64,000 bases of DNA from Salarchaeum japonicum (GTDB lineage: Archaea; Halobacteriota; Halobacteria; Halobacteriales; Halobacteriaceae): positions 62,001 to 126,000 of the forward strand of contig NZ_CP085324.1 in NCBI RefSeq assembly GCF_020614395.1, read 5' to 3'. Below, piece by piece: positions 1-64,000 of the stretch. Made by a program: the position numbers and the translations under genes. The notes below the pieces were generated by a model. The model saw only the letters and a list, made by a program, of their open reading frames with translations. It was not told the origin of the DNA and did no database searches. How positions within the stretch are numbered: the stretch's first letter is position 1; the number at the start of each line of letters is the position of its first letter.

Positions 1-571
1 TCTCGATTTCGCGGTCGGCGACGTTGTCCTGCTCCGCCACGACCAGTCCCGCCTCCCGGAAGTTCCGCCGGTAGTCCTCGCGACTCCACCGCGTCATCTC
101 GACGCTGATGGAGTCCTGCCAGGCGTGCGAGTACGTGTTCTCCTCGTAGTAGTTCACCGCGCAGTAGAACGTCCCGCCCGGACGCAGCACCCGCCGCACC
201 TCCGCCAGCGTCTCCAGGGGGTCGGCCGAGTAGTAGAACGCCTCCATCGAGAACACGTGGTCGACGCTGTCCGTCGCGAACGGCAGACTCCCGAAGTCGC
301 CCACGACGTACCCGACGCGGTCGTCCTCGGTGTACGAGCGCGCGTTCCGCGCCATCTCCGGCGCGCCGTCCAGGCCGTACGCCCGCCCCACGTCGCGCTG
401 GCGGAGCGCGCGGAGCGCGTACCCGCTCCCCGTCCCGAGGTCGAGCACCGTGTCGCCCGCCTCGACCGGCATCCGCGCGAGCACGTGCTTCGCCGTGTGC
501 CAGTGTCGCTCCTCCATGCCCTTATCGCGGCCCGACGCCGCCCACTCGTCGAACTCCTCGCGAACGCTCAT
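1..571 (-). CDS. SAM-dependent methyltransferase, C-terminus cut by window edge
   Basis: Class I S-adenosylmethionine methyltransferase; substrate unknown. From the ATG at 571 the frame stays open to base 1, so about 190 residues are visible and the C-terminus lies outside. The SAM-binding glycine motif VLDLGTGSG is at residues 42-50, followed by an acidic residue at the end of strand 2 (YGLDGAPEMA) and a motif-IV-like segment (DHVFSMEAFYYSADP) typical of ubiE/arsM-like methyltransferases. It is transcribed away from the gene at 767. A TATA-like element near 595-602 on the minus strand sits about 27 nt before the start codon, consistent with a leaderless mRNA. The fold is clear, the substrate is not. 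Confidence 0.85.
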   Translation of the reverse strand, partial: MSVREEFDEWAASGRDKGMEERHWHTAKHVLARMPVEAGDTVLDLGTGSGYALRALRQRDVGRAYGLDGAPEMARNARSYTEDDRVGYVVGDFGSLPFATDSVDHVFSMEAFYYSADPLETLAEVRRVLRPGGTFYCAVNYYEENTYSHAWQDSISVEMTRWSREDYRRNFREAGLVVAEQDNVADREIE

Positions 572-611
572 ACCAAGGGAAGGAGGAGTGGACAAGTATC
601 GGTTGTGGTGT

Positions 612-642
612 CGGAGAGCACGAACAGCGAGAGTGCTCTCCG
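612..642. repeat. perfect 10-bp inverted repeat between divergent genes
   Basis: cggagagcac (612-621) and gtgctctccg (633-642) are perfect complements around an 11-nt loop. Both neighbouring genes start in this gap (571 minus, 767 plus), so it is not at a gene end. It could be an operator or part of a degenerate dispersed repeat; the rest of 643-735 holds GAACGAGCGAG-type sequence common between haloarchaeal genes. Confidence 0.5.
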
Positions 643-766
643 AATAAGCGAGCGGGGAACGGAGTGACCCGCGAACAGGATAACTCGAACAGCGTGAGAG
701 TCCGCCGAACGAGCGAGCGCCGCTGGGCGTCGAAAGTGCCTTTTGGGTGGTGGTTCTGTGGCTGGT

Positions 767-1204
767 ATGGTCGGGCGAGGGAAGCGGTACGCGTTGGCTG
801 ACACGGCCCAGCAGGTGGTGGGCGGGTTCCTGTTGGCGGGGCCGTTCGTGGTGACGGAGGAGGTGTGGGTGCTCGCGGGAGGGATGCGGTGGTATCACGT
901 GCTCGTGACGGTGCTCATCGTGTCGGGTATCGGGTACGGCGCGCTGTACAAGGCGGACGACGACCGCGACCCGGACAGGGAGGCGGAGGTCGGTGGGGTG
1001 CCGGTGCGGTTCCTCAGCCTCCTGCTCGTCGCGTTCGGGTCGGTGTTGGTGTTGGCGTTCGCGTTCGGCGCGCCCTCGACGTTCGCGGAGGCGGCGGGCG
1101 TGGCGGCGGAGCCAGTGGCGCTCGCGGCGCTCACGTTGAAGGCGACGTGCGTCGGCGCTATCTTCTCCGTGGTCGGCGCGGCCACCGCCGACTCCGTCTT
1201 TTAA
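767..1204 (+). CDS. DUF2391-like integral membrane protein
   Basis: Small membrane protein of 145 residues with about four hydrophobic segments (roughly residues 15-35, 42-62, 83-103 and 117-140) and a short acidic loop DDDRDPDREAE between segments 2 and 3. Length and pattern fit the DUF2391/TIGR02587 family of putative integral membrane proteins, whose function is unknown. The ATG at 767 is preferred over an in-frame TTG at 743 because a TATA-like cctttt lies about 27 nt upstream. It is monocistronic between a divergent methyltransferase and the surface protein gene. The family assignment is from memory and moderately certain. Confidence 0.75.
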   Translation: MVGRGKRYALADTAQQVVGGFLLAGPFVVTEEVWVLAGGMRWYHVLVTVLIVSGIGYGALYKADDDRDPDREAEVGGVPVRFLSLLLVAFGSVLVLAFAFGAPSTFAEAAGVAAEPVALAALTLKATCVGAIFSVVGAATADSVF

Positions 1205-1209
1205 ACCAC

Positions 1210-1230
1210 CCTGATTTTTCGGTTTTCGGC
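1210..1230 (+). terminator. T-rich terminator candidate
   Basis: Just after the stop at 1204 come two short T runs (atttttc, gttttc), the usual form of archaeal intrinsic termination. No stable hairpin is seen. Confidence 0.35.
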
Positions 1231-1336
1231 GACGTAAACTCCACACGCACGTACGGCCCGATATCAGCGGCCACAACGTTCAAGAGTGGTAAATCGGCGA
1301 GAAGGCCTTTCCGTGTGAGTGGCGTCCAACTGACAA

Positions 1337-4333
1337 ATGACTCACCGAAGTGGGCGAGCCGCCGTACTCGCCCTCGCCGCGATGCTCGTCGTCGCCCCCA
1401 TCGCGACGAGCATCGCCGCGCAGAGCGCGGCCGCGGCGACCGGCGACACCGACCCGGTCGTGAAGTTCGCGTACGTCGATAGCAGTTCGGGGAACGTTAC
1501 GCTCGCGACGGCGTCCGGCGACACGATAGACATGGGCGTGAGCGCGGAAATCGTCGGTCGCGCCGCGAACCTCGACGACGACTACTACGTCGAGGTTCCG
1601 TACGTCAACGAGAACAACGAACTCCGCGCCATCGACCGCACCGGCGAGGACGTGTTGCTCGCCGACCAGGCGAAGAAGTCGAAGACCAAGGTCGCCGTCG
1701 GTGACTTCGACGGCGACGGCACGAACTCCGTCTACTACGCGAGGGAGACGTCCACGAGCGGCGGGGACTTCCTGATGCGCGTGAACTATTCGAGCGCCGG
1801 GTCGCCCCAGTTCGTCACCGACGACTTCGAAGTCGAGGCCGCGGTGGGCGTCGGGAACTTCTCGGCCGACGCGGGCGACGAACTCGCGTTGGTCGGGCAG
1901 GCGTCCGGCCAGGTGATGGTGTGGGACGGCTCCAGTTCGACCCGCCTGAGCGATAAGAACCCCTCGAACCCCGGCGCAATCGGCGCACCCCGAGACTTCG
2001 ACGGGGACGGCACGGCGAGCGTGCCGATAGTGGACGGGAGCGGGAACGTGCGGTTGCTGTACGCGAACGGAACCTCCGAGAGCATCCACGCGGGCGCGAA
2101 GAAAGACCCAATCGCGGCGGTGGACTGGGCCGGAGACGCGACGCCCGAACTCCTCTACCTCCAGTCGAACTCGCCAGCGAACCTCGCGTACACGTACCTG
2201 AACGGTACCGCGGACACCGTGACGCTCGACGGGAGCGAAGTCAATCCCGCGCTCGGCGCGGGCGTCGCGGCCGCCGCGGACACCGACGAACCCCTCGAAT
2301 TCTCGAACTTCTCCGTGACGAACGAGTCGAACAGTCTACGGGTGTCGTTCGACGCGACCGAAGACCTCCAGTCGGTCTCGGTGACCGTCTCGGGGCCGGA
2401 CGGCACCGACCTGTCGCTCTCGGACTTCGACGAGGTGTCGTTGAGCGGTGACTACACGTACGTCGCGAACTACACGCCGGTCGCGGACGGGACGTACGAG
2501 GGGACGCTCGAATCCGGGACGGCGATGGACGGCGACGCGGCGAGTCCTGGCGTGACGGACAGCGCGACGATCGACCGGATGTTCGACGTGACGAACCTGA
2601 ACGCGACCGCCGCGCCCGGCCAGGACGTGAACGTCTCGTTCGAGGCGACCGACGCGCTCGACTCGCTGACGCTCACCGTTGACGGCGCGGAGAACGCGAC
2701 CCTCGACCTCGACAATTTCTCGACGAGCGATTCGAGCGCGCCCTACGTCTACAACGGCACGTACGACGGGAGCAGTGACGGGAACTACACCGTGACGTTC
2801 GACTCCGCGACCTCGCCCGAGGGGACGGACGACGACGACCTCGTGGACGAGGTGACTATCGACCAGGTGTTCCGGACGTGGAACTTCACGCTCGCGAACG
2901 AGTCCGGGAAGCTCGGCGTGTCGTTCGAGGCGGACGAGCGGTTGAGCGCGACCACCGTCGATATCACGGGGCCGTCGAACCGCACGCTCGGCGTGGACGA
3001 CTTCTCGGTGAGCGACACGGACGACGGCTACCGGTACGGGACGGCGTACGTTCCGGACGCGAACGGCGAGTACAACGGCACGCTCGCGTCCGCGACCTCG
3101 CTCGACGGACAGGAGACGAGTCCCGGGTACGAGGACAACGCCACCATCGACCGCGGATTCACGGTCTGGAACCTCACGCTGAACACGACCGCGGACGGCG
3201 ACCTCCGGTTCGGGTTCAACTCGACCGCGGGCGTGGAGAGCGCGTCGCTCGGCCTCTCGGGCGCGGAGAACGAGACCCTCGACAGGAGCGACCTCGACGA
3301 AATCTCGTCCAGCGACCCCTACCGGTACGAGGGGACGCACGCGGTGGCGACGGACGGGAACTACACGCTCGCGCTCGACTCGGCGTCCACGGGGGTGAAC
3401 ACGTTCGACGGGACGCTCACGGCGAACGCGACGCGGAACCAGACCGGCGTCGCGCTGGTGAACGCGACCCTGCGTGACGCGACGAACGCCGACGGTATCG
3501 TGAACGCCTCCGACGCGGTGACCATCACCGCGAACGCGACGGGTGACGTGGGGAGCGTGACCGCGGACGCGTCCGCGTTCGGCGCGGGCACGGTCGAACT
3601 CACGCACGCGAGCGGCGACACGTACACCGCGACCGTGGGCGTCGATGCGGACGACACCGCCGGGAACGAGACCGCCACCGTCACCGCCCGCGACGGCCAG
3701 GGCGCGGTCGCGACCGACACCTCGGGCGACATCCTGCTCGACGCGGTCGCCCCGACCGTCGCCGTCGGCGCGAACCGCACCGTCGATGTCGGGGAGTCCG
3801 TGACGTTCGCGCCGGACACCGCGAGCGACGACGCGTCCGGCGTCGCCGACTACACGTGGAACCTCGGCCCCGCGGTCGCGGACAACCGCACGACCACGTA
3901 CGCCTACGAGACCGCCGGAACGTACACGGTCAGCCTCGCGGTCACCGACGACGCCGGGAACACCGAAACCGCCGCCCTCACCGTGACCGTCACCGCCGAC
4001 ACCACCACGGACACGCCCACGGAGACGACCACCACGGAGACGGCGACCGACGAATCCACCACGACGACGGCGACCGCGACAACGACCACGACCACGGTGA
4101 CGACGACGGACGGCGCGCCGGCTGCGACGGCGGACGACACGACCACCACGACCGCCGCGACGACGACCGCCGCGACGGCAACGACGACGACCACGACGGC
4201 TGCCGCCACGTCCACGACCGACACCGACCCGAACGCGACGAGCACGGAATCCACGGCGAGCGTGCCCGGGTTCGGCGTCGTCGTCGCAGTCCTCGCGCTC
4301 CTCGGCGTCGCGCTGCTCGCGCGCCGCGACTGA
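1337..4333 (+). CDS. PGF-CTERM surface protein with FG-GAP-like, four-repeat and PKD regions
   Basis: Predicted exported cell-surface protein of 998 residues. A signal peptide covers about residues 1-35. Residues 35-310 contain DFDGDG motifs typical of FG-GAP/VCBS propeller repeats. Residues about 320-695 hold four tandem Ig-like units of roughly 95-100 residues, recognisable by the pattern VSFxA...GxY.GTL..AT..D. Then comes a Big-like region and a PKD-type domain (ending YAYETAGTYTVSLAVTDDAGN). A Thr-rich spacer (about 880-960) precedes the C-terminal PGFG motif, a hydrophobic helix and RRD: a PGF-CTERM signal for archaeosortase processing and lipid attachment. N-x-S/T sequons are very abundant, so heavy N-glycosylation is likely. 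The ligand or partner is unknown. A long antisense reading frame over the Thr tract is a GC artefact. Confidence 0.88.
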   Translation: MTHRSGRAAVLALAAMLVVAPIATSIAAQSAAAATGDTDPVVKFAYVDSSSGNVTLATASGDTIDMGVSAEIVGRAANLDDDYYVEVPYVNENNELRAIDRTGEDVLLADQAKKSKTKVAVGDFDGDGTNSVYYARETSTSGGDFLMRVNYSSAGSPQFVTDDFEVEAAVGVGNFSADAGDELALVGQASGQVMVWDGSSSTRLSDKNPSNPGAIGAPRDFDGDGTASVPIVDGSGNVRLLYANGTSESIHAGAKKDPIAAVDWAGDATPELLYLQSNSPANLAYTYLNGTADTVTLDGSEVNPALGAGVAAAADTDEPLEFSNFSVTNESNSLRVSFDATEDLQSVSVTVSGPDGTDLSLSDFDEVSLSGDYTYVANYTPVADGTYEGTLESGTAMDGDAASPGVTDSATIDRMFDVTNLNATAAPGQDVNVSFEATDALDSLTLTVDGAENATLDLDNFSTSDSSAPYVYNGTYDGSSDGNYTVTFDSATSPEGTDDDDLVDEVTIDQVFRTWNFTLANESGKLGVSFEADERLSATTVDITGPSNRTLGVDDFSVSDTDDGYRYGTAYVPDANGEYNGTLASATSLDGQETSPGYEDNATIDRGFTVWNLTLNTTADGDLRFGFNSTAGVESASLGLSGAENETLDRSDLDEISSSDPYRYEGTHAVATDGNYTLALDSASTGVNTFDGTLTANATRNQTGVALVNATLRDATNADGIVNASDAVTITANATGDVGSVTADASAFGAGTVELTHASGDTYTATVGVDADDTAGNETATVTARDGQGAVATDTSGDILLDAVAPTVAVGANRTVDVGESVTFAPDTASDDASGVADYTWNLGPAVADNRTTTYAYETAGTYTVSLAVTDDAGNTETAALTVTVTADTTTDTPTETTTTETATDESTTTTATATTTTTTVTTTDGAPAATADDTTTTTAATTTAATATTTTTTAAATSTTDTDPNATSTESTASVPGFGVVVAVLALLGVALLARRD

Positions 4334-4351
4334 CGCCGCGAACCCAACCGA

Positions 4352-4541
4352 CGTTTCGGTGGGCGCGGCGCTCACGTTCCACTTTTTCCACCCTCCCGCT
4401 GGTCGGGCGCAAAACCTGGAGGAAAAATCCCGGCGTTTCGGTGGGCGCGGCGCTCACGTTCCACTTTTTCCACCCTCCCGCTGGTCGGGCGCAAAACCTG
4501 GAGGAAAAATCCCGGCGTTTCGGTGGGCGCGGCGCTTACGT
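4352..4541. repeat. 82-bp exact tandem repeat, two copies plus a partial third
   Basis: Copies occupy 4352-4433 and 4434-4515 and I find no difference between them. A third copy starts at 4516 and matches for about 25 bp (to 4541) except for ctcacg becoming cttacg. Each unit contains a T run (actttttcc) and aggaaaaatccc. The period is not a multiple of three and no gene spans it. The altered base in the third copy lies in the TATA position of uvrB. Confidence 0.92.
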
Positions 4542-4542
4542 T
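4533..4542 (+). promoter_or_regulatory. TATA-like box of uvrB within the third repeat copy
   Basis: gcttacgttt is centred about 28 nt before the uvrB ATG, the usual leaderless distance here. The matching position in copies 1 and 2 reads gctcacgttc, so the promoter-like form exists only in the last copy. Confidence 0.4.
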
Positions 4543-4564
4543 TCTTCGTCCCCATGAATCGGTA

Positions 4565-6616
4565 ATGAGTGATTCCGAGGGTGCGTTGCAGCCGGACCGG
4601 CCGGACGCGGAGCAGCCGTTTCGGGTGGACGCGCCGTTCGACCCCGCGGGCGACCAGCCCGAGGCCATCGAGCAGTTGGCGGCGGGGTTCGAGAACGGCG
4701 TGGACAAGCAGACGCTGCTCGGGGTGACTGGGTCGGGGAAGACGAACACCGTCTCGTGGACTATCGAGGAGATTCAGAAGCCGACGCTGGTCATCGCGCA
4801 CAACAAGACGCTCGCCGCGCAGTTGTACGAGGAGTTCAAGAACCTCTTCCCGGATAATGCAGTAGAATACTTCGTCTCCTACTACGACTACTATCAGCCG
4901 GAGGCGTACGTCGAGCAGACGGACACGTACATCGACAAGGACGCGTCCGTGAACGAAGAGATCGACCGCTTGCGGCACTCCGCGACGCGGTCGCTTCTCA
5001 CGCGGGACGACGTCATCGTGGTGGCGTCCGTGTCCGCCATCTACGGGCTGGGCGACCCGTCGAACTACGTGGACATGAGCCTCGAACTCGCCCGCGGACA
5101 GGAGATAGACCGGGACGAACTCCTGGGGCGGCTCGTAGACCTCAACTACGAGCGCAACGACGTGGACTTCACGCAGGGCACGTTCAGGGTGCGCGGGGAC
5201 ACGGTCGAAATCTTCCCGATGTACGGTCGGTACGCCGTCCGCGTGGAGTTCTGGGGCGACGAAATCGACACGCTCCGCAAAATCGACCCGTTGGAGGGTG
5301 AGGTGCAGTCGGAGGAACCCGCGGTGCTCGTCCACCCGGCGGAGCACTACTCGATTCCCGAACAGCGTCTGGAGAACGCCGTCGAGCGCATTGAGTCGGA
5401 CATGGAAGACCGCGTCGAGTACTTCGAGCGGCAGGGCGACCTCCTCGCCGCCCAGCGCATCGAGGAGCGCACGACGTTCGACCTCGAAATGCTCCGGGAG
5501 GCCGGGTACTGCTCGGGCATCGAGAACTACACGCTCTACTTCTCCGACCGCGAGCAGGGCGACGCGCCCTACACCCTCCTCGACTACTTCCCCGACGACT
5601 TCCTCACGGTCATCGACGAGTCACACCGAACCGTCCCCCAAATCAAGGGCCAGCTCGCGGGCGACAAGTCCCGGAAGGAGAGCCTGGTCGAGAACGGCTT
5701 CCGCCTGCCGACGGCGTACGAGAACCGCCCCCTCTCCTTCGAGGAGTTCGAGGAGAAGACCGACCAGACGCTGTACGTGTCCGCGACGCCGAGCGACTAC
5801 GAGCGCGACGTGTCCGGGAACGTCGTGGAACAGATCGTCCGCCCGACCTACCTCGTCGACCCGAAGGTGGAGGTGTCGCCCGCGGACGGCCAGATAGAGG
5901 ACTTGATGGAGCGCATCCAGAACCGGGCGGAGCGCGACGAGCGCGTGCTCGTCACGACGCTCACGAAGCGCATGGCCGAAGACCTCACCGAGTACTTAGA
6001 GGAGGCCGGGGTGGCCGTGGAGTACATGCACGACGAGACGGACACGCTCGAACGGCACGAACTCGTCCGCGGCCTCCGACTGGGCGAGTTCGACGTGCTC
6101 GTGGGTATCAACCTCCTCCGGGAGGGATTGGACATCCCGGAGGTGTCGCTCGTGGGGATTCTGGACGCCGACCAGCAGGGGTTCCTGCGCTCGCGCACCA
6201 GCCTGATTCAGACGATGGGACGGGCCGCGCGGAACGTGAACGGCGAGGTCGTCCTGTACGCGGACGAGACGACGGACGCGATGGCGGACGCCATCGACGA
6301 AACCCAGCGCCGCCGGAGAATCCAGGAGGAGTTCAACGAGGAGCACGGCACGACCCCGACGACGATAGAGAAGGCGGTGTCGGAGACGAACCTCCCCGGC
6401 GCGAAGACCGACACGAGCGACGTGACCGGCGACGGCCCCGCCACCGAGGCGGAGGCACGGGAACGCATCGAGGTCCTGGAGGAGCGGATGCGGGAGGCCG
6501 CGGACAACCTCGAATTCGAACTCGCGGCGGACATCCGCGACCGCGTGCGCGACCTCCGGGAGGAGTGGGACTTCGAGACGAAGGACGCCGGCGTCGAACC
6601 CGAGGCGGACTGGTAG
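4565..6616 (+). CDS. uvrB: UvrABC system protein B
   Basis: Damage-recognition helicase of nucleotide excision repair: loads with UvrA, verifies the lesion and recruits UvrC. 683 residues, full length for the family. Walker A GVTGSGKT is at residues 53-60, the UvrB beta-hairpin with its aromatic cluster [14 protein letters not shown]-like segment at about 102-116, the DEAD-type motif VIDESH near 350, helicase motif VI in the segment QTMGRAARN near 555, and the C-terminal UVR motif (UvrC contact) at about 630-665. ATG 4565 is chosen because conserved sequence starts soon after it; the in-frame extension to 4523 runs into the upstream repeat. UvrC is encoded in the same window (15778-17514). 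Confidence 0.97.
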
Positions 6617-6654
6617 TCCGGTGGATTGATAGGCCGACTCACCAATCCCCGGGT

Positions 6655-7629
6655 GTGTCCGCCCTCCAGACAACGTCGCTGACGAAGCGGTTCGGCGAGT
6701 TCGTCGCCGTGGACGGCATCGACCTCGACGTCGAATCCGGTGAAGTGTACGGCTTCCTCGGGCCGAACGGCGCGGGGAAGTCCACCACTATCGACATGCT
6801 CCTCGGGTTTCTCGACCCGAGCGAGGGGAGCGCGACCGTGCTTGGCCACGACGCAACCCGGGAGTCCCGGGCGGTTCGCCAGCGCACCGGCCTCCTGCCG
6901 GACGGCCTCGAACTCTACGAGAACCTCACGGGCCGCGAGCACGTCGCGTCCGCCATCGAGACGAAAGGCGCGAACGACGACCCCGACGAACTCATCGAGC
7001 GCGTCGGTCTCGCGCCGGAGGCCGCGCGCCGCCGCACCGGCGGGTACTCGAAGGGGATGAAACAGCGCCTCGGCCTCGCCATCGCGCTCGTCGGCGACCC
7101 CGACCTCCTCGTGCTCGACGAACCGTCGTCCGGCCTCGACCCCGAGGGCATCAAGCGCCTCCGCCGCATCGTCGAGGCGGAAGCCGACCGCGGCGCGACC
7201 GTCTTCTTCTCCAGTCACATCCTCGAACAGGTGGAGAAGGTCTGCGATAGGGTGGGCATCATGAGCGGCGGCGAACTCGTCGCCGTGGACACCATCGACA
7301 ACCTCCGCGCGGAACTCAGCGCGGAGTCCGTCATCGAGGCGGACGTGGACGGCGCGCCGAACCTCGCATCCGTCGAGGCCGTCGAGGGCGTGACCGCCGT
7401 CAGCGAGCGCGGCGACACTGTCGAACTCACCGTGAATCGCCCCGCGGCGAAGATGCCGGCGCTCCGCGCGCTCGACGACACCGCGCCCGTCGTGGACGTG
7501 ACCATCGACGACGCGTCCCTCGAAACCCTCTTCGAGCGGTACACGAACGGCGACGAGACGCCCGCGACCACCGGCGACGAGACGGCGGAGGAGAGCGCGC
7601 CCGCGGACGCCGGGGGTGAGTCGGCGTGA
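6655..7629 (+). CDS. ABC-2 type exporter, ATP-binding subunit
   Basis: ATPase of an ABC-2 efflux system, 324 residues. Walker A GPNGAGKST (36-44), signature YSKGMKQR (about 130), Walker B VLDEPSSGLD (about 150) and the switch His in FFSSH are all present. The C-terminal ~100 residues form the regulatory extension typical of CcmA/NatA-like subunits. The GTG at 6655 is chosen because the preceding in-frame residues overlap uvrB. The permease starts 4 nt inside the stop (GTGA), so the two are translationally coupled. It is clearly paralogous to the ATPase at 21279. Substrate unknown. Confidence 0.92.
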   Translation: MSALQTTSLTKRFGEFVAVDGIDLDVESGEVYGFLGPNGAGKSTTIDMLLGFLDPSEGSATVLGHDATRESRAVRQRTGLLPDGLELYENLTGREHVASAIETKGANDDPDELIERVGLAPEAARRRTGGYSKGMKQRLGLAIALVGDPDLLVLDEPSSGLDPEGIKRLRRIVEAEADRGATVFFSSHILEQVEKVCDRVGIMSGGELVAVDTIDNLRAELSAESVIEADVDGAPNLASVEAVEGVTAVSERGDTVELTVNRPAAKMPALRALDDTAPVVDVTIDDASLETLFERYTNGDETPATTGDETAEESAPADAGGESA

Positions 7630-8474
7630 GCCTCCGCACCGTCGCGCGCGACGACCTGAAGAACGCCGCGCGGTCGTACGTCGTGCTCGGCGTCGTCGGC
7701 GTGTTCGCCGCGCTCGTCGCGCTCGTGTTCGTCTCCGAGCGCAACATCTACCCCGACCCCTACCGGACGCTGTTCGACGTGTCATTCATGACGTTCCTCG
7801 TGTTCCCGCTGTTCGTCGCGCCGCTCTCCTACCTCGCCGTCGCGGGCGACCGGGAGTCCGGCGTCGTCAAGTACGTGCTCGGCCTCCCGAACTCCCGGCT
7901 CTCGTACGTCCTCGGGAAGTTCGCGTCCCGCGCGAGCGTCACGCTCGGCGCGGTCGTCGTCGCCCTCCTCGTCGGGTTCGTCGTCGCGCTCGCGACGTTC
8001 GAGAACGCGCCGAACCTCGGCCGGTTCGCCACGTTCGCCGGGGTGTCCGCGCTCTACGGCGTGTCGCTCACCGGCCTGTTCGTCGGCGTGTCCGCCGCGA
8101 CCAGGCGTCGCTCCCGGGCGATGCTCGGCGTGTTCGGCGCGTACTTCCTGCTCGTCCCGTTCTGGTTCGGGTTCCTCCCCATCGTCAACATCGGCACCGT
8201 CCTCGACGCCGTCGCGACCACGTTCGGCACCACCGTCACCGAGTCCACGCGGTCGTTCGTCAACGCGCTCTCCCCCGCGACCGCCTACCTCTACGCCACC
8301 GAACCCGTCTACAGCGGCGTCACCGACCAGTACCCGCAACTCGCGGGGACGTTCGGCGGCGAGTCGTCCCGCATCGAAGCCCAGCTCTGGTTCAACGTCC
8401 TCACGATGGCCGCGTGGGGCGCGCTCGGCCTGCTCGCCGGCTACGCGTCCTTCCGGCGCTCCGAACTCGGGTAG
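7626..8474 (+). CDS. ABC-2 type exporter, permease subunit
   Basis: Membrane partner of the preceding ATPase, 282 residues with about six hydrophobic segments. The early sequence AGDRESGVVKYVLGLPNSR is the hallmark of ABC-2 permeases, in which a short amphipathic stretch between TM2 and TM3 contacts the ATPase. The start is a GTG overlapping the upstream stop by 4 nt. Together the pair forms a minimal exporter; the substrate cannot be read from sequence. Confidence 0.9.
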   Translation: MSLRTVARDDLKNAARSYVVLGVVGVFAALVALVFVSERNIYPDPYRTLFDVSFMTFLVFPLFVAPLSYLAVAGDRESGVVKYVLGLPNSRLSYVLGKFASRASVTLGAVVVALLVGFVVALATFENAPNLGRFATFAGVSALYGVSLTGLFVGVSAATRRRSRAMLGVFGAYFLLVPFWFGFLPIVNIGTVLDAVATTFGTTVTESTRSFVNALSPATAYLYATEPVYSGVTDQYPQLAGTFGGESSRIEAQLWFNVLTMAAWGALGLLAGYASFRRSELG

Positions 8475-8490
8475 ACTCGTCAGGCCTCGC

Positions 8491-8510
8491 CCGTATATCA
8501 AGACTTTTCC
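8491..8510 (+). promoter_or_regulatory. candidate promoter for the tiny ORF-tauE-usp unit
   Basis: gtatatcaag (centre about 8496) and aagactttt (about 8505) are the only AT-rich stretches before the small ORF at 8536. Either would place transcription start within about 15 nt of that ATG. Confidence 0.45.
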
Positions 8511-8535
8511 ACCGAAACGGGTGTATAGGCTTGCT

Positions 8536-8628
8536 ATGTCGAGTACGAGTATCCCCCGAGAGGCGCAGGTGGCGAACCCCGGGCGCGTTCGCGTTCCCGC
8601 ACCGAGTCGCCGCGAGGTGTTCACATAG
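8536..8628 (+). CDS. 30-residue ORF abutting the TauE permease gene
   Basis: ATG at 8536 opens a 30-codon frame whose TAG (8626-8628) is immediately followed by the ATG of the permease, with no spacer. The peptide begins MSSTSIPREAQVANP and is basic and Pro/Arg-containing, without a membrane helix. Direct stop-start abutment behind a promoter-like element suggests it is translated and couples initiation of the downstream gene. I do not recognise a family; it may be a leader peptide or a real small protein. Confidence 0.5.
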   Translation: MSSTSIPREAQVANPGRVRVPAPSRREVFT

Positions 8629-9708
8629 ATGTCGTCGTACGACCGCGCGGTGAAGACGTTCCTCAAGTACCAGCACGTGTTCGTGTTCACCGCGCCGCTC
8701 CTCTTCATCGCGGGCGTCGTCGGGTTCGCGCCGACCGGTGACGCGGGCGGCACGGGCTACTGGCTCGAATACTGGTGGCTGTTCCCGTTCTTCCTGCTCG
8801 GCGCGACCATCGTCAACACCGTCGGCATCAGTGGGTCGGCGCTGTTCGTGCCGTTCCTCATCTTCGTCTTCCCCCTGCTCGCGCACCCGCTCGAACCGGA
8901 GACGCTCGTGAAGGTCGGCCTCATCAGCGAGGCGTTCGGCTTATCGAGTTCGTCCATCGCGTTCATCCGGTACGGACTCGTAGACCGCCGGCTCGCGCTC
9001 TCGCTCGTGCTCGGCGGCATCCCGTTCGTCGTCGGCGGCGCGCTCCTCTCCTTCGTCATCCCCGAGTGGGTGTTCCACGGCCTGCTCGCGCTCGCGCTGT
9101 TCGCGGCGTCCTACCTCCTGTTCCGCATCGACCTCGCGCACGGCGACGAATCCGAGGGCGAGGCGGCGACCGACGGCGGCCACCCCGGCGATGACGAGGC
9201 ACTCCCGGACGACAGCGACAAACTCGGCCCCGCGGGCGTCCGCACGGACGACGAGGGCCAGGTGACGCGGGTCGACCGCGACGGCGAGGACTACCGGTAC
9301 TCGCGCTCCGGCTACCTCGAACGGTTCGGCACGTACAGCGTCGGCGGCGTCTTCCAGGGGCTCGCCGGGTTCGGCATCGGCGAACTCGGCATCATCTCGA
9401 TGCTCCGCACCGAGGTGCCGGTGCGGGTCGCCATCGGCACGAACCACATCGTCGTCGCCACCACGGCCATCATCGCGTCGCTCGTCCACGTGTTCGGCGG
9501 CGGGCTGGTCGGCGGGCACTCGCTCAGCCTCGCCTCGACGCCGTGGAACATGGTCGTGTTCACGGTGCCGGCGACGGTGACGGGCGGCCAGATCGCGCCC
9601 TACGTCTCCGCGGCGCTCGACACGGACACCATCAAGTCGGGCGTCGGCGGCCTGTTCGCGATAATCGCCGTCGCCCTCTTCGTGATGGCGTCCGGAGGTG
9701 TCATCTGA
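8629..9708 (+). CDS. TauE/SafE family sulfite/anion exporter-like permease
   Basis: Membrane permease of 359 residues with about eight hydrophobic segments in two related halves. Glycine-rich NTVGISGSALFVPFL in the first half and FQGLAGFGIGELG...VPVRVAIGTNHIVVA in the second are typical of the TauE/SafE (DUF81) family, which moves sulfite, sulfoacetate or related organic anions. A long acidic cytoplasmic-type loop (about residues 168-225, rich in Asp/Glu) separates the halves. Its stop overlaps the start of a universal stress protein (TGATG), an arrangement that suggests co-expression. The substrate is inferred only at family level. Confidence 0.88.
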   Translation: MSSYDRAVKTFLKYQHVFVFTAPLLFIAGVVGFAPTGDAGGTGYWLEYWWLFPFFLLGATIVNTVGISGSALFVPFLIFVFPLLAHPLEPETLVKVGLISEAFGLSSSSIAFIRYGLVDRRLALSLVLGGIPFVVGGALLSFVIPEWVFHGLLALALFAASYLLFRIDLAHGDESEGEAATDGGHPGDDEALPDDSDKLGPAGVRTDDEGQVTRVDRDGEDYRYSRSGYLERFGTYSVGGVFQGLAGFGIGELGIISMLRTEVPVRVAIGTNHIVVATTAIIASLVHVFGGGLVGGHSLSLASTPWNMVVFTVPATVTGGQIAPYVSAALDTDTIKSGVGGLFAIIAVALFVMASGGVI

Positions 9709-10145
9709 TGTACGACGACATCCTCCTCCCGACGGACAACAGCGCGGGCACGGCGGCGGCGGTGACGCACGCGAGCGAACTCGCCTCGACGTACGACGCG
9801 ACGGTGCACGTGCTCGCCGTGATGGACACCCGGAACCGCTTCGAGAGTCCGAGCAGCGGCATCGCGTCCGACGCCTGGGACGACGCGGAGCGCGAACGCG
9901 CCGAGGACGCCGTCGCGGAGACGGCCGCGATGCTCCCCGAGCGCGTCGAAATCGAGGAGGTCGTGCGGAGCGGCGTCCCCCGCACCGTCATCCTGGAGTA
10001 CGCCGAGGACGCGGGCGTGGACATGATAGTGATGGGGACGCACGGACGCACGGGGCTCGACCACTACCTCATCGGGAGCGTCACGGAGAAAGTAGTTCGG
10101 CGCGCGCCGGTTCCGGTCGTGAGCGTCCGACCGAGCGACGACTAG
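9708..10145 (+). CDS. Universal stress protein, UspA family
   Basis: 145-residue single-domain Usp. It starts MYDDILLPTDNSAGT (strand 1 plus the first nucleotide-binding residues) and carries the ATP-binding type motif GTHGRTGLDHYLIGSVTEKV, matching G-x2-G-x9-G-S/T. It is therefore probably an ATP-binding Usp. Start overlaps the permease stop, so it is in the same operon; such Usp partners of transporters are often regulatory. The 3' end overlaps the convergent gene at 10142 by a CTAG. Confidence 0.93.
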   Translation: MYDDILLPTDNSAGTAAAVTHASELASTYDATVHVLAVMDTRNRFESPSSGIASDAWDDAERERAEDAVAETAAMLPERVEIEEVVRSGVPRTVILEYAEDAGVDMIVMGTHGRTGLDHYLIGSVTEKVVRRAPVPVVSVRPSDD

Positions 10146-10333
10146 TTCTCGTAGACGTTCGCCTGCTGTTCGACGTACCGACCCGGCCACTCGCGGACGT
10201 GCGTCCGGAGGCGCTCGTAGACGCGCCAGAGCGCGTCGAGCGGCGTCGGTCGGTCGTCCGTTTCGTCCGTCACGTCCGGCGGGCGCGGGACGTCCGCGCC
10301 CACGGCGTCGGAGGAACTGTCGTCGAAACTCAT
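10142..10333 (-). CDS. conserved small acidic haloarchaeal protein
   Basis: 63-residue protein beginning MSFDDSSSDAVG. The N-terminal half is acidic and disordered; the C-terminal half (PLDALWRVYERLRTHVREWP) is a likely amphipathic helix. A TATA-like atttatt (10361-10368, minus orientation) lies about 31 nt before the ATG at 10333, which favours this start over the one at 10342. Function unknown. It faces and overlaps the usp gene. Confidence 0.6.
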   Translation of the reverse strand: MSFDDSSSDAVGADVPRPPDVTDETDDRPTPLDALWRVYERLRTHVREWPGRYVEQQANVYEN

Positions 10334-10468
10334 CACACCCACCTATTATTCATGATAGACAATAAATGCCGTGGGTGGGGTCGCGGTCGCTATCGGCGCG
10401 GCCGGACGGCGGACGCGACGCTGTCGCGGACGGACGGCGGTGAAAACGGGAGTGGAGGACGGTGAGGG

Positions 10469-11557
10469 TTACTGGCGTTCTGCTTCCGCGAAGTCGGCCT
10501 CGTAGTCGTCGATGCCGATGAGTTCGCGCGTCTCCGCGTCGAAGTCGAGGCTCTCCAGGCCGGTGCCGGATTCGACGCCGCCGGAGAGGTGAGTGCCGTA
10601 CCGGCCCACCAGACTCGTGAGTTCCTGGGGGATGACGAAGGTCGTGGAGGGCGAGCGGCCGATGGCTTCGAGGGATTCCATGCCGCGTTCGACGATGGCG
10701 CGTTCGCCCATCGACTCCGCCGAGCGCGCGCGGAGGACGGTGGCGACGGCGTCGCCCTGGGCTTCGAGAATCTGGCTCTGTTTCGACCCCTGCGCGCGGA
10801 TGATGGCGGCCTGCTTGTCGCCCTGCGCGGTCTCGATGGCGGACTGGCGTTCGCCCTGCGCTTCGAGAATCATCGCGCGGCGGCGGCGCTCCGCGGACGC
10901 CTGCTGTTCCATCGCGCTCACGACGCCCTGACTCGGCATCACCGTCTGCACCTCGACGCCCTCGATGCGGACGCCCCACGCGTCGGTGGGCTCCGCGAGC
11001 TCGTCGTCGATGCGCTGATTGATGGTGTCCCGGCGGGAGAGCGTGTCGTCCAGTTCCATGTCGCCGATGACGGCGCGGAGCGTCGTCTGCGCGAGCGACG
11101 CGGTGGCGTTCCGGTAGTCCTCGATTTCGAGGAACGCGCGCTCGGCGTCCATCACGCGGACGTAGACGACGGCGTCGGCGTGGACGGGCGAGTTGTCGCG
11201 CGTGATGGCGTCCTGCTGGGGGACGTCGAGGGTCTGCGTCCGCATGTCGAACGCGTACGTGTGGGAGACGAACGGCGGGACGACGTGGATGCCGGGGTCG
11301 AGTAAGCCCCTGTATTCGCCGAAGACGGTGAGCGCGGCTTTCTCGTAGGCCTGCACGACTTCGACGGAGGCGGTGACGGTGGCGGCGGCGAGCACGAGGA
11401 GGAGCGCGCCCGCGGCGTACAGCGGCGAAAGGATGGAGAAGAGGACGGCGGCGAGGGCGAGCACGGCGAGCGCTCCGAGGACGCCGACGAGGCGGCGGGG
11501 GAGGCCGCCGGCGGTGAGCCGGCCGAGCTGGTAGAACAGGTCGTCGCGTCCGCTCAT
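10469..11557 (-). CDS. SPFH/Band 7 (stomatin-like) membrane protein
   Basis: 362 residues: two adjacent N-terminal hydrophobic segments (about 20-65), an SPFH domain (about 70-220, including YEKAALTVFGEYRGLLDPGIHVVPPF), and an Ala/Glu/Gln-rich coiled coil (about 225-285, QQASAERRRRAMILEAQGERQ) typical of oligomerising stomatins. Such proteins form membrane scaffolds and often control membrane proteases; no NfeD partner gene is adjacent here. Start at 11557 is supported by a minus-strand TATA-like ctttatg (about 11581-11588) 28 nt upstream; the in-frame ATG at 11626 would run into the nrdA promoter. Confidence 0.92.
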   Translation of the reverse strand: MSGRDDLFYQLGRLTAGGLPRRLVGVLGALAVLALAAVLFSILSPLYAAGALLLVLAAATVTASVEVVQAYEKAALTVFGEYRGLLDPGIHVVPPFVSHTYAFDMRTQTLDVPQQDAITRDNSPVHADAVVYVRVMDAERAFLEIEDYRNATASLAQTTLRAVIGDMELDDTLSRRDTINQRIDDELAEPTDAWGVRIEGVEVQTVMPSQGVVSAMEQQASAERRRRAMILEAQGERQSAIETAQGDKQAAIIRAQGSKQSQILEAQGDAVATVLRARSAESMGERAIVERGMESLEAIGRSPSTTFVIPQELTSLVGRYGTHLSGGVESGTGLESLDFDAETRELIGIDDYEADFAEAERQ

Positions 11558-11607
11558 GTGTGGTGGTTCGCCACGAGTGACATAAAGCCACGGCACGCAC
11601 GTTAAAC

Positions 11608-11620
11608 TGTACTTTATCTT
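11608..11620 (+). promoter_or_regulatory. TATA box upstream of nrdA
   Basis: ctgtactttatct is centred near 11615. By the spacing seen elsewhere in the window, transcription would start near 11641, leaving an unusually long leader of about 120 nt before the nrdA ATG. A different ATG (11644) sits almost exactly at that predicted start. Confidence 0.5.
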
Positions 11621-11725
11621 GTGCAAGTGTGTTGGAAAACCTTATGTCGGTTCCGGCGCACTACATCGAGTACGCCCGACGCGCCGAATCCGTCGGGAGC
11701 GACCGAACAGCCGCCCTTCTCCGGG

Positions 11726-11740
11726 AGCGACAGCTCCGGC
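11726..11740 (+). other. hairpin in the nrdA leader
   Basis: ggagc-gaca-gctcc forms a 5-bp stem with a 4-nt loop inside the predicted 5' untranslated region of nrdA. No known riboswitch class was recognised. Confidence 0.3.
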
Positions 11741-11761
11741 CAGCGGCGGCACTCACCACAC

Positions 11762-14161
11762 ATGAGCCAGCAACACCAGACCGCGACCGTATCGCTCCGC
11801 GCGGTGCTCGACCGCGCCCGCGACGGCCACGAGGACGCCATCGACGACGCCACCGCGAGCGACCTCGTCGCCGCCGCCGAACGCAACAGCTACGCCGACG
11901 CCAGCGCGCGCGAACAGTACGACGCCCTCACCGACACGCTCACCGCGCGCATCGACCGCGACCCCGCCTACGACGCCGTCGCCGCGCGCGTCCAGCGCGA
12001 ACGCGACCGCCGCGAACGCCTCGACGACCCCACCAGCGACGCCGCGTACCGCGAGTCCCTCGTCGACGGTATCGAGCGCGGCGTCGCCGCGGACATCCTG
12101 GACGAGCGCATGCTCACCTACGACCTCGACGCGCTCGCCGACTCCCTGGAACTCGACCGCGACGACCGCCTCGACTACACCGCGATGGACACCCTCTACC
12201 AGCGGTACTTCCTCCGAGACGACGACTCTCCAATCGAACTCCCGCAGACGTTCTGGATGCGGGTCGCGATGGGCGTCGCGCTCCGCGAGGACGAGGGCGA
12301 CCGGCAGGCGTACGCCGAGGAGTTCTACGACATGCTCTCCACCCTGCGGTTCGTCCACTCCACGCCCACGCTCTTCCACGCCGGCACCACGCACGCCCAG
12401 CTCTCCTCGTGCTACCTCACCACCATCCCCGACGACCTGGACGGGATCTTCGAAGGCTACCACGAGCACGCGAAGCTCTCGAAGTGGTCGGGCGGCCTCG
12501 GGAACGACTGGACGCCCGTCCGCGCCACCGGCGCGGAAATTTCCTCCACTGGCGTCGAGTCCACTGGCGTCGTCCCCTTCCTCAAGATTTCGAACGACGT
12601 GACGGGGGCCATCAACCGCTCCGGGAAACGCCGGGGCGCGGCCGCCGCCTACCTCGCGTGCTGGCACCTCGACTTCCCGGACTTCCTCGACCTCCGGCGG
12701 AACACCGGGGACGAGCGCCGCCGCACCCACGACCTCAACACCGCCGCGTGGGTGCCCGACCTCTTCATGGAACGCGTCCAGAACGACGGCGAGTGGACGC
12801 TGTTCTCCCCCGACGAGGTTCCCGACCTCCACGAGACCTACGGCCAGGAGTTCGTCGAGAAGTACGAGGAGTACGAGCGCCTGGCGGACGCCGGGGAAAT
12901 CGAGAACTACGAGCGGCGGGACGCGAGCGACCTCTGGCGGACGATGCTCACCCGGCTGTTCGAGACCGGCCACCCCTGGATTACGTTCAAAGACCCCTGC
13001 AACGTCCGGTCGCCGCAGGACCACGCGGGCGTCGTGCGCTCCTCGAACCTCTGCACGGAAATCACGCTCAACACCTCCGAGGAGGAGACCGCGGTCTGCA
13101 ACCTCGGGTCGGTGAACCTCTCCCGGCACGTCACCGAGTCCGGCCTGGAGCGCGAGAAACTCCGGGAGACCATCGGGACGGCGATGCGGATGCTTGACAA
13201 CGTCGTCGATTTGAACTTCTATCCGAGCGAGAAGTCGGAGCGCTCGAACATGCGCCACCGGCCCGTCGGCTTGGGCGTGATGGGGTTCCACGACGCCCTG
13301 CTCACCCAGCGCGTCCCGATGAACTCCGCGGACGCGCTCGACTTCGCGGACCGCGCACAGGAGTTCGTCGCCTACCACGCCATCGAGTCCTCGACGGAGC
13401 TGGCGGCCGAGCGCGGCGCGTACGAGTCCTTCGAGGGGTCGAAGTGGAGCCGGGACATCCTCCCGCAGGACACGGTCGAACTCCTCGAAGAAGAGCGCGG
13501 CCGCGAGACACCCATCGAGGTCGAAGAACGCCTCGACTGGAGTCGGGTGCGGGAGAAGGTTAGCGAGTACGGGATGCGGAACTCGAACACGATGGCGGTC
13601 GCGCCCACCGCGACGATTTCGACCATCGCGGGCACGACGCCCTCCATCGAACCCGTCTACTCGAACCTCTACGTGAAGTCGAACATGAGCGGGGACTTCA
13701 CGCGCGTCAACACCCACCTCGTCGAAGACCTGAAAGAACGGGGGCTGTGGACGGACGAACTCCGCGACAAGCTCACCTACCACGACGGCTCGGTGCAGGA
13801 GATAGACGAGGTGCCGGACAGCCTGCAAGAGCTCTACCGGACGGCGTTCGAAATCGACCCGCGTCACCAGCTCCGGCTGTCGGCGGAGCGCGCGACCTGG
13901 ATAGACCAGAGTCAGTCCCACAACGTCTTCTTCCCCTCGACGGACGGGAGTAAGCTGGACGACGTGTACACGACCGCGTGGGAGCTGGGGTTGAAGACGA
14001 CGTACTACCTCCGCACGCTCGGCGCGAGCCAGATAGAGAAGTCCACGCTCGACATGACGGAGTACGACGACACCCAGTTCCGGGGCGACGACAGCGACGA
14101 CGATGACGAGGGGAACAGCCTGCCGAGCGTCGAGGATCCGACCTGCGAGGCCTGTCAGTAA
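11762..14161 (+). CDS. nrdA: Ribonucleoside-diphosphate reductase, alpha (large) subunit
   Basis: Catalytic R1 subunit converting ribonucleoside diphosphates to deoxyribonucleotides, 799 residues. The catalytic cysteines are visible: one in QLSSCYL (about 217), the thiyl-radical Cys with its Asn and Glu in SSNLCTEI (Cys about 431), and the partner Cys in AVCNLGSVNL (about 446). The C-terminal CEACQ provides the redox-active cysteine pair that reloads the site. The 'PTATIS' loop (about 616-621) is conserved. ATG 11762 is chosen because the upstream in-frame extension begins with GTG and has no family similarity. No clear N-terminal ATP-cone regulatory domain stands out. The stop overlaps nrdB (TAATG). 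Confidence 0.95.
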   Translation: MSQQHQTATVSLRAVLDRARDGHEDAIDDATASDLVAAAERNSYADASAREQYDALTDTLTARIDRDPAYDAVAARVQRERDRRERLDDPTSDAAYRESLVDGIERGVAADILDERMLTYDLDALADSLELDRDDRLDYTAMDTLYQRYFLRDDDSPIELPQTFWMRVAMGVALREDEGDRQAYAEEFYDMLSTLRFVHSTPTLFHAGTTHAQLSSCYLTTIPDDLDGIFEGYHEHAKLSKWSGGLGNDWTPVRATGAEISSTGVESTGVVPFLKISNDVTGAINRSGKRRGAAAAYLACWHLDFPDFLDLRRNTGDERRRTHDLNTAAWVPDLFMERVQNDGEWTLFSPDEVPDLHETYGQEFVEKYEEYERLADAGEIENYERRDASDLWRTMLTRLFETGHPWITFKDPCNVRSPQDHAGVVRSSNLCTEITLNTSEEETAVCNLGSVNLSRHVTESGLEREKLRETIGTAMRMLDNVVDLNFYPSEKSERSNMRHRPVGLGVMGFHDALLTQRVPMNSADALDFADRAQEFVAYHAIESSTELAAERGAYESFEGSKWSRDILPQDTVELLEEERGRETPIEVEERLDWSRVREKVSEYGMRNSNTMAVAPTATISTIAGTTPSIEPVYSNLYVKSNMSGDFTRVNTHLVEDLKERGLWTDELRDKLTYHDGSVQEIDEVPDSLQELYRTAFEIDPRHQLRLSAERATWIDQSQSHNVFFPSTDGSKLDDVYTTAWELGLKTTYYLRTLGASQIEKSTLDMTEYDDTQFRGDDSDDDDEGNSLPSVEDPTCEACQ

Positions 14162-15156
14162 TGCCCGTCATCAACACCGACAGCCAGCACGACCCGAACA
14201 AGATACTGCCCATCGACTACGACTGGGCGCGCGAGTACTACCAGCAGGGCGTCGCGAACAACTGGACGCCGGAGGAGGTGCCGATGCAGGACGACGTGTC
14301 CCAGTGGCGCGGCGACGCACTCAGCGACGCGGAACGCCAGCTCGTGGAGTGGAACCTCGGCTTTTTCTCCACGGCGGAGTCGCTCACGGCGAACAACCTC
14401 GTGCTCGCGGTGTACGAGCACGTCACCGCGCCGGAGTGCCGGCAGTACCTCCTCCGGCAGGCGTACGAGGAGGCCATCCACACGGACACCTTCATCTACT
14501 GCTGTGACAGCCTCGGGTTCGACCCGGACTACATGTACGGGATGTACGACCGCATCCCCGCCATCGAGGCGAAAGACGAGTTCGTCGTCGACCTGACGCG
14601 CGCGCTCGACCGAGACGACTTCACCATCGACAGCACGGACGACCTCCGGGAGTTCGTGCGCGACCTCGTGGGGTTCTACGTCGTGATGGAGGGCGTGTTC
14701 TTCTACGCGGGCTTCGCGATGATGCTCGCGCTGAAGCGCCAGGGGAAGATGGTGGGTATCGGCGAGCAGTTCGAGTACATCATGCGCGACGAGTCCCTCC
14801 ACCTGAACTTCGGCGTCGACCTCATCAATCAGATTCGGGACGAGAACCCCGGCGTCTGGACGGACGCGTTCGAGGACGAGGTCGAGGGGCTGATTCGGGA
14901 GGCCGTTGACCTCGAAGCGCGGTACGCGCGGGAGGCGTGCCCGGACGACGTGCTCGGGATGTCGAGCGAGCAGTTCGTGGAGTACGTCGAGTACATCGCG
15001 GACAGGCGGCTCCGCCAGCTCCGCATGGAGCCCGTGTTCGGCACGGAGAACCCGTTCCCGTGGATGGCAGAACAAGCGGACTTGAACAAGGAGAAGAACT
15101 TCTTCGAGTCCACGGTGACGGAGTACCAGTCCGGCGGTCAGTTGGACTGGGACTGA
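14161..15156 (+). CDS. nrdB: Ribonucleotide reductase beta subunit, class Ic-like (Phe at radical-Tyr site)
   Basis: R2 subunit, 331 residues. The di-metal ligands are E73 (FFSTAES), E104 and H107 (EEAIHTDTF), E177 (VVMEGVFF), E211 and H214 (RDESLHL). The first ligand is Glu rather than the Asp of E. coli R2, and the position four after the first His, where the radical Tyr lies in class Ia, is F111. Every spacing equals that of Chlamydia trachomatis R2 (E89, E120, H123, F127, E193, E227, H230) with a constant offset of 16, including W35, Y113, Y206 and C-terminal Y322 (W51, Y129, Y222, Y338). A Mn/Fe cofactor is therefore inferred. It forms an operon with nrdA, and its 3' end overlaps the convergent thioesterase gene by 19 bp. 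Confidence 0.95.
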   Translation: MPVINTDSQHDPNKILPIDYDWAREYYQQGVANNWTPEEVPMQDDVSQWRGDALSDAERQLVEWNLGFFSTAESLTANNLVLAVYEHVTAPECRQYLLRQAYEEAIHTDTFIYCCDSLGFDPDYMYGMYDRIPAIEAKDEFVVDLTRALDRDDFTIDSTDDLREFVRDLVGFYVVMEGVFFYAGFAMMLALKRQGKMVGIGEQFEYIMRDESLHLNFGVDLINQIRDENPGVWTDAFEDEVEGLIREAVDLEARYAREACPDDVLGMSSEQFVEYVEYIADRRLRQLRMEPVFGTENPFPWMAEQADLNKEKNFFESTVTEYQSGGQLDWD

Positions 15157-15614
15157 ATCGCCTCCCGGCGCTCGCGGCGTTCGCGGAGCGCGTCGGCGCG
15201 CAGTTCGGCTTCCTCGTCCGTCGGCGTCGCCACGTCCGGGACGCTCGCGGGGTTCTCGTCGTCGTCGAGCGCGACGAACGTGAAAAAGGAACTCGTCGTG
15301 TCCCGTTTCTCGCGTTCGCTGGGGCGCTCCGCGCTCACGTCCACCTTCACGTCGAGGCTGGACGCGCCGGTGTCGAAGACGTAGCCGCGAACCGTCACGA
15401 TGTCGCCGAGGTCGATGGGCGCGAGGAAGTCCACGTGGTCCATGGAGGCGGTGACGACCTGCCGGCGGGCGAACCGCCGGCCCGTAATCGCGCCGCAGAT
15501 GTCCATCCAGTGGAGGACTGCGCCGCCGAGCGCGCGCCCGAGGTTGTTCGTCTGGTTCGGCATGAGAATCTCGCTGCGTTCGGTGTAGGAGTCGAAGAGC
15601 GGAACCGAGTCCAT
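15138..15614 (-). CDS. Acyl-CoA thioesterase, hotdog fold
   Basis: 158-residue YciA/BACH-like thioesterase that would hydrolyse acyl-CoA. Characteristic features are MPNQTNNLGRALGGAVLHWMD (the N...G.....G..L.W.D motif with the catalytic Asp) and the following VTASMDHVDFLAPIDLGD strand. The C-terminal ~50 residues are charged. ATG 15614 is preferred because upstream in-frame sequence is unrelated. The AT-rich stretch 15640-15685 upstream holds its probable promoter. Its last 19 bp overlap the end of nrdB on the other strand. Confidence 0.9.
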   Translation of the reverse strand: MDSVPLFDSYTERSEILMPNQTNNLGRALGGAVLHWMDICGAITGRRFARRQVVTASMDHVDFLAPIDLGDIVTVRGYVFDTGASSLDVKVDVSAERPSEREKRDTTSSFFTFVALDDDENPASVPDVATPTDEEAELRADALRERRERREAIQSQSN

Positions 15615-15777
15615 ACGCGTTCGGGGACGCCCACCCCAGTAAAACAACTAGGTTTGAATTAGTGTAAGTAGGTTTTATTATTGGTGAGCGTGTAGCGAAC
15701 ACCGGCGGCGACCTCCTCCCCGTTCGCCGCCACCGACGCGGCCACTGTCCCCTCCGCACCCCGGCCGCGTCCCCTTC

Positions 15778-17514
15778 TCAGAGCCGGCGCGCGAGCGTCT
15801 CCGCCGTCGCCTCGCCGACGCCCTCGACGCCGCGGAGTTCCTCTTCGGACGCCCCGCGCACGCCCTCGACGCTCCCGAACCGCCGGAGGAGGCGCTTGCG
15901 GAGTTCCGGGCCGATGCCCTCGACGTCGTCCAGCGCGGTCGAAACGTCGTCGCGGAGGCTCTGGTGGTACTGGACGGCGAAGCGGTGGGCCTCGTCCCGG
16001 ACGCGCTGGAGGACGTGCAACTGAGGGGCGTCGCCCGGCCAGTCGTACGAGCGGTCGGGCGCGACCACGACCTCCTCCTGCTTCGCCAGCGCTACTATCG
16101 GAACCTCCCAGCCGGTCTCGTCGAGCGCGTCGAGCGCGGCGTCGAGTTGCCCGCGGCCGCCGTCGATGAGGACGAGGTCGGGGTCGGGGCGGTCGTCCTC
16201 GCCGGCGAGCGCGCGTTCGGCGCGCCAGCGGACGAGCCGCCGCATGTTCGCGTAGTCGTCGTTCTCCTCGGTGAGCTTCTTCCGCCGGTAATCGGATTTC
16301 TCGGGGCGGCCCTCGACGAACGTCACGTCGCTCCCGACGACGGATTTGCCCTGCGCGTGGCTCACGTCGAACCCCTCGATGCGCGTCGGGCGGGAGATGC
16401 CGAGGGCGTCCGCGAGCGCGCCGAGTTCGTCCCGGCCGCCGGCGCGCCGGTGGGCGTTCTTCAGCGCGAGGTCTACCAGGGTCGCTTCGCGGCCCGCGCC
16501 GGGCACGCGCACGTCCACGCCCTCCGCGTCCAGCCACGCGTCCAGGTCGGGGTCGTCGGGGTCTTCCGGGAGGAGGAGGGCGTCCGGGAGGTCGCGCTCG
16601 GCGTAGTACTGCGGGACGAACGCGGCGAGCACGGCCGCGACGCGGTCTTCGCCCTCGGGGGCGTCCACGCGGTGCTGGTCGCGCTCCACGAGCTGGCCGT
16701 CCTCCGCGTGCAACCGCGCGACGGTCGCGCTGTCCCCCTCGATGACGGCACCGAGCACGTCCACGTGGCGCTCGTGGCCGTGGCCGGCGACGGCCTCCCC
16801 GCCGCCGCCGTGGAACGCCCGCACGGCGTCCAGTCGGTCGCGGAGGTTCGCCGCGCGCTCGAACTCCTCGCGGTCCGCCGCCTCGGTCATCGCGCGCTCG
16901 ATCGGGTCGGCGAGAATCCCGGTTTCGCCCTCGAAGAAGCGCTTCACCGCGTCAGCATCGGAGACGTAGTCCTCGCGGCTGATTTCGCCCGTGCAGGGCG
17001 CGGTGCACAGGCCGATGTCGTGGTCGAGGCAGGGGCGGTCGCGGTTCGAGAACTTGTGGTCGGAACAGCCCCGCACGCCGTACTGCTCGCGGACGGCCTT
17101 CACCACCGTCTCGACGCGCGATTTGTCGGTGTAGGGGCCGTAGGCGGTCGCGCCCTCGTCGGGGTCGCGCGTGATTTCGATGCGGGGGTAGTCGTGGTCG
17201 GTGAACTGCACCAGCGGGTAGGACTTGTCGTCCTTCAGGCGGACGTTGTACCGGGGCTGGTGGCGCTTGATGAGGTTCGCTTCGAGGAGGAGCGCCTGCG
17301 TCTCGGTGTCCGTCACCGCGAAGTCGAGGGCGCTCGCGCGCTCGACCATGCGGGCGATGCGGTCGCTCCGCGGGTCGGCGTAGGAGCGCACGCGCGAACG
17401 CAAATCCACGGCCTTCCCGACGTAGAGCACGACCCCGTCCTCGGTGAGGAACTGGTAGACGCCGGGGTCGGCGGGGAGGTCGCGGGCGCGCTCGCGCACC
17501 TGACTCGCGTCCAT
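15778..17514 (-). CDS. uvrC: UvrABC system protein C
   Basis: Dual-incision nuclease of nucleotide excision repair, 578 residues. GIY-YIG domain at about 13-90 ([11 protein letters not shown]...VLYVGKA), a Cys-containing middle (CSDHKF...[13 protein letters not shown]), UVR motif for UvrB contact (about 205-230), the RNase H-like second nuclease ([10 protein letters not shown] near 380; [13 protein letters not shown] near 450; [11 protein letters not shown] near 510), and tandem helix-hairpin-helix motifs at the C-terminus (about 530-578). ATG 17514 follows a GTG; the ATG is taken. It lies apart from uvrB but in the same window. Confidence 0.96.
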
Positions 17515-17541
17515 CACCCGAAGTTTGGCGCTCGCGGGGTT

Positions 17542-18099
17542 TCAGTCGAGCGCTTCCAGAACCCGTCCCGCGGTCTCGGCGTCCGCGTCGGGCGCGGGAA
17601 CGCGGAGTTCGTCGCCGCCGTACGTCTCCACGACGAGCGCCCGCGAGCGAGAGCGGAGGTAGCGCGCGAACCCGAGTGCGGCGAGCAGGGCGGTGAGGCC
17701 GCCGAGGGCGACGAGCGCGTCGTCGAAGTACCGCGCGAACAGCGCGACCATCGAGAGCACCTGCACGAGCGACCCGACGCCGACCTCGCGCGCGGTGCCG
17801 GTCGCGCCCGTCACGGAGTCCGCGATGCCGTCGAGCGAGAACAGCGTCCCGGCGGCGAACAGGAAGAGGGCGAACGCGGTCTGCCGGAGGCCGAAGCGGA
17901 GATGGCGGGTCGCGCCCGCCGTCTCCACGCGCACCGTCTCGACGTTCGGGCGGTCGGCGTACCGCACGCGCTCGCCGCTCCCGGTCGGCGTGAGCGCGAC
18001 GACGCGGTGCGTGGTGACGACGAGCGCGTTCGCGCCGCAGTCCACGCGCTCCACGACCGACTCGCCGTCGAACAACACCTCGGAGAGCGCGACGGACAT
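17542..18099 (-). CDS. membrane protein with PH-like N-terminus, unknown function
   Basis: 185 residues. The N-terminal ~55 residues (LFDGESVVERVDCGANALVVTTHRVVALTP-like, split here) resemble the bacterial PH domains that precede membrane segments. Two or three hydrophobic segments follow (about 72-92, 107-122, 128-148), and a C-terminal strand-rich piece ends at LEALD. ATG 18099 is preceded by a GTG. It is just upstream of uvrC on the same strand (27 nt), so the two may be co-transcribed. Function unknown. Confidence 0.7.
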   Translation of the reverse strand: MSVALSEVLFDGESVVERVDCGANALVVTTHRVVALTPTGSGERVRYADRPNVETVRVETAGATRHLRFGLRQTAFALFLFAAGTLFSLDGIADSVTGATGTAREVGVGSLVQVLSMVALFARYFDDALVALGGLTALLAALGFARYLRSRSRALVVETYGGDELRVPAPDADAETAGRVLEALD

Positions 18100-18185
18100 C
18101 ACGGAGGGGTTCGCCGGCGGCGCTGATAAGCGTGCCCGCCGACCGCCAGCACAACGCGTATCCGATAGGCTACCACATCGCCCGC

Positions 18186-18629
18186 ATGGGCACAGCCGAA
18201 CTCGACGCGACCGCCATCGACGACGTTCTCACCGAACGCGGCACGGGCACGCTCTCGCTCGCGACCGACGACGACGCCTACGCCGTGCCGCAGTCGTTCG
18301 GGTACGACGGGGACGCGCTCTACTTCCAGCTCATCTACGACGAGGACAGCGAGAAGATGGCGCGCATCGAGGCGACCGACGTGGCGTCGTTCACCGCGTA
18401 CAGCGAAGCTCCGCCGCGGAGCGTGCTCGCGCGCGGTCCCATCGAGGCCGTTTCAGGCGACGGCGAATCGGCGGCGACGGCGGCCATCGCGGAGAACGCG
18501 TGGCTCCCGACGGTGAACGTGATTCCGGAGCGCGGGTTCGACGAACTCGACTCCGCGTACTACCGGCTTCGCCCCCGGAAGCTCACGGGGCGGTCGTTCG
18601 GGGTCGGGTTCGACGCGCCCACGGCGTGA
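18186..18629 (+). CDS. Pyridoxamine 5'-phosphate oxidase-like FMN-binding protein
   Basis: 147-residue split-barrel protein. MGTAELDATAIDDVLTERG followed by GTLSLATDDDAYAVPQSFGY and LYFQLIYDEDSEKMARI is typical of the PNPOx-like/nitroimidazole-resistance family that binds FMN or F420. The ATG at 18186 is taken because the in-frame stretch from 18132 lacks similarity and would leave little room for the divergent promoters. It is divergent from the membrane protein at 17542. Substrate unknown. Confidence 0.85.
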   Translation: MGTAELDATAIDDVLTERGTGTLSLATDDDAYAVPQSFGYDGDALYFQLIYDEDSEKMARIEATDVASFTAYSEAPPRSVLARGPIEAVSGDGESAATAAIAENAWLPTVNVIPERGFDELDSAYYRLRPRKLTGRSFGVGFDAPTA

Positions 18630-18643
18630 GGGTGCGAGCCACG

Positions 18644-18651
18644 CTTAAGTA
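18644..18651 (+). promoter_or_regulatory. TATA box of the PAS kinase gene
   Basis: cttaagta is centred 27-28 nt before the ATG at 18675, consistent with a leaderless mRNA. Confidence 0.55.
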
Positions 18652-18674
18652 GCGGTGGTGCCTTCAACTACGTA

Positions 18675-20111
18675 ATGGGTTCGCACGGTGTCCCGGACGC
18701 GCTCGCGGAGGTCGAACCGCGGGCGTTCCGGGCGGCCGTGGAGAGCGCCGGGCACTCCATCTACTGGACGGACAGGGCGGGGACTATCGAGTACGTCAAC
18801 CCCGCGTTCGAGGAGCAGACGGGGTATGACGCGGCGGAAGTCGTCGGGTCGAACGCGAACGTCCTCCAGTCCGGCGTGCACGACGACCGGTTCTACGAAG
18901 ACCTCTGGGACACCATCCTCTCCGGGGACGTGTGGACGGGCGAAATCGTGAACGCGCGCAAGGACGGCACGCGGTACGTCGCCCAGCAAACCATCTCGCC
19001 CGTGACGGGCGACGACGGCGACATCGTCGGGTTCGTCGCGGTGAACGAGGACGTGACCGACCTGCACGCGGCGCAGGAGCGCGCCGAGCGCGAACGCGAC
19101 CGGTTCGCCGCGCTGTTCGACGCGGTGCCCGTGCCGCTCGTGCTCACGTCCTTCGCGGGGGACGGCCCGGAAGTGGAGCGCGCGAACGAGGCGTTCGTCG
19201 ATACGTTCGGCGTGAGCGCGAGCCGCCTCCGCGGCGCGGCGCTCGACGACCTCATCGTCCCGGACGGCGACGAGGACTCCGCGGACGCCGTGAACGCGAA
19301 CATCCGGCGGGGCGAGAGCGTCCGCCGGCAGGTCGAGCGGGAGGTCGCGGACGGCGAGCGCCGCACCTTCCTCCTCACCGCGACGCCGCTCGACCCGGAC
19401 GGCGGCGAGTCCCTGAACGCGTACGTGGACGTGACGGAGCGCGAGCGCGCGAGCGCCGAACTCGCGCGGAAGAACGCGCGACTGGAGCGGTTCGCGGACG
19501 TGGTGAGCCACGACCTCCGCAGTCCCCTGAACGTCGCGATGGGGTACGCGGAACTGCTCGACGGCGACGACGAGCGCGTGGACGCCATCAGAACCGCGCA
19601 CGACCGGATGGCGGAACTCGTGGACAGCCTCCTCGTGCTCGCGAAGGAGGGCAAGGGCGTGGAGACCATCGAGACCGTCGACCTCGCGGCGCGCGCGGAG
19701 GCGTCCTGGGAGACCGTGGACGCGCGGGACGCGACGCTCCGCGTTCCGGCGACGAACCACGTTCGCGCCGACCGGAGCCGTCTCGGCCAGGTGTTCGCGA
19801 ACCTCTACCGGAACGCCGTCGAGCACGCCGGACGGGACGCGACGGTCACCGTCTCCGACCTCCCGAGCGGGTTCGCGGTGGCGGACGACGGCCCCGGCAT
19901 CCCCGTCGAGGAACGCGAGCGCGTGTTCGAATCCGGGTACACGACCACGGCGGACGGGACGGGGTTCGGGCTCGCTATCGTCGCGGAAATCGCGGACGCG
20001 CACGGCTGGACGGTCTCCATCGGGGAGAGCGACTCCGGCGGCGCGCGCTTCGAGTTCACGGACGTCGGCGTGGTCGAGCGCGCGGACGAGACCGAGAGCG
20101 GCCAGCGTTAA
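18675..20111 (+). CDS. Soluble PAS-domain sensor histidine kinase
   Basis: 478 residues without membrane segments. PAS-1 (about 20-130, SIYWTDRAGTIEYVNPAFE, PAC ending VNEDVTDLH), PAS-2 (about 145-265), HisKA with the phospho-accepting His near 278 (VVSHDLRSPLNVAMGY), and HATPase_c with N-box (LYRNAVEHA, about 380), G1 (ADDGPGIP, about 403) and G2 (GTGFGLAIV). A cytoplasmic signal is likely. No response regulator is adjacent, as is common in haloarchaea. A TATA-like box lies 28 nt upstream. Confidence 0.93.
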   Translation: MGSHGVPDALAEVEPRAFRAAVESAGHSIYWTDRAGTIEYVNPAFEEQTGYDAAEVVGSNANVLQSGVHDDRFYEDLWDTILSGDVWTGEIVNARKDGTRYVAQQTISPVTGDDGDIVGFVAVNEDVTDLHAAQERAERERDRFAALFDAVPVPLVLTSFAGDGPEVERANEAFVDTFGVSASRLRGAALDDLIVPDGDEDSADAVNANIRRGESVRRQVEREVADGERRTFLLTATPLDPDGGESLNAYVDVTERERASAELARKNARLERFADVVSHDLRSPLNVAMGYAELLDGDDERVDAIRTAHDRMAELVDSLLVLAKEGKGVETIETVDLAARAEASWETVDARDATLRVPATNHVRADRSRLGQVFANLYRNAVEHAGRDATVTVSDLPSGFAVADDGPGIPVEERERVFESGYTTTADGTGFGLAIVAEIADAHGWTVSIGESDSGGARFEFTDVGVVERADETESGQR

Positions 20112-20136
20112 GGTGTCGAGCGCGAAACCCCGGAGT

Positions 20137-20388
20137 ATGAGCGAGACGCGCGTGTGGCTGGTCTACCGCGAGTACACGGACAAGGGACTGTTGAGCCTGG
20201 TGTACGCGACGCCGGACGGCGAGCGCGTGCTCCACAAGGAGCGGTCGCTGCACGCCGCGGAACCGACCGCCGCGACGACCGTGGACGACGACACACTCGA
20301 ACCCGTGACGGACGCGGAGCGCCGCGAGCAGTACCAGAAGGAGGTCGGGCGGATGATGGAGCGCCACGACCCCGAGGACGTGGTGTAG
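20137..20388 (+). CDS. conserved small haloarchaeal protein
   Basis: 83 residues. The N-terminus (VWLVYREYTDKGLLSLVYAT) looks like a beta hairpin; the C-terminal half is a charged helix (AERREQYQKEVGRMMERH). ATG 20137 has a TATA-like gttaagg (about 20107-20113) 28 nt upstream that overlaps the end of the kinase gene, which argues against the extended start at 20113. No family recognised. Confidence 0.65.
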   Translation: MSETRVWLVYREYTDKGLLSLVYATPDGERVLHKERSLHAAEPTAATTVDDDTLEPVTDAERREQYQKEVGRMMERHDPEDVV

Positions 20389-20423
20389 GTACGTTTAGGG
20401 GAGTGGGGCCGGGAACGCCGAGT

Positions 20424-21230
20424 ATGCCCTCCAGAACGCCCGGCTGGCTGGTCGTCGCGCGACAGGACGTGCGGGTGGCGCGCGCCGACGGCAGTCTCGC
20501 GTGGTCGACGGCGGGCGCGGCGCTGTTCGCCGTGCTCGTCGCCGGCGGCATCGACTTCCTGACCGAGAGCGCGTGGAGCGCGCCGAACACGATGCGGCTG
20601 TTCGGGCCCGTGCTGTTGCTCGTCGTCCCCATCTCGGTGGCGTCGAACTGCTACGACGCCGTGAACGGCCCGCTGCAGTCCGGCCGCCTCCGCATCCCGC
20701 TTTCGCTCCCCGTCTCGCGGCACGAACTCGTCGCGGGCACCGCGCTCGCCCGGTTCGTCACCACCGCGATACCCGTGGCCGTCCTGCTCGCGGTCGGCGC
20801 GGCGTTCGCGGTGACGCGCGCCCACCCCATCGACGGACTGGTCGCCGCGGCCGGCATCCTGCTCGCCGGCCTGGCGCTCACCGCCGCGTTCGTCGGCGTC
20901 GCCGTCGGCTGGTCGGCCGCGACCCGAACGCCGACCCGCGCGCTCCTCGGCTGCATCGGCGTCGGCGGCCTCCTCCTCTACTGGTGGTTCCCCGTTGACG
21001 CCGCGCGCTACGTCCTCAACGGGTTCGCGTGGCCCGGAACCCTCCGACCGGACTGGCTGTCGTGGTATCCGGCGCTCAACCCGACGACCGCCTACATGGA
21101 CGTGCTCCGCGCCGCCGGCGTCCCCGTCGAGGGCGCGGGGAACCTCGCGGTCGCGCTCGCCGTCCTCCTCGCCTGGGCGGTCGTGCCGCTCGCACTCGGG
21201 AGCGCTCGGTTCGCCACAGTAGACCTCTAG
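20424..21230 (+). CDS. ABC-2 type permease
   Basis: 268 residues with about six hydrophobic segments. The segment CYDAVNGPLQSGRLRIPLSLP-like region between the second and third helices (split here) matches ABC-2 permeases. It has its own TATA-like box (cgtttagg, about 20392-20399) and no ATPase of its own before it; the ATPase-permease pair at 21279-23020 follows after 48 nt on the same strand. A T run follows its stop. It probably works with the downstream ATPase, but this is inferred from position. Confidence 0.82.
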   Translation: MPSRTPGWLVVARQDVRVARADGSLAWSTAGAALFAVLVAGGIDFLTESAWSAPNTMRLFGPVLLLVVPISVASNCYDAVNGPLQSGRLRIPLSLPVSRHELVAGTALARFVTTAIPVAVLLAVGAAFAVTRAHPIDGLVAAAGILLAGLALTAAFVGVAVGWSAATRTPTRALLGCIGVGGLLLYWWFPVDAARYVLNGFAWPGTLRPDWLSWYPALNPTTAYMDVLRAAGVPVEGAGNLAVALAVLLAWAVVPLALGSARFATVDL

Positions 21231-21232
21231 GC

Positions 21233-21243
21233 AGTTTTTTCCG
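21233..21243 (+). terminator. T-run terminator candidate
   Basis: cagttttttcc starts 3 nt after the permease stop at 21230. A six-T run is a plausible archaeal termination signal, which would separate this permease from the next ATPase transcript. Confidence 0.4.
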
Positions 21244-21278
21244 GTATCTTCTTCACATCAGGGTGACATTCGCCGGAC

Positions 21279-22190
21279 ATGGCAGCGATAGAACTAGCCG
21301 GAGTCCGAAAGGAGTTCGGCGACGTCACAGCCCTCCGCGGCGTCGACCTCGAAGTCGAGGACGGCGAGGTGTTCGGCTTCCTCGGCCCGAACGGTGCCGG
21401 GAAGTCCACCACAATCGACATCATCCTCGACTTCGTCCGCCCCACCGAGGGCGACGTGCGCGTCCTCGGCCGCGACGCCCACGACGACTCGCTCTCCATC
21501 CGCGACGACATCGGCGTGCTCCCCGAGGGGTTCTCCGTCTACAACCGCCTCACCGGCCGCCAGCACGTCGAGTTCGCCGTCGAGTCGAAGGGCGCGAGCG
21601 ACGACCCCGACGCCCTCCTCGACCGCGTCGGCATCGACCCCAGTGACCGCGACCGGAAAGCCGGCGGGTACTCGAAAGGGATGCAACAGCGCCTCGCGCT
21701 CGCGATGGCGCTCGTGGGCGAACCCGAACTCATCATCCTCGACGAACCCAGCACGGGCCTCGACCCGAACGGCGCGCGCGAGATGCGCGAACTCATCCTC
21801 GAAGAAGCCGACCGCGGCGCGACCGTCTTCTTCTCCAGTCACATCCTCGAACAGGTCGAAGCCGTCTGTGACCGCGTGGGCATCCTCCGGAAGGGCGAAC
21901 TCGTCGCCGAGGACACCATCCGCGGCCTCCGGAACGCCGTCGGCACCGGCACCGTCCTCACCGTCGTCGTGGACGAAGTCACCCCGGACGCCATGGAAGC
22001 CGCGCGCGGCGTCGAGGGCGTCCAGCACGTCGACGCCAACCGCGACACCATCCGCGTGCGCGCCAGCAGCGACGCGAAAACCCGGGTGCTCGACGCCATC
22101 GAGAGCACGGGCGTGACCGTCAACGACTTCGCCACCGAGGAAGCGAGCCTGGACGAAGTGTTCGCGGCGTACACGGAGGACGCACAATGA
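21279..22190 (+). CDS. ABC-2 type exporter, ATP-binding subunit
   Basis: 303 residues. Walker A GPNGAGKST (about 37-45), signature YSKGMQQRLA (about 130), Walker B IILDEPSTGLD (about 150), and a C-terminal regulatory domain. Much of it is close to the ATPase at 6655: both contain ADRGATVFFSSHILEQVE and VCDRVGI, so the two systems are paralogous. ATG 21279 is the natural start. The permease begins 4 nt inside the stop (ATGA). Substrate unknown. Confidence 0.92.
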   Translation: MAAIELAGVRKEFGDVTALRGVDLEVEDGEVFGFLGPNGAGKSTTIDIILDFVRPTEGDVRVLGRDAHDDSLSIRDDIGVLPEGFSVYNRLTGRQHVEFAVESKGASDDPDALLDRVGIDPSDRDRKAGGYSKGMQQRLALAMALVGEPELIILDEPSTGLDPNGAREMRELILEEADRGATVFFSSHILEQVEAVCDRVGILRKGELVAEDTIRGLRNAVGTGTVLTVVVDEVTPDAMEAARGVEGVQHVDANRDTIRVRASSDAKTRVLDAIESTGVTVNDFATEEASLDEVFAAYTEDAQ

Positions 22191-23020
22191 GCTGGACCGT
22201 CGTCGCGAAAAAGGACTTCCAGGACGCCGTGCGCTCCCGGATGCTCTGGGGGCTCACCATCCTCTTCGTCCTGTTCATGGCCGGTATGGCCTACCTCTAT
22301 CAGGTGTTCACGGAGAGCGGCGGAACCGGCGACCCCACCGTGGACACGCTCGGCCTCATCGCCTTCCTCTCCAGTCCCGTCACGCTCCTCGTCCCCATCA
22401 CCGGACTCGTCGTCGGCCACAAATCCATCGCGGGCGAAGTCGAGTCCGGGAGCGCGAAACTCCTCCTCTCACTCCCCCACAGCCGACGCGACGCCGTCGT
22501 CGGGAAGGTCGTCGGACGCGCCGCCGTCCTCTCCCTCTCCATCGTCGTCGGCCTCGCCGTCAGCCTCCTCGTCATGCTCGCGCTCTACGACGAGTACACG
22601 CTCGCGTCCTTCGCCGTCTTCGGCGTGTTCTCGCTCGTCCTCGGCGCGGTCTACACCGCCATCGGCGTCGGCATCTCCAGCCTGACGAACGACAGCGGGC
22701 GCGCCACCATCGGCGCGGCCGGGTTCTTCATCCTCGTCGAGTTCATCCTCCCCCTGATTCCCACCGGCCTCGTCGCCCTGCTCGACCTGAACGTCTCCCC
22801 GGACGCCGTCTGGCCCCTCGTCTTCAACGTCATCCCGCCGTCCGGCGCGTACACGTTCGCGCTCGCGAACTTCGTCCCCGAAGCCGGGTTCGGCACCGGC
22901 CTGGGCAGCCTCCCGGACACCGTCCTCCTCGACGGCCCGACGATGATAGTCCTCCTGGTCGCGTGGCTCGTCCTCGCGCCCCTCGTCGGCTACCTCCGGT
23001 TCAACAGCCGCGACCTCTAG
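22187..23020 (+). CDS. ABC-2 type exporter, permease subunit
   Basis: 277 residues with about six hydrophobic segments. The GHKSIAGEVESGSAKLLLSL motif is diagnostic of ABC-2 permeases. It overlaps the ATPase stop by 4 nt and is therefore its partner. With the permease at 20424 this makes a possible two-permease exporter. Confidence 0.9.
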   Translation: MSWTVVAKKDFQDAVRSRMLWGLTILFVLFMAGMAYLYQVFTESGGTGDPTVDTLGLIAFLSSPVTLLVPITGLVVGHKSIAGEVESGSAKLLLSLPHSRRDAVVGKVVGRAAVLSLSIVVGLAVSLLVMLALYDEYTLASFAVFGVFSLVLGAVYTAIGVGISSLTNDSGRATIGAAGFFILVEFILPLIPTGLVALLDLNVSPDAVWPLVFNVIPPSGAYTFALANFVPEAGFGTGLGSLPDTVLLDGPTMIVLLVAWLVLAPLVGYLRFNSRDL

Positions 23021-23169
23021 GCGACCGTCTCGTTTCTCCGCCGCCGAACCTTCACATACGAAGCCGCGGCCAGCGGACGGCGTGACCTGAACTGGGTCGA
23101 GGACGCCGGCGCGAAACCCGGCGAACGGGCGTCCGCGGAGCGGAGTGTTCGCCGTGCACGCCAGCGGAA

Positions 23170-23177
23170 GTTAAGTT
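23170..23177 (+). promoter_or_regulatory. TATA box of the 193-residue protein gene
   Basis: gttaagtt is centred about 26 nt before the GTG at 23200, which supports that non-ATG start on a leaderless transcript. The rest of 23021-23169 shows nothing notable. Confidence 0.5.
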
Positions 23178-23199
23178 CCGGGCACCCCTGTCCCAGTGT

Positions 23200-23781
23200 G
23201 TGGACTACGAACTCGCAATCGAGGGCGGGCCGGCGTCGATTCCCGGGGGAACCGGCGTCCTCCTCCTGCATCCGAGCACGGCGGAGACCGACCGAATCGA
23301 CACGGACTTCCTGAAGACGGACACGGATCGCTTCCTCGTCATCTCCACGCGCACCACCGCGCGGGAGGTCGAGCAGAAACTCGACTACTACGACGTGGAC
23401 GAATCGCGAGCGGACGTCCTGGACGCGTTGAGCGTCGACCGCGGGTACTCGCGGCGGGGCTCCGAGCACATCCGGTACGTGTCCTCGCCGGACGACGTGG
23501 ACGGCATCGTCGCGGTGGCGGAGGACTTCCTCGACGCCACCGAGGGGAAGCGCCGCGTGAGTTTCGACTCCATCACGGAACTCGCGTACTACGCGGACGA
23601 GGAGCGCGCGCTGGACGCGCTCGACCGGCTCGCCGACCTCCTCCGCGAGCACGACGCGGTCGGGTTGTTCCACGTGTCCACTGAGGTGCACGATCCCGAG
23701 GTCATCGAGCGGTTCCGGGAGCGCTGTGGGCTGGTCGTGGAACTCGACGGCGACGGCTCCGTGTCGGTCTCCGACCCCTGA
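23200..23781 (+). CDS. conserved haloarchaeal RecA-like-fold protein, unknown function
   Basis: 193 residues starting at GTG 23200. An early strand-loop ([21 protein letters not shown]) followed by alternating strands and helices looks like a RecA/KaiC-type or DUF835-like core, but no Walker A lysine motif is present, so ATP binding is doubtful. [24 protein letters not shown] and [18 protein letters not shown] resemble halophilic 'HTR-like' proteins that accompany signal transduction. The function is not known; the family call is tentative. Confidence 0.65.
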
Positions 23782-23840
23782 AGCCGGCGGTCGTCGGTGG
23801 TGTCGAAGCGCTTAACAGAACGCCGCGAGGACTCTCGGGT

Positions 23841-24755
23841 ATGGCGAAAGTCAGCATCGTCGGCGCGGCGGGTACGGTCGGCGCTGCGGCAGGCTACAGT
23901 CTCGCGCTCCGCGACGTGGTGGACGAACTCGTGTTCGTGGACATCCCCGAGAAGGAGGACGAGGCGGTCGGGCAGGCCGCGGACGCGAACCACGGCATCG
24001 CGTACGACTCGAACACGGAGGTCGTGCAGGGCGACTACGCCGCCACCGAGGGGTCGGACGTGGTCGTCATCACGGCCGGGATTCCGCGCAAGCCCGGACA
24101 GACCCGCATCGACCTCGCGGGCGACAACGCGCCCATCATGGAGGACATCGGGTCGAGTCTGGCGGAGTACAACGACGACTTCGTCTCCATCACCACCTCG
24201 AACCCGGTCGACCTCCTGAACCGCCACCTCTACGAGACGGGTGAGCGGGCGCGCGAGAAGGTCATCGGGTTCGGCGGCCGCTTGGACAGCGCGCGGTTCC
24301 GGTACGTGCTCTCCCAGCGCTTCGACGTGCCCGTACAGAACGTCGAGGCGACCATCCTCGGCGAGCACGGCGACGCGCAGGTGCCGGTGTTCTCGAAGGT
24401 TCGCGTGGACGGCCGCGACCCGTCGTTCGACGAGGACGAGCGGAGCGAAATCCTCTCCGACCTCCAGGAGTCCGCGATGAACGTCATCGAGCGGAAGGGC
24501 GCGACCCAGTGGGGGCCGGCGACGGGCGTCGCGCACATGGTCGAGGCCGTGCTCCGCGACACGGGCGAAGTGCTCCCGGCGAGCATTCCCCTCGCGGGCG
24601 AGTTCGGGCACGAGGACACGGCGTTCGGCGTGCCGGTGAAGCTCGGCGCGAGCGGCGTCGAAGAAGTCGTGGAGTGGGATTTGACGGAGTACGAGCGCGA
24701 CCAGCTCGGCGAGGCGGCGGAGAAGCTCTCCGAGCAGTACGCGGAAATCAGCTAG
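23841..24755 (+). CDS. mdh: Malate dehydrogenase (LDH-like)
   Basis: NAD(P)-dependent oxidation of malate to oxaloacetate in the TCA cycle. 304 residues, the size of the haloarchaeal tetrameric enzyme. N-terminal Rossmann motif [16 protein letters not shown]; substrate-binding Arg in [13 protein letters not shown]; catalytic His in [10 protein letters not shown]; loop [12 protein letters not shown]. The Arg-rich substrate loop favours malate over lactate. A TATA-like gcttaac (23810-23816) is 28 nt before the ATG. The 3' end overlaps a small convergent ORF by 8 bp. Confidence 0.95.
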
Positions 24756-24846
24756 GCGGGACTTCGCGCTGGACGTCCGCCATCTCCGCGTCCTCGTCGT
24801 CGTCTTCCTCCGTCCAGACCGGTACTTCCTCCCAGGGGTGACACAT
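24748..24846 (-). CDS. 32-residue acidic small protein
   Basis: ATG at 24846 opens 32 codons, beginning [19 protein letters not shown] and ending VPPS. It has Cys-2, His-3 and two Trp, then an acidic stretch. A minus-strand TATA (ctttatac-type, complement of gtataaaag at 24875-24883) lies about 33 nt before the ATG, so a short-leader transcript is plausible. No other gene lies between mdh and the alcohol dehydrogenase. It resembles the short MCH-type proteins I associate with haloarchaea; function unknown. Confidence 0.55.
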
Positions 24847-24873
24847 GGTAGACACCCACACGTTTCTCATGGA

Positions 24874-24884
24874 AGTATAAAAGT
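24874..24884. promoter_or_regulatory. strong TATA element in a divergent intergenic region
   Basis: agtataaaagt is near-symmetric and could serve the small gene at 24846 (minus) or the alcohol dehydrogenase at 24936 (plus). The distance suits the minus gene best; the plus gene would get a leader of about 30 nt. Confidence 0.5.
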
Positions 24885-24935
24885 GTTGGCTGGTGAGGGC
24901 GTGGGTTTTTGCGAATCGCGGACGGGGCTATAGGT

Positions 24936-25973
24936 ATGGACGCCGCTGTCTACCACGGCCCCGGCGACGTGCGCATCGAGAGCGTTCCCGACCCCGAGAT
25001 AGAGGAACCGACGGACGCCATCGTCCGCATCACCCACACCGCCATCTGCGGCTCCGACCTCTGGCCGTACCGCGGGCAGAGCGACCGCGAGGCGGGAAGC
25101 CGCATCGGCCACGAACCGATGGGTATCGTGGAGGAGGTCGGCGACGACGTGCGGCACGTCCGGCCCGGCGACCGCGTGCTCGCGCCCTTCTCCATCTCCT
25201 GCGGCGAGTGCGAGTTCTGCCGGAAGGGACTCCACACGTCGTGCGTGAACGGCGACGGCTGGAGCGGCGCGAACGGCGGCGCGCAGGGCGAGCGCGTGCG
25301 CGCACCCACCGCGGACGGCACGCTCGTCCGGGTTCCCGAGCGGTACGCGGACGACGAGGACACGCTCGAAGCCCTCCTACCGCTGACGGACGTGATGTGC
25401 ACGGGCCACCACGCCGCCGTCAGCGCGGGCGTCGAGGCGGGCGACACCGCCGTCGTCGTCGGGGACGGCGCGGTCGGACTGTGCGGCGTGCTCGCCGCCT
25501 CGCGGCTCGGCGCGGAGCGCGTCGTCGCCGTCGGCCACCACGAGGACAGACTGGAAATCGCGGAGGAGTTCGGTGCGACCGAAACGGTAGCGAGTCGCGG
25601 CGAGGACGCCGTGGAGGAAGTCCGGGAACTGACGTACGGCGGCGCGAACCACGTGCTCGAATGCGTGGGCGCTGAGTCCTCGATGAGCACCGCGTTCGAC
25701 GTGGCGCGCCCCGGCGGAACCGTCGGATACGTCGGCGTCCCCGCCGGTGTCGAGGAGGCCGAGTTCCTCGGGACGGCGTTCTCGAAGAACGTCACGCTCC
25801 GCGGCGGCGTTGCGCCCGTTCGCGCCTACGTGGACGACCTGATGGCGGACGTGTTGCAGGGCACGCTCGACCCGTCGCCCATCTTCACGAAGACGGTCGG
25901 CCTCGACGGCGTGCCGGAGGGCTACGAGGCGATGGACGAACGCGAGGCCGTGAAAGTCCTCGTGAAACCCTAG
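24936..25973 (+). CDS. Zinc-dependent alcohol dehydrogenase, MDR family
   Basis: 345-residue medium-chain dehydrogenase oxidising an alcohol or polyol with NAD(P). Catalytic zinc ligands in TAICGSDLWPYRG (Cys) and RIGHEPMG (His-Glu); structural zinc Cys quartet in SCGECEFCRKGLHTSC; Rossmann segment VVVGDGAVGLCGVLAA. The substrate is not evident. The ATG at 24936 aligns with the usual start (MDAAVYHGPGDVRIE); the TTG at 24909 is unlikely. It shares a CTAG stop overlap with the convergent ferredoxin gene. Confidence 0.92.
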   Translation: MDAAVYHGPGDVRIESVPDPEIEEPTDAIVRITHTAICGSDLWPYRGQSDREAGSRIGHEPMGIVEEVGDDVRHVRPGDRVLAPFSISCGECEFCRKGLHTSCVNGDGWSGANGGAQGERVRAPTADGTLVRVPERYADDEDTLEALLPLTDVMCTGHHAAVSAGVEAGDTAVVVGDGAVGLCGVLAASRLGAERVVAVGHHEDRLEIAEEFGATETVASRGEDAVEEVRELTYGGANHVLECVGAESSMSTAFDVARPGGTVGYVGVPAGVEEAEFLGTAFSKNVTLRGGVAPVRAYVDDLMADVLQGTLDPSPIFTKTVGLDGVPEGYEAMDEREAVKVLVKP

Positions 25974-26209
25974 ACGACCTGCTCGCCGTCGTCGTAGACG
26001 CGGATGGCGTCCACGGGACACGACCGCGCCGCGAACTTCGCGTCGAACTCCGCGTCCTCGGGGATTTCCCGGCTGAACACGCCGTCCTCGACCTCCTCGC
26101 CGTCAACGAGCACGGCCTTCCCCGCGTCCGCGTCCTCCTCGAAGCCGTCCCACTCCGCGACGCACTGGTACATCCCGATGCAGGTGTCCCGGTCGAACTC
26201 GACTCGCAT
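25970..26209 (-). CDS. Short ferredoxin with a non-Cys ligand position
   Basis: 79 residues, acidic. MRVEFDRDTCIGMYQC gives Cys-10 and Cys-16, and RSCPVDAI gives Cys-63 followed by Pro. The usual middle Cys of C-x2-C-x2-C is Met-13. This pattern belongs to small [3Fe-4S] (or non-standard [4Fe-4S]) ferredoxins of the kind that serve P450s and other oxidoreductases. No monooxygenase gene is in the window. The Rieske gene lies 39 nt upstream on the same strand. Confidence 0.85.
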   Translation of the reverse strand: MRVEFDRDTCIGMYQCVAEWDGFEEDADAGKAVLVDGEEVEDGVFSREIPEDAEFDAKFAARSCPVDAIRVYDDGEQVV

Positions 26210-26248
26210 ACCCGGGCTTGGGGCTGGACGGGGGTAAAGCGGTCGGGA

Positions 26249-26701
26249 TTAGAAGGAGAGGTGGCTCGTCGAACTCGGCCCCTCGTCGGTGTCGTCGATG
26301 CCGCCCTCGTGCCGGAAGACGTAGTCCTCGTCGTCGAGGTAGACCGTGCCGTCCTCCACCGCGAGGTCTACGTCCACGAGTGTCGTTCCGGCGGCCTCGC
26401 CGTTGTCGCAGCCCCCCGAGCACGTGTCGAACATCGACCCGTGTTTCGGACAGATGACCTGGTATCCGACGGCTTCGCCGTCTCCGGAGGACGCCTCGGG
26501 CGTCCTCTCCCGCATCGCCGCGCCCGTCCCGCGGTCGAACCGCTGGAACTCGTGAGGGCACGTGTTCACCCAGGCCTCCACGGAGTCCTCGCAGGGCACC
26601 AGAATCACCTCTTCTTCGTTCCCGTAGTCGTCCACGACCGTGAACAGCCAGGAGCGCTCGTCGTGAACGGCCTCGACCGTCGTGAGTTCCGCGCGCGCCA
26701 T
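26249..26701 (-). CDS. Rieske [2Fe-2S] domain protein
   Basis: 150-residue soluble protein. The Rieske cluster ligands are NTCPHEF (Cys, His) and VICPKHG (Cys, His); the second motif is followed by SMFDTCSGGC. The pattern is that of bacterial and archaeal NirD/dioxygenase-ferredoxin type Rieske proteins, here with an acidic insertion between the motifs (about residues 62-85). ATG 26701 is taken. It probably forms an operon with the downstream ferredoxin. It is divergent from hel308 (57 nt between starts). Confidence 0.9.
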   Translation of the reverse strand: MARAELTTVEAVHDERSWLFTVVDDYGNEEEVILVPCEDSVEAWVNTCPHEFQRFDRGTGAAMRERTPEASSGDGEAVGYQVICPKHGSMFDTCSGGCDNGEAAGTTLVDVDLAVEDGTVYLDDEDYVFRHEGGIDDTDEGPSSTSHLSF

Positions 26702-26757
26702 ACCCGAGGGAGGGGAGGACGATACTTTAAACCGCGTGACCCCCCTACGTTCGCCCA

Positions 26758-29001
26758 ATGAGACCATCGGACCTCGACGGCCTCCCCGCGGGTGTCGCGG
26801 GCCACCTGGAGGGGGAGGGTATCGAGGCGTTCTACCCCCCGCAGGAGGCCGCGGTCGAGGCGGGCGTCACGGCGGGCGAGAGCCTCGTCGCGAGCGTTCC
26901 CACGGCGAGCGGGAAGACGCTCATCGCCCAGCTCGGGATGCTGTCGGCCGTGGAGCGCGGCGGGAAAGCCCTCTACATCGTGCCGCTGCGCGCGCTCGCC
27001 GGGGAGAAGGCGCGGGAGTTCGAGGCGTTCGAGGAGTACGGCGTCTCCGTCGGCGTCTCCACGGGGAACTACCAGAGCGACGGCGACTGGCTCGGCTCCA
27101 AGGACATCATCGTCGCGACCTCGGAGAAGGTGGATTCGCTGATTCGGAACGGCGCAGATTGGGTTGACGACCTCTCCTGCGTCGTCGCGGACGAAGTCCA
27201 CCTCGTGGACGACGCCCACCGGGGGCCGACGCTCGAAGTGACGCTCGCGAAGCTCCGCCAGCGCGTCCCCTCGCTCCAGGTGGTCGCGCTCAGCGCGACC
27301 GTGGGGAACGCGGACGAACTCGCGGACTGGCTGGACGCCGAACTCGTGGACTCCGACTGGCGACCCATCGACCTCCGGACGGGCGTCCACTACGGCCAGT
27401 CACTCCACCTCGACGACGGCAGTCAGCGCGAACTCTCAGTCGGCGGAAACCGGAATCAGACGAGCGCGCTCGTGGAGGACACGCTCGCCGACGGCGGCTC
27501 CACGCTGGTGTTCGTGAACTCGCGGCGGAACGCGGAGTCCGCGGCGGGACGGCTCGGGGACGTGAGCCGCCGGTTCCTCGACGGCGACGAGCGCGAGGCG
27601 TTGGCGGACATCGCCGAGGAGATTCGGGGCGTGAGCGACACGGAGACGAGCGACGACCTCGCGGACGCGGTCGAGCGCGGCGCGGCGTTCCACCACGCCG
27701 GCCTCGCGCGCGAGCACCGCGAACTCGTGGAGGAGGCGTTCCGCGACAGACTCGTGAAGGTCGTGTCCGCGACGCCGACGCTCGCCGCAGGCGTGAACAC
27801 GCCGAGCCGCCGCGTGATTGTTCGAGATTGGCAGCGCTACGACGGCGACGCCGGCGGCATGCAACCGCTCTCGGTGCTGGAGGTTCACCAGATGTTCGGG
27901 CGCGCCGGCCGCCCCGGGCTCGACCCGTACGGCGAGGCCGTGCTGCTCGCGAACACCCACGAGGAACTCGAAGAGCTGTTCGACCGGTACATCTACGCCG
28001 ACCCCGAGCCGGTGCGGTCGAAGCTCGCGGCCGAACCCGCGCTCCGCACGCACGTCCTCGCCGCCGTCGCCACCGGGGTCGCGCGGAGCCGGGACGCCCT
28101 CCTCGAATTCCTCTCCGGGACGCTGTACGCGACGCAGACGGACGACCCGGAGCGCCTCGAATCCGTGACGGACGACGTGCTCGACTACCTCGTCGCGAAC
28201 GACTTCGTGGAGCGCGAGGACGGCGGGCTCTCGGCCACGTCGAGCGGCCACCTCGTGAGCCGGCTGTACGTCGACCCGATGAGCGCCGCGGAACTCCTTC
28301 ACGGCCTGGAGGACGCAGAGAACCCGACGCCGTTCGGCCTCTACCACCTCGTCGCCCGCACGCCCGACCTCTACGGTCTCTACCTCCGCTCCGGCGACCG
28401 CGAGCGCTACACCGAACTCGCGTACGAGCGGGAGACGGAGTTCCTCGGGCGGATGCCGAGCGAGTTCGAGGAGAACCAGTGGGAGGACTGGCTCGCCGCG
28501 ACGAAGACGGCGAAACTCCTGGAGGACTGGGCGAACGAACTGGACGAGGACACCATCGCCGAACGCTACGGCGTCGGCCCCGGCGACATCCGCGGGAAGG
28601 TCGAGACCGCGGAGTGGCTGTTGAACGCCGCCGAACGCCTCGCCGGCGACCTCGGGTACGGGAACACGAAGGCCGTTCGGGACGCCCGGAAGCGCGTCGA
28701 GTACGGTGTCGGCGAGGAACTCCTCGACCTCGCGGGCGTGCGGAACGTCGGCCGGAAGCGCGCGCGCCGCCTCTACGAGGCCGGCATCGAGACGCGCGCC
28801 GACCTCCGGAACGCCGCGAAACCGGTCGTGTTGGGCGCGCTCCGGGGACGCCGACGGACGGCCGAGACGGTGCTGGAGAACGTCGGCCACGAGAACCCGT
28901 CGATGGCGGACGTTCGCGCCGACGCGGACGCCGAAGCCGCGGCGCGCTCCGCGGACATGGACGGCGAGGACGGCCAGGCGAGCCTGGGTGACTTCGAGTG
29001 A
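26758..29001 (+). CDS. hel308: Hel308 (Ski2-like) DNA helicase
   Basis: 747-residue superfamily 2 helicase that unwinds lagging strands at stalled forks. Walker A PTASGKT (48-54), DEVH box (VVADEVHL, about 143-150), motif III SAT (VALSATVGN), motif [13 protein letters not shown] (about 375-385), then the winged-helix and ratchet domains (about 400-640). C-terminal Hh[19 protein letters not shown] (about 660-680). The acidic tail ends GQASLGDFE, which resembles a PCNA-interacting (PIP-like) motif. The stop overlaps the next start (GTGA). Confidence 0.95.
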
Positions 29002-29486
29002 GAACCGTCGAGGGCCGCGTCACCGTGTCGGACGTGGACGCGTTCGTCGAGACCCTGAACGCCGTCGGCGACGAGCACGGGAGCGCGGTGCAGGCGTTCG
29101 ACGCCGCGTACGTCGCCGGCCGCCTCCACCTCGAAACCGCCGTCCGGCACGCGAACCGCGCGTTCGACCGCGGGGAGAACGTCGCGCGCGACCGCGCCGT
29201 CGAAATCCTCCTCTACGCCGCCGGCCGCCGCCAAATCCGGCAAGCCCTCGAAATGGGCGTCCCGGAGGGCGAAACGGACGCCGTCATCCTCGCGGACGGC
29301 GGCGACGAACCCGCCGCACTCGACGACCTCCGCGCGCTCGTGGACGAACACGACACGCTCGACGCGCTCGACGAACCCGCGCTCGCGTCGTTCTTCGACA
29401 TCTCGGACGCGGAGCGCGCCGCCACCGACGCCACCCTCACCGACCTCGTCAGGGAGCGCGTCGCCCTGCTCGACGTGGAGAAGTAG
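28998..29486 (+). CDS. cgi121: KEOPS complex subunit Cgi121
   Basis: 162 residues, GTG start overlapping hel308 by 4 nt. The Cgi121 subunit recruits tRNA for the KEOPS complex, which makes t6A37. The core is [27 protein letters not shown] and [20 protein letters not shown]. Adjacency to Hel308 is the usual euryarchaeal arrangement. The C-terminal ~40 residues are acidic. Confidence 0.9.
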
Positions 29487-29524
29487 CCACCACCGTTTTC
29501 CAGCATCACACAGTACACTCGCGT

Positions 29525-29893
29525 ATGAGCCGCGACGACGTCACCGACAGCGCGCGCGAACGCCAGCACGAGCGCACCGAACGCGTCGAGGAAACCCTCG
29601 AAGCCGTGGACGCGACGCTCGACGGCCTGAGCTACCCCACGAACCCGAGCGAGATGAAAGCCGTCTACGGGGAAACCGCCGAGGAACTCCCGAACGAAAC
29701 CGAATCACTCGGCGACGTGTTCGACCGCCTCGAAGACACGGAGTACGACACCCACGAGGACGCCCGCGAAGCCGTGCTCGGCGAACTCACCGGCGCGGCC
29801 GGCCGCGAACACGGCGACGACAACGAGTACAACTCCGAACGCGAACTCGACGCGCTCGAAGAACAGGAGTCCGAGAAGTACGGCGAGAAGTAA
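29525..29893 (+). CDS. DUF5789/DUF2795-like haloarchaeal protein
   Basis: 122 residues, very acidic. The central segment LSYPTNPSEMKAVYGETAEE through EDTEYDTHEDAREAVLGELT matches the short helical DUF2795-type fold found in DUF5789 proteins. N- and C-terminal ends are charged and disordered. ATG 29525. It may be co-transcribed with cgi121 (38 nt). Function unknown. Confidence 0.75.
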   Translation: MSRDDVTDSARERQHERTERVEETLEAVDATLDGLSYPTNPSEMKAVYGETAEELPNETESLGDVFDRLEDTEYDTHEDAREAVLGELTGAAGREHGDDNEYNSERELDALEEQESEKYGEK

Positions 29894-29958
29894 CGTTCCA
29901 GTCGAAACGACGCCCGCGGAGAGCGGACGAGCGTCTGACGGACGAACGACGGGAGAAG

Positions 29959-30032
29959 TAGTCCCGGGAAGATTCGAACTTCCGTCTCAGCCCCCAGAAG
30001 GCCGAAGGATTGGCCAGCTACCCCACGGGACT
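29959..30032 (-). tRNA. tRNA-Gln (anticodon CUG)
   Basis: 74 nt read on the minus strand. Acceptor AGTCCCG/CGGGACT with discriminator A; D-arm containing TAGCTGGCCAA; anticodon loop TTCTGGG (anticodon CTG) on a CGGCC/GGCTG stem; four-nt variable region; T-arm GGAAG-TTCGAAT-CTTCC. CCA is not encoded. No intron is apparent. It decodes CAG. Confidence 0.95.
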
Positions 30033-30060
30033 ACAATCTGACAGAGGAGACTCGTATTTA

Positions 30061-30639
30061 TTAGCCTTGCGAAGGCGGTTCGTCGGGGACGACGTAGTGC
30101 TCCTCGCGGTGGCAGTTCGCGCAGAGCACTTCGCACTCGGCTATCTCTGCGAGAATCGAGTCGCGACTGAATCCGCGGACGACCATCCGGCTGATTCCCA
30201 TCGTCTTCTCGCCGGTGTGGTGGAAGTCAAGCGTCGCGGGCCGGTCTTCCCCGCAGCGTTCGCACGCGCACTCCTCACCCTTGTACGTGTGAAGCCAGTA
30301 GCGGAGGCGAGCGCGTCGGTCTTCCTTCCGGTCAATTTCTCGCTGTCGGTTCTTGTAGTACCAGCGCTGATTTCCGGAGAGCGACTCCCAGTCGGTATCC
30401 TCCGGGATATCAACGTCGTCCGGTTTCGGTTCGATATCGCTTCCGCCGAACTCGCCGGCGTAGTACGTTTCGAGGCCCGCGGCTTCCTTGGCCGCGTTCC
30501 AGCTGCCCATAACGCGGAGGATAGTCGCGTGCGCCGGAGTTAATCCAAGGTCTTCGTACTGCTGTTTCGTAGGGGACTCACCGAGCCGAGTGGCAGCGGT
30601 GCGAAGCGCGGCAACGCACTCTCGTTCAGTTGTCTTCAC
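30061..30639 (-). CDS. HNH endonuclease-like protein with homing-endonuclease-associated repeat
   Basis: 192 residues. Residues about 8-60 (ESPTKQQYEDLGLTP...GSWNAAKEAAGL) match the helical DNA-binding repeat associated with homing endonucleases. The C-terminal half is an HNH nuclease with a zinc knuckle: C126-x2-C129, D138-F-H140-H141, C173-x2-C176-H177 and H181. Base composition is visibly richer in A/T than the neighbours, and the gene lies 28 nt from the 5' end of tRNA-Gln, both suggesting acquisition. Restriction, homing or phage-type nicking activity are all possible; target unknown. Confidence 0.82.
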   Translation of the reverse strand: MKTTERECVAALRTAATRLGESPTKQQYEDLGLTPAHATILRVMGSWNAAKEAAGLETYYAGEFGGSDIEPKPDDVDIPEDTDWESLSGNQRWYYKNRQREIDRKEDRRARLRYWLHTYKGEECACERCGEDRPATLDFHHTGEKTMGISRMVVRGFSRDSILAEIAECEVLCANCHREEHYVVPDEPPSQG

Positions 30640-30718
30640 AGTAGTTGATATCGATTATTAGGATATGAAGTCTGGCCTCGACACCCCCGGGAAGCTTGTT
30701 CGTGCATACTCCGACACC

Positions 30719-30727
30719 TATTTTTGC
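30719..30727 (+). promoter_or_regulatory. TATA box of purO
   Basis: tatttttgc is centred 26-27 nt before the ATG at 30749, favouring that start and a leaderless mRNA. Confidence 0.5.
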
Positions 30728-30748
30728 GTGGTGTGCGCACGTTCTCGC

Positions 30749-31321
30749 ATGTACGTTGGGCGGTTCGTGGTCGTCGGTCCGGGCGTGGGCGCGTATCGAG
30801 TGTCGTCGCGGTCGTTCCCGAATCGGACGATTGTGGAGCGTGACGGCCTGTTAACGGTCGTGCCGACCGAAGACGCTGAAGCGACGGACAATCCGTACGT
30901 GTCCTACAACTGCGTGCGGGAGTCTGACGGGCGGGCGGTCGTGGGGAACGGGTCGCACGTCGACCCGATTACGGAGAAACTGGACTTGGGGTATCCGCCC
31001 CGGGACGCGCTGGTGTCGGGGTTGTTCTCGCTGGATTACGAGAAGGACGACTACGACACGCCGCGCATCGCCGGCGTCGTCGGAGCCGAGGAGGCCTACG
31101 TCGGTATCGTGCGGAAGGACGCGTTGCTGGTGCGAGCGGTCGCGGAGCCGACGCTCGTCGCGACCTACGAGAAGGACAGCCCGGAGGCATACGCGCTCGA
31201 CGCCGACACCCCGGAAGGCGCGGCGCGCGAGGTGCTGGACGCGGCGTTCGAGCACGCGGTGTGCGCGGCTGGCGTCACCGTCGATGACGAGGTGTCGGTC
31301 GCGTTCGCCGACAACGAATAG
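30749..31321 (+). CDS. purO: Archaeal IMP cyclohydrolase
   Basis: Last step of purine synthesis: closes FAICAR to IMP. The archaeal type is unrelated to PurH. 190 residues beginning [20 protein letters not shown], with [12 protein letters not shown] and the [12 protein letters not shown] segment typical of PurO. The upstream in-frame extension to 30665 is rejected because the TATA box lies inside it. The phosphoesterase gene follows after 24 nt. Confidence 0.93.
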
Positions 31322-31345
31322 GGGGCGGAGGCCGAAGACCGGGGT

Positions 31346-32011
31346 ATGCGAGTCGGCGTTCTGTCCGATATTCACGCGAACCGGGTGGCGCTCGACGCCG
31401 TGTTCGATGACATGCCGGACGTGGACGCGGTCGTCTGCGCGGGCGACGTCGTCGGGTACAATCCCTGGCCAGCCGAGTGCGTCGCGGCGCTCCGGGAGCG
31501 CGACGTGCCGACGGTGATGGGGAACCACGACCGGACGGTCGCCACGGGCGCGAGCTTCCACGGGAACGGGATGGCGAGCGCGGGCGTCACGCACGCGAAA
31601 CGCGACCTCTCGGACGCCCAGGCGGAGTGGGTGCGGGGGTTGCCGCGCGAGCGCGTGCTGTTCGACGGCCGATTGAAGGTCGTGCACGACCACCCGACGC
31701 GGCGCGACCACTACACGTACCCCGAGCAGTTCTCGTCCGACCTCTTGGACGGCGAGGACGTGCTCGTGCTCGGCCACACGCACGTGCAGGCGCACGAGGA
31801 GTTCCCGGACGGTGTCGTCCTCAATCCGGGGAGCGTCGGCCAGCCGCGCGACCGCGACCCGCGCGCCGCGTACGCGCTCGTGGAGTTCGCGGAGTCCGGC
31901 GTTTCTGTCGAGGAGCGCCGCGTCGCGTACGACATCGGCGCGGTCGCGGACGCCGTGCGCGACGCGGGACTGCCCGAGGCGACCGCGAGCCGGCTGCGGG
32001 ACGGTCGCTGA
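31346..32011 (+). CDS. Metallophosphoesterase (calcineurin-like, YfcE/MJ0936 type)
   Basis: 221 residues with all metal-binding motifs: SDIHANRVAL, AGDVVGYNP, MGNHD, HDH (VVHDHP) and GHTHVQ. The size and order fit small phosphodiesterases of the YfcE/MJ0936 group. The substrate is unknown. The C-terminal ~40 residues are a short helical extension. Confidence 0.9.
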   Translation: MRVGVLSDIHANRVALDAVFDDMPDVDAVVCAGDVVGYNPWPAECVAALRERDVPTVMGNHDRTVATGASFHGNGMASAGVTHAKRDLSDAQAEWVRGLPRERVLFDGRLKVVHDHPTRRDHYTYPEQFSSDLLDGEDVLVLGHTHVQAHEEFPDGVVLNPGSVGQPRDRDPRAAYALVEFAESGVSVEERRVAYDIGAVADAVRDAGLPEATASRLRDGR

Positions 32012-32049
32012 ACCGGTACACTCAGGCGGCGGGCGCGACGACCACGGGT

Positions 32050-32844
32050 ATGAGCGAGTTCGACTCCGTCGGCCTCGGCACCTACCAGCTCACGGGCAGT
32101 CAGTGCGCGGACAGCGTCGCCGCCGCCATCGACGCGGGCTACCGGCACGTCGACACCGCGCAGAGCTACGGGAACGAGGGGCTCGTCCGGCGCGGCATCG
32201 AGCGCAGCGACGCGGACGCCTCCGAGGTGTTCGTCGCGACGAAACTCTCCACGGACAACCTCGAATACGAGGACGCCGTGGACAGCGCGCACGAGTCCGC
32301 GGCGCGCCTCGGCGTGGACACCATCGACCTGCTCTACGTCCACTGGCCGCTCGACACCTACAGCGAGGCGGAGACCATCGACGCCCTGAACGACCTCCAC
32401 GAGGCGGGCGTCGTCGAGCGCGTCGGCCTCTCGAACTTCCGAATCGACCAGCTCGACGCCGCCCGCGACCGCCTCGACCCCGACCTGTTCGCCCACCAGG
32501 TCGAGTGCCATCCGCTCCTCCAGCAAGCGGAGTTGCGGTCGTACGCCCGCGAGCACGACCACTGGCTCGTCGCGTACTGCCCCATCGCCCGCAACCAGGT
32601 CGCGGACGTGGACGTGATTCGGGAGATCGCGGACGCCCACGACGCGACGCCCGCGCAGGTGAGTCTGGCGTGGCTCGACGGCCTCGACCACGTCGCCGCC
32701 GTCCCGAAAGCCACCTCGACCGACCACCTCACGGAGAACCTCGCGAGCCGAAACATCACGCTCACCGACGACGAGATGGCGCGCATCGCCGCCATCGAGG
32801 AAGAACACCGAATCGTGGACTTCGACGCCGCGCCCTGGAACTAG
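32050..32844 (+). CDS. Aldo/keto reductase
   Basis: 264-residue NAD(P)H-dependent TIM-barrel oxidoreductase. Catalytic tetrad visible as Asp and Tyr in HVDTAQSYGNE, Lys in VATKLS and His in LLYVHWPL. GLSNFRIDQLDAA and VECHPLLQQ are typical of AKRs acting on 2,5-diketogluconate-like or aldehyde substrates. Its stop shares a CTAG with the convergent RDD gene. Confidence 0.92.
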   Translation: MSEFDSVGLGTYQLTGSQCADSVAAAIDAGYRHVDTAQSYGNEGLVRRGIERSDADASEVFVATKLSTDNLEYEDAVDSAHESAARLGVDTIDLLYVHWPLDTYSEAETIDALNDLHEAGVVERVGLSNFRIDQLDAARDRLDPDLFAHQVECHPLLQQAELRSYAREHDHWLVAYCPIARNQVADVDVIREIADAHDATPAQVSLAWLDGLDHVAAVPKATSTDHLTENLASRNITLTDDEMARIAAIEEEHRIVDFDAAPWN

Positions 32845-33296
32845 GCGCGGACGACGACCGTGTCCGCGACCCGGTCACCCAGCCGCTTCTTCCTGTCGGA
32901 CGCCAGGATGGAGACGATTCCCACGAGGTAGAACGCGGGGAGCACGTCCACGAGGCGGAAGACGTTCCGCACCGCTGCCGCCCGTAACGTCGGCGTCCCG
33001 CCGTCGTCCGCGACCACCCGAACCGCCACGAGGTACTTCCCGACCGTCTGCCCGTACCGGTACTCCATCAGCACGTGGTACTCGATGGCGAGCGCGAGCC
33101 ACAGCAGGAACGCCACCTGCGCAGGGAATCCAGATAGCTCCGCGTCCGCCGACGCCCCCGTCACCCGCAGGTCACCGGTCACGAACCCCACCGCGTACAC
33201 CGCCGCGAACAACAGCGCGAACCACACCCCGGAATCGACCGCCAGCGCCACGCCGCGAATCCCGACGCCGCACTCCTCGGACTCGTCCTCGGTCAT
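32841..33296 (-). CDS. RDD family membrane protein
   Basis: 151 residues with about three to four hydrophobic segments. The RDD-type pattern is present: GIRGVALAVDSGVWFALLFA at the first helix, YRYGQTVGKYLVAVRVV after the second, and RNVFRLVDVLPAFYLVGIVS with KKRLGDRVADTVVV at the end. RDD proteins are small transporter-like membrane proteins, some linked to Na+/H+ exchange; the specific role here is unknown. ATG 33296. Confidence 0.88.
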   Translation of the reverse strand: MTEDESEECGVGIRGVALAVDSGVWFALLFAAVYAVGFVTGDLRVTGASADAELSGFPAQVAFLLWLALAIEYHVLMEYRYGQTVGKYLVAVRVVADDGGTPTLRAAAVRNVFRLVDVLPAFYLVGIVSILASDRKKRLGDRVADTVVVRA

Positions 33297-33361
33297 GCCA
33301 CTCACCACGCCCAACCGACGGAAAACCGTTTCCACACGAAACACCCGGGCGCTCGCGCAGT

Positions 33362-33388
33362 AGCGAACCCCCGCCTCTCGGGTTCGCT
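33362..33388 (-). terminator. inverted repeat at the end of the aspartate kinase gene
   Basis: agcgaaccc (33362-33370) and gggttcgct (33380-33388) pair perfectly over 9 bp and touch the stop codon at 33388. There is no T run on the minus-strand side, so the terminator call is tentative. Confidence 0.4.
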
Positions 33389-34572
33389 TATTCCGCGAAG
33401 AGTTCCTGGATGATGTCGAGGACGTCGTCGCGGTCGTCCCAGTCCACGAAGAGCGCGACCGAGGTAGCGGACGTGATGACGTCGTGGAGGTTGATGCGGG
33501 CGTCCGCGATGGGGTCGACGATGCGCTGGATGACGCCGGGCTGGTTCGGGAGTTCGCCGCCGAGCACGCGGATGACGGCCACGTCGTCGGAGACGGTGAC
33601 GCTGGAGAGCGTGTCGTCCTCGATGACCTCGCGGTGGAGGACGTTCTCGGCTTCCTCGGCGAGTTCGGCGTTCACGTAGAACGTCATCGAGTCCATGCCG
33701 GACGCGACGGCGTCGACGTTGATGTCGGCGTCGGAGAGCGCCGTCGAGAGCCGGGACATGATGCCGGGTTTGTTCCGCATCGCGCGGCCCGCGACGGTGA
33801 GGCAGGCGAGCGGCTGTTCGCGCATGTCGATGATGTTCTCGAAGCGCCCCTCGATGCGGGTGCCGCCGGAGAGCAGGTCGCCGTGCTGGTAGTGGACGAC
33901 GCGGACTTCGAGGTCTTCGTCCTTGTAGGAGAGCGCGCTCGGCGCGACGACCTCCGCGCCGCGGAAGGAGAGGTTGCGGAGTTCGTCCACGGTGATTTCG
34001 CCGACGTTCCGCGCGCCCTCGACGACGCGCGGGTCGCCGGTCATGATGCCCTCCACGTCGGTGACGATGACGACCTCGTCCGCGTCGAGGTAGCGCCCGA
34101 GCATCACGGCGGTGGTGTCGCTGCCACCGCGGCCGAGCGTCGTGACGTTCCCCTCCAGGTCTTCCGCGAGGAAGCCCGTGATGACGGGAACCGCGTCGTC
34201 GAGTTCGGCGGCGAGCGCCGTCGCGCGCTTCTGGGTCTCCTCGATGTTGACCTCGCCGCGGCTGTTCGTGACGACCGGCCAGTCCGGGTGGCCGGGTTCG
34301 AGGAAGACGGCGTTCACGCCCCGAGAGGAGAGCGCGGCCTTCAGCATCCGAACGGACGTGCGTTCGCCCATCGAGACGATTTCCGCGCGGTCGGCGGAGT
34401 CCGCCTCGAACGTGATGTCGTCGAGGAGTTCGTCCGTCGTGTCACCCATCGCGGACGCGACGACCGCGACCTCGTGGCCGGCGTCGACCGCGGACGCGAC
34501 CGACGCGGCGGCGCGCTCGATTCGCTCCCCGCTCCCGAGACTCGTTCCGCCGAACTTCGCTACGACGCGCAT
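33388..34572 (-). CDS. Aspartate kinase
   Basis: Phosphorylates aspartate, the first step to threonine, methionine and lysine. 394 residues: kinase domain from MRVVAKFGGTSLGSG (K-F-G-G-T-S signature) through EDLEGNVTTLGRGGSDTTAV, then two ACT domains (about 255-320 and 330-394) for amino acid feedback. The C-terminal ACT reads VSDDVAVIRVLGGELPNQPG. The ATG at 34572 is at the family start. Threonine synthase, a later enzyme of the same pathway, lies at 63729. Confidence 0.95.
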   Translation of the reverse strand: MRVVAKFGGTSLGSGERIERAAASVASAVDAGHEVAVVASAMGDTTDELLDDITFEADSADRAEIVSMGERTSVRMLKAALSSRGVNAVFLEPGHPDWPVVTNSRGEVNIEETQKRATALAAELDDAVPVITGFLAEDLEGNVTTLGRGGSDTTAVMLGRYLDADEVVIVTDVEGIMTGDPRVVEGARNVGEITVDELRNLSFRGAEVVAPSALSYKDEDLEVRVVHYQHGDLLSGGTRIEGRFENIIDMREQPLACLTVAGRAMRNKPGIMSRLSTALSDADINVDAVASGMDSMTFYVNAELAEEAENVLHREVIEDDTLSSVTVSDDVAVIRVLGGELPNQPGVIQRIVDPIADARINLHDVITSATSVALFVDWDDRDDVLDIIQELFAE

Positions 34573-34648
34573 CGCGATGCCTCCCTGTGACTCAGAGCGT
34601 TCATAGCCCGTGGTTGCGCGGGCACGAAGATAACGGCTTCGTCGCACG

Positions 34649-34656
34649 GAACTTTT
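34649..34656 (+). promoter_or_regulatory. TATA box of the GNAT-like gene
   Basis: gaactttt is centred about 28 nt before the ATG at 34681, as expected for a leaderless transcript. Confidence 0.5.
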
Positions 34657-34680
34657 GCCCGTGTACACGAACGGTCACGT

Positions 34681-35061
34681 ATGCACGTCAGAGAGGCGGT
34701 CGAAGCGGACACCGACGCGATTTCGAGCCTGCTCGACGCGCCCGCGGGCGTCGCGAGCCGACTGCTCCGCGAACGCACCGTCTCCGTCGCTGTTCGAGAC
34801 GAAACCGTGGTCGGCGTCGTCGCGTACGAGGCGGACGGCGACGCGGTGCACGTGACGCGGCTCGCGGGCGAGCGCGACGCGATGGCGCGACTGCTGAACG
34901 AACCCATCGAGTTCGCAGAACACGAGGGGCTTCCGGTGGAACTCCTCGTCGAAGAATCGAAGGCGGGCGTCGAGTTCGCAGTGGAAACGAAGGGGTTCGA
35001 GAACGTGGGACAGGGACCGCGGTTCGCGGGCGAAGAGACGGCCCGATACCGGTACGACTAG
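34681..35061 (+). CDS. GNAT-like N-acetyltransferase domain protein
   Basis: 126 residues. MHVREAVEADTDAISSLLD is the typical start of a GNAT fold and VAVRDETVVGVVAYE its central strands. The acetyl-CoA loop is weak: the usual Q/R-x-x-G-x-G/A is not evident, so activity is uncertain. Its stop overlaps the convergent oapC by a CTAG. Confidence 0.7.
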   Translation: MHVREAVEADTDAISSLLDAPAGVASRLLRERTVSVAVRDETVVGVVAYEADGDAVHVTRLAGERDAMARLLNEPIEFAEHEGLPVELLVEESKAGVEFAVETKGFENVGQGPRFAGEETARYRYD

Positions 35062-35771
35062 TCCTCCTCGCGCCAGGATTCGGGAACCTCGATGACGTAC
35101 CGGCCGTTCTCCTGGAGCGCGATGATGTACTCCTCGCGGTCGTACAACTCCATGAGGTTGAGTTCGTACTGGCCGGGCGCGACGACCTTGATGGACTCGA
35201 ACTGACTGTTCAGCTCCTCGCGGAGCTCGTCCATGTCCGGGCGCTCCTCGGACTCGGGTTCCTGCACCACCCGACCCTCGCGCTCGGGTTTCGGCGGCAG
35301 GTCGTCCGAGGCCACCATCTCGGAGCGCGCCGACGCCTGCGCCGTGTCCTCGCGGTCGGCGTCCGCCGCCTCGATTTCGTCCGGAACCTCCGCGTCCTCC
35401 GTCGAAGCGCTCGCGGACGCCGCGTCGTCGGTCGATGTCTCGGACGGGGAAGTCTCGGCGCTCGGCGCGTCCGCGGACGCGGTGTCAGTCGCGTCCTCCG
35501 TGTCCCGCGAGTCGCCGGGCCAGTCGTCGGGCTCCTCGCTGGACGACGAGGAGAGAGTGTCGCGGACGCTCGCGGCCGCGCGCCCGACCGCCGAGGTCAC
35601 CGACCCACTCTCGGGTTCGGGTGGCTCCGGCGGTTCCGAGTCCCCGGGGTCGTCGGGGGCGGCGTCTGGATGGAACTGGAACTTGTTCCCGCCGCACTCC
35701 GGGCACCCAGACAGCATCTCCTTCGAACCGTCGGGGAACGTGTGCCCGCAGTTCGTGCACTGGTGGGGCAT
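35058..35771 (-). CDS. oapC: Origin-associated zinc-ribbon protein OapC/ArvC family
   Basis: 237 residues. An N-terminal zinc ribbon MPHQCTNCGHTF...SGCPECGGNKF supplies four Cys. A long Ser/Asp/Glu-rich linker (about 36-165) follows, and a conserved C-terminal domain (about 175-237, DELREELNSQFESIKVV and YELNLMELYDREEYIIALQ) closes it. Third gene of the OapA-OapB-OapC operon beside the replication origin; the genomic place is conserved in haloarchaea, the biochemical role is not established from sequence. Confidence 0.85.
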   Translation of the reverse strand: MPHQCTNCGHTFPDGSKEMLSGCPECGGNKFQFHPDAAPDDPGDSEPPEPPEPESGSVTSAVGRAAASVRDTLSSSSSEEPDDWPGDSRDTEDATDTASADAPSAETSPSETSTDDAASASASTEDAEVPDEIEAADADREDTAQASARSEMVASDDLPPKPEREGRVVQEPESEERPDMDELREELNSQFESIKVVAPGQYELNLMELYDREEYIIALQENGRYVIEVPESWREED

Positions 35772-35772
35772 C

Positions 35773-36153
35773 CTAGTCGCGGGAGATGAGCGCGCTGATG
35801 AGGGTGTCGTCCTTGTGCAGCGACTTTATCTGGTTCGCCGGTCCGATGACCGTGAGCTTCGAGGACTCCTTGTTCCCCATCAGGCGGTTGAGGAACCCGC
35901 CGTCGTTCGCCTCGGAACGCGGGAACGACTCGATTTCGATTCCGGAGAAGCCGTCGGGGTTGATTTCGCTCATCGTCACCTCGATGAGCTTCGACTCCTC
36001 GTCCGGGCTCAGGCCGCGTTCGAGCACCACGATGTTACCGTCGTGGACGCCGTCGAGGATGAGCCGAATCTTCTCCATCGAAGTCTTTCCCTCCATCCGC
36101 TCGCCGCTGATGAAGTCGATCTGCACGCCGTCGTCGTGTTCTATTTCTGGCAT
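35773..36153 (-). CDS. oapB: Origin-associated protein OapB, DUF2073
   Basis: 126 residues, alpha/beta, beginning MPEIEHDDGVQIDFISGERM. The middle carries LILDGVHDGNIVVLERGLSP and the end GPANQIKSLHKDDTLISALI. This is the DUF2073 pattern next to the OapA GTPase. ATG 36153, 6 nt after the OapA stop and 1 nt before the oapC start, so all three are one transcript. Function unknown. Confidence 0.87.
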   Translation of the reverse strand: MPEIEHDDGVQIDFISGERMEGKTSMEKIRLILDGVHDGNIVVLERGLSPDEESKLIEVTMSEINPDGFSGIEIESFPRSEANDGGFLNRLMGNKESSKLTVIGPANQIKSLHKDDTLISALISRD

Positions 36154-36159
36154 CCTGTG

Positions 36160-36807
36160 TCACCCGAATTTCGTCGCAATCTCGTCGTACACTTCGTCCA
36201 TGTTGTCGCCCTCCAGCGCGGAGAGCGGGATGGTGTCGTGCTGGGGGAACGCGTTCTTGATGCGCTGGATGTTCGCGTCCTCCAGGTCGGTCTTGTTCGC
36301 GAGGATGAGAACGGGGAGGTCGCGGCTCTCGATGATGCCGATGAGCATCGTGTTCACCTGCGTGAACGGGTCGGTGGTCGCGTCGAGCACGTAGATGACG
36401 CCGTCCACGTCCTCGCGCAGCCAGTGCATCGCCTCCGCGACGCCCTCGGTCGCCTCGCGGGAGCGCCGGACGGCCTCGTCCTTCTCCATGCCGTGCTCGA
36501 CGAACTCCTCGTAATCGACCTTCGTCGCGACGCCGGGCGTGTCGACGATGTCGATGCTGACGGTGCGGCCGTTGCGCTCGATTTCGACGTTCTCCTTCCG
36601 GCGCGCGCGCCGGGTTTCGTGCGGAACGTGGCTCTCGGGGCCGATGGCGTCACCGGTCCAGTCGCGCGCGATTCGGTTCGCGAGCGTCGTCTTCCCCGCG
36701 TTCGGCGGTCCGTAGATTCCGATGCGCTTGGGTTCGTCACCCTCGCCGGCGAAGAGCTTCGCCGTCACACCGGAGATGCTGTCTTTGAGGTCTGCGAACA
36801 GTCCCAT
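36160..36807 (-). CDS. oapA: Origin-associated Era/Obg-like GTPase OapA
   Basis: 215-residue TRAFAC GTPase. G1 GIYGPPNAGKTTL (about 29-41), G3 DIVDTPGVA, and G4 ANKTD are visible, with the usual spacing of Era/Der-like proteins but no KH or other RNA-binding domain. First gene of the operon, transcribed away from the origin. Position next to orc1 suggests a link with replication initiation, which is inference only. Confidence 0.9.
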   Translation of the reverse strand: MGLFADLKDSISGVTAKLFAGEGDEPKRIGIYGPPNAGKTTLANRIARDWTGDAIGPESHVPHETRRARRKENVEIERNGRTVSIDIVDTPGVATKVDYEEFVEHGMEKDEAVRRSREATEGVAEAMHWLREDVDGVIYVLDATTDPFTQVNTMLIGIIESRDLPVLILANKTDLEDANIQRIKNAFPQHDTIPLSALEGDNMDEVYDEIATKFG

Positions 36808-36910
36808 CCTTGGCTCTCCTACGCACCCCCATACGTGTAAGGCTAACGCAGAATGCGCGCCGATACGGCCGATATCGCGTCAGACGGACGGCATCCGGCC
36901 GGTTCGTAGA

Positions 36911-36929
36911 CGGGAAACGGAGGGGTTGG
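36911..36929 (+). promoter_or_regulatory. ORB-like element
   Basis: cgggaaacggaggggttgg agrees with the core (GAAAC.GAGGGG.TGG) of the stronger elements nearby. It lacks the TCCAC prefix. Confidence 0.4.
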
Positions 36930-37005
36930 AGAACAGCGTGCGATGTGAGCACGGGGAACAGTCCCGAACACGGGCCGGAGTCGGCGGGAGGACACGACCG
37001 GCCTA

Positions 37006-37034
37006 GCCCCCCACCCCCTCGTTTCGAGTGGAAC
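37006..37034 (-). promoter_or_regulatory. ORB element left of the AT-rich stretch
   Basis: Read on the minus strand: gttccactcgaaacgaggggg followed by a further G run. It is inverted relative to the element at 37211, with the AT-rich stretch between the two, which is the canonical origin layout. Confidence 0.75.
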
Positions 37035-37081
37035 CCGCGGGAGGAGTGGGGTGGGTGTCGCGACGAGCGGCGAGAACTCCA

Positions 37082-37176
37082 CTAGAAACCAACACTACGA
37101 CCCACCAAACTACTCTTCTTATTGCAGTACGGGTTTGGTTGTGCTGCATTCCTCTTAGTTCTTTCTCGTGTCTAGC
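37082..37176. other. AT-rich duplex unwinding element candidate
   Basis: About 95 bp clearly richer in A/T than the rest of the window (contains ttcttattgcag and cttagttctttctcg). It lies between two inverted ORB elements. Confidence 0.65.
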
Positions 37177-37210
37177 GGCCCGCTCGCGAACCCCCACCCT
37201 CCGTTCTCGC

Positions 37211-37240
37211 TCTCCACCCGAAACGAAGGGGTGGGGGGGT
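37211..37240 (+). promoter_or_regulatory. ORB element right of the AT-rich stretch
   Basis: tccacccgaaacgaaggggt followed by a G run is the best full-length ORB match in the region and is the mirror of the element at 37006-37034. Confidence 0.78.
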
Positions 37241-37267
37241 TCGCCCCGTCCCGGGTCTCGACCCGTC

Positions 37268-37282
37268 CGTTTCGAGTGGAAC
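37268..37282 (-). promoter_or_regulatory. ORB core without the G run
   Basis: cgtttcgagtggaac is identical to the core of the element at 37006-37034 but has no adjacent G/C run. A second such half site, ctccactagaaacc, is at 37077-37090. Confidence 0.45.
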
Positions 37283-37508
37283 CGAACACTCGCTCCGAAC
37301 GCCACCGGGTTCGCGACCGCTCACGCACTCCTCACGCTCGGTGACACTCTCCCCGTCTCGCGTGTCGCCCTCGACGGCACGTGCGCTCCGCGTTCGACGA
37401 CGCCAGCTCACATCGTGCGCCCCGCGGTTCCAGTCGAACTCCTCGCTGACCGGCCATCGGGGCGCAGCCGGGCGGTTTCTCGACGTTCCCGCCGACACAG
37501 CAGTCCGG

Positions 37509-37560
37509 ACCGAAAGTTATTAACTACTGTACTTTCCATTGTTTCATCTGCATCAACTGC
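37509..37560 (+). promoter_or_regulatory. AT-rich region upstream of orc1
   Basis: ccgaaagttattaactactg and a following catttt-type stretch form a second A/T-rich patch in the intergenic region. It may hold an orc1 promoter far upstream or a second unwinding site. Confidence 0.35.
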
Positions 37561-37636
37561 ATACGCCTCACGGGCGGCCACCGTGATTCCGGCGGTACGG
37601 TCTCACTCACGCCGGTTCTCGCTGCCTCGCGGGCAT

Positions 37637-37659
37637 CTCCACCTGAAATAGAGGGGTGA
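37637..37659 (+). promoter_or_regulatory. ORB-like element overlapping the orc1 start region
   Basis: tccacctgaaatagaggggtg differs from the best ORB in a few core bases. It covers the potential GTG start at 37656, so Orc1 binding here could repress orc1 itself. Confidence 0.6.
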
Positions 37660-37670
37660 ACGATTCAGAT

Positions 37671-39146
37671 ATGGATGACAACACACCGGCGGACGACCGG
37701 CGCACGGCACGCGACTTCGACGTGGAGATAGACGACGTCCTCGACGAGGACGGCGACGACGAGGACGGCCTCTTCGACGACCTCCTCCGCGGCGAACCCA
37801 TCTTCGAGAACAAGGAAGTCCTCCGCCCCTCCTACACGCCCCACGAACTCCCGCACCGGAACGAACAGATAAACAACATGGCGACAATCCTCGTCGCCGC
37901 GCTCCGCGGGGAAACCCCCTCGAACATCCTCATCTACGGGAAGACGGGCACGGGAAAGACCGCGTCCGCGAAGTTCGTCAGCCAGGAACTGGAGAAGACC
38001 TCCCGCAAGTACGAGGTTCCGTGCGAGGTCGAGTACATCAACTGCGAGGTCACGGACACCCAGTACCGCGTGCTCGCACAGCTCGCGAACACGTTCATCC
38101 AGCAGAACCGCGAGTTCGTGGACGACCGCGTGGACGAACTCGAATCCCTCGCGGAACGCGCCCGCGACGACCCGACCGTGCTCGCCGACACCGAGTTCGA
38201 CTCCGTCGAGGCGGTCGTCGAACGCGTCGACTCCCTGCTCGACGACCGCGAGGAGATGGAGGACGTCCCCATGACTGGGTGGCCGACCGACCGCGTCTAC
38301 GCCGAGTTCTTCGACGCCGTGGACTACGTCGAACGCGTCGCCGTCATCATGCTCGACGAGATCGACAAGCTCGTCGAGAAATCCGGGGACGACACCCTCT
38401 ACAACCTCTCCCGGATGAACTCCGAACTCGACAACTCCCGGGTCTCCATCATCGGCATCAGCAACGACCTGAAGTTCACGGACTTCCTCGACCCCCGCGT
38501 CAAGTCCAGTCTGGGCGAGGAGGAAATCGTCTTCCCGCCCTACGACGCGAACCAGCTCCGCGACATCCTCGAACACCGCTCCGAGACCGCGTTCAAGGCG
38601 GACGCGCTCTCCGAGGACGTCCTCCCGCTGTGCGCGGCGTTCGCCGCGCAGGAACACGGGGACGCGCGGCGCGCGCTCGACCTCCTCCGCACCGCGGGCG
38701 AACTCGCCGAGCGCGACCAGGCCGACATCGTCACCGAGGCGCACGTGCGGCGCGCGCAGGACAAGATAGAACTCGACCGCGTCGTCGAGGTCGTCCGCAC
38801 CCTCCCCACCCAGAGCAAGCTCGTCCTGTACGCCATCCTCGTCCTCGAAAAACACGGCGTGCACAACATCAACACGGGCGAGGTGTACAACATCTACAAG
38901 CGCCTCTGCGACGAGATCGACGCCGACGTGCTCACCCAGCGCCGGGTCACCGACCTCATCAGCGAACTCGACATGCTCGGAATCGTGAACGCCGTCGTCG
39001 TCTCGAAGGGCCGCTACGGCCGCACCAAGGAAATCAGCCTCTCGGTTCCCGTCGAGGAGACCGAGGCCGTCCTCGAAGCCGACAGTCGGCTCGGGGACGT
39101 GGAGAACGTCACGCCGTTCGTGCAGGCGCGCTTCGACAACGAGTGA
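37671..39146 (+). CDS. orc1: Orc1/Cdc6 replication initiator
   Basis: Origin-binding AAA+ initiator, 491 residues from ATG 37671 (496 from an in-frame GTG at 37656 inside an ORB). Walker A IYGKTGTGKTA (about 87-97), Walker B VIMLDEIDKL (about 225), sensor 1 IIGISNDLKF, sensor 2 region EHGDARRALDLL, and a C-terminal winged helix (about 385-475) for ORB contact. It lies directly beside its origin, as for the main haloarchaeal initiator. Its stop is 4 nt before the convergent signal peptidase end. Confidence 0.95.
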   Translation: MDDNTPADDRRTARDFDVEIDDVLDEDGDDEDGLFDDLLRGEPIFENKEVLRPSYTPHELPHRNEQINNMATILVAALRGETPSNILIYGKTGTGKTASAKFVSQELEKTSRKYEVPCEVEYINCEVTDTQYRVLAQLANTFIQQNREFVDDRVDELESLAERARDDPTVLADTEFDSVEAVVERVDSLLDDREEMEDVPMTGWPTDRVYAEFFDAVDYVERVAVIMLDEIDKLVEKSGDDTLYNLSRMNSELDNSRVSIIGISNDLKFTDFLDPRVKSSLGEEEIVFPPYDANQLRDILEHRSETAFKADALSEDVLPLCAAFAAQEHGDARRALDLLRTAGELAERDQADIVTEAHVRRAQDKIELDRVVEVVRTLPTQSKLVLYAILVLEKHGVHNINTGEVYNIYKRLCDEIDADVLTQRRVTDLISELDMLGIVNAVVVSKGRYGRTKEISLSVPVEETEAVLEADSRLGDVENVTPFVQARFDNE

Positions 39147-39149
39147 GTT

Positions 39150-39836
39150 CTACGAGACGAGTTCGGTGACGGCCTCACCGACCGTGGCTTCCCCGGAGAA
39201 GACGAGGCGAACGTACCCGAGCCACGGCACTCGGAACTGCGCGCGGCCCCGCACCCACTCGGGCTTGACGGGACTGCTGATGCCGTTCACCTGGTCGTAG
39301 TACTGGTTGTTGTCACCCTTCGTGACGAATCCGGCGTGGGGCGCGGGACAGTTCGCTATCGCGGCACAGCTCTCGCCGTCGACGTACGCGGGGTTCGCCC
39401 TGTCGTACCAGTTCTCGCCGTCCGCGACCCAGAACCGCGCGCGGTGGATGATGGGCGTGGTGCCGCCCGCGCCGTCGCGCTGGTAGACGACGACGTCGCC
39501 GTACCCGCCGAAGCGCTGGTAGTCCACGTCCTCGGCCATCTCGTGCGTGATGACGCCGGTGTCGGCGTACCCCATGTCGCCCGCGAACCGGTGTTCTTCA
39601 GTGACGAACACGAGGTCGCCGCGCTGCATGTGCGGTTGCATGCTCCCGGATTCGACGGCGACGAGCGGCGGCCACAGCCCGCTCACCCCGAACAACAGCA
39701 TGCCGACGAGCAGGACGGCGAGCGCGCTCGACACCATCTCGCGGACGAACACCACGAACTCGTGGTCGGTTCGGAACACCCACCGCACGGCGTCCGCGGG
39801 GCTTCGTCGCGGGTTCGGCGCGTCGTCGTCGGCCAT
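39150..39836 (-). CDS. Signal peptidase I (S26, Sec11-like)
   Basis: Cleaves signal peptides of Sec-exported proteins at the membrane. 228 residues: one N-terminal helix (about 33-55), catalytic Ser-65 in VESGSMQPHM, His-131 in PIIHRARF (the archaeal/ER type uses His in place of Lys), and Asp in KGDNNQYYD (about 175-181). An acidic N-terminal ~20 residues precede the helix. The gene order orc1-signal peptidase-DP1 is conserved. Divergent from polD small subunit. Confidence 0.93.
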   Translation of the reverse strand: MADDDAPNPRRSPADAVRWVFRTDHEFVVFVREMVSSALAVLLVGMLLFGVSGLWPPLVAVESGSMQPHMQRGDLVFVTEEHRFAGDMGYADTGVITHEMAEDVDYQRFGGYGDVVVYQRDGAGGTTPIIHRARFWVADGENWYDRANPAYVDGESCAAIANCPAPHAGFVTKGDNNQYYDQVNGISSPVKPEWVRGRAQFRVPWLGYVRLVFSGEATVGEAVTELVS

Positions 39837-39961
39837 ACAGGACGGACGACGCGCCCGGGGGACAAAAGCCCCGCCGGTCCGCCCTCACGCGGCTCGACCC
39901 GTCGTTCCGCGGGAACCGCTCACCGCAGGGCTTTTGCTCGCGTCCCGCCTCCCGAGTGAGT

Positions 39962-41701
39962 GTGCCGAACTCGACGCCGGTCGTGGTCGTGCGGGAACTC
40001 ACGAGCCGCGGCTACAACGCGGACCGGGACGCCGTGACCCTGCTCGCGGACGAACCCGACCCCGCGCGCGCCGTCGAGCACGTCGTCGAGCACGCCCCGG
40101 CGGACGTGCTCACGATCTCCGCCGCGCAGGTTCGCGAGGCGCTCGACGCCCGCGACGACACGGAGGAAACGGCCACCGAGGGCGACCGGAGCGACCGCCC
40201 GGGGCCGTCCGCGACCCCCTCCAGTGAGTCCGCCGAGTCCGACGAATCCGCGAGTCCCACCGCCGAGTCCGCGAATTCCGCTACGGAGTCCGCGTCTGCC
40301 ACAACAAACTCGGAGTCCTCCATTTCGACTGGACGAGAAACAACTCGTACTGGCGAGCAGGATAGTGGTTCTGCACCTGAAACGAAGGGGGTTGGTGGGG
40401 GTGATGGTGCCGCTCCCGGCGGGTCGGACGGCGTCGCGGACGCGATGGACGCAGACTCAATCGGGGCGTTCGAGCGCGCGGTGGACGAGACGCTCCACGA
40501 GGTCAGCATCGCGAACGACATCACGGGCCAGTCCACGGGGACGGGCGAGTACGGCGACTTCGTCTCCGTGTTCCGCGACCGGTACGACCGTCTCTCCTCG
40601 AAACTTCGGGGGCGCGTGAACCACCGGCCGACGAACGCGCTCGAATCCATGGGCGGCGGGAGCGAGGCCGCCATCGTCGGGATGGTGAACGACATCCGCT
40701 CGACCGCGAGCGGCCACTGGCTCATCGAACTGGAGGACACGAACGGCGTCTTCCCCGCGCTCGTGATGAAAGACCGCGACATCGCCGCGCACGTGGACGA
40801 ACTCCTCATGGACGAGGTCATCGCCGTCGAGGGGTCGCTCGCGCAAGACGGCGGCATCCTCTTCGTGGACTCCATGCACTTCCCGGACGTCCCCCGCACG
40901 TACAAGCCGAACACGGCCGACCGGCACGTGCAGGCCGCGCTCATCAGCGACGTGCACGTCGGCAGCCAGGAGTTCGCGGACTACGCCTGGGAGTCGTTCG
41001 CGCGCTGGCTCCACACCGAGGAAGCCGAGCACGTCGAGTACCTCCTCATCGCGGGCGACATGGTGGAGGGCGTCGGCGTCTACCCCGAGCAGGACGAGGA
41101 ACTCGACATCGTGGACATCTACGAGCAGTACGAGGCGTTCGCGGAGAAACTCAAGCAAGTCCCCGGGGACATGGAGATCGTGATGATTCCGGGGAACCAT
41201 GACGCGGTTCGGCTCGCGGAACCCCAGCCCGCGTTCGACGAGGAGCTCCGCGACATCATGAGCGCGCACGACGCCCGCATCACCGGGAACCCGAGCACGG
41301 TGACCGTCGAGGGCGTGAACGTCCTGATGTACCACGGCGTCAGTATCGACGAGGTCATCGCGGAACACCCGAGCGAGTCCGTCTCCTACGACGCCCCGCA
41401 CCGGGCGATGGAGCAACTCCTGAAGAAACGCCACGTCGCCCCCCAGTACGGCGGCCGGCTCCGCGTCGCGCCCGAGGAGAAGGACTACCTCGTCATCGAC
41501 GACGTGCCCGACGTGTTCCACACCGGTCACGTCCACAAGCTCGGCGTCGGGACGTACAACAACGTCCGCCTCGTGAACTCGGGGTGCTGGCAGGAGCAGA
41601 CCGCGTTCCAGAAGTCCGTCAACATCGACCCGGACGTGGCGACCGCGCCCATCCTCGACCTCGACACGCTCGACGTCACCGTCCGGAAGTTCGAGAACTA
41701 A
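39962..41701 (+). CDS. polB: DNA polymerase II (PolD) small subunit, DP1
   Basis: 579 residues; 3'-5' exonuclease subunit of the replicative family D polymerase. N-terminal helical domain (about 1-60), a long Ser/Thr/Glu-rich linker (about 60-155), OB fold (about 230-305) and a calcineurin-like phosphodiesterase domain with LISDVHVGS, IAGDMVEG, IPGNHDAVRL, YHGVSI and HTGHVHKLG. Starts with GTG; 39962 is preferred over a GTG at 39956. The linker has different base composition from the rest and contains an ORB-like pair (40321-40402). The large subunit is outside the window. Confidence 0.93.
   Translation: MPNSTPVVVVRELTSRGYNADRDAVTLLADEPDPARAVEHVVEHAPADVLTISAAQVREALDARDDTEETATEGDRSDRPGPSATPSSESAESDESASPTAESANSATESASATTNSESSISTGRETTRTGEQDSGSAPETKGVGGGDGAAPGGSDGVADAMDADSIGAFERAVDETLHEVSIANDITGQSTGTGEYGDFVSVFRDRYDRLSSKLRGRVNHRPTNALESMGGGSEAAIVGMVNDIRSTASGHWLIELEDTNGVFPALVMKDRDIAAHVDELLMDEVIAVEGSLAQDGGILFVDSMHFPDVPRTYKPNTADRHVQAALISDVHVGSQEFADYAWESFARWLHTEEAEHVEYLLIAGDMVEGVGVYPEQDEELDIVDIYEQYEAFAEKLKQVPGDMEIVMIPGNHDAVRLAEPQPAFDEELRDIMSAHDARITGNPSTVTVEGVNVLMYHGVSIDEVIAEHPSESVSYDAPHRAMEQLLKKRHVAPQYGGRLRVAPEEKDYLVIDDVPDVFHTGHVHKLGVGTYNNVRLVNSGCWQEQTAFQKSVNIDPDVATAPILDLDTLDVTVRKFEN
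40321..40402. promoter_or_regulatory. ORB-like inverted pair inside the DP1 coding region
   Basis: atttcgactgga (40322-40333, reverse core) and gcacctgaaacgaagggggt followed by tggtggggg (forward, about 40373-40402) flank about 40 bp of A/T-richer DNA. The forward element matches the ORBs beside orc1 closely, including the G run, although here it is translated as PETKGVGGG. Codon use in this segment departs from the GC-rich third positions of the gene. Confidence 0.6.
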
Positions 41702-41753
41702 ACGCGCTTGCCGGCTGGCGAAACCACTTTTGTGCGCGCCGAGAACCCCCGCC

Positions 41754-43259
41754 GTGTTACGCGCCGCGTTCCGCCGCGTCACCGCCGCGCTCTACGCCTT
41801 CCCCGCGCTCCTCTCGCGACTCGGGTTCCTCGACCGCGAGAAGGGCGAGGAGGCGTTCGACCTCGCGGTGCCCGCGATGGTCACGGGCGGCCTGCGCACG
41901 CTCCTGCGAACCGCGGACTTCTTCATGGTCAGCGTCGCCGCCGGCGGCGGCGCGGCCGCCGCGGGAAGCATCGCCGCCGGCGAGAGCGCGGTCGCCGCGC
42001 TCGAATTCGGGTTCCAGTACTACTTCATCCCGTTCGGCCTCGCGCTCGCGCTCACCTCCGGCACCATCAGCGTCGTCTCCCGCCTGAAGGGAGCCGACCG
42101 CCACCGGGAAGCCGACTTCGCCATCAAGCAGTCGCTCTGGCTCTCCATCCTCATCTCCGTCCCCATCACGGTCTTCACGTGGCTGTACGCGGAACCCCTC
42201 ATCGACCTCCTGACGAACGACCCCGTCGCCGTCGCGGAGGGCGCGACCTACCTCCGCATCGTCATGCTCTCCGTCGCCTTCCGGTTCTGGGGGATGATCG
42301 CGTCCCGGGCGCTCGCCGGCGCGGGCGACACCCGCACCCCGATGTACGTCCGCCTGCTCACGCTCCCCACGAACGTCGTCATCAACGCCGTCCTCATCTT
42401 CGGCCTCCTCGGGTTCCCCGCGCTCGGCGTCGCGGGCGCGGCCATCGGCACCGCCGCCGCGAACGTGCTCGCCGCCGCCATCTTCTTCGCCCTCCTCGTC
42501 TCTGGACGGTACAGCGTCCAACTCCGTCTCGGCGGGAAGCAGTGGGACTGGAGTCTCGCGACCGAAATCGTCCGGGTCGCCGTCCCGCTCGCCGGAACCC
42601 GGCTCTCCCGGACGTTCGGCCGGTTCCCCTTCCTGTTCGTGCTCGGCGTGTTCGGGAGCGAAGTCGTCGCCGCGTACGCCATCGGCCGCCGCGTCATGCT
42701 CCTCGCGCTGATGCCCGCGTGGGGGTACTCCACGGCGTCCTCCACGCTCGTCGGCCAGGCCATCGGCGCGGGTGAGGACGACGAGGCCGCCGAGTACGGC
42801 TGGCAGACCCTCCGCATCGCGCTCGCCACCCAGCTCGTCATCGCCGCCGCCATCTTCGCCGCCGCGCGCCCGCTCGCCGCGGCGTTCGCCGCCGCCGACC
42901 TCGACCTCACCGTCACCTTCATCCGCGTGTTCGGCCTCGGCGTCGCCGCGTTCAGCGTCTCCCGCACGCTCCGCGGCGGCCTCCGCGGCGCGGGCGACAC
43001 CTCCTGGCCGTTCTACGGCGGCCTCATCAGCACCTACCTCGTCCGCCTCCCCATCGCGTTCGCCGCGCTCCCCGCGACGTTCGTCGTCGCCGTCCCCCTC
43101 CTCGGCGTCAGCCTCACGCCCGGCCTCGGCTGGGCGCTCCCCGCCATCTACGTCGCCATCGTCGCCGACATGTACACGCGCGCCGCCGTGAACTTCGTCC
43201 GGTTCCGCTCCGGGAAGTGGCGCGAAATCGGCGCGCGCGCCACGAACCAAACGACCTGA
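41754..43259 (+). CDS. MATE family efflux transporter
   Basis: 501-residue multidrug/toxin extrusion antiporter with about 12 hydrophobic segments in two halves. Typical early segments are VPAMVTGGLRTLLRTADFFMV and ALEFGFQYYFIPFGLALALTSG; the repeat in the second half includes VVAAYAIGRRVMLLALMPAWG and STLVGQAIGAGEDDEAAEYGW. GTG 41754 is chosen as the start because upstream codons are unconserved. It probably exchanges a cationic drug or metabolite for Na+ or H+. Confidence 0.92.
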   Translation: MLRAAFRRVTAALYAFPALLSRLGFLDREKGEEAFDLAVPAMVTGGLRTLLRTADFFMVSVAAGGGAAAAGSIAAGESAVAALEFGFQYYFIPFGLALALTSGTISVVSRLKGADRHREADFAIKQSLWLSILISVPITVFTWLYAEPLIDLLTNDPVAVAEGATYLRIVMLSVAFRFWGMIASRALAGAGDTRTPMYVRLLTLPTNVVINAVLIFGLLGFPALGVAGAAIGTAAANVLAAAIFFALLVSGRYSVQLRLGGKQWDWSLATEIVRVAVPLAGTRLSRTFGRFPFLFVLGVFGSEVVAAYAIGRRVMLLALMPAWGYSTASSTLVGQAIGAGEDDEAAEYGWQTLRIALATQLVIAAAIFAAARPLAAAFAAADLDLTVTFIRVFGLGVAAFSVSRTLRGGLRGAGDTSWPFYGGLISTYLVRLPIAFAALPATFVVAVPLLGVSLTPGLGWALPAIYVAIVADMYTRAAVNFVRFRSGKWREIGARATNQTT

Positions 43260-43266
43260 TTTAAGT
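43259..43266 (+). promoter_or_regulatory. TATA box of the 29-residue membrane protein gene
   Basis: atttaagt overlaps the end of the MATE gene and lies about 27 nt before the ATG at 43290. Confidence 0.55.
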
Positions 43267-43289
43267 GGGACGCGGCCCCGAGAAGGGGT

Positions 43290-43379
43290 ATGAGCAAAGC
43301 GACGAAGTTCGTCCTCGGCACCGTCGGCGCGTCCGCCGCGCTCTCACTCGTCATCGCCGCGCAGATAGCGCTCGCGTAG
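43290..43379 (+). CDS. 29-residue single-helix membrane protein
   Basis: Begins MSKATKFVLGTVGASAALSL and ends at a TAG; residues about 7-29 form one hydrophobic helix. It has its own TATA box at leaderless distance, and its stop is followed 1 nt later by the GTG of the next gene, so it is the first gene of that unit. No family recognised. Confidence 0.6.
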   Translation: MSKATKFVLGTVGASAALSLVIAAQIALA

Positions 43380-43380
43380 C

Positions 43381-44148
43381 GTGTTCGAGGCGCGCGACCT
43401 TCCCGCCGACCTGGCGAGCGTCCGCGACGAGCACGCGCCCGACGCCGTCGTCCTCGACGCGTCCAGTGACTTCGAGACCCTGCCCGGGTACGCGCTCGAC
43501 GACCTCGCGACCCGCGCGGACGCGCTCACGCCGACCGCGTACGACCCCGACTGGCTCCCCGCCGACAGCCCCGAGATGCTTCAGCGACTCGCGTCCGCCG
43601 ACCTCGTCGTCGGAATGCCCGGCGACGGCAGCGTCGCGTGGACGCGCCAGACCGACCCCGCGTTCGTCGTCGTGAAACCCCGGGTGGAGGGCGCGCCCGA
43701 CGACTTCGTGGACTTCCTCGTCGCGGAGGCGCTCGTCGAACTCGGCCGCGACCTCCCCGAGCACTTCCTCGGGTTCTTCGCGGACGCCTACCCCGACTTC
43801 GCGAGCGCGGTGGACGCCGACCCGACCACGACCTACCAGGTCGCGCTCGCCGCCTTCGACGCCTACCGCGGCCTCCACACCCGCGACGCCTTCGAGTCCT
43901 GGGCGGACGACCGCGACCGCCTCCACGACGCGTGGCGGGACGCCGGCGACCGCCTCCAACCGCGCCTCGACGACCTCCCGTCCGAGGTCGCGCGCGGCAC
44001 CACCGACTTCGCGGACGCCGCCGAACTCGCGTGCAGCGCCGTCAAACACGACCTCGACGTTCCCACGCCCTTCGGCGCGCTCGACACCGCCGCCTACCGC
44101 GACCACGGCCCCCAGTACGCCGTGAAGTGGGCGGAGAAACTCTTCTAA
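43381..44148 (+). CDS. conserved haloarchaeal protein, unknown function
   Basis: 255 residues, soluble, acidic, mostly helical. GTG start at 43381. The N-terminal part (ADLASVRDEHAPDAVVLDAS) and DLVVGMPGDGSVAWTRQTDP suggest a mixed alpha/beta domain, and the C-terminal ~120 residues are helices. It is coupled to the 29-residue membrane protein. I recognise no catalytic motif. Confidence 0.75.
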   Translation: MFEARDLPADLASVRDEHAPDAVVLDASSDFETLPGYALDDLATRADALTPTAYDPDWLPADSPEMLQRLASADLVVGMPGDGSVAWTRQTDPAFVVVKPRVEGAPDDFVDFLVAEALVELGRDLPEHFLGFFADAYPDFASAVDADPTTTYQVALAAFDAYRGLHTRDAFESWADDRDRLHDAWRDAGDRLQPRLDDLPSEVARGTTDFADAAELACSAVKHDLDVPTPFGALDTAAYRDHGPQYAVKWAEKLF

Positions 44149-44186
44149 CCACAGCGAAGAAGTCCCCAGACCCCCTCCAGTCCCGT

Positions 44187-44717
44187 ATGAGCGACGAGTT
44201 CGACCGCGAGGAGGAGAAACGAAAGCTCCGCGAGAAGTACGCGAAAGACCGGGAAGACCGCGAGGTCACCGGCCGCATGAGCGACCTCCTCCTCCAGGGC
44301 GCGACGATGACGAACAAGCACTGCGACCGCTGCGGCAGCCCCATCTTCCGACAGAACGGCGAGGAGTTCTGTCCCACCTGCCGCGCCGAAGGCAACCAAC
44401 CCCAGACCGACGAACCAGCCGACCAATCCGGTCGGACCGCCGCGGAACCGACCGAAACCGGCGACGCACAACCCACCCCGGAACCCACGCGCGCCCCCGC
44501 CACGACCGCGGACACGCCCGACCCCGCCGCGGACGAGCCCACCGAACCCGCAGGCTCCCCGGCGTCCGCGGACACCGCGGACGCACGCGCCGCCCTCGCC
44601 ACCTCCATCGAAACGCTCGCCCAGCGCGCCAGCGACGCCGACGACCCCCGCCGCGCCAAGGAGTTCCTCGAAGCCGCACGCGAAGCCGCCGACACCCTCC
44701 ACGCCCTCGACCGCTAA
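44187..44717 (+). CDS. Sjogren's/scleroderma autoantigen 1 (p27)-type zinc-ribbon protein
   Basis: 176 residues. The N-terminal helix DREEEKRKLREKYAKDRE and the following GRMSDLLLQGATMTNKHCDRC with CPTC form the zinc-ribbon domain of the autoantigen p27 family (four Cys: CDRCG and CPTC). A Pro/Thr/Ala-rich acidic linker (about 72-130) and a C-terminal helix follow. The function of the archaeal members is not established. ATG 44187. Confidence 0.85.
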   Translation: MSDEFDREEEKRKLREKYAKDREDREVTGRMSDLLLQGATMTNKHCDRCGSPIFRQNGEEFCPTCRAEGNQPQTDEPADQSGRTAAEPTETGDAQPTPEPTRAPATTADTPDPAADEPTEPAGSPASADTADARAALATSIETLAQRASDADDPRRAKEFLEAAREAADTLHALDR

Positions 44718-44730
44718 CCCCGACCGTTCA

Positions 44731-44820
44731 GGTGGTTTCCCGCGTGGCTCTGCCACGCGGGTATCTCGCGGCGTTGCCGCTCGCTTCTCTCCGACGGCGA
44801 AGCCGTCGGAATGGGCCACC
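44731..44820 (+). repeat. cloverleaf-like group of perfect hairpins
   Basis: Three perfect stem-loops with 3-nt loops lie in a row: 44739-44748/44752-44761 (10 bp, loop tct), 44768-44772/44776-44780 (5 bp, loop gtt) and 44790-44799/44801-44810 region (ccgacggc-gaa-gccgtcgg, up to 9-10 bp). Outer ggtgg (44731-44735) and ccacc (44816-44820) could close them. It lies between the stop at 44717 and the promoter of the next gene, so it belongs to the 3' side of the upstream gene or to a mobile-element remnant. No transposase is nearby. Confidence 0.6.
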
Positions 44821-44822
44821 AA

Positions 44823-44830
44823 CACTTAAC
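44823..44830 (+). promoter_or_regulatory. TATA box of the second universal stress gene
   Basis: cacttaac is centred about 28 nt before the ATG at 44855. This puts the hairpin group upstream of the transcript. Confidence 0.5.
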
Positions 44831-44854
44831 CTCCTTCTCCGCTCACGTTCCGCT

Positions 44855-45247
44855 ATGAAGATACTCGTCCCCGTGGACGGTAGCGACATCAGTTTCCGAG
44901 CGCTCTCCTTCGCGGCGGAGATGGCGCGGCGGTACGAGGGCACGGTGCACGTGATTCACATCACCGACCGGAAGAACGACGTGACGGACGACATCGTCGA
45001 GCGCGCGAAGGACATCCTGGACGCGGAGGGCATCGAGGACGACCCCGAGGTCAGTCTCGACCTCGAACTCGACTTCCGGCCGTCGAAGCGCGTCGGCGAG
45101 GACATCCTCACGCTCGTGGACGAACGCGGCTACGACCACGTCGTGATGGGCCACCACGGCTCCGGCGCGGTGGAGCGCGCCATCCTCGGGAGCGCCGCCG
45201 AGACCGTCATCAAGTCCGACACGGTCGCGGTGACGGTCGTCCCCTAG
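44855..45247 (+). CDS. Universal stress protein, UspA family
   Basis: 130-residue single Usp domain. Starts MKILVPVDGSDISFRALSFA; ATP-binding type motif GHHGSGAVERAILGSAAETV near the C-terminus (G-x2-G-x9-GS). ATG 44855 is chosen over an upstream in-frame ATG at 44732 because the TATA box and hairpins lie in between. The 3' end shares CTAG with the convergent hef gene. Confidence 0.92.
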   Translation: MKILVPVDGSDISFRALSFAAEMARRYEGTVHVIHITDRKNDVTDDIVERAKDILDAEGIEDDPEVSLDLELDFRPSKRVGEDILTLVDERGYDHVVMGHHGSGAVERAILGSAAETVIKSDTVAVTVVP

Positions 45248-47649
45248 GGGTCGTACTGGGAGCCGACGACCTCCCGCACGCGCTCGGCGGTGACCTCGCC
45301 GACGCCCGACACCGCCAGGAGGTCGTCTTCGCGCGCGGTCATCACTTCCTCCACCGTCCCGAAGTGCTCCAGGAGCGCGCGCGCCGTCACCGGCCCGATG
45401 TCCGCGATGGACTCCACCACGTACTCCTGTTGTTCGTCCAGCGTCTTCGCGGACTTCTCGCCGTGCGCGCTCACCTCGCGGTCGCGCGACAACTGCTCCC
45501 GGCCCGCGATGGTTTCGAGCAAGTCCGCGGTATCGGACTCGTCCTCGGTGCGGAGGACGCTGACGCCGTAATCGACCGCGAGGCTCGCGAGCGCACCCCG
45601 AATCGCGTTCGGGTGGACGTTCCGCGCGCCGTACAGGTCGTCGCCCTCGATGACGTACACCGGCCGGTCGTAGTGCCGGACGAGGTCGGTCGCCTGCTCG
45701 AACACCGAGCGGTCGCCCCCCAAGAGGGTGTCGAGGAAGTCCTCGATGCTCTTGCGCTCGACCGCCACTCGGTCGGAGAGCACGTAATCACCCACGGCGA
45801 GCGTCTCCAACCGCGTCTCCACGGCGTCCCGCTTCGAGAGGTCGCGGGCGATGTGTGAGTCGAGTTCGCGCTGATCGACCACGACCTCGACCGTCTCCGC
45901 GTCGTCGTGATGCGGGTCGTCCGGCGTCTCCTTCGCCTCGACGTCCTGCTCGTCCGGGTCGGGCGGCTCGAACCCCGACAGCGCCGCCTGCCCCTCGCTC
46001 TCGCCTTCGCGCTCCGCCTCGTCGCTCGCGTCGTCCGCGTCGCCGGTGTCGCCCCCGCTGTCGAAGTCCGTGAGCGCCTGCTGGCTGTCGTCGAGTTCCT
46101 CCTCGACCTCGTCCGCGACGCCCTTCAGGTCGCGGAGCTCCTGCTCCATCTCCTTCTCGCGGCGACGGCTTATCCAGAAGTACGCCTCGTCGCGGGTGTC
46201 CTCCGCCATCAGCACGACGACTCGGCCCTCGTCCTGGCGGCCCGTCCGGCCCTTCCGCTGGACGGAGCGAATCGCGGTCGGCACCGGCTCGAAGAACAGC
46301 ACCAAATCGACCTCCGGCACGTCCAGGCCTTCCTCGGCGACGCTCGTGGAGACGAGCACCTCGAACTCGCCCGCGCTGAACGCGTCCAGGCGGTCTTTCT
46401 GCTCGGTCTGCGTCATCCCGTCCGAGCCGTCCTTGTCGCCCTGGCCGACGAACCGCTCCGTCTCGAAGTGATTCCCCAGGAACTCCGTGAGCGCCTCCGC
46501 CGTGTCCCGCGACTCCGTGAACACGATGACGCGGTCGCCGCCCTCGATACCCAGCGTCTCCGCGAGCAACATCCGCACCCGCCGGAACTTCGGATGGAGG
46601 TCGTCGTACTCCTCCACGCGACGCATCGCCTCCTTCACCCGCGGCTCGCTCACCAGCCGCTGGGAGGCCTTCGACGCGCCCGACGACCGCGCCGCGTTCC
46701 GCTGCCGCTCGAAGTACCGACGCACGGATTCGACGCTCTGCGTCTCCACCAGTTCGACCGCCCGCCGGAGCTTCATCACCTCCGCGTGCGCGCTCATCCC
46801 CTCGTAGCCTTCCGACTGGTCGTTGTCGATGAGTTTGCGCAACTGCGCGCGCATCCGATTCAAGTCCTTCTGCGAGACGTCCGGCTGGGTCGTGTTCGTC
46901 ACGCCCAACTCCTTCAGGGCCTCCAGGCGCTCCTGAATGACCTCGTTCAGTTTGTCCCGGATCTCGATAATCTCGTCGGGGAGGTCGATGCGCTCCCACT
47001 CCACGTCCGTGTCGTGCGTGAACGCGGCCACGTCGTCGTCGTCCTCCGTCTTCACCTCCACCGACGTGATGCCGAGGTTCTCACACACCTGCCGGATGTC
47101 CTCCTCGTTCCCGCCGGGACTCGCGCTCATTCCCGTCACGAGCGGGTCTGCGGCGTCCGCGAGGTAGCGCTCCGCGATGTACGTGTACGCGTAGTCGCCG
47201 GTCGCGCGGTGGCACTCGTCGAACGTGCAGTGCACCACGTCCCGGAGGCTCACGCGGCCGCCGACGAGGTCGTTCTCCACCACCTGCGGCGTCGCGATGA
47301 CGACGCGCGCGGACTCCCAGAGTTCCGCGCGGTCGTCCGGCCGGACTTCGCCCGTGAACACCACGATTTCGTCGTCCGGGATGTCGAGCGCGTCCCGGTA
47401 GAACGTCGCGTGCTGTTCCACCAGCGGCTTCGTCGGCGCGAGCAACAGCGACTTCCCGCCGGCGTCGTCCGCCAGGCGTTCCGCCGTCACCAACAGACTC
47501 ACCGCCGTCTTCCCCAGTCCCGTCGGGAGGCAGACGAGGGTGTTCCCGGAGAGCGCTCGCTCGGCGAGGTCGACCTGGTAGTCGCGGCGCTCGATGACGC
47601 CCGCCGAGAGGAGCGGGCGACTCACGTAGTCGGCGTCGGTGGCGGCCAT
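45244..47649 (-). CDS. hef: Hef nuclease-helicase (FANCM/XPF-like)
   Basis: 801 residues; processes stalled forks. N-terminal SF2 helicase: Walker A PTGLGKTAV (about 42-50), DECH (about 140-143, TFDECHRATG), SAS-type motif (TGMSASPGG), motif VI VQRKGRTGRQDEG (about 465). A charged linker (about 540-590) leads to the ERCC4/XPF nuclease domain with GDYVLSDRVAVERKSIEDF (ERK about 630) and C-terminal tandem HhH (VESIADIGPVTARALLEHFG; LLAVSGVGEVTAERVREV). Full length and intact. Confidence 0.95.
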   Translation of the reverse strand: MAATDADYVSRPLLSAGVIERRDYQVDLAERALSGNTLVCLPTGLGKTAVSLLVTAERLADDAGGKSLLLAPTKPLVEQHATFYRDALDIPDDEIVVFTGEVRPDDRAELWESARVVIATPQVVENDLVGGRVSLRDVVHCTFDECHRATGDYAYTYIAERYLADAADPLVTGMSASPGGNEEDIRQVCENLGITSVEVKTEDDDDVAAFTHDTDVEWERIDLPDEIIEIRDKLNEVIQERLEALKELGVTNTTQPDVSQKDLNRMRAQLRKLIDNDQSEGYEGMSAHAEVMKLRRAVELVETQSVESVRRYFERQRNAARSSGASKASQRLVSEPRVKEAMRRVEEYDDLHPKFRRVRMLLAETLGIEGGDRVIVFTESRDTAEALTEFLGNHFETERFVGQGDKDGSDGMTQTEQKDRLDAFSAGEFEVLVSTSVAEEGLDVPEVDLVLFFEPVPTAIRSVQRKGRTGRQDEGRVVVLMAEDTRDEAYFWISRRREKEMEQELRDLKGVADEVEEELDDSQQALTDFDSGGDTGDADDASDEAEREGESEGQAALSGFEPPDPDEQDVEAKETPDDPHHDDAETVEVVVDQRELDSHIARDLSKRDAVETRLETLAVGDYVLSDRVAVERKSIEDFLDTLLGGDRSVFEQATDLVRHYDRPVYVIEGDDLYGARNVHPNAIRGALASLAVDYGVSVLRTEDESDTADLLETIAGREQLSRDREVSAHGEKSAKTLDEQQEYVVESIADIGPVTARALLEHFGTVEEVMTAREDDLLAVSGVGEVTAERVREVVGSQYDP

Positions 47650-47707
47650 TCACCACGGTGTTGGCCGCTCACGCGTTTAAGGGTTCGCGTGGCGGGGTGA
47701 AAGTGAA

Positions 47708-47821
47708 CTAGTCCACGAGTTCCGCGAGTTCGAGGAGGGTGTCGAGGTCGAGCACGGCCACGACGAGCGCGACGACCACGAGCGCCACTATCGCGATGAC
47801 TGCCCACTCGACTGGTGTCAT
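47708..47821 (-). CDS. 37-residue single-helix membrane protein
   Basis: Starts MTPVEWAVIAIVALVVVALV and ends in an acidic tail LDTLLELAELVD. One N-terminal hydrophobic helix spans about residues 5-27. The gene fills the gap between hef and the dolichol-kinase-like gene on the same strand. No family recognised; the hydrophobic-then-acidic layout argues against random sequence. Confidence 0.5.
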   Translation of the reverse strand: MTPVEWAVIAIVALVVVALVVAVLDLDTLLELAELVD

Positions 47822-47871
47822 ACTCGCGGGTTCGGACGCCCCGGAAAAACCGTTTGTGGCCCCGCCCCGGG

Positions 47872-48432
47872 CTACACGAGGTGGATAGTCGCCCACATCG
47901 CGCTCGCGGACGCGACGGGGATGGAGAAGTTGTCGTCCACGACGTACGTGAACACCACGGGCTTCACGCCGTCCGCGACCGCGGCGGCCGCCGCGCCCGC
48001 GATAGCCGCGGGGACGGGGACGCGGAGGAGGCTGGCGATGGCGAGGCAGAACCCGAACGTCGCGAGCATCACCCACGACTGCTTCATCCCGAGGTCGCCG
48101 CTCGACAGGATTCCCGAGATGGGGTCGCCGAGGGTCAGCATGAACATCGCGGGCACCGCGACGAACGGGTCGAACGCGAGCGCGACGAGCGTCATCGCCA
48201 CCGCGCCGAGCGCGTACCCCGCGGGGTTCTCCCGCTCGTACTCCCGCGTGAGCTTCGAGAAGATACGCCAGTGGTCGATTGTGCCGGCGAGGCGGAGCGC
48301 CTCCGCCGCGGCGACGACGACGCACGCGAGAACGAGGAAGCCCCGAATATAGGCCCACGGCGCGCCGAGCAGGTACGCGAGGGGGACGACCGACGTGCTC
48401 GCGTGGACGGCGCGCCGCGGGAGTTCGCTCAC
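47872..48432 (-). CDS. Dolichol kinase/phosphatidate cytidylyltransferase-like membrane protein
   Basis: 186 residues with about six hydrophobic segments. LTLGDPISGILS and the following basic/aromatic segments are typical of the SEC59/DGK1/VTE5 family, which phosphorylates dolichol, diacylglycerol or phytol with CTP. In haloarchaea a dolichol kinase would feed N-glycosylation. GTG start at 48432 overlaps the glyS stop by 4 nt. Substrate is inferred. Confidence 0.8.
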   Translation of the reverse strand: MSELPRRAVHASTSVVPLAYLLGAPWAYIRGFLVLACVVVAAAEALRLAGTIDHWRIFSKLTREYERENPAGYALGAVAMTLVALAFDPFVAVPAMFMLTLGDPISGILSSGDLGMKQSWVMLATFGFCLAIASLLRVPVPAAIAGAAAAAVADGVKPVVFTYVVDDNFSIPVASASAMWATIHLV

Positions 48433-50153
48433 AGTTCGGAGAAGTCAGCGCGGCCGGCGCGGAGGTCGCCGAGCACGCGCGGGAGGTCGTCGATGTCGAC
48501 GCGCGTCTGGTCGGTCGAGTCGCGGTCTCGAAGCGTCACGTCGCCGTCTTCGAGGCTCTCGTAGTCGACGGTGACGCAGAACGGCGTGCCGACCTCGTCC
48601 TGCCGGCGGTACCGGCGGCCGATGTTTCCGGAGTCGTCGTACGTCACGGAAAACCCGGCTTCGCGGAGGTCTCGCGCGAGGTCGCGCGCCTCCTCGCCGA
48701 GGCCGTCCTTGTCCATCAGGGGGAACACGCCGACGAACGTCGGCGCGACCTCGGGGTCGAGGCGGAGCACGTCGCGCTCCTCGCCGTCCACCTCGTCGGT
48801 GTCGAGCGCGTGCGCGAGCACCGTGTAGACGACGCGACCGACGCCGAACGCCGGTTCGACCACGTGGGGCGTGATGTGCCGCCCGGCCTCCGTCACCTCC
48901 TCCACCGCAAAGCCGGTCTTTTCGACGGGCACCTCGTACGTCTCGCCGTCCACGTCAACCGCAACAGTGTCGTCGTCGAACGCCGCGCGGTCGCGCTCCG
49001 CGAGGGTTTCGAGCGCGTCCGCCACGTCGCCCGCCGCGCCGCCGAACTCGGGGCCGAGGTAGGACATGTCGGGGTCGACGGTCGCGCGCTCGACGGTCTT
49101 CGGCTCGTCGAACTGCTTGAACACCGTGAAGTTCTCCCCGGAGTGTTTCGCGTGCTTCGAGAGGTCGTAGTCCGTCCGGGACGCGAGCCCCTCGATTTCT
49201 ATCCAGTCGCCGTCCACCTCGGACTCGGCGTCCCAGCAGTCGCTCGCGTAGTGCGAGAGTTCGCCGGGGAGGTGCTGGCGGAACCGGAAGCGGTTCATGT
49301 CCACGCCGACGCGGTCGAACCACCGCTGGCTCACGCCGAGCCAGTACGCCGTCCACTCGTCGCCCACGATACCCTCCTCGACGGCCTCGCGCGGCGTCTT
49401 CTGGACGTACTCGCCGTCCTCGGCCTGCTGTTCGGAGACGGGGTAGAGGGTGAGCGAGATGTCGCTCACGGCGTCGAGGTCGGGGCTGTCCGACTCGGGG
49501 TCGAAGAAGTACTCCAGCTCCGCCATCGTGAACTCGCGAGTGCGCAGGAGGGCGTTCCGCGGGCTGATTTCGTTCCGGTAGCCCGTTCCGACCTGCGCCG
49601 CGCCGAACGGCAGTTGCTCGCGCGCGTACTCCTTCAGCCGGGGGAACTCCACGAACATCCCCTGCGCGGTCTCCGGGCGCATGTAGCCCGTCTGGCCGTC
49701 GCCCGGCCCGATCTGGGTCTTGAACATGAGGTTGAAGTTCTCCACGTCCTCGCCCGCGAGCGGCGTGTTACAGTTCGGACAGACGAGGTCGTGGTCGCGG
49801 ATGAGTCCCTCGACCTCGGGAATCGGGAGGCTCTCGGCGTCCTCGATGCCCGTGTTGTCCTCGATGAGGTGGTCGGCGCGGTGGCTCTCCCCGCACTCCG
49901 GGCACTCGACGAGCATGTCGTCGAACGTCTCGATGTGCCCGGACGCCTCGAACACGGGTTCTGGCGTGACCGTCGGCGCGTCTATCTCCATGTTCCCCTC
50001 GCGGGTGACGAAGCGGTCGCGCCACGCGTCCTCGACGTTCCGCTTCAGGCTCGCGCCCTCCGGCCCGTACGTGTAGAACCCGGCGACGCCGCCGTACGCC
50101 TCGTTCGCCTGGAAGAAGAAACCCCGTCGGCGGGCGAGTTCGTCCAGGTTCAT
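48429..50153 (-). CDS. glyS: Glycyl-tRNA synthetase
   Basis: Charges tRNA-Gly; 574 residues, class II alpha2 type. Starts MNLDELARRRGFFFQANEAY; zinc-binding Cys in VECPECGES and VCPNCNTP; class II motif 2 GTGYRNEISPRNALLRTREF (split at 20) and motif 3 within FGVGRVVYTVLAHAL. C-terminal anticodon-binding domain about 460-574. The ATG overlaps the stop of the CBS gene (ATGA). Confidence 0.96.
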   Translation of the reverse strand: MNLDELARRRGFFFQANEAYGGVAGFYTYGPEGASLKRNVEDAWRDRFVTREGNMEIDAPTVTPEPVFEASGHIETFDDMLVECPECGESHRADHLIEDNTGIEDAESLPIPEVEGLIRDHDLVCPNCNTPLAGEDVENFNLMFKTQIGPGDGQTGYMRPETAQGMFVEFPRLKEYAREQLPFGAAQVGTGYRNEISPRNALLRTREFTMAELEYFFDPESDSPDLDAVSDISLTLYPVSEQQAEDGEYVQKTPREAVEEGIVGDEWTAYWLGVSQRWFDRVGVDMNRFRFRQHLPGELSHYASDCWDAESEVDGDWIEIEGLASRTDYDLSKHAKHSGENFTVFKQFDEPKTVERATVDPDMSYLGPEFGGAAGDVADALETLAERDRAAFDDDTVAVDVDGETYEVPVEKTGFAVEEVTEAGRHITPHVVEPAFGVGRVVYTVLAHALDTDEVDGEERDVLRLDPEVAPTFVGVFPLMDKDGLGEEARDLARDLREAGFSVTYDDSGNIGRRYRRQDEVGTPFCVTVDYESLEDGDVTLRDRDSTDQTRVDIDDLPRVLGDLRAGRADFSEL

Positions 50154-51001
50154 AGCGCGGAGAGCAGGTCGATGTCCCGGACGATGCCGGTGAGGTCGTC
50201 GCCGCTCACGAGCGGGAGCTGTTCCACGTCGTGCGTGAGCATCAGTTGTGCGACCTCCTGGGCGGTCTTCGTGCTCGACACCGTCACGGGGTCGGTCGTC
50301 ATGAACTCCCGCACGGGCTCGCCGGGAATCTCGACGTTCCGCGTCGGGAAGTAGCGGTTCCCGACGGCCTTGATTCCCTCCCACATCCAGTCGTCGTCCT
50401 GGCCCGCGATGGAGTCACCGATGTCGTCCTCGCCCTCCACGACGCGCGCCACGTCGATGACGTCCACTTCCGTGATGATGCCCGCCATCTCCGCGTCGTC
50501 GTCGAGCACGACCGCGTACGGGACGTTCGCGTACGCGATTTCGCGCTCCGACACCGGGAGCGGCGTCCCCTCGTAGACGGTGTTCACGTCGCGCCGGGCG
50601 AGCCCGCCGACCTCGCTGTCGCCCGCCACGTCGCCGTCCGCGATGGCGCGCACCACGTCCGTGATGGTGACGATGCCCTCCAGTTCGTCGTCGCCCCCGA
50701 CGACGGGGACGCGGCGCGCGCCCTCGGCGACCATCAGGCGCGCCGCCTCCACGATGGAGGCGTCCGCGCTCGCCGTCGGCACGTCCTGCATCAGCAGCGC
50801 GAGCTGGTCTTCGTCCGGCTGTTCGATGAGGTCTTCGCGCGAAACGAGTCCGCGGTAGCGTTCGCCCGCGTCGGATTCCTTGACGACGGGGACAGAAGAG
50901 AACTCGCGCTCCTGCAGATACGTGAGCACGTCCTCGCGAGTACCCGGAAGCTCGACCGTCACGAGCTCCGAGCGGGGTGTCATCGCGTCAGCGACGTTCA
51001 T
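50150..51001 (-). CDS. Four-CBS-domain protein
   Basis: 283 residues composed of four CBS repeats (about 8-60, 70-130, 135-195 and 225-283), each with a D-V/L motif such as GLVSREDLIE, GIVTITDVVRAI, GIITEVDVIDVA and GIVRDIDLL. CBS pairs bind adenosyl ligands and often regulate partner proteins. It sits upstream of glyS in the same operon; the partner is not evident. Confidence 0.9.
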   Translation of the reverse strand: MNVADAMTPRSELVTVELPGTREDVLTYLQEREFSSVPVVKESDAGERYRGLVSREDLIEQPDEDQLALLMQDVPTASADASIVEAARLMVAEGARRVPVVGGDDELEGIVTITDVVRAIADGDVAGDSEVGGLARRDVNTVYEGTPLPVSEREIAYANVPYAVVLDDDAEMAGIITEVDVIDVARVVEGEDDIGDSIAGQDDDWMWEGIKAVGNRYFPTRNVEIPGEPVREFMTTDPVTVSSTKTAQEVAQLMLTHDVEQLPLVSGDDLTGIVRDIDLLSAL

Positions 51002-51042
51002 GTGGGCGGTCTACGATGCCCGCCCATTTGTAGGCTACGCCC

Positions 51043-51612
51043 TCAGTTCTCGGCGACGACGCGGTCGGCCTCCGGGAAGAACTTCTCGTAGCCGTCGTGC
51101 TCGAACGACCCGAGGTGGGTGCCGTCGAGGCGCTGGACGTGCGTGTACAGCGTTCCGTGTTCGACCGCCGCCTCGACGAGCGGCTGGGCGTAGTGCCGGA
51201 GGAAGTTCCCCGCGATGAAGACGGCCGTCTCCGTCTCGGGGTCGCGGAGCTCCGTCACGAAGAACACGCGGCCGTCCACCTCGGCGCGGTACACGTCGTA
51301 GACGGGGAAGCCGTCGTCGCGGAACACGTCCGCGAACGCCTCCGCGTCGTTGTCCGGAACGACGTGCACGATGCCGTACTGCACGTCGTCGTCCGCGGGG
51401 TCGTCGTTCGAGTCGAGCCCCTTCGTCGCGGTGTCGCCCGCGCGGAGCGTCACCGTCGTCCACCCCTCCGCTTCGAGTTCCTCCGCGAGCGCGTCCATGT
51501 CCGCGAGCGTCTGCGCCCACGCGTCCTTCTTCGCACCCGGGTTCTCCGTTATCTGCTCGCGTCGCTCCGCGAGCTCGTCCTTCTCCGGCGAGTCCGGTCC
51601 CTGTTTGACCAT
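51043..51612 (-). CDS. conserved haloarchaeal protein, unknown function
   Basis: 189 residues, very acidic. N-terminal coiled helix (KDELAERREQITENPGAKKD), then strands and helices including YGIVHVVPDNDAEAFADVF, VYDVYRAEVDGRVFFVTELR and FIAGNFLRHYAQPLVEAAVE. The layout is conserved across haloarchaea as far as I recall, but no activity is known. Confidence 0.75.
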   Translation of the reverse strand: MVKQGPDSPEKDELAERREQITENPGAKKDAWAQTLADMDALAEELEAEGWTTVTLRAGDTATKGLDSNDDPADDDVQYGIVHVVPDNDAEAFADVFRDDGFPVYDVYRAEVDGRVFFVTELRDPETETAVFIAGNFLRHYAQPLVEAAVEHGTLYTHVQRLDGTHLGSFEHDGYEKFFPEADRVVAEN

Positions 51613-51658
51613 ATGCGTGGAAGTGGGCGATTCGGACGGAAGAACGTTCCGCTGGCCG

Positions 51659-52216
51659 TTAGACGCCGAACGCGACTTCGAGCGCGAAGGAGACGACGAG
51701 CAGGCAGACCGCGGTCGCCGCGACCGTCACGCCGTCCCGCGGCCGGTCGTTCGGGTGGAGCGGGACGAGCGCGGCCGGCGGGAGTCGGGCGACGTACCGC
51801 GCGAACGTCCCGCTCTCCGCTTCCTCCTCGCCGAAGTTGTCCGGGCCGCTCCTGTCCGCGCCGACGCGGCCGTCCGCGCTCGCAAAGGGGTTCAGGACGC
51901 TCGCCGCGGCCGCCGCTTTCTCCCGGTCGCTCCGCTCGTCGTCCTCGACGGGGTCGGCGGTTCGCTCGACGCGCGCGCTCGTCGCCTCGTCGCTCTCCGT
52001 GTCGCGCTTCCACGCCGCCGTCGGTCGGAGTTTGATGGCGGCGTACCCGAGGAGGAGCCAGCCGAGGACGAACTGCCCGAACTTCACGCCGGACGCGCCC
52101 GCGCTGTACAGCGCGCTCACGGCCGCGAGAACGAGGGAGACGCAGAACGCGCCGGCGGCCGCGTACGTCACCACGTACGCCGTCTTCCCGAGCCAGCGCC
52201 GACGCGTTCCGGTCAT
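51659..52216 (-). CDS. haloarchaeal membrane protein following the peptide transporter operon
   Basis: 185 residues: two N-terminal hydrophobic segments (about 12-32 and 42-60), an acidic disordered middle (about 68-135) and one C-terminal helix (about 163-183). Its start lies 1 nt after the dppF stop, so it is part of the dpp transcript. No family recognised; a role with the importer is only suggested by position. Confidence 0.65.
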   Translation of the reverse strand: MTGTRRRWLGKTAYVVTYAAAGAFCVSLVLAAVSALYSAGASGVKFGQFVLGWLLLGYAAIKLRPTAAWKRDTESDEATSARVERTADPVEDDERSDREKAAAAASVLNPFASADGRVGADRSGPDNFGEEEAESGTFARYVARLPPAALVPLHPNDRPRDGVTVAATAVCLLVVSFALEVAFGV

Positions 52217-52217
52217 G

Positions 52218-53771
52218 CTAGTCGAGAACGTGCGTTTCGAGGTACTCCGCGGGTTCCTCGTACTCGTCCTGGTGGCGGTGACACCGGCTCTGTCGGCCGC
52301 TCGACGACACCTGGTGGTCGGCGGGGCGTTCGCGCTCGCAGACGCTCCCGAACTCCTCGCGGAGCGCCGCGCGCGCCGCCTCGCTCTCGCCCGCCCGAAT
52401 CTGCTCGACGGCCTCCTGGACGTGCGTCTCGACTTCGCTCGGGAGGTCGAGGTCGCCGAACACCTCCTTGACGAGTTCGTCGATGTCCTCGTAGGGGTCG
52501 GAGAGCCCCGCGAGTTCGAACACCTGCTGGGTCACCGACTTCTCGCGGCTCTCGCGCTGGCGGAGCACGTCCCGAAACATCTCGACGGCCTCCCAGACGT
52601 CGTTGTCGATGTCGCCGTACTTCTCGGGTCGAATCTTCATCGGGCACCGCGTGCTGAACGGACACCCGCTCGGGGGGTCGCGCGGACTCGGCGGCGTCCC
52701 CCGCAGGGTGATGCGCTGTTTGTCCGCGGTCGGGTCGGGTTCCGGAATCGCCGACAACAGCGAGTGCGTGTACGGGTTCGCCGGGTCGTCGAACACCTCC
52801 TCCGACGGCCCGAGTTCCATCACGTTCCCGAGGTACATCACCGCGACGCGGTCGCAGATGTGCTCGACGACCGCGAGGTCGTGCGCGATGAACAGGTACG
52901 TGAGGTCGAACTCGTCCTGGAGGTCTTCGAGGAGGTTCAGAATCTTCGCCTGCACGGACGCGTCCAGCGCCGACACCGGCTCGTCGAGGATGACGAAATC
53001 CGGTTCGAGTGCGAGGGCGCGGGCGATGCCGATGCGCTGTTTCTGGCCGCCACTGAACTGGTGGGGGTAGCGGTAGTAGTGCTCCGGCTGGAGGCCCACC
53101 GTGTCGAGGAGTTCGCGGACGCGCGCCCGACGCAGGCGGCGCTTCGTCGTGTTCACGCGAACCCGAACCCGGTCGCTCTCCACCGTCACGTCCACGCGCT
53201 CGGGTTCGAGCGGAATCTCCTCCCGGATGTCCACGGACGCGCCGCTCTCACTCACGCCGATAGTGATGTCGGGGCGGTCGTGGGCGTCCCGGTCGAACGC
53301 CGACACCATGTCGCCCGCGACCTCGCGGCCGTCCGCGTCGGTGAGCGCGACGGAGAGGTACGGCCAGTCGTGCACGTCCAGGGGTTCCTGGACGATTTCG
53401 CCGATGGTCATCCGGTCGTTCAGACTGCTGTCCGGGTCCTGGAACACCATCTGGACGTTCCGCCGCCACTGCTTCAGGGCCTTCCCGGAGAGCGCGGTGG
53501 CGTCGGTTCCGTCGTACGACACCTCGCCCGCGGTCGCCTGCTCCAGGCGGATGAGCGTGCGGCCGAGCGTCGTCTTCCCGCAGCCGGACTCGCCGACGAG
53601 CCCGAGCGTCTCCCCGCGCTTGATGTCGAAGGACACGCCGTCCACGGCCTTCACGGGCTTGTTGTCGAACACGCTGTCGCCGCCGTAGTACGTCTTCAGG
53701 TCGCGGACGCGGACGAGCGTGTCGTCTTCGCGGGTCGATTCCGTCGTCGGGTTCGAATCTATCGTGCTCAT
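52218..53771 (-). CDS. Oligo/dipeptide ABC importer ATPase with two extra segments
   Basis: Second ATPase (DppF-type), 517 residues. Walker [10 protein letters not shown] (60-68), Q-loop [11 protein letters not shown] (109-119), signature FSGGQKQR (239-246), Walker [13 protein letters not shown] (259-270), H-loop FIAHDLA. An insert of about 75 residues (about 135-210, acidic and beta-rich) lies between Q-loop and signature. After the usual C-terminal oligopeptide-transporter motif ([10 protein letters not shown]), about 130 acidic residues are added, with Cys and His near the end (SVCERER, SRCHRHQ). It overlaps dppD by 4 nt. Confidence 0.92.
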
Positions 53772-54964
53772 CGTTCGGCCTCCGCGCCGGTGGTCTGCGA
53801 CCGGTGGCGCTCGACCGCCGCCTCCTGCGTCTCGTCCTCCGGATAGAGGAGGCAGGCGGCCTCGTGGTCGTCGTTCGCTTCGTTCACGTCCACGAGGACG
53901 GGGTGGACGTGGTCGCACTCGTCGAACGCCTTCGGGCACCGCGGCGCGAACCGGCAGTACGTCGCGGGCTCGTTCGGCGTCTCGACGTCGCCCTCGATGA
54001 TGCTGAGACGGTCGCCGCCCGTGTTCCGCGAGGGAATGCTGTCCAGCAGGCCCTGCGTGTACGGATGCTTGGGGTTCCCGAACAGCTCCTCGGCGCTCGC
54101 GCGCTCCACGAGTTCGCCCGCGTACATCACGTTCACGCGGTCGCAGATTTCGGCGACGACCCCCATGTCGTGCGTGATGAACATGATGGAGAGGTCGCGT
54201 TCTTTCTGCAACTCCTTCAGGAGTTCCAGAATCTGCGCCTGAATCGTCACGTCGAGCGCCGTCGTCGGCTCGTCACAGATGAGGAGTTCGGGGTCGCAGG
54301 CGAGCGCCGTCGCGATGACCGCGCGCTGACGCATCCCGCCCGAGAACTCGTGCGGGTACTCGTTCACGCGCCGGGGCGCGTCCGGAATCCCGACCGCTTC
54401 GAGGAGTTCGATGGCCTCCCGGGTCGCCTCCCGGCCGCGCAGGCCCTGGTGGAGCTTGAGCGCTTCCTTGATCTGGTTTCCGACCGTGTAGACGGGGTTG
54501 AGGCTCGTGAGCGGGTCCTGGAACACCATCGAGATGGCGCTCCCGCGGAGGCGCTGGCGCGCGTTCTCCGGCATGTTCGCCACGTCCACGTAGCCCGCGG
54601 TGACCGTGCCGTCCGCGTCGCGTTCCTCCACGACGACGAAGTCGTCGTCCCCGACGGTGTCGCCGTCGGTGCGGTCGGCGGTCGAGCGACTGTACCGGTC
54701 GGCGAACTTCCGCACCGTCTCGATGCCGCGGTACTTGATGTGGCCGTCCGTTATCTTTCCGGGACTCTCGACGAGCCCCATGATGGAGCGCGCGGTGACA
54801 GACTTCCCGCTCCCGGACTCGCCGACGATGCCGACGGTCTCGCCGTACCCGATGTCGAACGAGACGCCGTCCGCCGCGCGAATCGTCTCCTTGTCGGTGA
54901 AGAACGCCGTGTGGAGGTCTTCGACGGACAGGATGGCGTCCGTGTCGGGGCGTGCGCGAGGCAT
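53768..54964 (-). CDS. Oligo/dipeptide ABC importer ATPase
   Basis: First ATPase (DppD-type), 398 residues. Walker A GESGSGKS (48-55), signature FSGGMRQR (207-214), Walker [13 protein letters not shown] (227-238). Between Walker A and the Q-loop VFQDP (147-151) is an insert of about 45-50 residues (about 82-130) absent from typical family members. C-terminal [11 protein letters not shown] is the usual Cys motif. ATG 54964 or GTG 54967 (overlap with the permease stop) both fit. Confidence 0.93.
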
Positions 54965-56442
54965 CACGCACCACCCCCGGTCGCGGCGACCTCGTCGGCG
55001 CTCCCGCCTTCGCTCTGCGGGTCGATGGCGTCACGGATGCCGTCGCCGAGCGCGTTGAACCCGACGACGACCGTCGTGATGGCGAGTCCCGGCAGCACCG
55101 AGATGTGCCAGGAGTCCGAGATGATGTAGTTCTGGCCGACCGAGACGGCGCGCCCCCACTCGGGCGTCGGCGGTTGCACGCCGATGCCGATGTAGGAGAG
55201 GCCGGCGGTCGCGATCATGTACCCGCCCATGCTCATCGACGCGTAGATGAGGAGGTAGCCGACGATGTAGGGCGCGACGTGCTTGCGCATCAGCACGTCC
55301 GCGCGCTCACCGAAGGACTCCGCGGCGTCGACCCACTCGTTCTCCACGGTCTGGAACGCCGGGCCGCGAACCGCGCGCCACAGCCCCGTCCACCCCCAGA
55401 TTCCGAAGATGAGCGCGAGGACGAACGCGCCGCTGTATATTTCGGATATCCACGTGTCGCCGAGCGCGACGCTGAGCATGATGAGCACGAGGAGCTGGGG
55501 CATCGCCTGGAACGAGTCACTCACGAGCACGGTCGCGAGGTCGAACACGCCCTTGTAGTACGCGGACATCAGCGCGAGCGACACCGCGATACCGCCCGCG
55601 ATGGTGATGGCGACCAGGCCGATGAACAGGCTCACCCGCGCCCCGTACGCCATGAACGTGAACAAGTCCTTTCCTGATATCAGCGTGCCGAACGGATGGA
55701 ATCGGTCGTGGGGGTCGTAGGAACCGATACCGAAGTTCTGACTGTCGCCCTGGGACTTCGAGGCGATGTTCGCCGCGCCCACCGTCACGGTCTGCACGCT
55801 CCCGGAGGCTTCGTCGTAGTACTGCACCTGGTGGCTGTACGGGTTCTCGATGTTCGCGTTCGCCGTCGTCGGACTGACGGTCGGCGCGAAGATGGCCATG
55901 ACGATGAACAGGAAGACGACGACCAATCCGAACGTCCCCCACGAGTGCCCGCGGAGCCGGTCTATCATGTCGTCGGTCGGCGTCCACGCCGCGTACCGGT
56001 AGTGCTCGCGGAACACGAGGTAGCCGCGCCACACCCAGTAGAGCACGAAGAACGCGTACGCGTACACGACGACGAGGCGGAGCGCCCACGCGAACGCCGG
56101 CGACAGCCCGAGGAACGTGTTCTCCCAGGAACCGTCGGGCATCTGGTAGCCCTGGTTCGGGATGACGCTCCGGTCGAGCAGCGTCGGCAGGCCGTCCACG
56201 GCCGCGCCCGCGTCGGCGACGACGCCGAGCACGCCGCCGAGCGGCCCCGAGATGACGCTCGGGAGCGCGCCGAGCAGGGGTTCCGTGATGACGTCGTACG
56301 GGAGCGCCATCACGAACCCGGCGAGCGCGCCGAGTTCGAGGGCGATGAGCGCCACGAACACGCCCGCCCAGATGGCGGCGGGCCGCGGGTTCGCCTTGAT
56401 TCGGTCTGCCAGCGGTTGGTCCGAGTAGTCCGTTGCAGCCAT
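54964..56442 (-). CDS. Oligo/dipeptide ABC importer permease (DppC-type), N-terminally extended
   Basis: 492 residues, against about 300 for the family. The standard permease core starts near residue 180 and contains the signature ending in AAESFGERADVLMRKHVAP and a C-terminal TPEWGRAVS. The first ~170 residues add three or more hydrophobic segments (about 20-45, 60-80, 115-142). One nt separates it from the upstream permease gene. Confidence 0.92.
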   Translation of the reverse strand: MAATDYSDQPLADRIKANPRPAAIWAGVFVALIALELGALAGFVMALPYDVITEPLLGALPSVISGPLGGVLGVVADAGAAVDGLPTLLDRSVIPNQGYQMPDGSWENTFLGLSPAFAWALRLVVVYAYAFFVLYWVWRGYLVFREHYRYAAWTPTDDMIDRLRGHSWGTFGLVVVFLFIVMAIFAPTVSPTTANANIENPYSHQVQYYDEASGSVQTVTVGAANIASKSQGDSQNFGIGSYDPHDRFHPFGTLISGKDLFTFMAYGARVSLFIGLVAITIAGGIAVSLALMSAYYKGVFDLATVLVSDSFQAMPQLLVLIMLSVALGDTWISEIYSGAFVLALIFGIWGWTGLWRAVRGPAFQTVENEWVDAAESFGERADVLMRKHVAPYIVGYLLIYASMSMGGYMIATAGLSYIGIGVQPPTPEWGRAVSVGQNYIISDSWHISVLPGLAITTVVVGFNALGDGIRDAIDPQSEGGSADEVAATGGGA

Positions 56443-56443
56443 A

Positions 56444-57541
56444 CTATTGTCCCTCGAAACCGACCCGTGGGTCGATTATCGTGTAGAGGATGTCTTGAAC
56501 GATGTTCATGATGACGAGCAGCAGGATGAAGACGTACATGAGCGCGCTCGCGAGCGGGATGTCGCCGTTCATCATCGATTGCAGGAACACGTAGCCGATG
56601 CCGTTGATGGCGAACACGTACTCGATGAGCACGCTCCCGCCGACGAGCACGAACGCCTCCGCCGTGATGACGGGCACCAGGGGGATGAGGGCGTTCCGGA
56701 AGATGTGCTTCCAGACGATGGTGCGCGGCGGCAGGCCCTTCGCCTTCGCCATCTCGACGTAGTTCGAGTTCTTCGATTCGAGCATCGCGGTGCGGCCGAT
56801 ACGCATCTCGTTCCCCATCGACGCCGACCCGAGCACGATGGACGCCGGGAGGATTTTCTTCGTCGCCGCGAGGAGGTTCTCCCAGTTCGGCATCGGCAGG
56901 CCGAGCGTCGTGTTCGGCCCGAGGAGCTGGCTCAGGTCGGGCGGCCCGATGACTTTCGTCTGGACGACCCAGGTCTCCCAGTTGAACGGCTGGATGCCGC
57001 TGACGGCGGGGAGGCTGTTGAGGAAGTTCGCGATGCCGACGGTCGCGCCCTGCGAACTGGACAGGAACTGCATGATGATGACCGCGAGCCAGAAGTTCGG
57101 CATCGCACGCCAGACGATACCGCTGAAGGAGGCGGTGTAGTCGCCGAGCGTGTTCGGGTTGAGTCCCGCGTAGAACCCGAGCGGTATCCCGATGAACAGC
57201 GGGATGAGAACCGCCCACGCCCCCATCCACATCGTCCGGGGGAGGAATTGGACGACGATTTCGAAGGCGGGCGTCGAGGGCGAGAACACGTAGGACTGCC
57301 CGAGGTTGAACGTCAGGAGGTCGGCCATGAAGTCGAAGTAGCGACTCCAGAGCGGTTCGTTCAGGTTCAATTTCCGTCGAATCTCCGCGGCGGCGGGACC
57401 GTTCGCGTTCCCGCGCCCGAGGATCGCCGAAACCGGGTCGATCGGCCCTGCGTACAGGATGATGAACGTCAGGGACGTCCCGAAGATGACGACGGGAATC
57501 GAGAGGAGGATTCGTTTGAGGAGGTAGGCGAGCCTGTTCAT
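56444..57541 (-). CDS. Oligo/dipeptide ABC importer permease (DppB-type)
   Basis: 365 residues with about six hydrophobic segments. Starts MNRLAYLLKRILLSIPVVIF; the conserved EIRRKLNLNEPLWSRY and GTAMLESKNSNYVEMAKAKGL-like segment (split) is the ATPase-contact loop. ATG 57541. First permease gene after the binding-protein gene, separated from it by a T-rich gap. Confidence 0.94.
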   Translation of the reverse strand: MNRLAYLLKRILLSIPVVIFGTSLTFIILYAGPIDPVSAILGRGNANGPAAAEIRRKLNLNEPLWSRYFDFMADLLTFNLGQSYVFSPSTPAFEIVVQFLPRTMWMGAWAVLIPLFIGIPLGFYAGLNPNTLGDYTASFSGIVWRAMPNFWLAVIIMQFLSSSQGATVGIANFLNSLPAVSGIQPFNWETWVVQTKVIGPPDLSQLLGPNTTLGLPMPNWENLLAATKKILPASIVLGSASMGNEMRIGRTAMLESKNSNYVEMAKAKGLPPRTIVWKHIFRNALIPLVPVITAEAFVLVGGSVLIEYVFAINGIGYVFLQSMMNGDIPLASALMYVFILLLVIMNIVQDILYTIIDPRVGFEGQ

Positions 57542-57660
57542 GGCTCTACCCACCGCCCCGTGCCAACCACTTCCATGTTGCGTGCGGTATTGTAGCCCGT
57601 GAGCCGTAATTAGGCCTGTCGCTTTAGGTTTCCATTCGTCCGGATAAATGCGTGGCTACC

Positions 57661-57690
57661 CGCAGAAAATAAATAAACGAGTCGTGTTTC
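57661..57690 (-). terminator. T-rich partial terminator after the binding-protein gene
   Basis: On the minus strand the 35 nt after the stop at 57696 contain cgtttatttattttctg. It would let the binding protein be made in excess over the permeases and ATPases downstream. Confidence 0.45.
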
Positions 57691-57695
57691 TTTTG

Positions 57696-59534
57696 TTACT
57701 CGTACTGGCCGCGGTCGCCGATGGAGACCTGGTTGAACTTCGTCGCGGCCGTGCCCATCGGGCCGACGCGCGGCTTGTCCACCCAGGGGTACGACATGTG
57801 CTCCGCGTTCACGTGGAAGCAGTTGATGAACACCGCGTCCTCCCAGTTCGCCTTCTCCATGTCGACGTAGGCCTCGGCACGCGCCTGCTGCGCTTCCTCG
57901 GTCAGGCCGTAGTTCTCCGTGATGGTGTTCCAGGCTTCGCGGGCCGTCTCGGCCGCGTCCGTCCCCTCCCAGTTCGTGTAGGAGACAGCGTTGTCCTGGT
58001 CGACCTGCGAGAACTGCGGGGCCATAAGCTGGAGGAAGTTGTCGCCGCCGGGGTAGTCCGCGCCCCAGCCCAGCGTGTAGCCTTCGAGGTTGCCGTTGCG
58101 GCCGCGCTCCGTGAGCGTCGCGAACGGAACCTGCTCGTAGTTCATCTTGATGTGGCAGGACGCGAGCTTATCACGCATGAGCTTCGTCTCCTCAGACCAC
58201 GTCTGGGACTGGTAGGAGGTCATGGTGAACTCGTACTTGTTGTCCTCGCTGTATCCGGCGTCCTCCATGACCTCGCGGGCCTTCTGGAGCATCGTCTCCG
58301 CCGCCTGGTTCTCACCGTACCCGTACGGGTAGTCCTGGGCCGCCTCGTTGTAGGCGGACGCGCCGCCGGGGTAGAGACCCGGGGGCAGGAAGAAGTACGC
58401 GGGCTTGTACGGACGGCCGAACACCGTGTTGACCATCTGGCGCGCGCTGAACGCGTACGCGAACGCCTGCCGCGCGGGCTTGATGACCTCGTCCGTGTTG
58501 AACGCGTAGTAGTACGTCGTGAGTTCGGACGTGCGGTAGTAGTCCGCGGTCATGTCGTTGACGAGCGGACCGTACGTCCCGTAGGGGTGGCCGTTCTCGT
58601 CCGTCCCCTCGATGGTGATCTTGTTCGAGTCGTACTTCGAGGACGGGACGTACGGGTGGTCGGCGTTGACGTTCTTCGTCGCGTACGTGTACTGGGCGTT
58701 CGTCTTCTCGACGATCTGGAAGTGGACGCCCGCGACGTTCGCGGTCTCGCCGTGGAAGTCGTCGTAGCGTTCGAGGGTCGCTTCGGTACCCTTCGTCCAC
58801 TTACCGAGCGTGAACGGACCGGTACCCATCGGGCTCTCGGTCGCGTACTCGGACTGGCTGACCTCGCCGCCGTAGCCGTCGATGTCGCCGACGTAGCCCT
58901 CCTTCTGGGCCGCGAAGGGGTCGTACGCCATCATTTCGAGCGCCGCGTAGAACGGCTGGTTGAGCTCGACGCGGAACGTGGTCTGGTCGACGGCTTCGAC
59001 GCCGAGCGAGCCGGAGACGTAGGAGCCGTCGTCGTTCGTCTCGTGCGTGACGCCGAGCACGTTCAGGAGGAACGAGGCGCGGCGGCTGCTGTCGGAGGCC
59101 GCGAGGCGCTCCCACGAGTACACCATGTCGGACGCCGTGAACGACGAGCCGTCGTGGAACGTCACGTCCTCCTTGAGGTTGAACGTGAGGACGGTGCTGT
59201 CGTCGTTGAGGTCGTAGCCCGTCGCGAGGAAGGTCTCCGCCGTCGTGTACGCGTTCGGATAGACGGTCAGCGTATCGTAGAGCTGGTGGATGAGATACGC
59301 GGACGCCTCGTCCGTCGAGGCGACGGGGTCGAGCGTCGTGATGGTGGAGTTGGTCATCCGGTACGTCTTGTCCGAACTCCCGCTCTCGCCGTCGTCGGTC
59401 GTCGTACCCGAAGTCGTGGTGTCCTCCGTCGTCGTGTCCGAGCTGCCGGAACAGCCCGCGAGCGCGGCTGCTGTCGCCGCGCCGCCGGTCGCTTGCAGGA
59501 AGCGACGCCGGCTGACGTTGTCATTGTCTGTCAT
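57696..59534 (-). CDS. Oligo/dipeptide ABC importer binding lipoprotein, Tat-exported
   Basis: 612-residue solute-binding protein (family 5). N-terminus with twin-arginine motif SRRRFLQATGG and lipobox ALAGCSG (Cys-28), so it is a Tat-exported, lipid-anchored protein. A Thr/Ser/Asp-rich spacer (about 30-52) precedes the SBP_bac_5 domain, with NLKEDVTFHDGSSFTASDMV typical of peptide/nickel-binding proteins. ATG 59534; a minus-strand TATA (complement of tgataaac at about 59562-59569) is about 32 nt upstream. The ligand may be oligopeptides or another solute. Confidence 0.94.
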   Translation of the reverse strand: MTDNDNVSRRRFLQATGGAATAAALAGCSGSSDTTTEDTTTSGTTTDDGESGSSDKTYRMTNSTITTLDPVASTDEASAYLIHQLYDTLTVYPNAYTTAETFLATGYDLNDDSTVLTFNLKEDVTFHDGSSFTASDMVYSWERLAASDSSRRASFLLNVLGVTHETNDDGSYVSGSLGVEAVDQTTFRVELNQPFYAALEMMAYDPFAAQKEGYVGDIDGYGGEVSQSEYATESPMGTGPFTLGKWTKGTEATLERYDDFHGETANVAGVHFQIVEKTNAQYTYATKNVNADHPYVPSSKYDSNKITIEGTDENGHPYGTYGPLVNDMTADYYRTSELTTYYYAFNTDEVIKPARQAFAYAFSARQMVNTVFGRPYKPAYFFLPPGLYPGGASAYNEAAQDYPYGYGENQAAETMLQKAREVMEDAGYSEDNKYEFTMTSYQSQTWSEETKLMRDKLASCHIKMNYEQVPFATLTERGRNGNLEGYTLGWGADYPGGDNFLQLMAPQFSQVDQDNAVSYTNWEGTDAAETAREAWNTITENYGLTEEAQQARAEAYVDMEKANWEDAVFINCFHVNAEHMSYPWVDKPRVGPMGTAATKFNQVSIGDRGQYE

Positions 59535-59673
59535 CCGGGCAGGTATTGCCACCCTACTGTGATAAACTTGCTGATTTGAGGGTTTCGCCTGGGTATGCTG
59601 GCAATCTATCGATAAACTCCCTCGGTTCCTGACTATTGGTAACTCTTGACGCGGCAACTGTCGGAACGACGGG

Positions 59674-59681
59674 GTTAAATA
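59674..59681 (+). promoter_or_regulatory. TATA box of the 54-residue protein gene
   Basis: gttaaata is centred 29 nt before the ATG at 59707. The remaining part of 59535-59673 is shared upstream sequence with the divergent binding-protein gene. Confidence 0.55.
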
Positions 59682-59706
59682 GGACTGTTACTTTGTACCA
59701 TACGTC

Positions 59707-59871
59707 ATGGCAACCTCTGCCACTGCCGTCCCGGCCGCCGGCGCTGATGTGATGGCCTCGATAGACGACGAGGGCACGGAAGAGCGCCTCGTCATCGCAG
59801 ACGTCTCCCGCGACGACGCGTGGGTAACCATCGGCGCACGGGACGCAGCGCCGCTCGCCGAGTGGCGATAA
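59707..59871 (+). CDS. 54-residue conserved haloarchaeal protein
   Basis: Starts MATSATAVPAAGADVMASID and ends APLAEWR, with a central strand RLVIADVSRDDAWVTI. It has a TATA box at leaderless distance, and the composition is that of a real acidic haloarchaeal protein. I believe such short proteins are conserved in the group; function unknown. It precedes the PPC-domain gene by 35 nt. Confidence 0.7.
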   Translation: MATSATAVPAAGADVMASIDDEGTEERLVIADVSRDDAWVTIGARDAAPLAEWR

Positions 59872-59906
59872 CGCACTTTTTTCCCGACTCCCCGACTCTC
59901 CCCGGT

Positions 59907-60326
59907 ATGGAATACCGCGAAGTCACCACGAACCGGGAGTTCCTCGCGCGCCTCGACCACGGCGCGGACTGGCGCGAGGAGATAGAGGGCCTCGCCCGCG
60001 ACGAGGGCATCGAGGCCGGCTGGTTCGTCGCGATGGGTGCCGTGCAGGACGCCGAACTCTGGTACTACGACCAGGACGAGTTCGAGTACAAGCCCGCGCG
60101 GTTCGACGAACCCCTGGAGGTCGCGGCGTGCGTCGGGAACGTCTCCCTCCTCGACGGCGACGTGTTCGCGCACACCCACGCGGTGCTCTCCCGGAAGTCG
60201 GGGCAGGCGCTCGCCGGCCACCTCGACCGCGCGACGGTGTTCGCGGGCGAGGTCTCCCTCCGCGAGTTCGAGACGCCGCTCGAACGCGAGCACGACGACG
60301 TGACCGACCTCGACCTCTGGCTGTAG
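59907..60326 (+). CDS. PPC/DUF296 domain protein
   Basis: 139 residues forming one PPC (plants and prokaryotes conserved) domain: MEYREVTTNREFLARLDHGA, IEAGWFVAMGAVQDAELWYYD, GNVSLLDGDVFAHTHAVLS (metal-binding type His pair) and the C-terminal VFAGEVSLREFET. In plants the domain is linked to AT-hook DNA binding, but no AT-hook is present here, so DNA binding is not implied by the sequence. ATG 59907. Confidence 0.88.
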   Translation: MEYREVTTNREFLARLDHGADWREEIEGLARDEGIEAGWFVAMGAVQDAELWYYDQDEFEYKPARFDEPLEVAACVGNVSLLDGDVFAHTHAVLSRKSGQALAGHLDRATVFAGEVSLREFETPLEREHDDVTDLDLWL

Positions 60327-60412
60327 CGCGGGCGTGGGTATCCCCATCCCCCGAGCGAGCGAAAAATACACGATTGTGGGTATTATGGGTGGTGTTCGGC
60401 GGCGACAATTCA

Positions 60413-60422
60413 TGCACGTGCA
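60413..60422. promoter_or_regulatory. perfect palindrome tgcacgtgca upstream of serA
   Basis: The 10-bp palindrome ends 4 nt before the TATA-like cctttagg (60427-60434), where an activator or repressor would contact the basal factors. Upstream 60327-60412 otherwise has no gene. Confidence 0.4.
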
Positions 60423-60426
60423 GAAA

Positions 60427-60434
60427 CCTTTAGG
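60427..60434 (+). promoter_or_regulatory. TATA box of serA
   Basis: cctttagg is centred about 29 nt before the ATG at 60459, supporting a leaderless transcript from that start. Confidence 0.5.
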
Positions 60435-60458
60435 CGGGTGGGCCGATTCCACAACGAC

Positions 60459-62042
60459 ATGAAGGTACTCGTCACGGACCCCATCGCGGACGCCGGTCTG
60501 GAGCGACTGCGCGACGCAGGCCACGACGTGGTCGAAGCCTACGAAATCGAGGGCGACGCCCTCCTCGACGCCGTCGCCGACGCGAACGGCCTCATCGTCC
60601 GCTCCGGCACCGAAGTCACCCGCGAGGTGTTCGAACACGCGCCCGACCTCCAGATCGTCGGCCGCGCCGGCATCGGCGTGGACAACATCGACATCGACGC
60701 CGCCACCGACCACGGCGTCATCGTCGCGAACGCCCCCGAGGGCAACGTCCGCGCCGCCGCCGAACACACCGTCGCGATGATGTTCGCCACCGCCCGCTCC
60801 ATCCCGCAAGCCCACGCTCGCCTCACCGACGGCGAGTGGGCGAAAGGCGACTTCCTCGGCACCGAACTCAACGGCAAAACCCTCGGCATCGTCGGATTGG
60901 GCCGCGTCGGCCAGGAGGTCGCGAAACGCCTCGGTAGCGTGGGCCTGGACCTCGTCGCCTACGACCCCTACATCGGGGAAGACCGCGCGAACCAGCTCGG
61001 CGCGGAGCTCGTCGACCTTGACGACTGCCTCGACGCCGCGGACTTCGTCACCGTCCACGTCCCGCTCACGGACGAGACCCACCACCTCATCGGCGAGGAC
61101 GAACTCGCGCAAATCGAGGGCGGCTACCTCGTGAACGTCGCACGCGGCGGCGTCGTGGACGAGGACGCGCTCGCCGACGCCGTCGATGACGGCGTGCTGA
61201 AGGGCGCGGCGCTCGACGTGTTCGAGGACGAACCGCTCCCCGCCGACTCCCCCCTGCTCGACGCCGAGGACATCATCACCACCCCCCACCTCGGCGCGTC
61301 CACGGAGGCCGCCCAGGAGCACGTCGCCACCACCACCGCAGACCAGGTCGTCGCGGCGCTCGCGAACCAGCCCGTCCTGAACGCCTTGAACGCGCCGAGC
61401 GTGGACGAGACCGCGTACGAGCGCATCGAGCCGTACATCGAACTCGCCGAGACCGCGGGGAAGGTCGCCGCCCAGCTGTTCGGCGAGCGCATCGACCGCA
61501 TCGAGGTGACGTACGCCGGCGACATCGCGGACGAAGACCTCGACCTCGTGACCGCGAGCGCGCAGAAGGGCGTCTTCGAACCCCTTGAGTGGAACGTGAA
61601 CGCCGTCAACGCCCCCCGGGTCGCCGAGGAGCGCGGCATCGACGTGACCGAATCCAAGACCCACACGACCGAGGACTTCCAGAGCCTCCTCACCGTCACC
61701 GTCGGCGTCGACGACCGCGAACTCTCCGTCTCCGGCACGCTGTTCACGGGCGACGAACCCCGCATCGTCTCCATCGACGGCTACCGCGTGGACGCCATCC
61801 CGCACGGCACGATGCTCGTCGCGCGCAACCGCGACGAACCCGGCGTCATCGGCCTCATCGGCACCGTGCTCGGCGAGAGCGACATCAACATCGCCGGGAT
61901 GTTCAACGCCCGCGAAACCATCGGCGGCGAAGCCCTCACCGTCTACAACCTCGACAACCCCGTTCCCGAGGACGTGCGCGACGACCTCGTCGCGGACGAC
62001 CGCATCATCTCCGTCCAGGAGATCGACCTGAACGGCGACTAA
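60459..62042 (+). CDS. serA: D-3-phosphoglycerate dehydrogenase
   Basis: First step of serine synthesis: 3-phosphoglycerate to 3-phosphohydroxypyruvate. 527 residues, the long type. Substrate domain, then Rossmann GIVGLGRVGQEVAKRLGS (about 146-163), catalytic Arg in NVARGGVVDEDAL, and Glu/His in DVFEDEPLP and TPHLGASTEAAQEH. The intervening (ASB) domain (about 320-450) and C-terminal ACT domain (about 452-527, DEPGVIGLIGTVLGESDINI) allow serine feedback. The stop shares CTAA with the convergent kinase. Confidence 0.95.
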   Translation: MKVLVTDPIADAGLERLRDAGHDVVEAYEIEGDALLDAVADANGLIVRSGTEVTREVFEHAPDLQIVGRAGIGVDNIDIDAATDHGVIVANAPEGNVRAAAEHTVAMMFATARSIPQAHARLTDGEWAKGDFLGTELNGKTLGIVGLGRVGQEVAKRLGSVGLDLVAYDPYIGEDRANQLGAELVDLDDCLDAADFVTVHVPLTDETHHLIGEDELAQIEGGYLVNVARGGVVDEDALADAVDDGVLKGAALDVFEDEPLPADSPLLDAEDIITTPHLGASTEAAQEHVATTTADQVVAALANQPVLNALNAPSVDETAYERIEPYIELAETAGKVAAQLFGERIDRIEVTYAGDIADEDLDLVTASAQKGVFEPLEWNVNAVNAPRVAEERGIDVTESKTHTTEDFQSLLTVTVGVDDRELSVSGTLFTGDEPRIVSIDGYRVDAIPHGTMLVARNRDEPGVIGLIGTVLGESDINIAGMFNARETIGGEALTVYNLDNPVPEDVRDDLVADDRIISVQEIDLNGD

Positions 62043-63682
62043 CTACCGCGGCTCTTTGCCGCCGTCCGGTTCCCGGTCTCGACGCTCGTTTCGAACGCGA
62101 AGCGAGCGCCGCCCTCGTCCGCGCCGTCGAGCGTCACCGTCCAGTCGTGCGCGTCCGCGATGGCCTGCACGATGGAGAGCCCGAGGCCGGTTCCCGCGTC
62201 GCTCGTCGTGTACCCCGTGTCGAACACGCGCTCGCGTTCGTCCGCCGCGATGCCCGTGCCGTCGTCCGCGACGACGAACCCCGCGTCCGTCGCCTGCACC
62301 CGAACCGTCTCCGCGCCGCCGTGCGCGACCGCGTTCCGGAAGAGGTTTTCGAGGAGGCTCCGCACCTGCGAGCGGTCCGCGAGCACGGTTCCCGTGGACT
62401 CGACCGCGAGCGCGGCGTCCCCGGTCTCGCTCGTCTCCCAGGCGTCCCGCGCGACGGACTCGATATCGACGCGCTCGCGGTCGGGGACGCCGAGGTCGGT
62501 GCGCGCCGCGCGAACAGTGCTGTCCACCACGCGCTCCACGCGGTCGAGCGCGCGCTCCGCCCGGTCGAAGTCCTCCACGCTCCCGGTCTCCCGGGCGAGC
62601 GCGAGCGACCCCGCCGCGACCGTGAGCGGACTCCGCACGTCGTGACTGATGGTGTCCGCGACCCGGTTCAATCGGTCGTTCTCCCGCGCGAGTTCCCGGC
62701 GCTTGCGTTCGAGTTCCGTCACGTCCCGAATCCGGACGAGGGTGCCCCCGTCGTCGAGCGCGCTCTCCGTCACGGTCACCCAGCGCTCGCGCCCGTCGGC
62801 GTCCGTCACCGACACCGGCGTCTCGTCGTCGGCTCCCCGAACCCGCGCGGAGAGCACGTCGTCCACGGACTCCCCGACCACGTCGGTCGCGTCGAGCAAC
62901 CGCTCGGCCGCACCGTTCGCGTCCACGACCCGGTTCGCGGCGTTCACGACGAGCACGCCGTCGTCCAGTTCCTCGACGAGCGTGTCGCGCGCGACCGGCA
63001 CCACGTCGAGGAGGGCGTGCCGGGAGAGCGCGTACCCGAACGCGACCGCGGTGACGCCGACGAACGCCTCCGGTTCGAACGGACTCGCGCCCGCGAAGTA
63101 CGCGACCTGCGCGACCGCCGGCACGCTCACCCCCACCAGCACCGCGACGACCTGCCCGCGGAACGCGGGCGGCGACCCGACGAGCGACCCGAGGAGGAAG
63201 AGCGTGCCGAGCGTGTTCGTCACGCCGAAGTACGCCCACGCCACCCAGAACCACGGTCCGAACTCGCGGGTGAGCGTGACGACACCGCCGGTGGTTTCGA
63301 GCGCGGCGTCCGTCCGCACGAGTCCGTGGAGGCCGTTCGTCCACGCGAGCGCGAGCGTCGCCGCGGGAAGGAGACAGAGCAGTGCGAGCGTTCGCGGGGT
63401 GAGCCAGCTATCGCGGTCGGCGTACTGCGCGGCGAACACCAGCCACGCGACCGGCGCGAACGCGATGCCGACGTACTGCGCGTCCACCGCGAGGAGTTTC
63501 TGGGGGAGCGTCGTCGCCGCGACCTGCGCGGCGTTCCCGGCCGCCCACACCGCGGACGCCACGAGGAACGCGGTGAGCGCCCGCGCGCCCGGCGCGGTTC
63601 GCGACCGCCACGCGTAGCCGGCGACGAGCAGCGCCGCCGCTCCGGACACGAGCGACACCCAGACCTCGGGCGTGACCTGCAT
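62039..63682 (-). CDS. Membrane sensor histidine kinase with 7TM N-terminus and PAS
   Basis: 547 residues. About seven hydrophobic segments in the first ~215 residues (histidine kinase N-terminal 7TM type), a PAS domain (about 230-335, ELDDGVLVVNAANRVVDANG), HisKA with His near 347 (TISHDVRSPLTVAAG) and HATPase_c with LLENLFRNAVAHGG, VADDGTGI and GTGLGLSIVQ. ATG 63682 is taken. No response regulator is adjacent. It is convergent with serA. Confidence 0.93.
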   Translation of the reverse strand: MQVTPEVWVSLVSGAAALLVAGYAWRSRTAPGARALTAFLVASAVWAAGNAAQVAATTLPQKLLAVDAQYVGIAFAPVAWLVFAAQYADRDSWLTPRTLALLCLLPAATLALAWTNGLHGLVRTDAALETTGGVVTLTREFGPWFWVAWAYFGVTNTLGTLFLLGSLVGSPPAFRGQVVAVLVGVSVPAVAQVAYFAGASPFEPEAFVGVTAVAFGYALSRHALLDVVPVARDTLVEELDDGVLVVNAANRVVDANGAAERLLDATDVVGESVDDVLSARVRGADDETPVSVTDADGRERWVTVTESALDDGGTLVRIRDVTELERKRRELARENDRLNRVADTISHDVRSPLTVAAGSLALARETGSVEDFDRAERALDRVERVVDSTVRAARTDLGVPDRERVDIESVARDAWETSETGDAALAVESTGTVLADRSQVRSLLENLFRNAVAHGGAETVRVQATDAGFVVADDGTGIAADERERVFDTGYTTSDAGTGLGLSIVQAIADAHDWTVTLDGADEGGARFAFETSVETGNRTAAKSRGS

Positions 63683-63728
63683 CCCCCTCTGGATGGAGTT
63701 CAGCGCGTCCACTGGGATAAGAATGCCG

Positions 63729-64000
63729 CTAGAGCGCGTCCAGCACGCCGTCGGCGTCCGCGGGCACGGACACCGGTTCGCTCCCGGCCGCGGCCGCGGC
63801 GTCCGGGTCTTTGAGCAGGTGGCCGGTGGTGAGGCAGACGACGTGTTCGTCCGCGCTGATTTCGCCCGCCTCGCGGAGTTTCCGCACGCCCGCAACCGAG
63901 GCGGCGGACGCGGGTTCGACGCCGACGCCCTCTCGGGCGAGCGCGCGCTGGGCGTCCGTGATTTCGTCGTCGTCGACGGCGACGGCGGTGCCGCCGGTCG
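63729..64000 (-). CDS. thrC: Threonine synthase, C-terminal part
   Basis: The frame enters at the right window edge and ends at 63729, giving about 89 C-terminal residues. EGVGVEPASAASVAGVRKLR followed by HVVCLTTGHLLKDPD is the conserved end of PLP-dependent threonine synthase (phosphohomoserine to threonine). The catalytic Lys is outside the window. Aspartate kinase of the same pathway is at 33388. Confidence 0.85.
   Translation of the reverse strand, partial: TGGTAVAVDDDEITDAQRALAREGVGVEPASAASVAGVRKLREAGEISADEHVVCLTTGHLLKDPDAAAAAGSEPVSVPADADGVLDAL

Follow-up and report, generated by a model that had tools for sequence, protein, structure and literature searches.

Why an exact 82-bp tandem repeat stands directly before uvrB, and whether it bears on expression of that gene, is the question raised by this locus. 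It was addressed in the window (the whole 64-kb stretch of DNA analysed), in the rest of the genome to which the window belongs (G000; 2.34 Mb in two contigs), and in other haloarchaea.

Anatomy of the uvrB array

The array lies between the end of a 998-aa open reading frame (4333) and the uvrB start codon (ATG at 4565). At a shift of 82 bp the window matches itself in a single unbroken exact run of 103 bp (4352-4454 against 4434-4536), by far its longest exact direct repeat at shifts of 20-500; the longest outside the array is 17 bp. TRF delimits the repeat as 4348-4542, with period 82, 2.4 copies, 98% match, and a score of 376, the highest in the window. The first two copies (4352-4433 and 4434-4515) are the same at every position, and a partial third copy of 27 bp (4516-4542) has as its sole difference C to T at 4537, changing ctcacg to cttacg. 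The exact 82-bp repeat, the two identical copies, and the C/T difference in the last copy had all been reported in the first-pass annotation and are borne out here. The same annotation had the third copy break off at the start of uvrB transcription; its actual end is some 20 bp short of the likely start and 23 bp short of the ATG. Each unit consists of P, 27 bp of the uvrB promoter region, and E, a hairpin element of about 50 bp, and the features of the region are as follows.

1337-4333, + strand: 998-aa open reading frame, putatively a secreted protein, having a Thr-rich stalk and a hydrophobic segment at its C-terminus; its stop codon lies 15 bp before the repeat
4352-4378, unstranded: P copy 1, duplicated uvrB promoter region, 27 bp, with the box changed to CTCACG (from the sequence)
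4379-4427, unstranded: E copy 1, hairpin element CCACTTTTTCC...AAAACCTGGAGGAAAAA, with T5C at 4383-4388 (+) and 4422-4427 (-)
4434-4460, unstranded: P copy 2, a hybrid with left neighbour CCGG as in copy 3 and tail CTCACG as in copy 1 (from comparison of the copies)
4461-4509, unstranded: E copy 2, identical to E copy 1, with T5C at 4465-4470 (+) and 4504-4509 (-)
4516-4542, unstranded: P copy 3, the original uvrB promoter segment (from relatives and comparison of the copies)
4535-4540, + strand: TATA-like box cttacg, its position kept in the family and its sequence in six of six genomes of genera g1 and g3
4565-6616, + strand: uvrB, 683 aa, probably leaderless or nearly so (from the open reading frame and the upstream regions of relatives)

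The three P copies differ at their edges in an ordered way. Just left of the exact match, in a difference that the first-pass annotation had passed over, CCGA precedes copy 1 (4348-4351) and CCGG precedes copies 2 and 3, giving CCGA/CTCACG for copy 1, CCGG/CTCACG for the middle copy, and CCGG/CTTACG for copy 3. The middle P combines the head of copy 3 with the tail of copy 1, which fits one exchange between P and P' of an arrangement P-E-P', with the crossover inside the 21 bp that all three copies have in common. In such a history the starting point would be a lone E within the uvrB promoter region, bordered on either side by about 27 bp of promoter-region sequence (P-E-P'); P and P' would then have undergone a single unequal exchange or slippage event, yielding P-E-(P'/P)-E-P'. 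The rightmost P' would have retained the working box cttacg, and the P beside the upstream gene would have turned to ctcacg, the version carried into the middle copy. We infer this order of events, together with its first step, an insertion with a long target duplication.

The whole two-copy region folds no better than its shuffles (z 0.79), which argues against the array as a whole being a structured RNA. An Rfam scan of positions 4001-4900 gave no match at E-values up to 1, and the array region had no match in the plasmid collection. A CRISPR-like reading, with 31-bp repeats and spacers, was rejected because the supposed spacers are identical to each other and are the dispersed element described below.

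Element E, its distribution and probable function

Further copies of the unit, which the first-pass annotation had thought worth seeking in the genome, occur only in part: the exact 82-bp unit is confined to the uvrB locus, and about 50 bp of it belong to a dispersed family. Apart from the uvrB locus, a search of the genome with positions 4300-4600 recovered a single partial match, covering about 50 bp of the unit, and a search with the E pattern, whose layout is CCAC(C)TTTTT-hairpin-AAAACCTGGAGGRAAAA, returned four matches at three places. The core of E (AAAACCTGGAGGAAAAA), allowing at most one mismatch, has 15 matches in this genome, four in a sister species of the same genus (G001), and five in a member of another genus (G025). 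One of the 15 (L060) matches with one mismatch and by eye is without the rest of E; it was excluded from the sites of this genome and from the 124-copy pattern used below. The remaining 14 matches make 13 sites, since uvrB has two, leaving 12 sites besides uvrB.

Of 391 genomes of the order, 32 have the exact core, every one of them a member of family f1 or f3; a reversed-pattern control gave no match. Related cores (AAAACGTGGGGAAAAA and similar) were found with a wider pattern in 33 of 125 genomes, the control giving one match in one genome, and most of the related-core loci looked at have the left end CCAC(C)TTTTT, then a hairpin, then the right core. In other families the ends of variant E (CCAC.TTTTTGC and GCAAAAACGTGG) are near inverted repeats; in the Salarchaeum lineage the two ends match each other poorly and are not clear inverted repeats. 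The core is identical letter for letter across unrelated loci and the letters of the hairpin vary, yet single hairpins fold better than shuffles (median z -3.3 over the 124 copies, 77% under -2), that at uvrB being among the weaker ones by eye. The notion that the hairpin is made anew by template switching at each duplication was rejected, as each end of E keeps a conserved sequence of its own across unrelated loci.

Two contexts of E were noticed in passing. In other haloarchaeal families, variant E stands by eye directly 3' of apparent tRNA 3' ends (L348, L356, L357, L360, and L362). At eight further loci (L043, L048, L055, L056, L057, L058, L059, and L061) long-class E immediately follows a stop codon, with TNC-TAR-CCCAC as the context, so that the neighbouring proteins by eye end in Tyr, Phe, or Cys.

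The likeliest function of E is suggested by the signal T5C (T5, then C), which it carries on both strands. The uvrB array has two such sites per strand, all intergenic. Of the 124 copies, 74 have T5C on the + strand and 121 have it on the - strand, the latter figure being partly built into the search pattern; 247 control stretches held three matches over both strands. A passage of PMC7237163 describes a Haloferax volcanii reporter in which intergenic T5C ended 95% of transcripts. The terminators of that study resemble E in having T5 then C in intergenic DNA, and termination by them was demonstrated in H. volcanii; E differs from their description there in having the signal on both strands around a hairpin, a conserved core, and at some sites a further gene-end copy. 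A two-way terminator is accordingly the likeliest role for E by this signal, and at uvrB it would part the upstream gene from uvrB and halt antisense transcription. E probably stops transcription rather than tuning uvrB.

We consider it likely, though well short of certain, that the uvrB array is a dispersed haloarchaeal hairpin cassette, situated between local direct repeats and expanded by one step, with E most likely serving as a two-way terminator.

Direct repeats around E and their origin

Both other places in this genome with the full E pattern are flanked by direct repeats, as at uvrB. At the end of a FUN14-like gene (C1:867156) E lies between two 42-bp copies that are 97.6% alike, and at the end of the Spt5 gene (C1:1777729) between two 96-bp copies that are 87.5% alike. 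Further flanked cases were seen in G025, in G007, and in Haloferax; two of the loci of G025 read the same as Halospeciosus flavus contigs.

The frequency of such flanking was assessed over 124 E copies, taken from L036-L061, L258-L337, and eight of the 26 haloarchaeal loci examined, among the matches listed (80 of at least 120 stretches, the haloarchaeal part). The sites fetched were 80 hand-chosen stretches, representing most of the listed core matches outside G000, G001, G007, and G025. Contexts that were duplicates and copies close to the end of a locus were removed, and a default boundary was used for the 13 copies with no recognisable left end. Flanking repeats scored at least 20 at 27 of the 124 copies; the remainder scored at most 12, with none between 12 and 20. 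The same geometry applied to 1500 random pairs gave a 99.9th percentile of 17.5 and a maximum of 22. This random-position null was used because an alternative, pairing the left flank of one site with the right flank of another, gave outliers up to 109 through the pairing of orthologous arrays.

The 27 flanked copies are not independent, representing about eight loci, with the polD arrays giving at least 13 of them: uvrB, the FUN14-like gene, Spt5, three further gene ends (G025/G007), Haloferax polD, and a Haloferax aminopeptidase gene, L271 standing outside this assignment. The repeats comprise about 20-96 bp of local DNA, usually the 3' end of the gene, and adjoin E, the left copy ending within a few bases of its left end in most cases. 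Flanking occurs exclusively in the short class (27 of the 56 E copies at most 56 bp long, against 0 of 68 longer ones), and longer-class E often lies by eye 3' of a stop codon. The right flank of unflanked copies folds better than that of flanked ones. As 97 of the 124 copies have no flanking repeats, the sandwich is not a fixed property of E. Variant E in other families was sandwiched or arrayed at seven of 26 loci examined, a count in which L225 was preselected for a copy already seen and L344 has no row, and which leaves out an eighth locus, L358, where the repeat does not abut E.

Relatives have empty sites at some of these genes. In the sister species, the one other genome of the genus in the comparison, the FUN14-like and Spt5 genes each have just one gene end, with no E at either. 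In G025 both genes have E and a copied gene end with the same breakpoint in the gene as here, and by eye its gene-end copies are more like each other than like those of this genome. The shared breakpoint indicates that the FUN14 and Spt5 cases may be of long standing, with recombination maintaining their likeness, rather than recent insertions. At four loci of other haloarchaea (L210, L213, L215, and L216) a hairpin 3' of Spt5 is followed, by eye, by a second stretch like the Spt5 end (DSEER-stop), without the E core.

In Haloferax the number of cassettes varies. At the aminopeptidase gene, eight of 15 species have neither E nor a gene-end copy, two (G368 and G170) have one of each, and one (G356) has three gene-end copies interspersed with E; by eye, two (G323 and G216) have E alone, one (G167) has a decayed E and a copy, and one (G394) has a remnant. 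In the array of G356 (L366), two E copies have by eye an extra hairpin nested inside E. At polD, nine species carry arrays of gene-end copy plus E with two or three E cores. Over its first 18 nt the copied piece averages 0.95 against the native piece of the same genome (n=9) and 0.58 against the copied pieces of other genomes (n=36), the exceptions being L258 (0.82 over the whole piece) and L291 (one unit at only 0.89 against the native piece). The evidence from the two genes indicates that the number of cassettes changes and that homogenisation takes place within genomes. In most species (L264, L277, L280, L284, L288, and L291) the copied polD gene end differs from the native one by T to C about 10 nt from E, at a place resembling that of the CTC/CTT difference at uvrB.

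How E came by its flanking repeats can be read in two ways. The exactness of the sandwich, the empty sites, and the conserved core are all in keeping with an insertion that duplicated a long target. Local tandem duplication would need no mobile step: E would be a resident terminator, replication slippage at its hairpin would duplicate E with the adjoining DNA, and sites with two copies and one E would be arrays minus an outer E. This fits the Haloferax polD arrays better, which end in E or half an E with no further gene-end copy, and it agrees with the often old, vertically inherited state of E and with the concerted evolution of the copies. It is harder to reconcile with FUN14, Spt5, and uvrB, each of which has one flanking copy more than E and repeats abutting E on both sides, with a core conserved letter for letter among unrelated loci, and with the lack of any trace of E at the aminopeptidase gene in eight of 15 Haloferax species. 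We regard local duplication as possible and somewhat doubtful. Insertion leads to a wider proposal, which we advance tentatively: short elements with cores particular to each lineage may form a family spanning the haloarchaea and may integrate with long, variable target duplications by an undescribed mechanism, and selection may keep those whose duplication restores the interrupted gene end or promoter, so that the gene gains a two-way terminator along with a cassette whose later expansion, contraction, and homogenisation proceed by recombination.

The promoter box, other explanations, and known systems

The first-pass annotation placed the uvrB promoter in the last copy, and comparison with relatives agrees: by eye, a box stands at a common position about 27-30 nt before the ATG in 26 genomes of the family. 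It reads, again by eye, cttacgt in all six genomes of g1 and g3 and ctcaagt, ctgaagt, gtaaatt, or gtaagtt in the remaining family genomes. A box centred about 27 nt before the ATG fits a leaderless uvrB transcript, and leaderless transcripts are common in haloarchaea. The difference at this box is as real as had been claimed, but its polarity is reversed; cttacg, common to the g1 and g3 relatives, is ancestral, and the upstream copies have lost the T (T to C), so that the last copy did not gain its TATA-like box by a C-to-T change.

That the number of 82-bp units tunes uvrB expression by altering promoter spacing, as also put forward in the first-pass annotation, now appears very unlikely. The last copy does carry the conserved box, and such arrays do vary in copy number between species at other loci; however, the distance from box to ATG is independent of copy number, the sister species has the same promoter box with no repeat, and the unit carries terminator-like T5C and no recognised activator site. 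The uvrB flank of the sister species is rearranged, lacking the 998-aa open reading frame and having a short remnant-like stretch before uvrB, so the absence of E from it does not amount to a clean empty site; the two genomes differ before uvrB by a deletion or an insertion at that place. In the sister species (L004), a short stretch at about 1340-1470 that resembles the start of a secreted protein (compare the 998-aa open reading frame) runs directly into the uvrB promoter. The same locus holds at about 480-720 a tandem repeat of about 60 bp (tccgccgaacacgcgaacgggga...) in about four copies, by eye unlike E and placed a few hundred bases upstream of the genes preceding uvrB.

We also think it highly improbable that E is a MITE of an IS1634/IS1549-type transposon. 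The direct repeats of IS1549 and IS1634, given as 8 to 514 bp in the part of PMC2266710 that describes them, cover the range seen around E, and the likeness extends to long, variable-length direct repeats around an element, described there without a mechanistic model. Against this, E is about 50-80 bp long and codes for nothing, and no IS1634-family transposase rose above the cut-off in any of ten E-bearing genomes (no match in six, sub-threshold matches in four). That search, for IS1634-type transposases in those ten genomes, identified no enzyme that would move E. The ends of E in the Salarchaeum lineage are not clear inverted repeats, and in place of the fixed-length target site duplication by which MITEs are recognised the repeats are absent at 97 of 124 copies and about 20-96 bp long at 27. 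An assembly artefact is the least credible explanation of all, for although two polD arrays in draft assemblies contain N, a sign that such arrays assemble poorly, the uvrB array is only 195 bp long with no N in a two-contig genome, its copies differ in an ordered way (CCGA/CCGG, CTC/CTT), and like architecture is found in independent genomes.

Searches of the open-licence literature, including one with the letters of the ends and core of E in which the 20 papers listed out of 713 were all unrelated, found no published description of it, a result that does not establish its absence from print. SPRITE, RUP, and BOX of Streptococcus pneumoniae are not known to be related to E in sequence. They resemble it as terminator-like, dispersed intergenic repeats, and differ in being bacterial and in that the relevant passages of PMC10969869 make no mention of arrays with gene-end copies. 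The PATEs, SMR-A, SMR-B, and MITEs of Haloquadratum walsbyi, as presented in the pertinent sections of PMC3119063, are like E short, non-coding, dispersed, and palindromic, and strains differ in whether they have them. Those sections describe PATEs and SMRs as making no target duplication, whereas E is flanked by about 20-96 bp at 27 of 124 copies; it is by this description that they are set apart from E. The repeat-mediated deletions of haloarchaea covered in the same source likewise involve recombination between short direct repeats, which would explain the loss of E to leave an empty site; that recombination is described there for deletion, whereas E cassettes also expand and homogenise.

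The uvrB repeat is one case of a dispersed hairpin element in the Halobacteria and not a one-off promoter duplication. What seemed an isolated promoter repeat becomes an instance of a family-wide phenomenon of terminator-like hairpins with gene-end copies that are prone to form arrays, which would account for recurrent short tandem repeats at haloarchaeal gene boundaries. Such cassettes offer natural systems for measuring short-repeat recombination in polyploid archaea, and they pose the testable question of how a 50-bp element gains flanking repeats of up to about 100 bp.

Follow-up and report, generated by a model that had tools for sequence, protein, structure and literature searches.

The DNA analyzed here was a 64-kb stretch of the Salarchaeum japonicum genome, referred to below as the window. 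The window contained, in order, the gene for a GTP-binding protein, oriC1, orc1/cdc6, a reverse-strand gene, and DP1, which is the conserved context of oriC1 in haloarchaea. Published maps have the same gene order and draw a signal peptidase at the place of the reverse-strand gene (PMC4010727). The relevant features were as follows.

34976-35002, plus strand: ORB-like element in an ORF beyond oriC1, on the opposite side from DP1 (20.0 bits; equal score in the congener G001)
37007-37033, minus strand: oriC1 ORB (40.9 bits)
37212-37238, plus strand: oriC1 ORB (40.8 bits)
37255-37281, minus strand: weaker oriC1 ORB (26.9 bits)
37637-37663, plus strand: oriC1 ORB immediately upstream of the orc1 ATG (27.8 bits)
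37671-39146, plus strand: orc1/cdc6, the initiator gene of oriC1 (Pfam Cdc6_C and Cdc6_lid; best PDB match 2qby chain A, Cdc6-1)
39956-41701, plus strand: DP1, the small subunit of DNA polymerase D (Pfam DNA_pol_E_B and Metallophos)
40308-40334, minus strand: reverse ORB in the DP1 linker, degenerate in S. japonicum (11.0 bits; GTCCAGTCGAAATGGAGGACTCCGAGT)
40335-40370, no strand: interior between the inverted ORBs of DP1 (36 bp, 50% GC in S. japonicum)
40371-40397, plus strand: forward ORB in the DP1 linker, with a short G-run (25.8 bits; CTGCACCTGAAACGAAGGGGGTTGGTG)

The Orc1 protein encoded in the window belonged to the Cdc6-1 group, and its nearest chains were 2qby_A (Sulfolobus Cdc6-1) and 2v1u_A (Aeropyrum ORC1), the initiators whose structures were solved on origin DNA. 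In DP1, the two ORBs were located in a linker comprising residues ~90 to 185. The polymerase D small subunits in the PDB aligned to DP1 from residue 202 on, so this linker was not covered.

The original prediction placed ORB-like elements inside the DP1 linker, and this was confirmed with a 27-bp ORB matrix. The matrix was built from 291 training sites upstream of orc1 at 87 haloarchaeal loci, with DP1 left out of the training, and its consensus was TTCCACTCGAAACGAAGGGGTGGGGGG. The forward DP1 site matched the oriC1 ORB consensus, scoring 25.8 bits in S. japonicum and up to 35.6 bits in other genomes; the reverse site scored 11.0 bits in S. japonicum. When the whole 64-kb window was simulated 30 times with a third-order Markov model, the top score was 10.4 bits and none reached 16 bits. 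The predicted interval (40321-40402) included the forward ORB but clipped the reverse ORB, which truly starts at 40308. An exact-word count of the 2.34-Mb genome gave exactly three copies of GAAACGAAGGGG, at window positions 34984, 37220, and 40379, and all of them fell inside 5.4 kb around oriC1. The extended G-string stretch of halophiles was represented in the window by GGGGGTTGGTGGGGG; most DP1 sites instead had GGGGTC without a long G-run. The third exact copy of GAAACGAAGGGG, located in the element at 34976-35002 on the plus strand (L101 3513), was in frame in an ORF without a Pfam match (34681-35061), and the element encoded VETKG, a peptide identical to that of the DP1 site.

The ORB matrix was used to scan about 100 distinct DP1 loci of haloarchaea, and the first 200 codons were treated as the N-terminal segment. 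The best forward ORB scored at least 16 bits in 86 of the 100 segments, as did the best reverse ORB in 50 of the 100. When synonymous codons were permuted within the segment, which kept the peptide and the codon usage, forward and reverse ORBs were found in only 61 and 15 of 4,000 permuted segments, respectively. The remainder of each gene, which is the catalytic part, had no ORB on either strand (0/100). The codons at the DP1 sites were also those that spell the ORB, including rare ones. In the forward element, these were Ser TCT (40 of 41; 6% expected), Pro CCA (76 of 76; 10% expected), and Glu GAA (86 of 86; 31% expected); in the reverse element, they were Val GTT (39 of 39; 7% expected), Thr ACT (39 of 39; 9% expected), and Gly GGA (46 of 46; 10% expected). 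Because these codons were counted at sites picked by the matrix, the permutation and not the codon count was the fair test. A comparison of S. japonicum with G001, its congener and closest relative, showed that the forward ORB core was 95% identical, versus about 58 to 61% for the linker on both sides. Since the genomes share ancestry, the ORB counts were not independent events, and the case rests on how the ORBs contrast with the linker around them, which otherwise changes fast within those genes. The check suggested with the original prediction was whether related DP1 genes conserve the DNA motif more strongly than the peptide. It was passed very clearly, and selection acts on the DNA of the DP1 element, not on the peptide alone.

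These data bear on two simple explanations. The first is a chance resemblance, since the motif is short and is located in a Ser/Thr/Glu-rich, low-complexity linker. Chance was ruled out by the three-copy word, the permutation, the Markov simulations, the conservation tests, and the strict pair search described below, and we give it a negligible probability. In the second, selection acts on the peptide (...STG...SPVETxG...) or on an mRNA hairpin, and the resemblance to an ORB arises as a side effect. The encoded peptide was indeed similar between species, and the two arms are inverted repeats that could pair in mRNA. However, synonymous permutation kept the peptide and destroyed the motif, which ruled out peptide conservation as the cause. 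The hairpin was ruled out because the arms varied independently: at variable core positions, an arm matched its own partner only at the level of chance, as judged against arms of other genomes, and one arm alone was retained in many genomes. We therefore regard this second explanation as very improbable.

The two DP1 ORBs of the window were separated by 63 bp, and this geometry was fixed in other genomes. Among the 63 genomes in which both DP1 ORBs scored at least 10 bits, the spacing was exactly 63 bp in 58 and was 60, 78, or 84 bp in the remainder; a spacing of 75 bp was seen in genus g35. At the position 63 bp from the forward element, about half of the ~100 haloarchaea had a strong reverse ORB. 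The distance from the gene start to the pair took 33 different values (202 to 493 bp). Thus, start distances varied and the pair spacing was constant, indicating that indels are tolerated in the linker but not inside the pair. The 36-bp interior likewise kept its length even though its sequence can vary freely. A spacing of 63 bp corresponds to six helical turns, yet spacings of 60, 75, and 78 bp were also found, and no claim of helical phasing is made.

A layout mirroring oriC had been predicted, and this was borne out for polarity, since the G-strings point outward in DP1 as they do at oriC1 (minus strand at 37007 and plus strand at 37212). It did not extend to spacing. The best inverted oriC1 ORBs had 52 different spacings among 75 genomes, and these ranged from 185 to 613 bp. 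The predicted A/T-richer DNA between the elements was present in S. japonicum, where the interior was 50% GC and the DNA around it was about 70% GC. Across the 63 genomes, the 36-bp interior had a mean of 63% GC, versus 71% and 69% alongside, and this modest dip weakened the claim of an A/T-richer core. The dip is small, and the interior has no AT-rich unwinding element.

These properties are pertinent to a role in initiation itself, in which the inverted pair loads MCM or acts as a dormant or auxiliary origin. The shared polarity would fit such a role, and dormant origins exist in haloarchaea (PMC4595724). As for the attributes of an origin, the inverted pair was present, the AT-rich element was absent, and the position was neither intergenic nor adjacent to orc/cdc6. 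The lack of the AT-rich element and of the orc1 adjacency makes it less likely that the pair is an origin, whether ordinary or dormant. In addition, the spacing was unlike that of oriC1, and a single ORB was sufficient in many genomes, whereas oriC1 of Haloarcula was impaired when one ORB was deleted (PMC3936714). The earlier suggestion of a second initiation zone was weakened by the spacing, by an interior that was not AT-rich in most genomes, and by the persistence of the pair far from orc1 (see below). Origin function is improbable in our estimation.

The strict pair pattern was found in 88 of 243 whole genomes of the order, and the reversed control was found in none. It occurred at one place per genome, except in G200, which has two DP1 matches. 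In all 62 of the genomes for which DP1 coordinates were listed, the pair was at most 450 bp upstream of the conserved DP1 domain, within the linker. The ORB core alone (TCCANNNGAAACRRNGGGG) was present in two to eight copies per genome. We compiled the distances from orc1 to ORB cores by hand for 17 genomes with usable coordinates; of 99 core matches, 48 were at oriC1, 24 were in the DP1 linker, and 27 were elsewhere. Of these 27, 25 were within 215 kb of orc1, and about 14% were expected there by position. This finding indicated that a wide zone near the origin has retained ORBs, with the DP1 pair as its most constant member. Some of the origin-proximal cores sat just upstream of genes, such as the malate dehydrogenase gene in L195.

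The form of the element varied among lineages. Many genomes had one DP1 arm only, and 7 of the 87 genomes with a nearby orc1 had no DP1 ORB of at least 16 bits. In the family of S. japonicum, the reverse arm had decayed in nearly all members and left a single strong ORB. The full pair was best displayed in other families, and Haloarcula sebkhae (L016) was among the genomes with a strong pair. Lost DP1 ORBs were not offset by additional ORBs in the segment between orc1 and DP1 (Spearman -0.01, p = 0.90). Other intragenic ORBs around oriC1 turned over, but the DP1 ORB did not. With this matrix, no linker ORB was found in DP1 of methanogens and other Halobacteriota classes beyond the class Halobacteria. 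The DP1 element is found throughout the class Halobacteria and has scarcely any counterpart outside the origin, and its motif is that of the oriC1 ORB.

ORB cores that belonged to neither oriC1 nor DP1 clustered at distances of up to about 200 kb from orc1. Together with the fixed geometry, this clustering would also suit a role in chromosome architecture, in which Orc1 at ORBs of the oriC1 zone bridges or organizes origin-proximal DNA. The distal ORB sites were not conserved in position, however, and we consider this role quite improbable.

Several further ORBs were observed in the vicinity of these genes. In ten Natrialbaceae-type loci (L033, L036, L038-L040, L045, L049, L051, L055, and L057), a forward ORB was located inside orc1 itself, in or near an insertion that splits the Orc1 alignment (around residues 160 to 171) and about 2.1 to 3.9 kb upstream of DP1. 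In Halorussus and Halarchaeum loci (L014, L020, L043, L046, L047, and L142), a strong ORB was found directly behind the DP1 stop codon, about 1,640 to 1,810 bp from the DP1 start. In family f19, which belongs to another class of the phylum, an ORB-like CTCCAGTGGAAATARTGGGGTC was present in the gene after DP1 (L172, L173, L177, and L179; weaker in L175 and L176). This sequence encoded DSPVEI(M/V)GS about 300 to 430 bp behind the DP1 match, and orc1 was also near in four loci.

In several lineages, DP1 has been relocated relative to orc1; the cases given here are those among the matches listed, and the lineages named are thus at least those concerned. Both ORBs were kept in Halorarius, in which DP1 was 131 kb from orc1 (and orc1 with its own ORBs was verified at the other place), in Natrarchaeobius (33 kb), in g58 (25 kb), and in Natronomonas (13 kb). 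The forward ORB was kept in Halorubrum alkaliphilum (32 kb), and one ORB, the reverse, was kept in g35 (25 to 36 kb). In genus g31, DP1 was about 11 to 20 kb from orc1, on the opposite strand where this was checked, and eight of the nine genomes examined combined a strong forward ORB with a reverse ORB 63 bp away; some of the reverse ORBs were below 16 bits, and that of G066 had only 5 bits. In Halolamina, DP1 was inverted about 5 kb from orc1 and the sites were mostly degraded; the DP1 ORBs of some Halarchaeum were likewise degraded, with the DP1 gene retained. Because the pair stays with relocated DP1 genes, it was ruled out as part of the oriC1 core. A further candidate, a DP1 gene 155 kb from oriC1 in G060, was rejected since orc1 adjoins DP1 in that genome. 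In the same genome, two inverted ORBs separated by 337 bp were located in seemingly non-coding DNA (G060:C1:1885604-1885959; L187 2105-2460), about 158 kb from orc1; the surrounding 7 kb contained no homologue of orc1 (E<=1e-5). This pair is possibly an orphan origin or a sink.

The element accompanies DP1 on relocation over 11 to 131 kb, and this favors autoregulation, in which Orc1 bound within DP1 acts as a roadblock that blocks or tunes DP1 transcription and ties the supply of polymerase D to free initiator. The persistence of the DP1 ORB amid other intragenic ORBs that turn over is also consistent with autoregulation. On the other hand, the element is about 200 to 500 bp inside the coding sequence and not at the promoter, it lies at widely differing distances from the start, and its degradation in Halolamina and some Halarchaeum was not accompanied by loss of DP1. 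Autoregulation is possible but on balance unlikely.

The clustering of the other ORBs around orc1 favors titration, and retention of ORBs in the origin-proximal zone is as titration predicts. Based on the motif and on known Cdc6-1/ORB structures, Orc1 is predicted, with near certainty, to bind the DP1 ORBs. We propose, with just short of an even chance, that the DP1 linker is an accessory binding locus for Orc1/Cdc6-1 that withdraws the initiator from oriC1. In its full form, the locus would have two inverted ORBs 63 bp apart, and in S. japonicum it would have one strong and one decayed ORB. Orc1 held at DP1 would be unavailable to oriC1. With about 3 kb between DP1 and oriC1 in the usual arrangement, the locus would be duplicated within seconds of firing, and the doubled locus would then compete with the two new origins for Orc1 and damp re-initiation, in the manner of a compact oriC2D, the ORB-rich region of Haloarcula hispanica. 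The invariant inverted arrangement at 63 bp suggests that two Orc1 molecules form a defined complex there and do not sit on two independent decoys. The disordered linker may be used because it tolerates imposed codons. Titration by ORBs downstream of an initiator gene has a genetic precedent in haloarchaea (PMC3936714).

Several observations count against sequestration by titration. Titration alone requires neither an invariant 63-bp spacing nor one and the same gene throughout the class. The pair was kept with DP1 131 kb from orc1, which makes the link to origin firing looser. Moreover, lost DP1 ORBs were not offset by nearby ORBs, the reverse arm was weak in S. japonicum, and two sites are a small sink compared to the 11 in oriC2D. 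Titration and autoregulation are not mutually exclusive, and autoregulation is a close rival. Both had been suggested with the original prediction, and both are supported as options. A broader formulation, to which we give somewhat less than an even chance, is that the element is a geometry-fixed, class-wide Orc1 control site in the DP1 coding sequence that links the amount of initiator to expression of polymerase D and/or to re-firing of the origin, in a datA/DARS-like role.

How archaea hold initiation to the right frequency is largely an open question. In the papers cited here, the haloarchaeal regions that control initiation in cis are limited to the origin and to clusters of ORBs between genes, and published surveys define origins by ORBs in the intergenic regions flanking orc/cdc6 genes (PMC3528665, PMC4595724). 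Surveys restricted to intergenic DNA would not list an intragenic pair, and the selected ORB pair in DP1, which is present in most haloarchaea, therefore escapes them; none of the papers found outside subscription journals mentioned ORBs in DP1. The pair points to an overlooked replication control element and suggests that coding regions around archaeal origins are worth scanning for initiator sites. Because synonymous recoding can remove the DP1 ORBs and leave the protein unchanged, the role of non-origin ORBs is directly testable.

Among known systems, the DP1 ORBs resemble the ORBs of haloarchaeal oriC1 in the consensus TTCCACTCGAAACGAAGGGGT and in outward polarity (PMC3528665, PMC4010727), but the DP1 copies mostly have TCCAG instead of TCCAC, lack a long G-string and an AT-rich DUE, and are located in coding sequence; the surveys in both papers covered intergenic DNA alone. 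E. coli datA and origin-proximal DnaA-box clusters, cited in PMC3936714 and PMC4010727, are initiator sites that are near but outside the origin, like the DP1 ORBs, and that lower initiation. Unlike datA, the DP1 element would serve a different initiator, is intragenic, and has no known cofactor, and its role is putative. The remaining comparison is with oriC2D of Haloarcula hispanica, an ORB-rich region downstream of cdc6E that negatively regulates its origin and for which initiator titration was proposed (PMC3936714). Like oriC2D, the DP1 ORBs are outside the origin core, beyond the initiator gene, and near the origin, and this position on the far side of the initiator fits in most genomes. 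However, oriC2D is intergenic, has 11 ORBs in 722 bp, and serves oriC2/Cdc6E (PMC3936714), whereas the DP1 element is intragenic, has one or two ORBs of the oriC1 type at a fixed 63 bp, and is class-wide.
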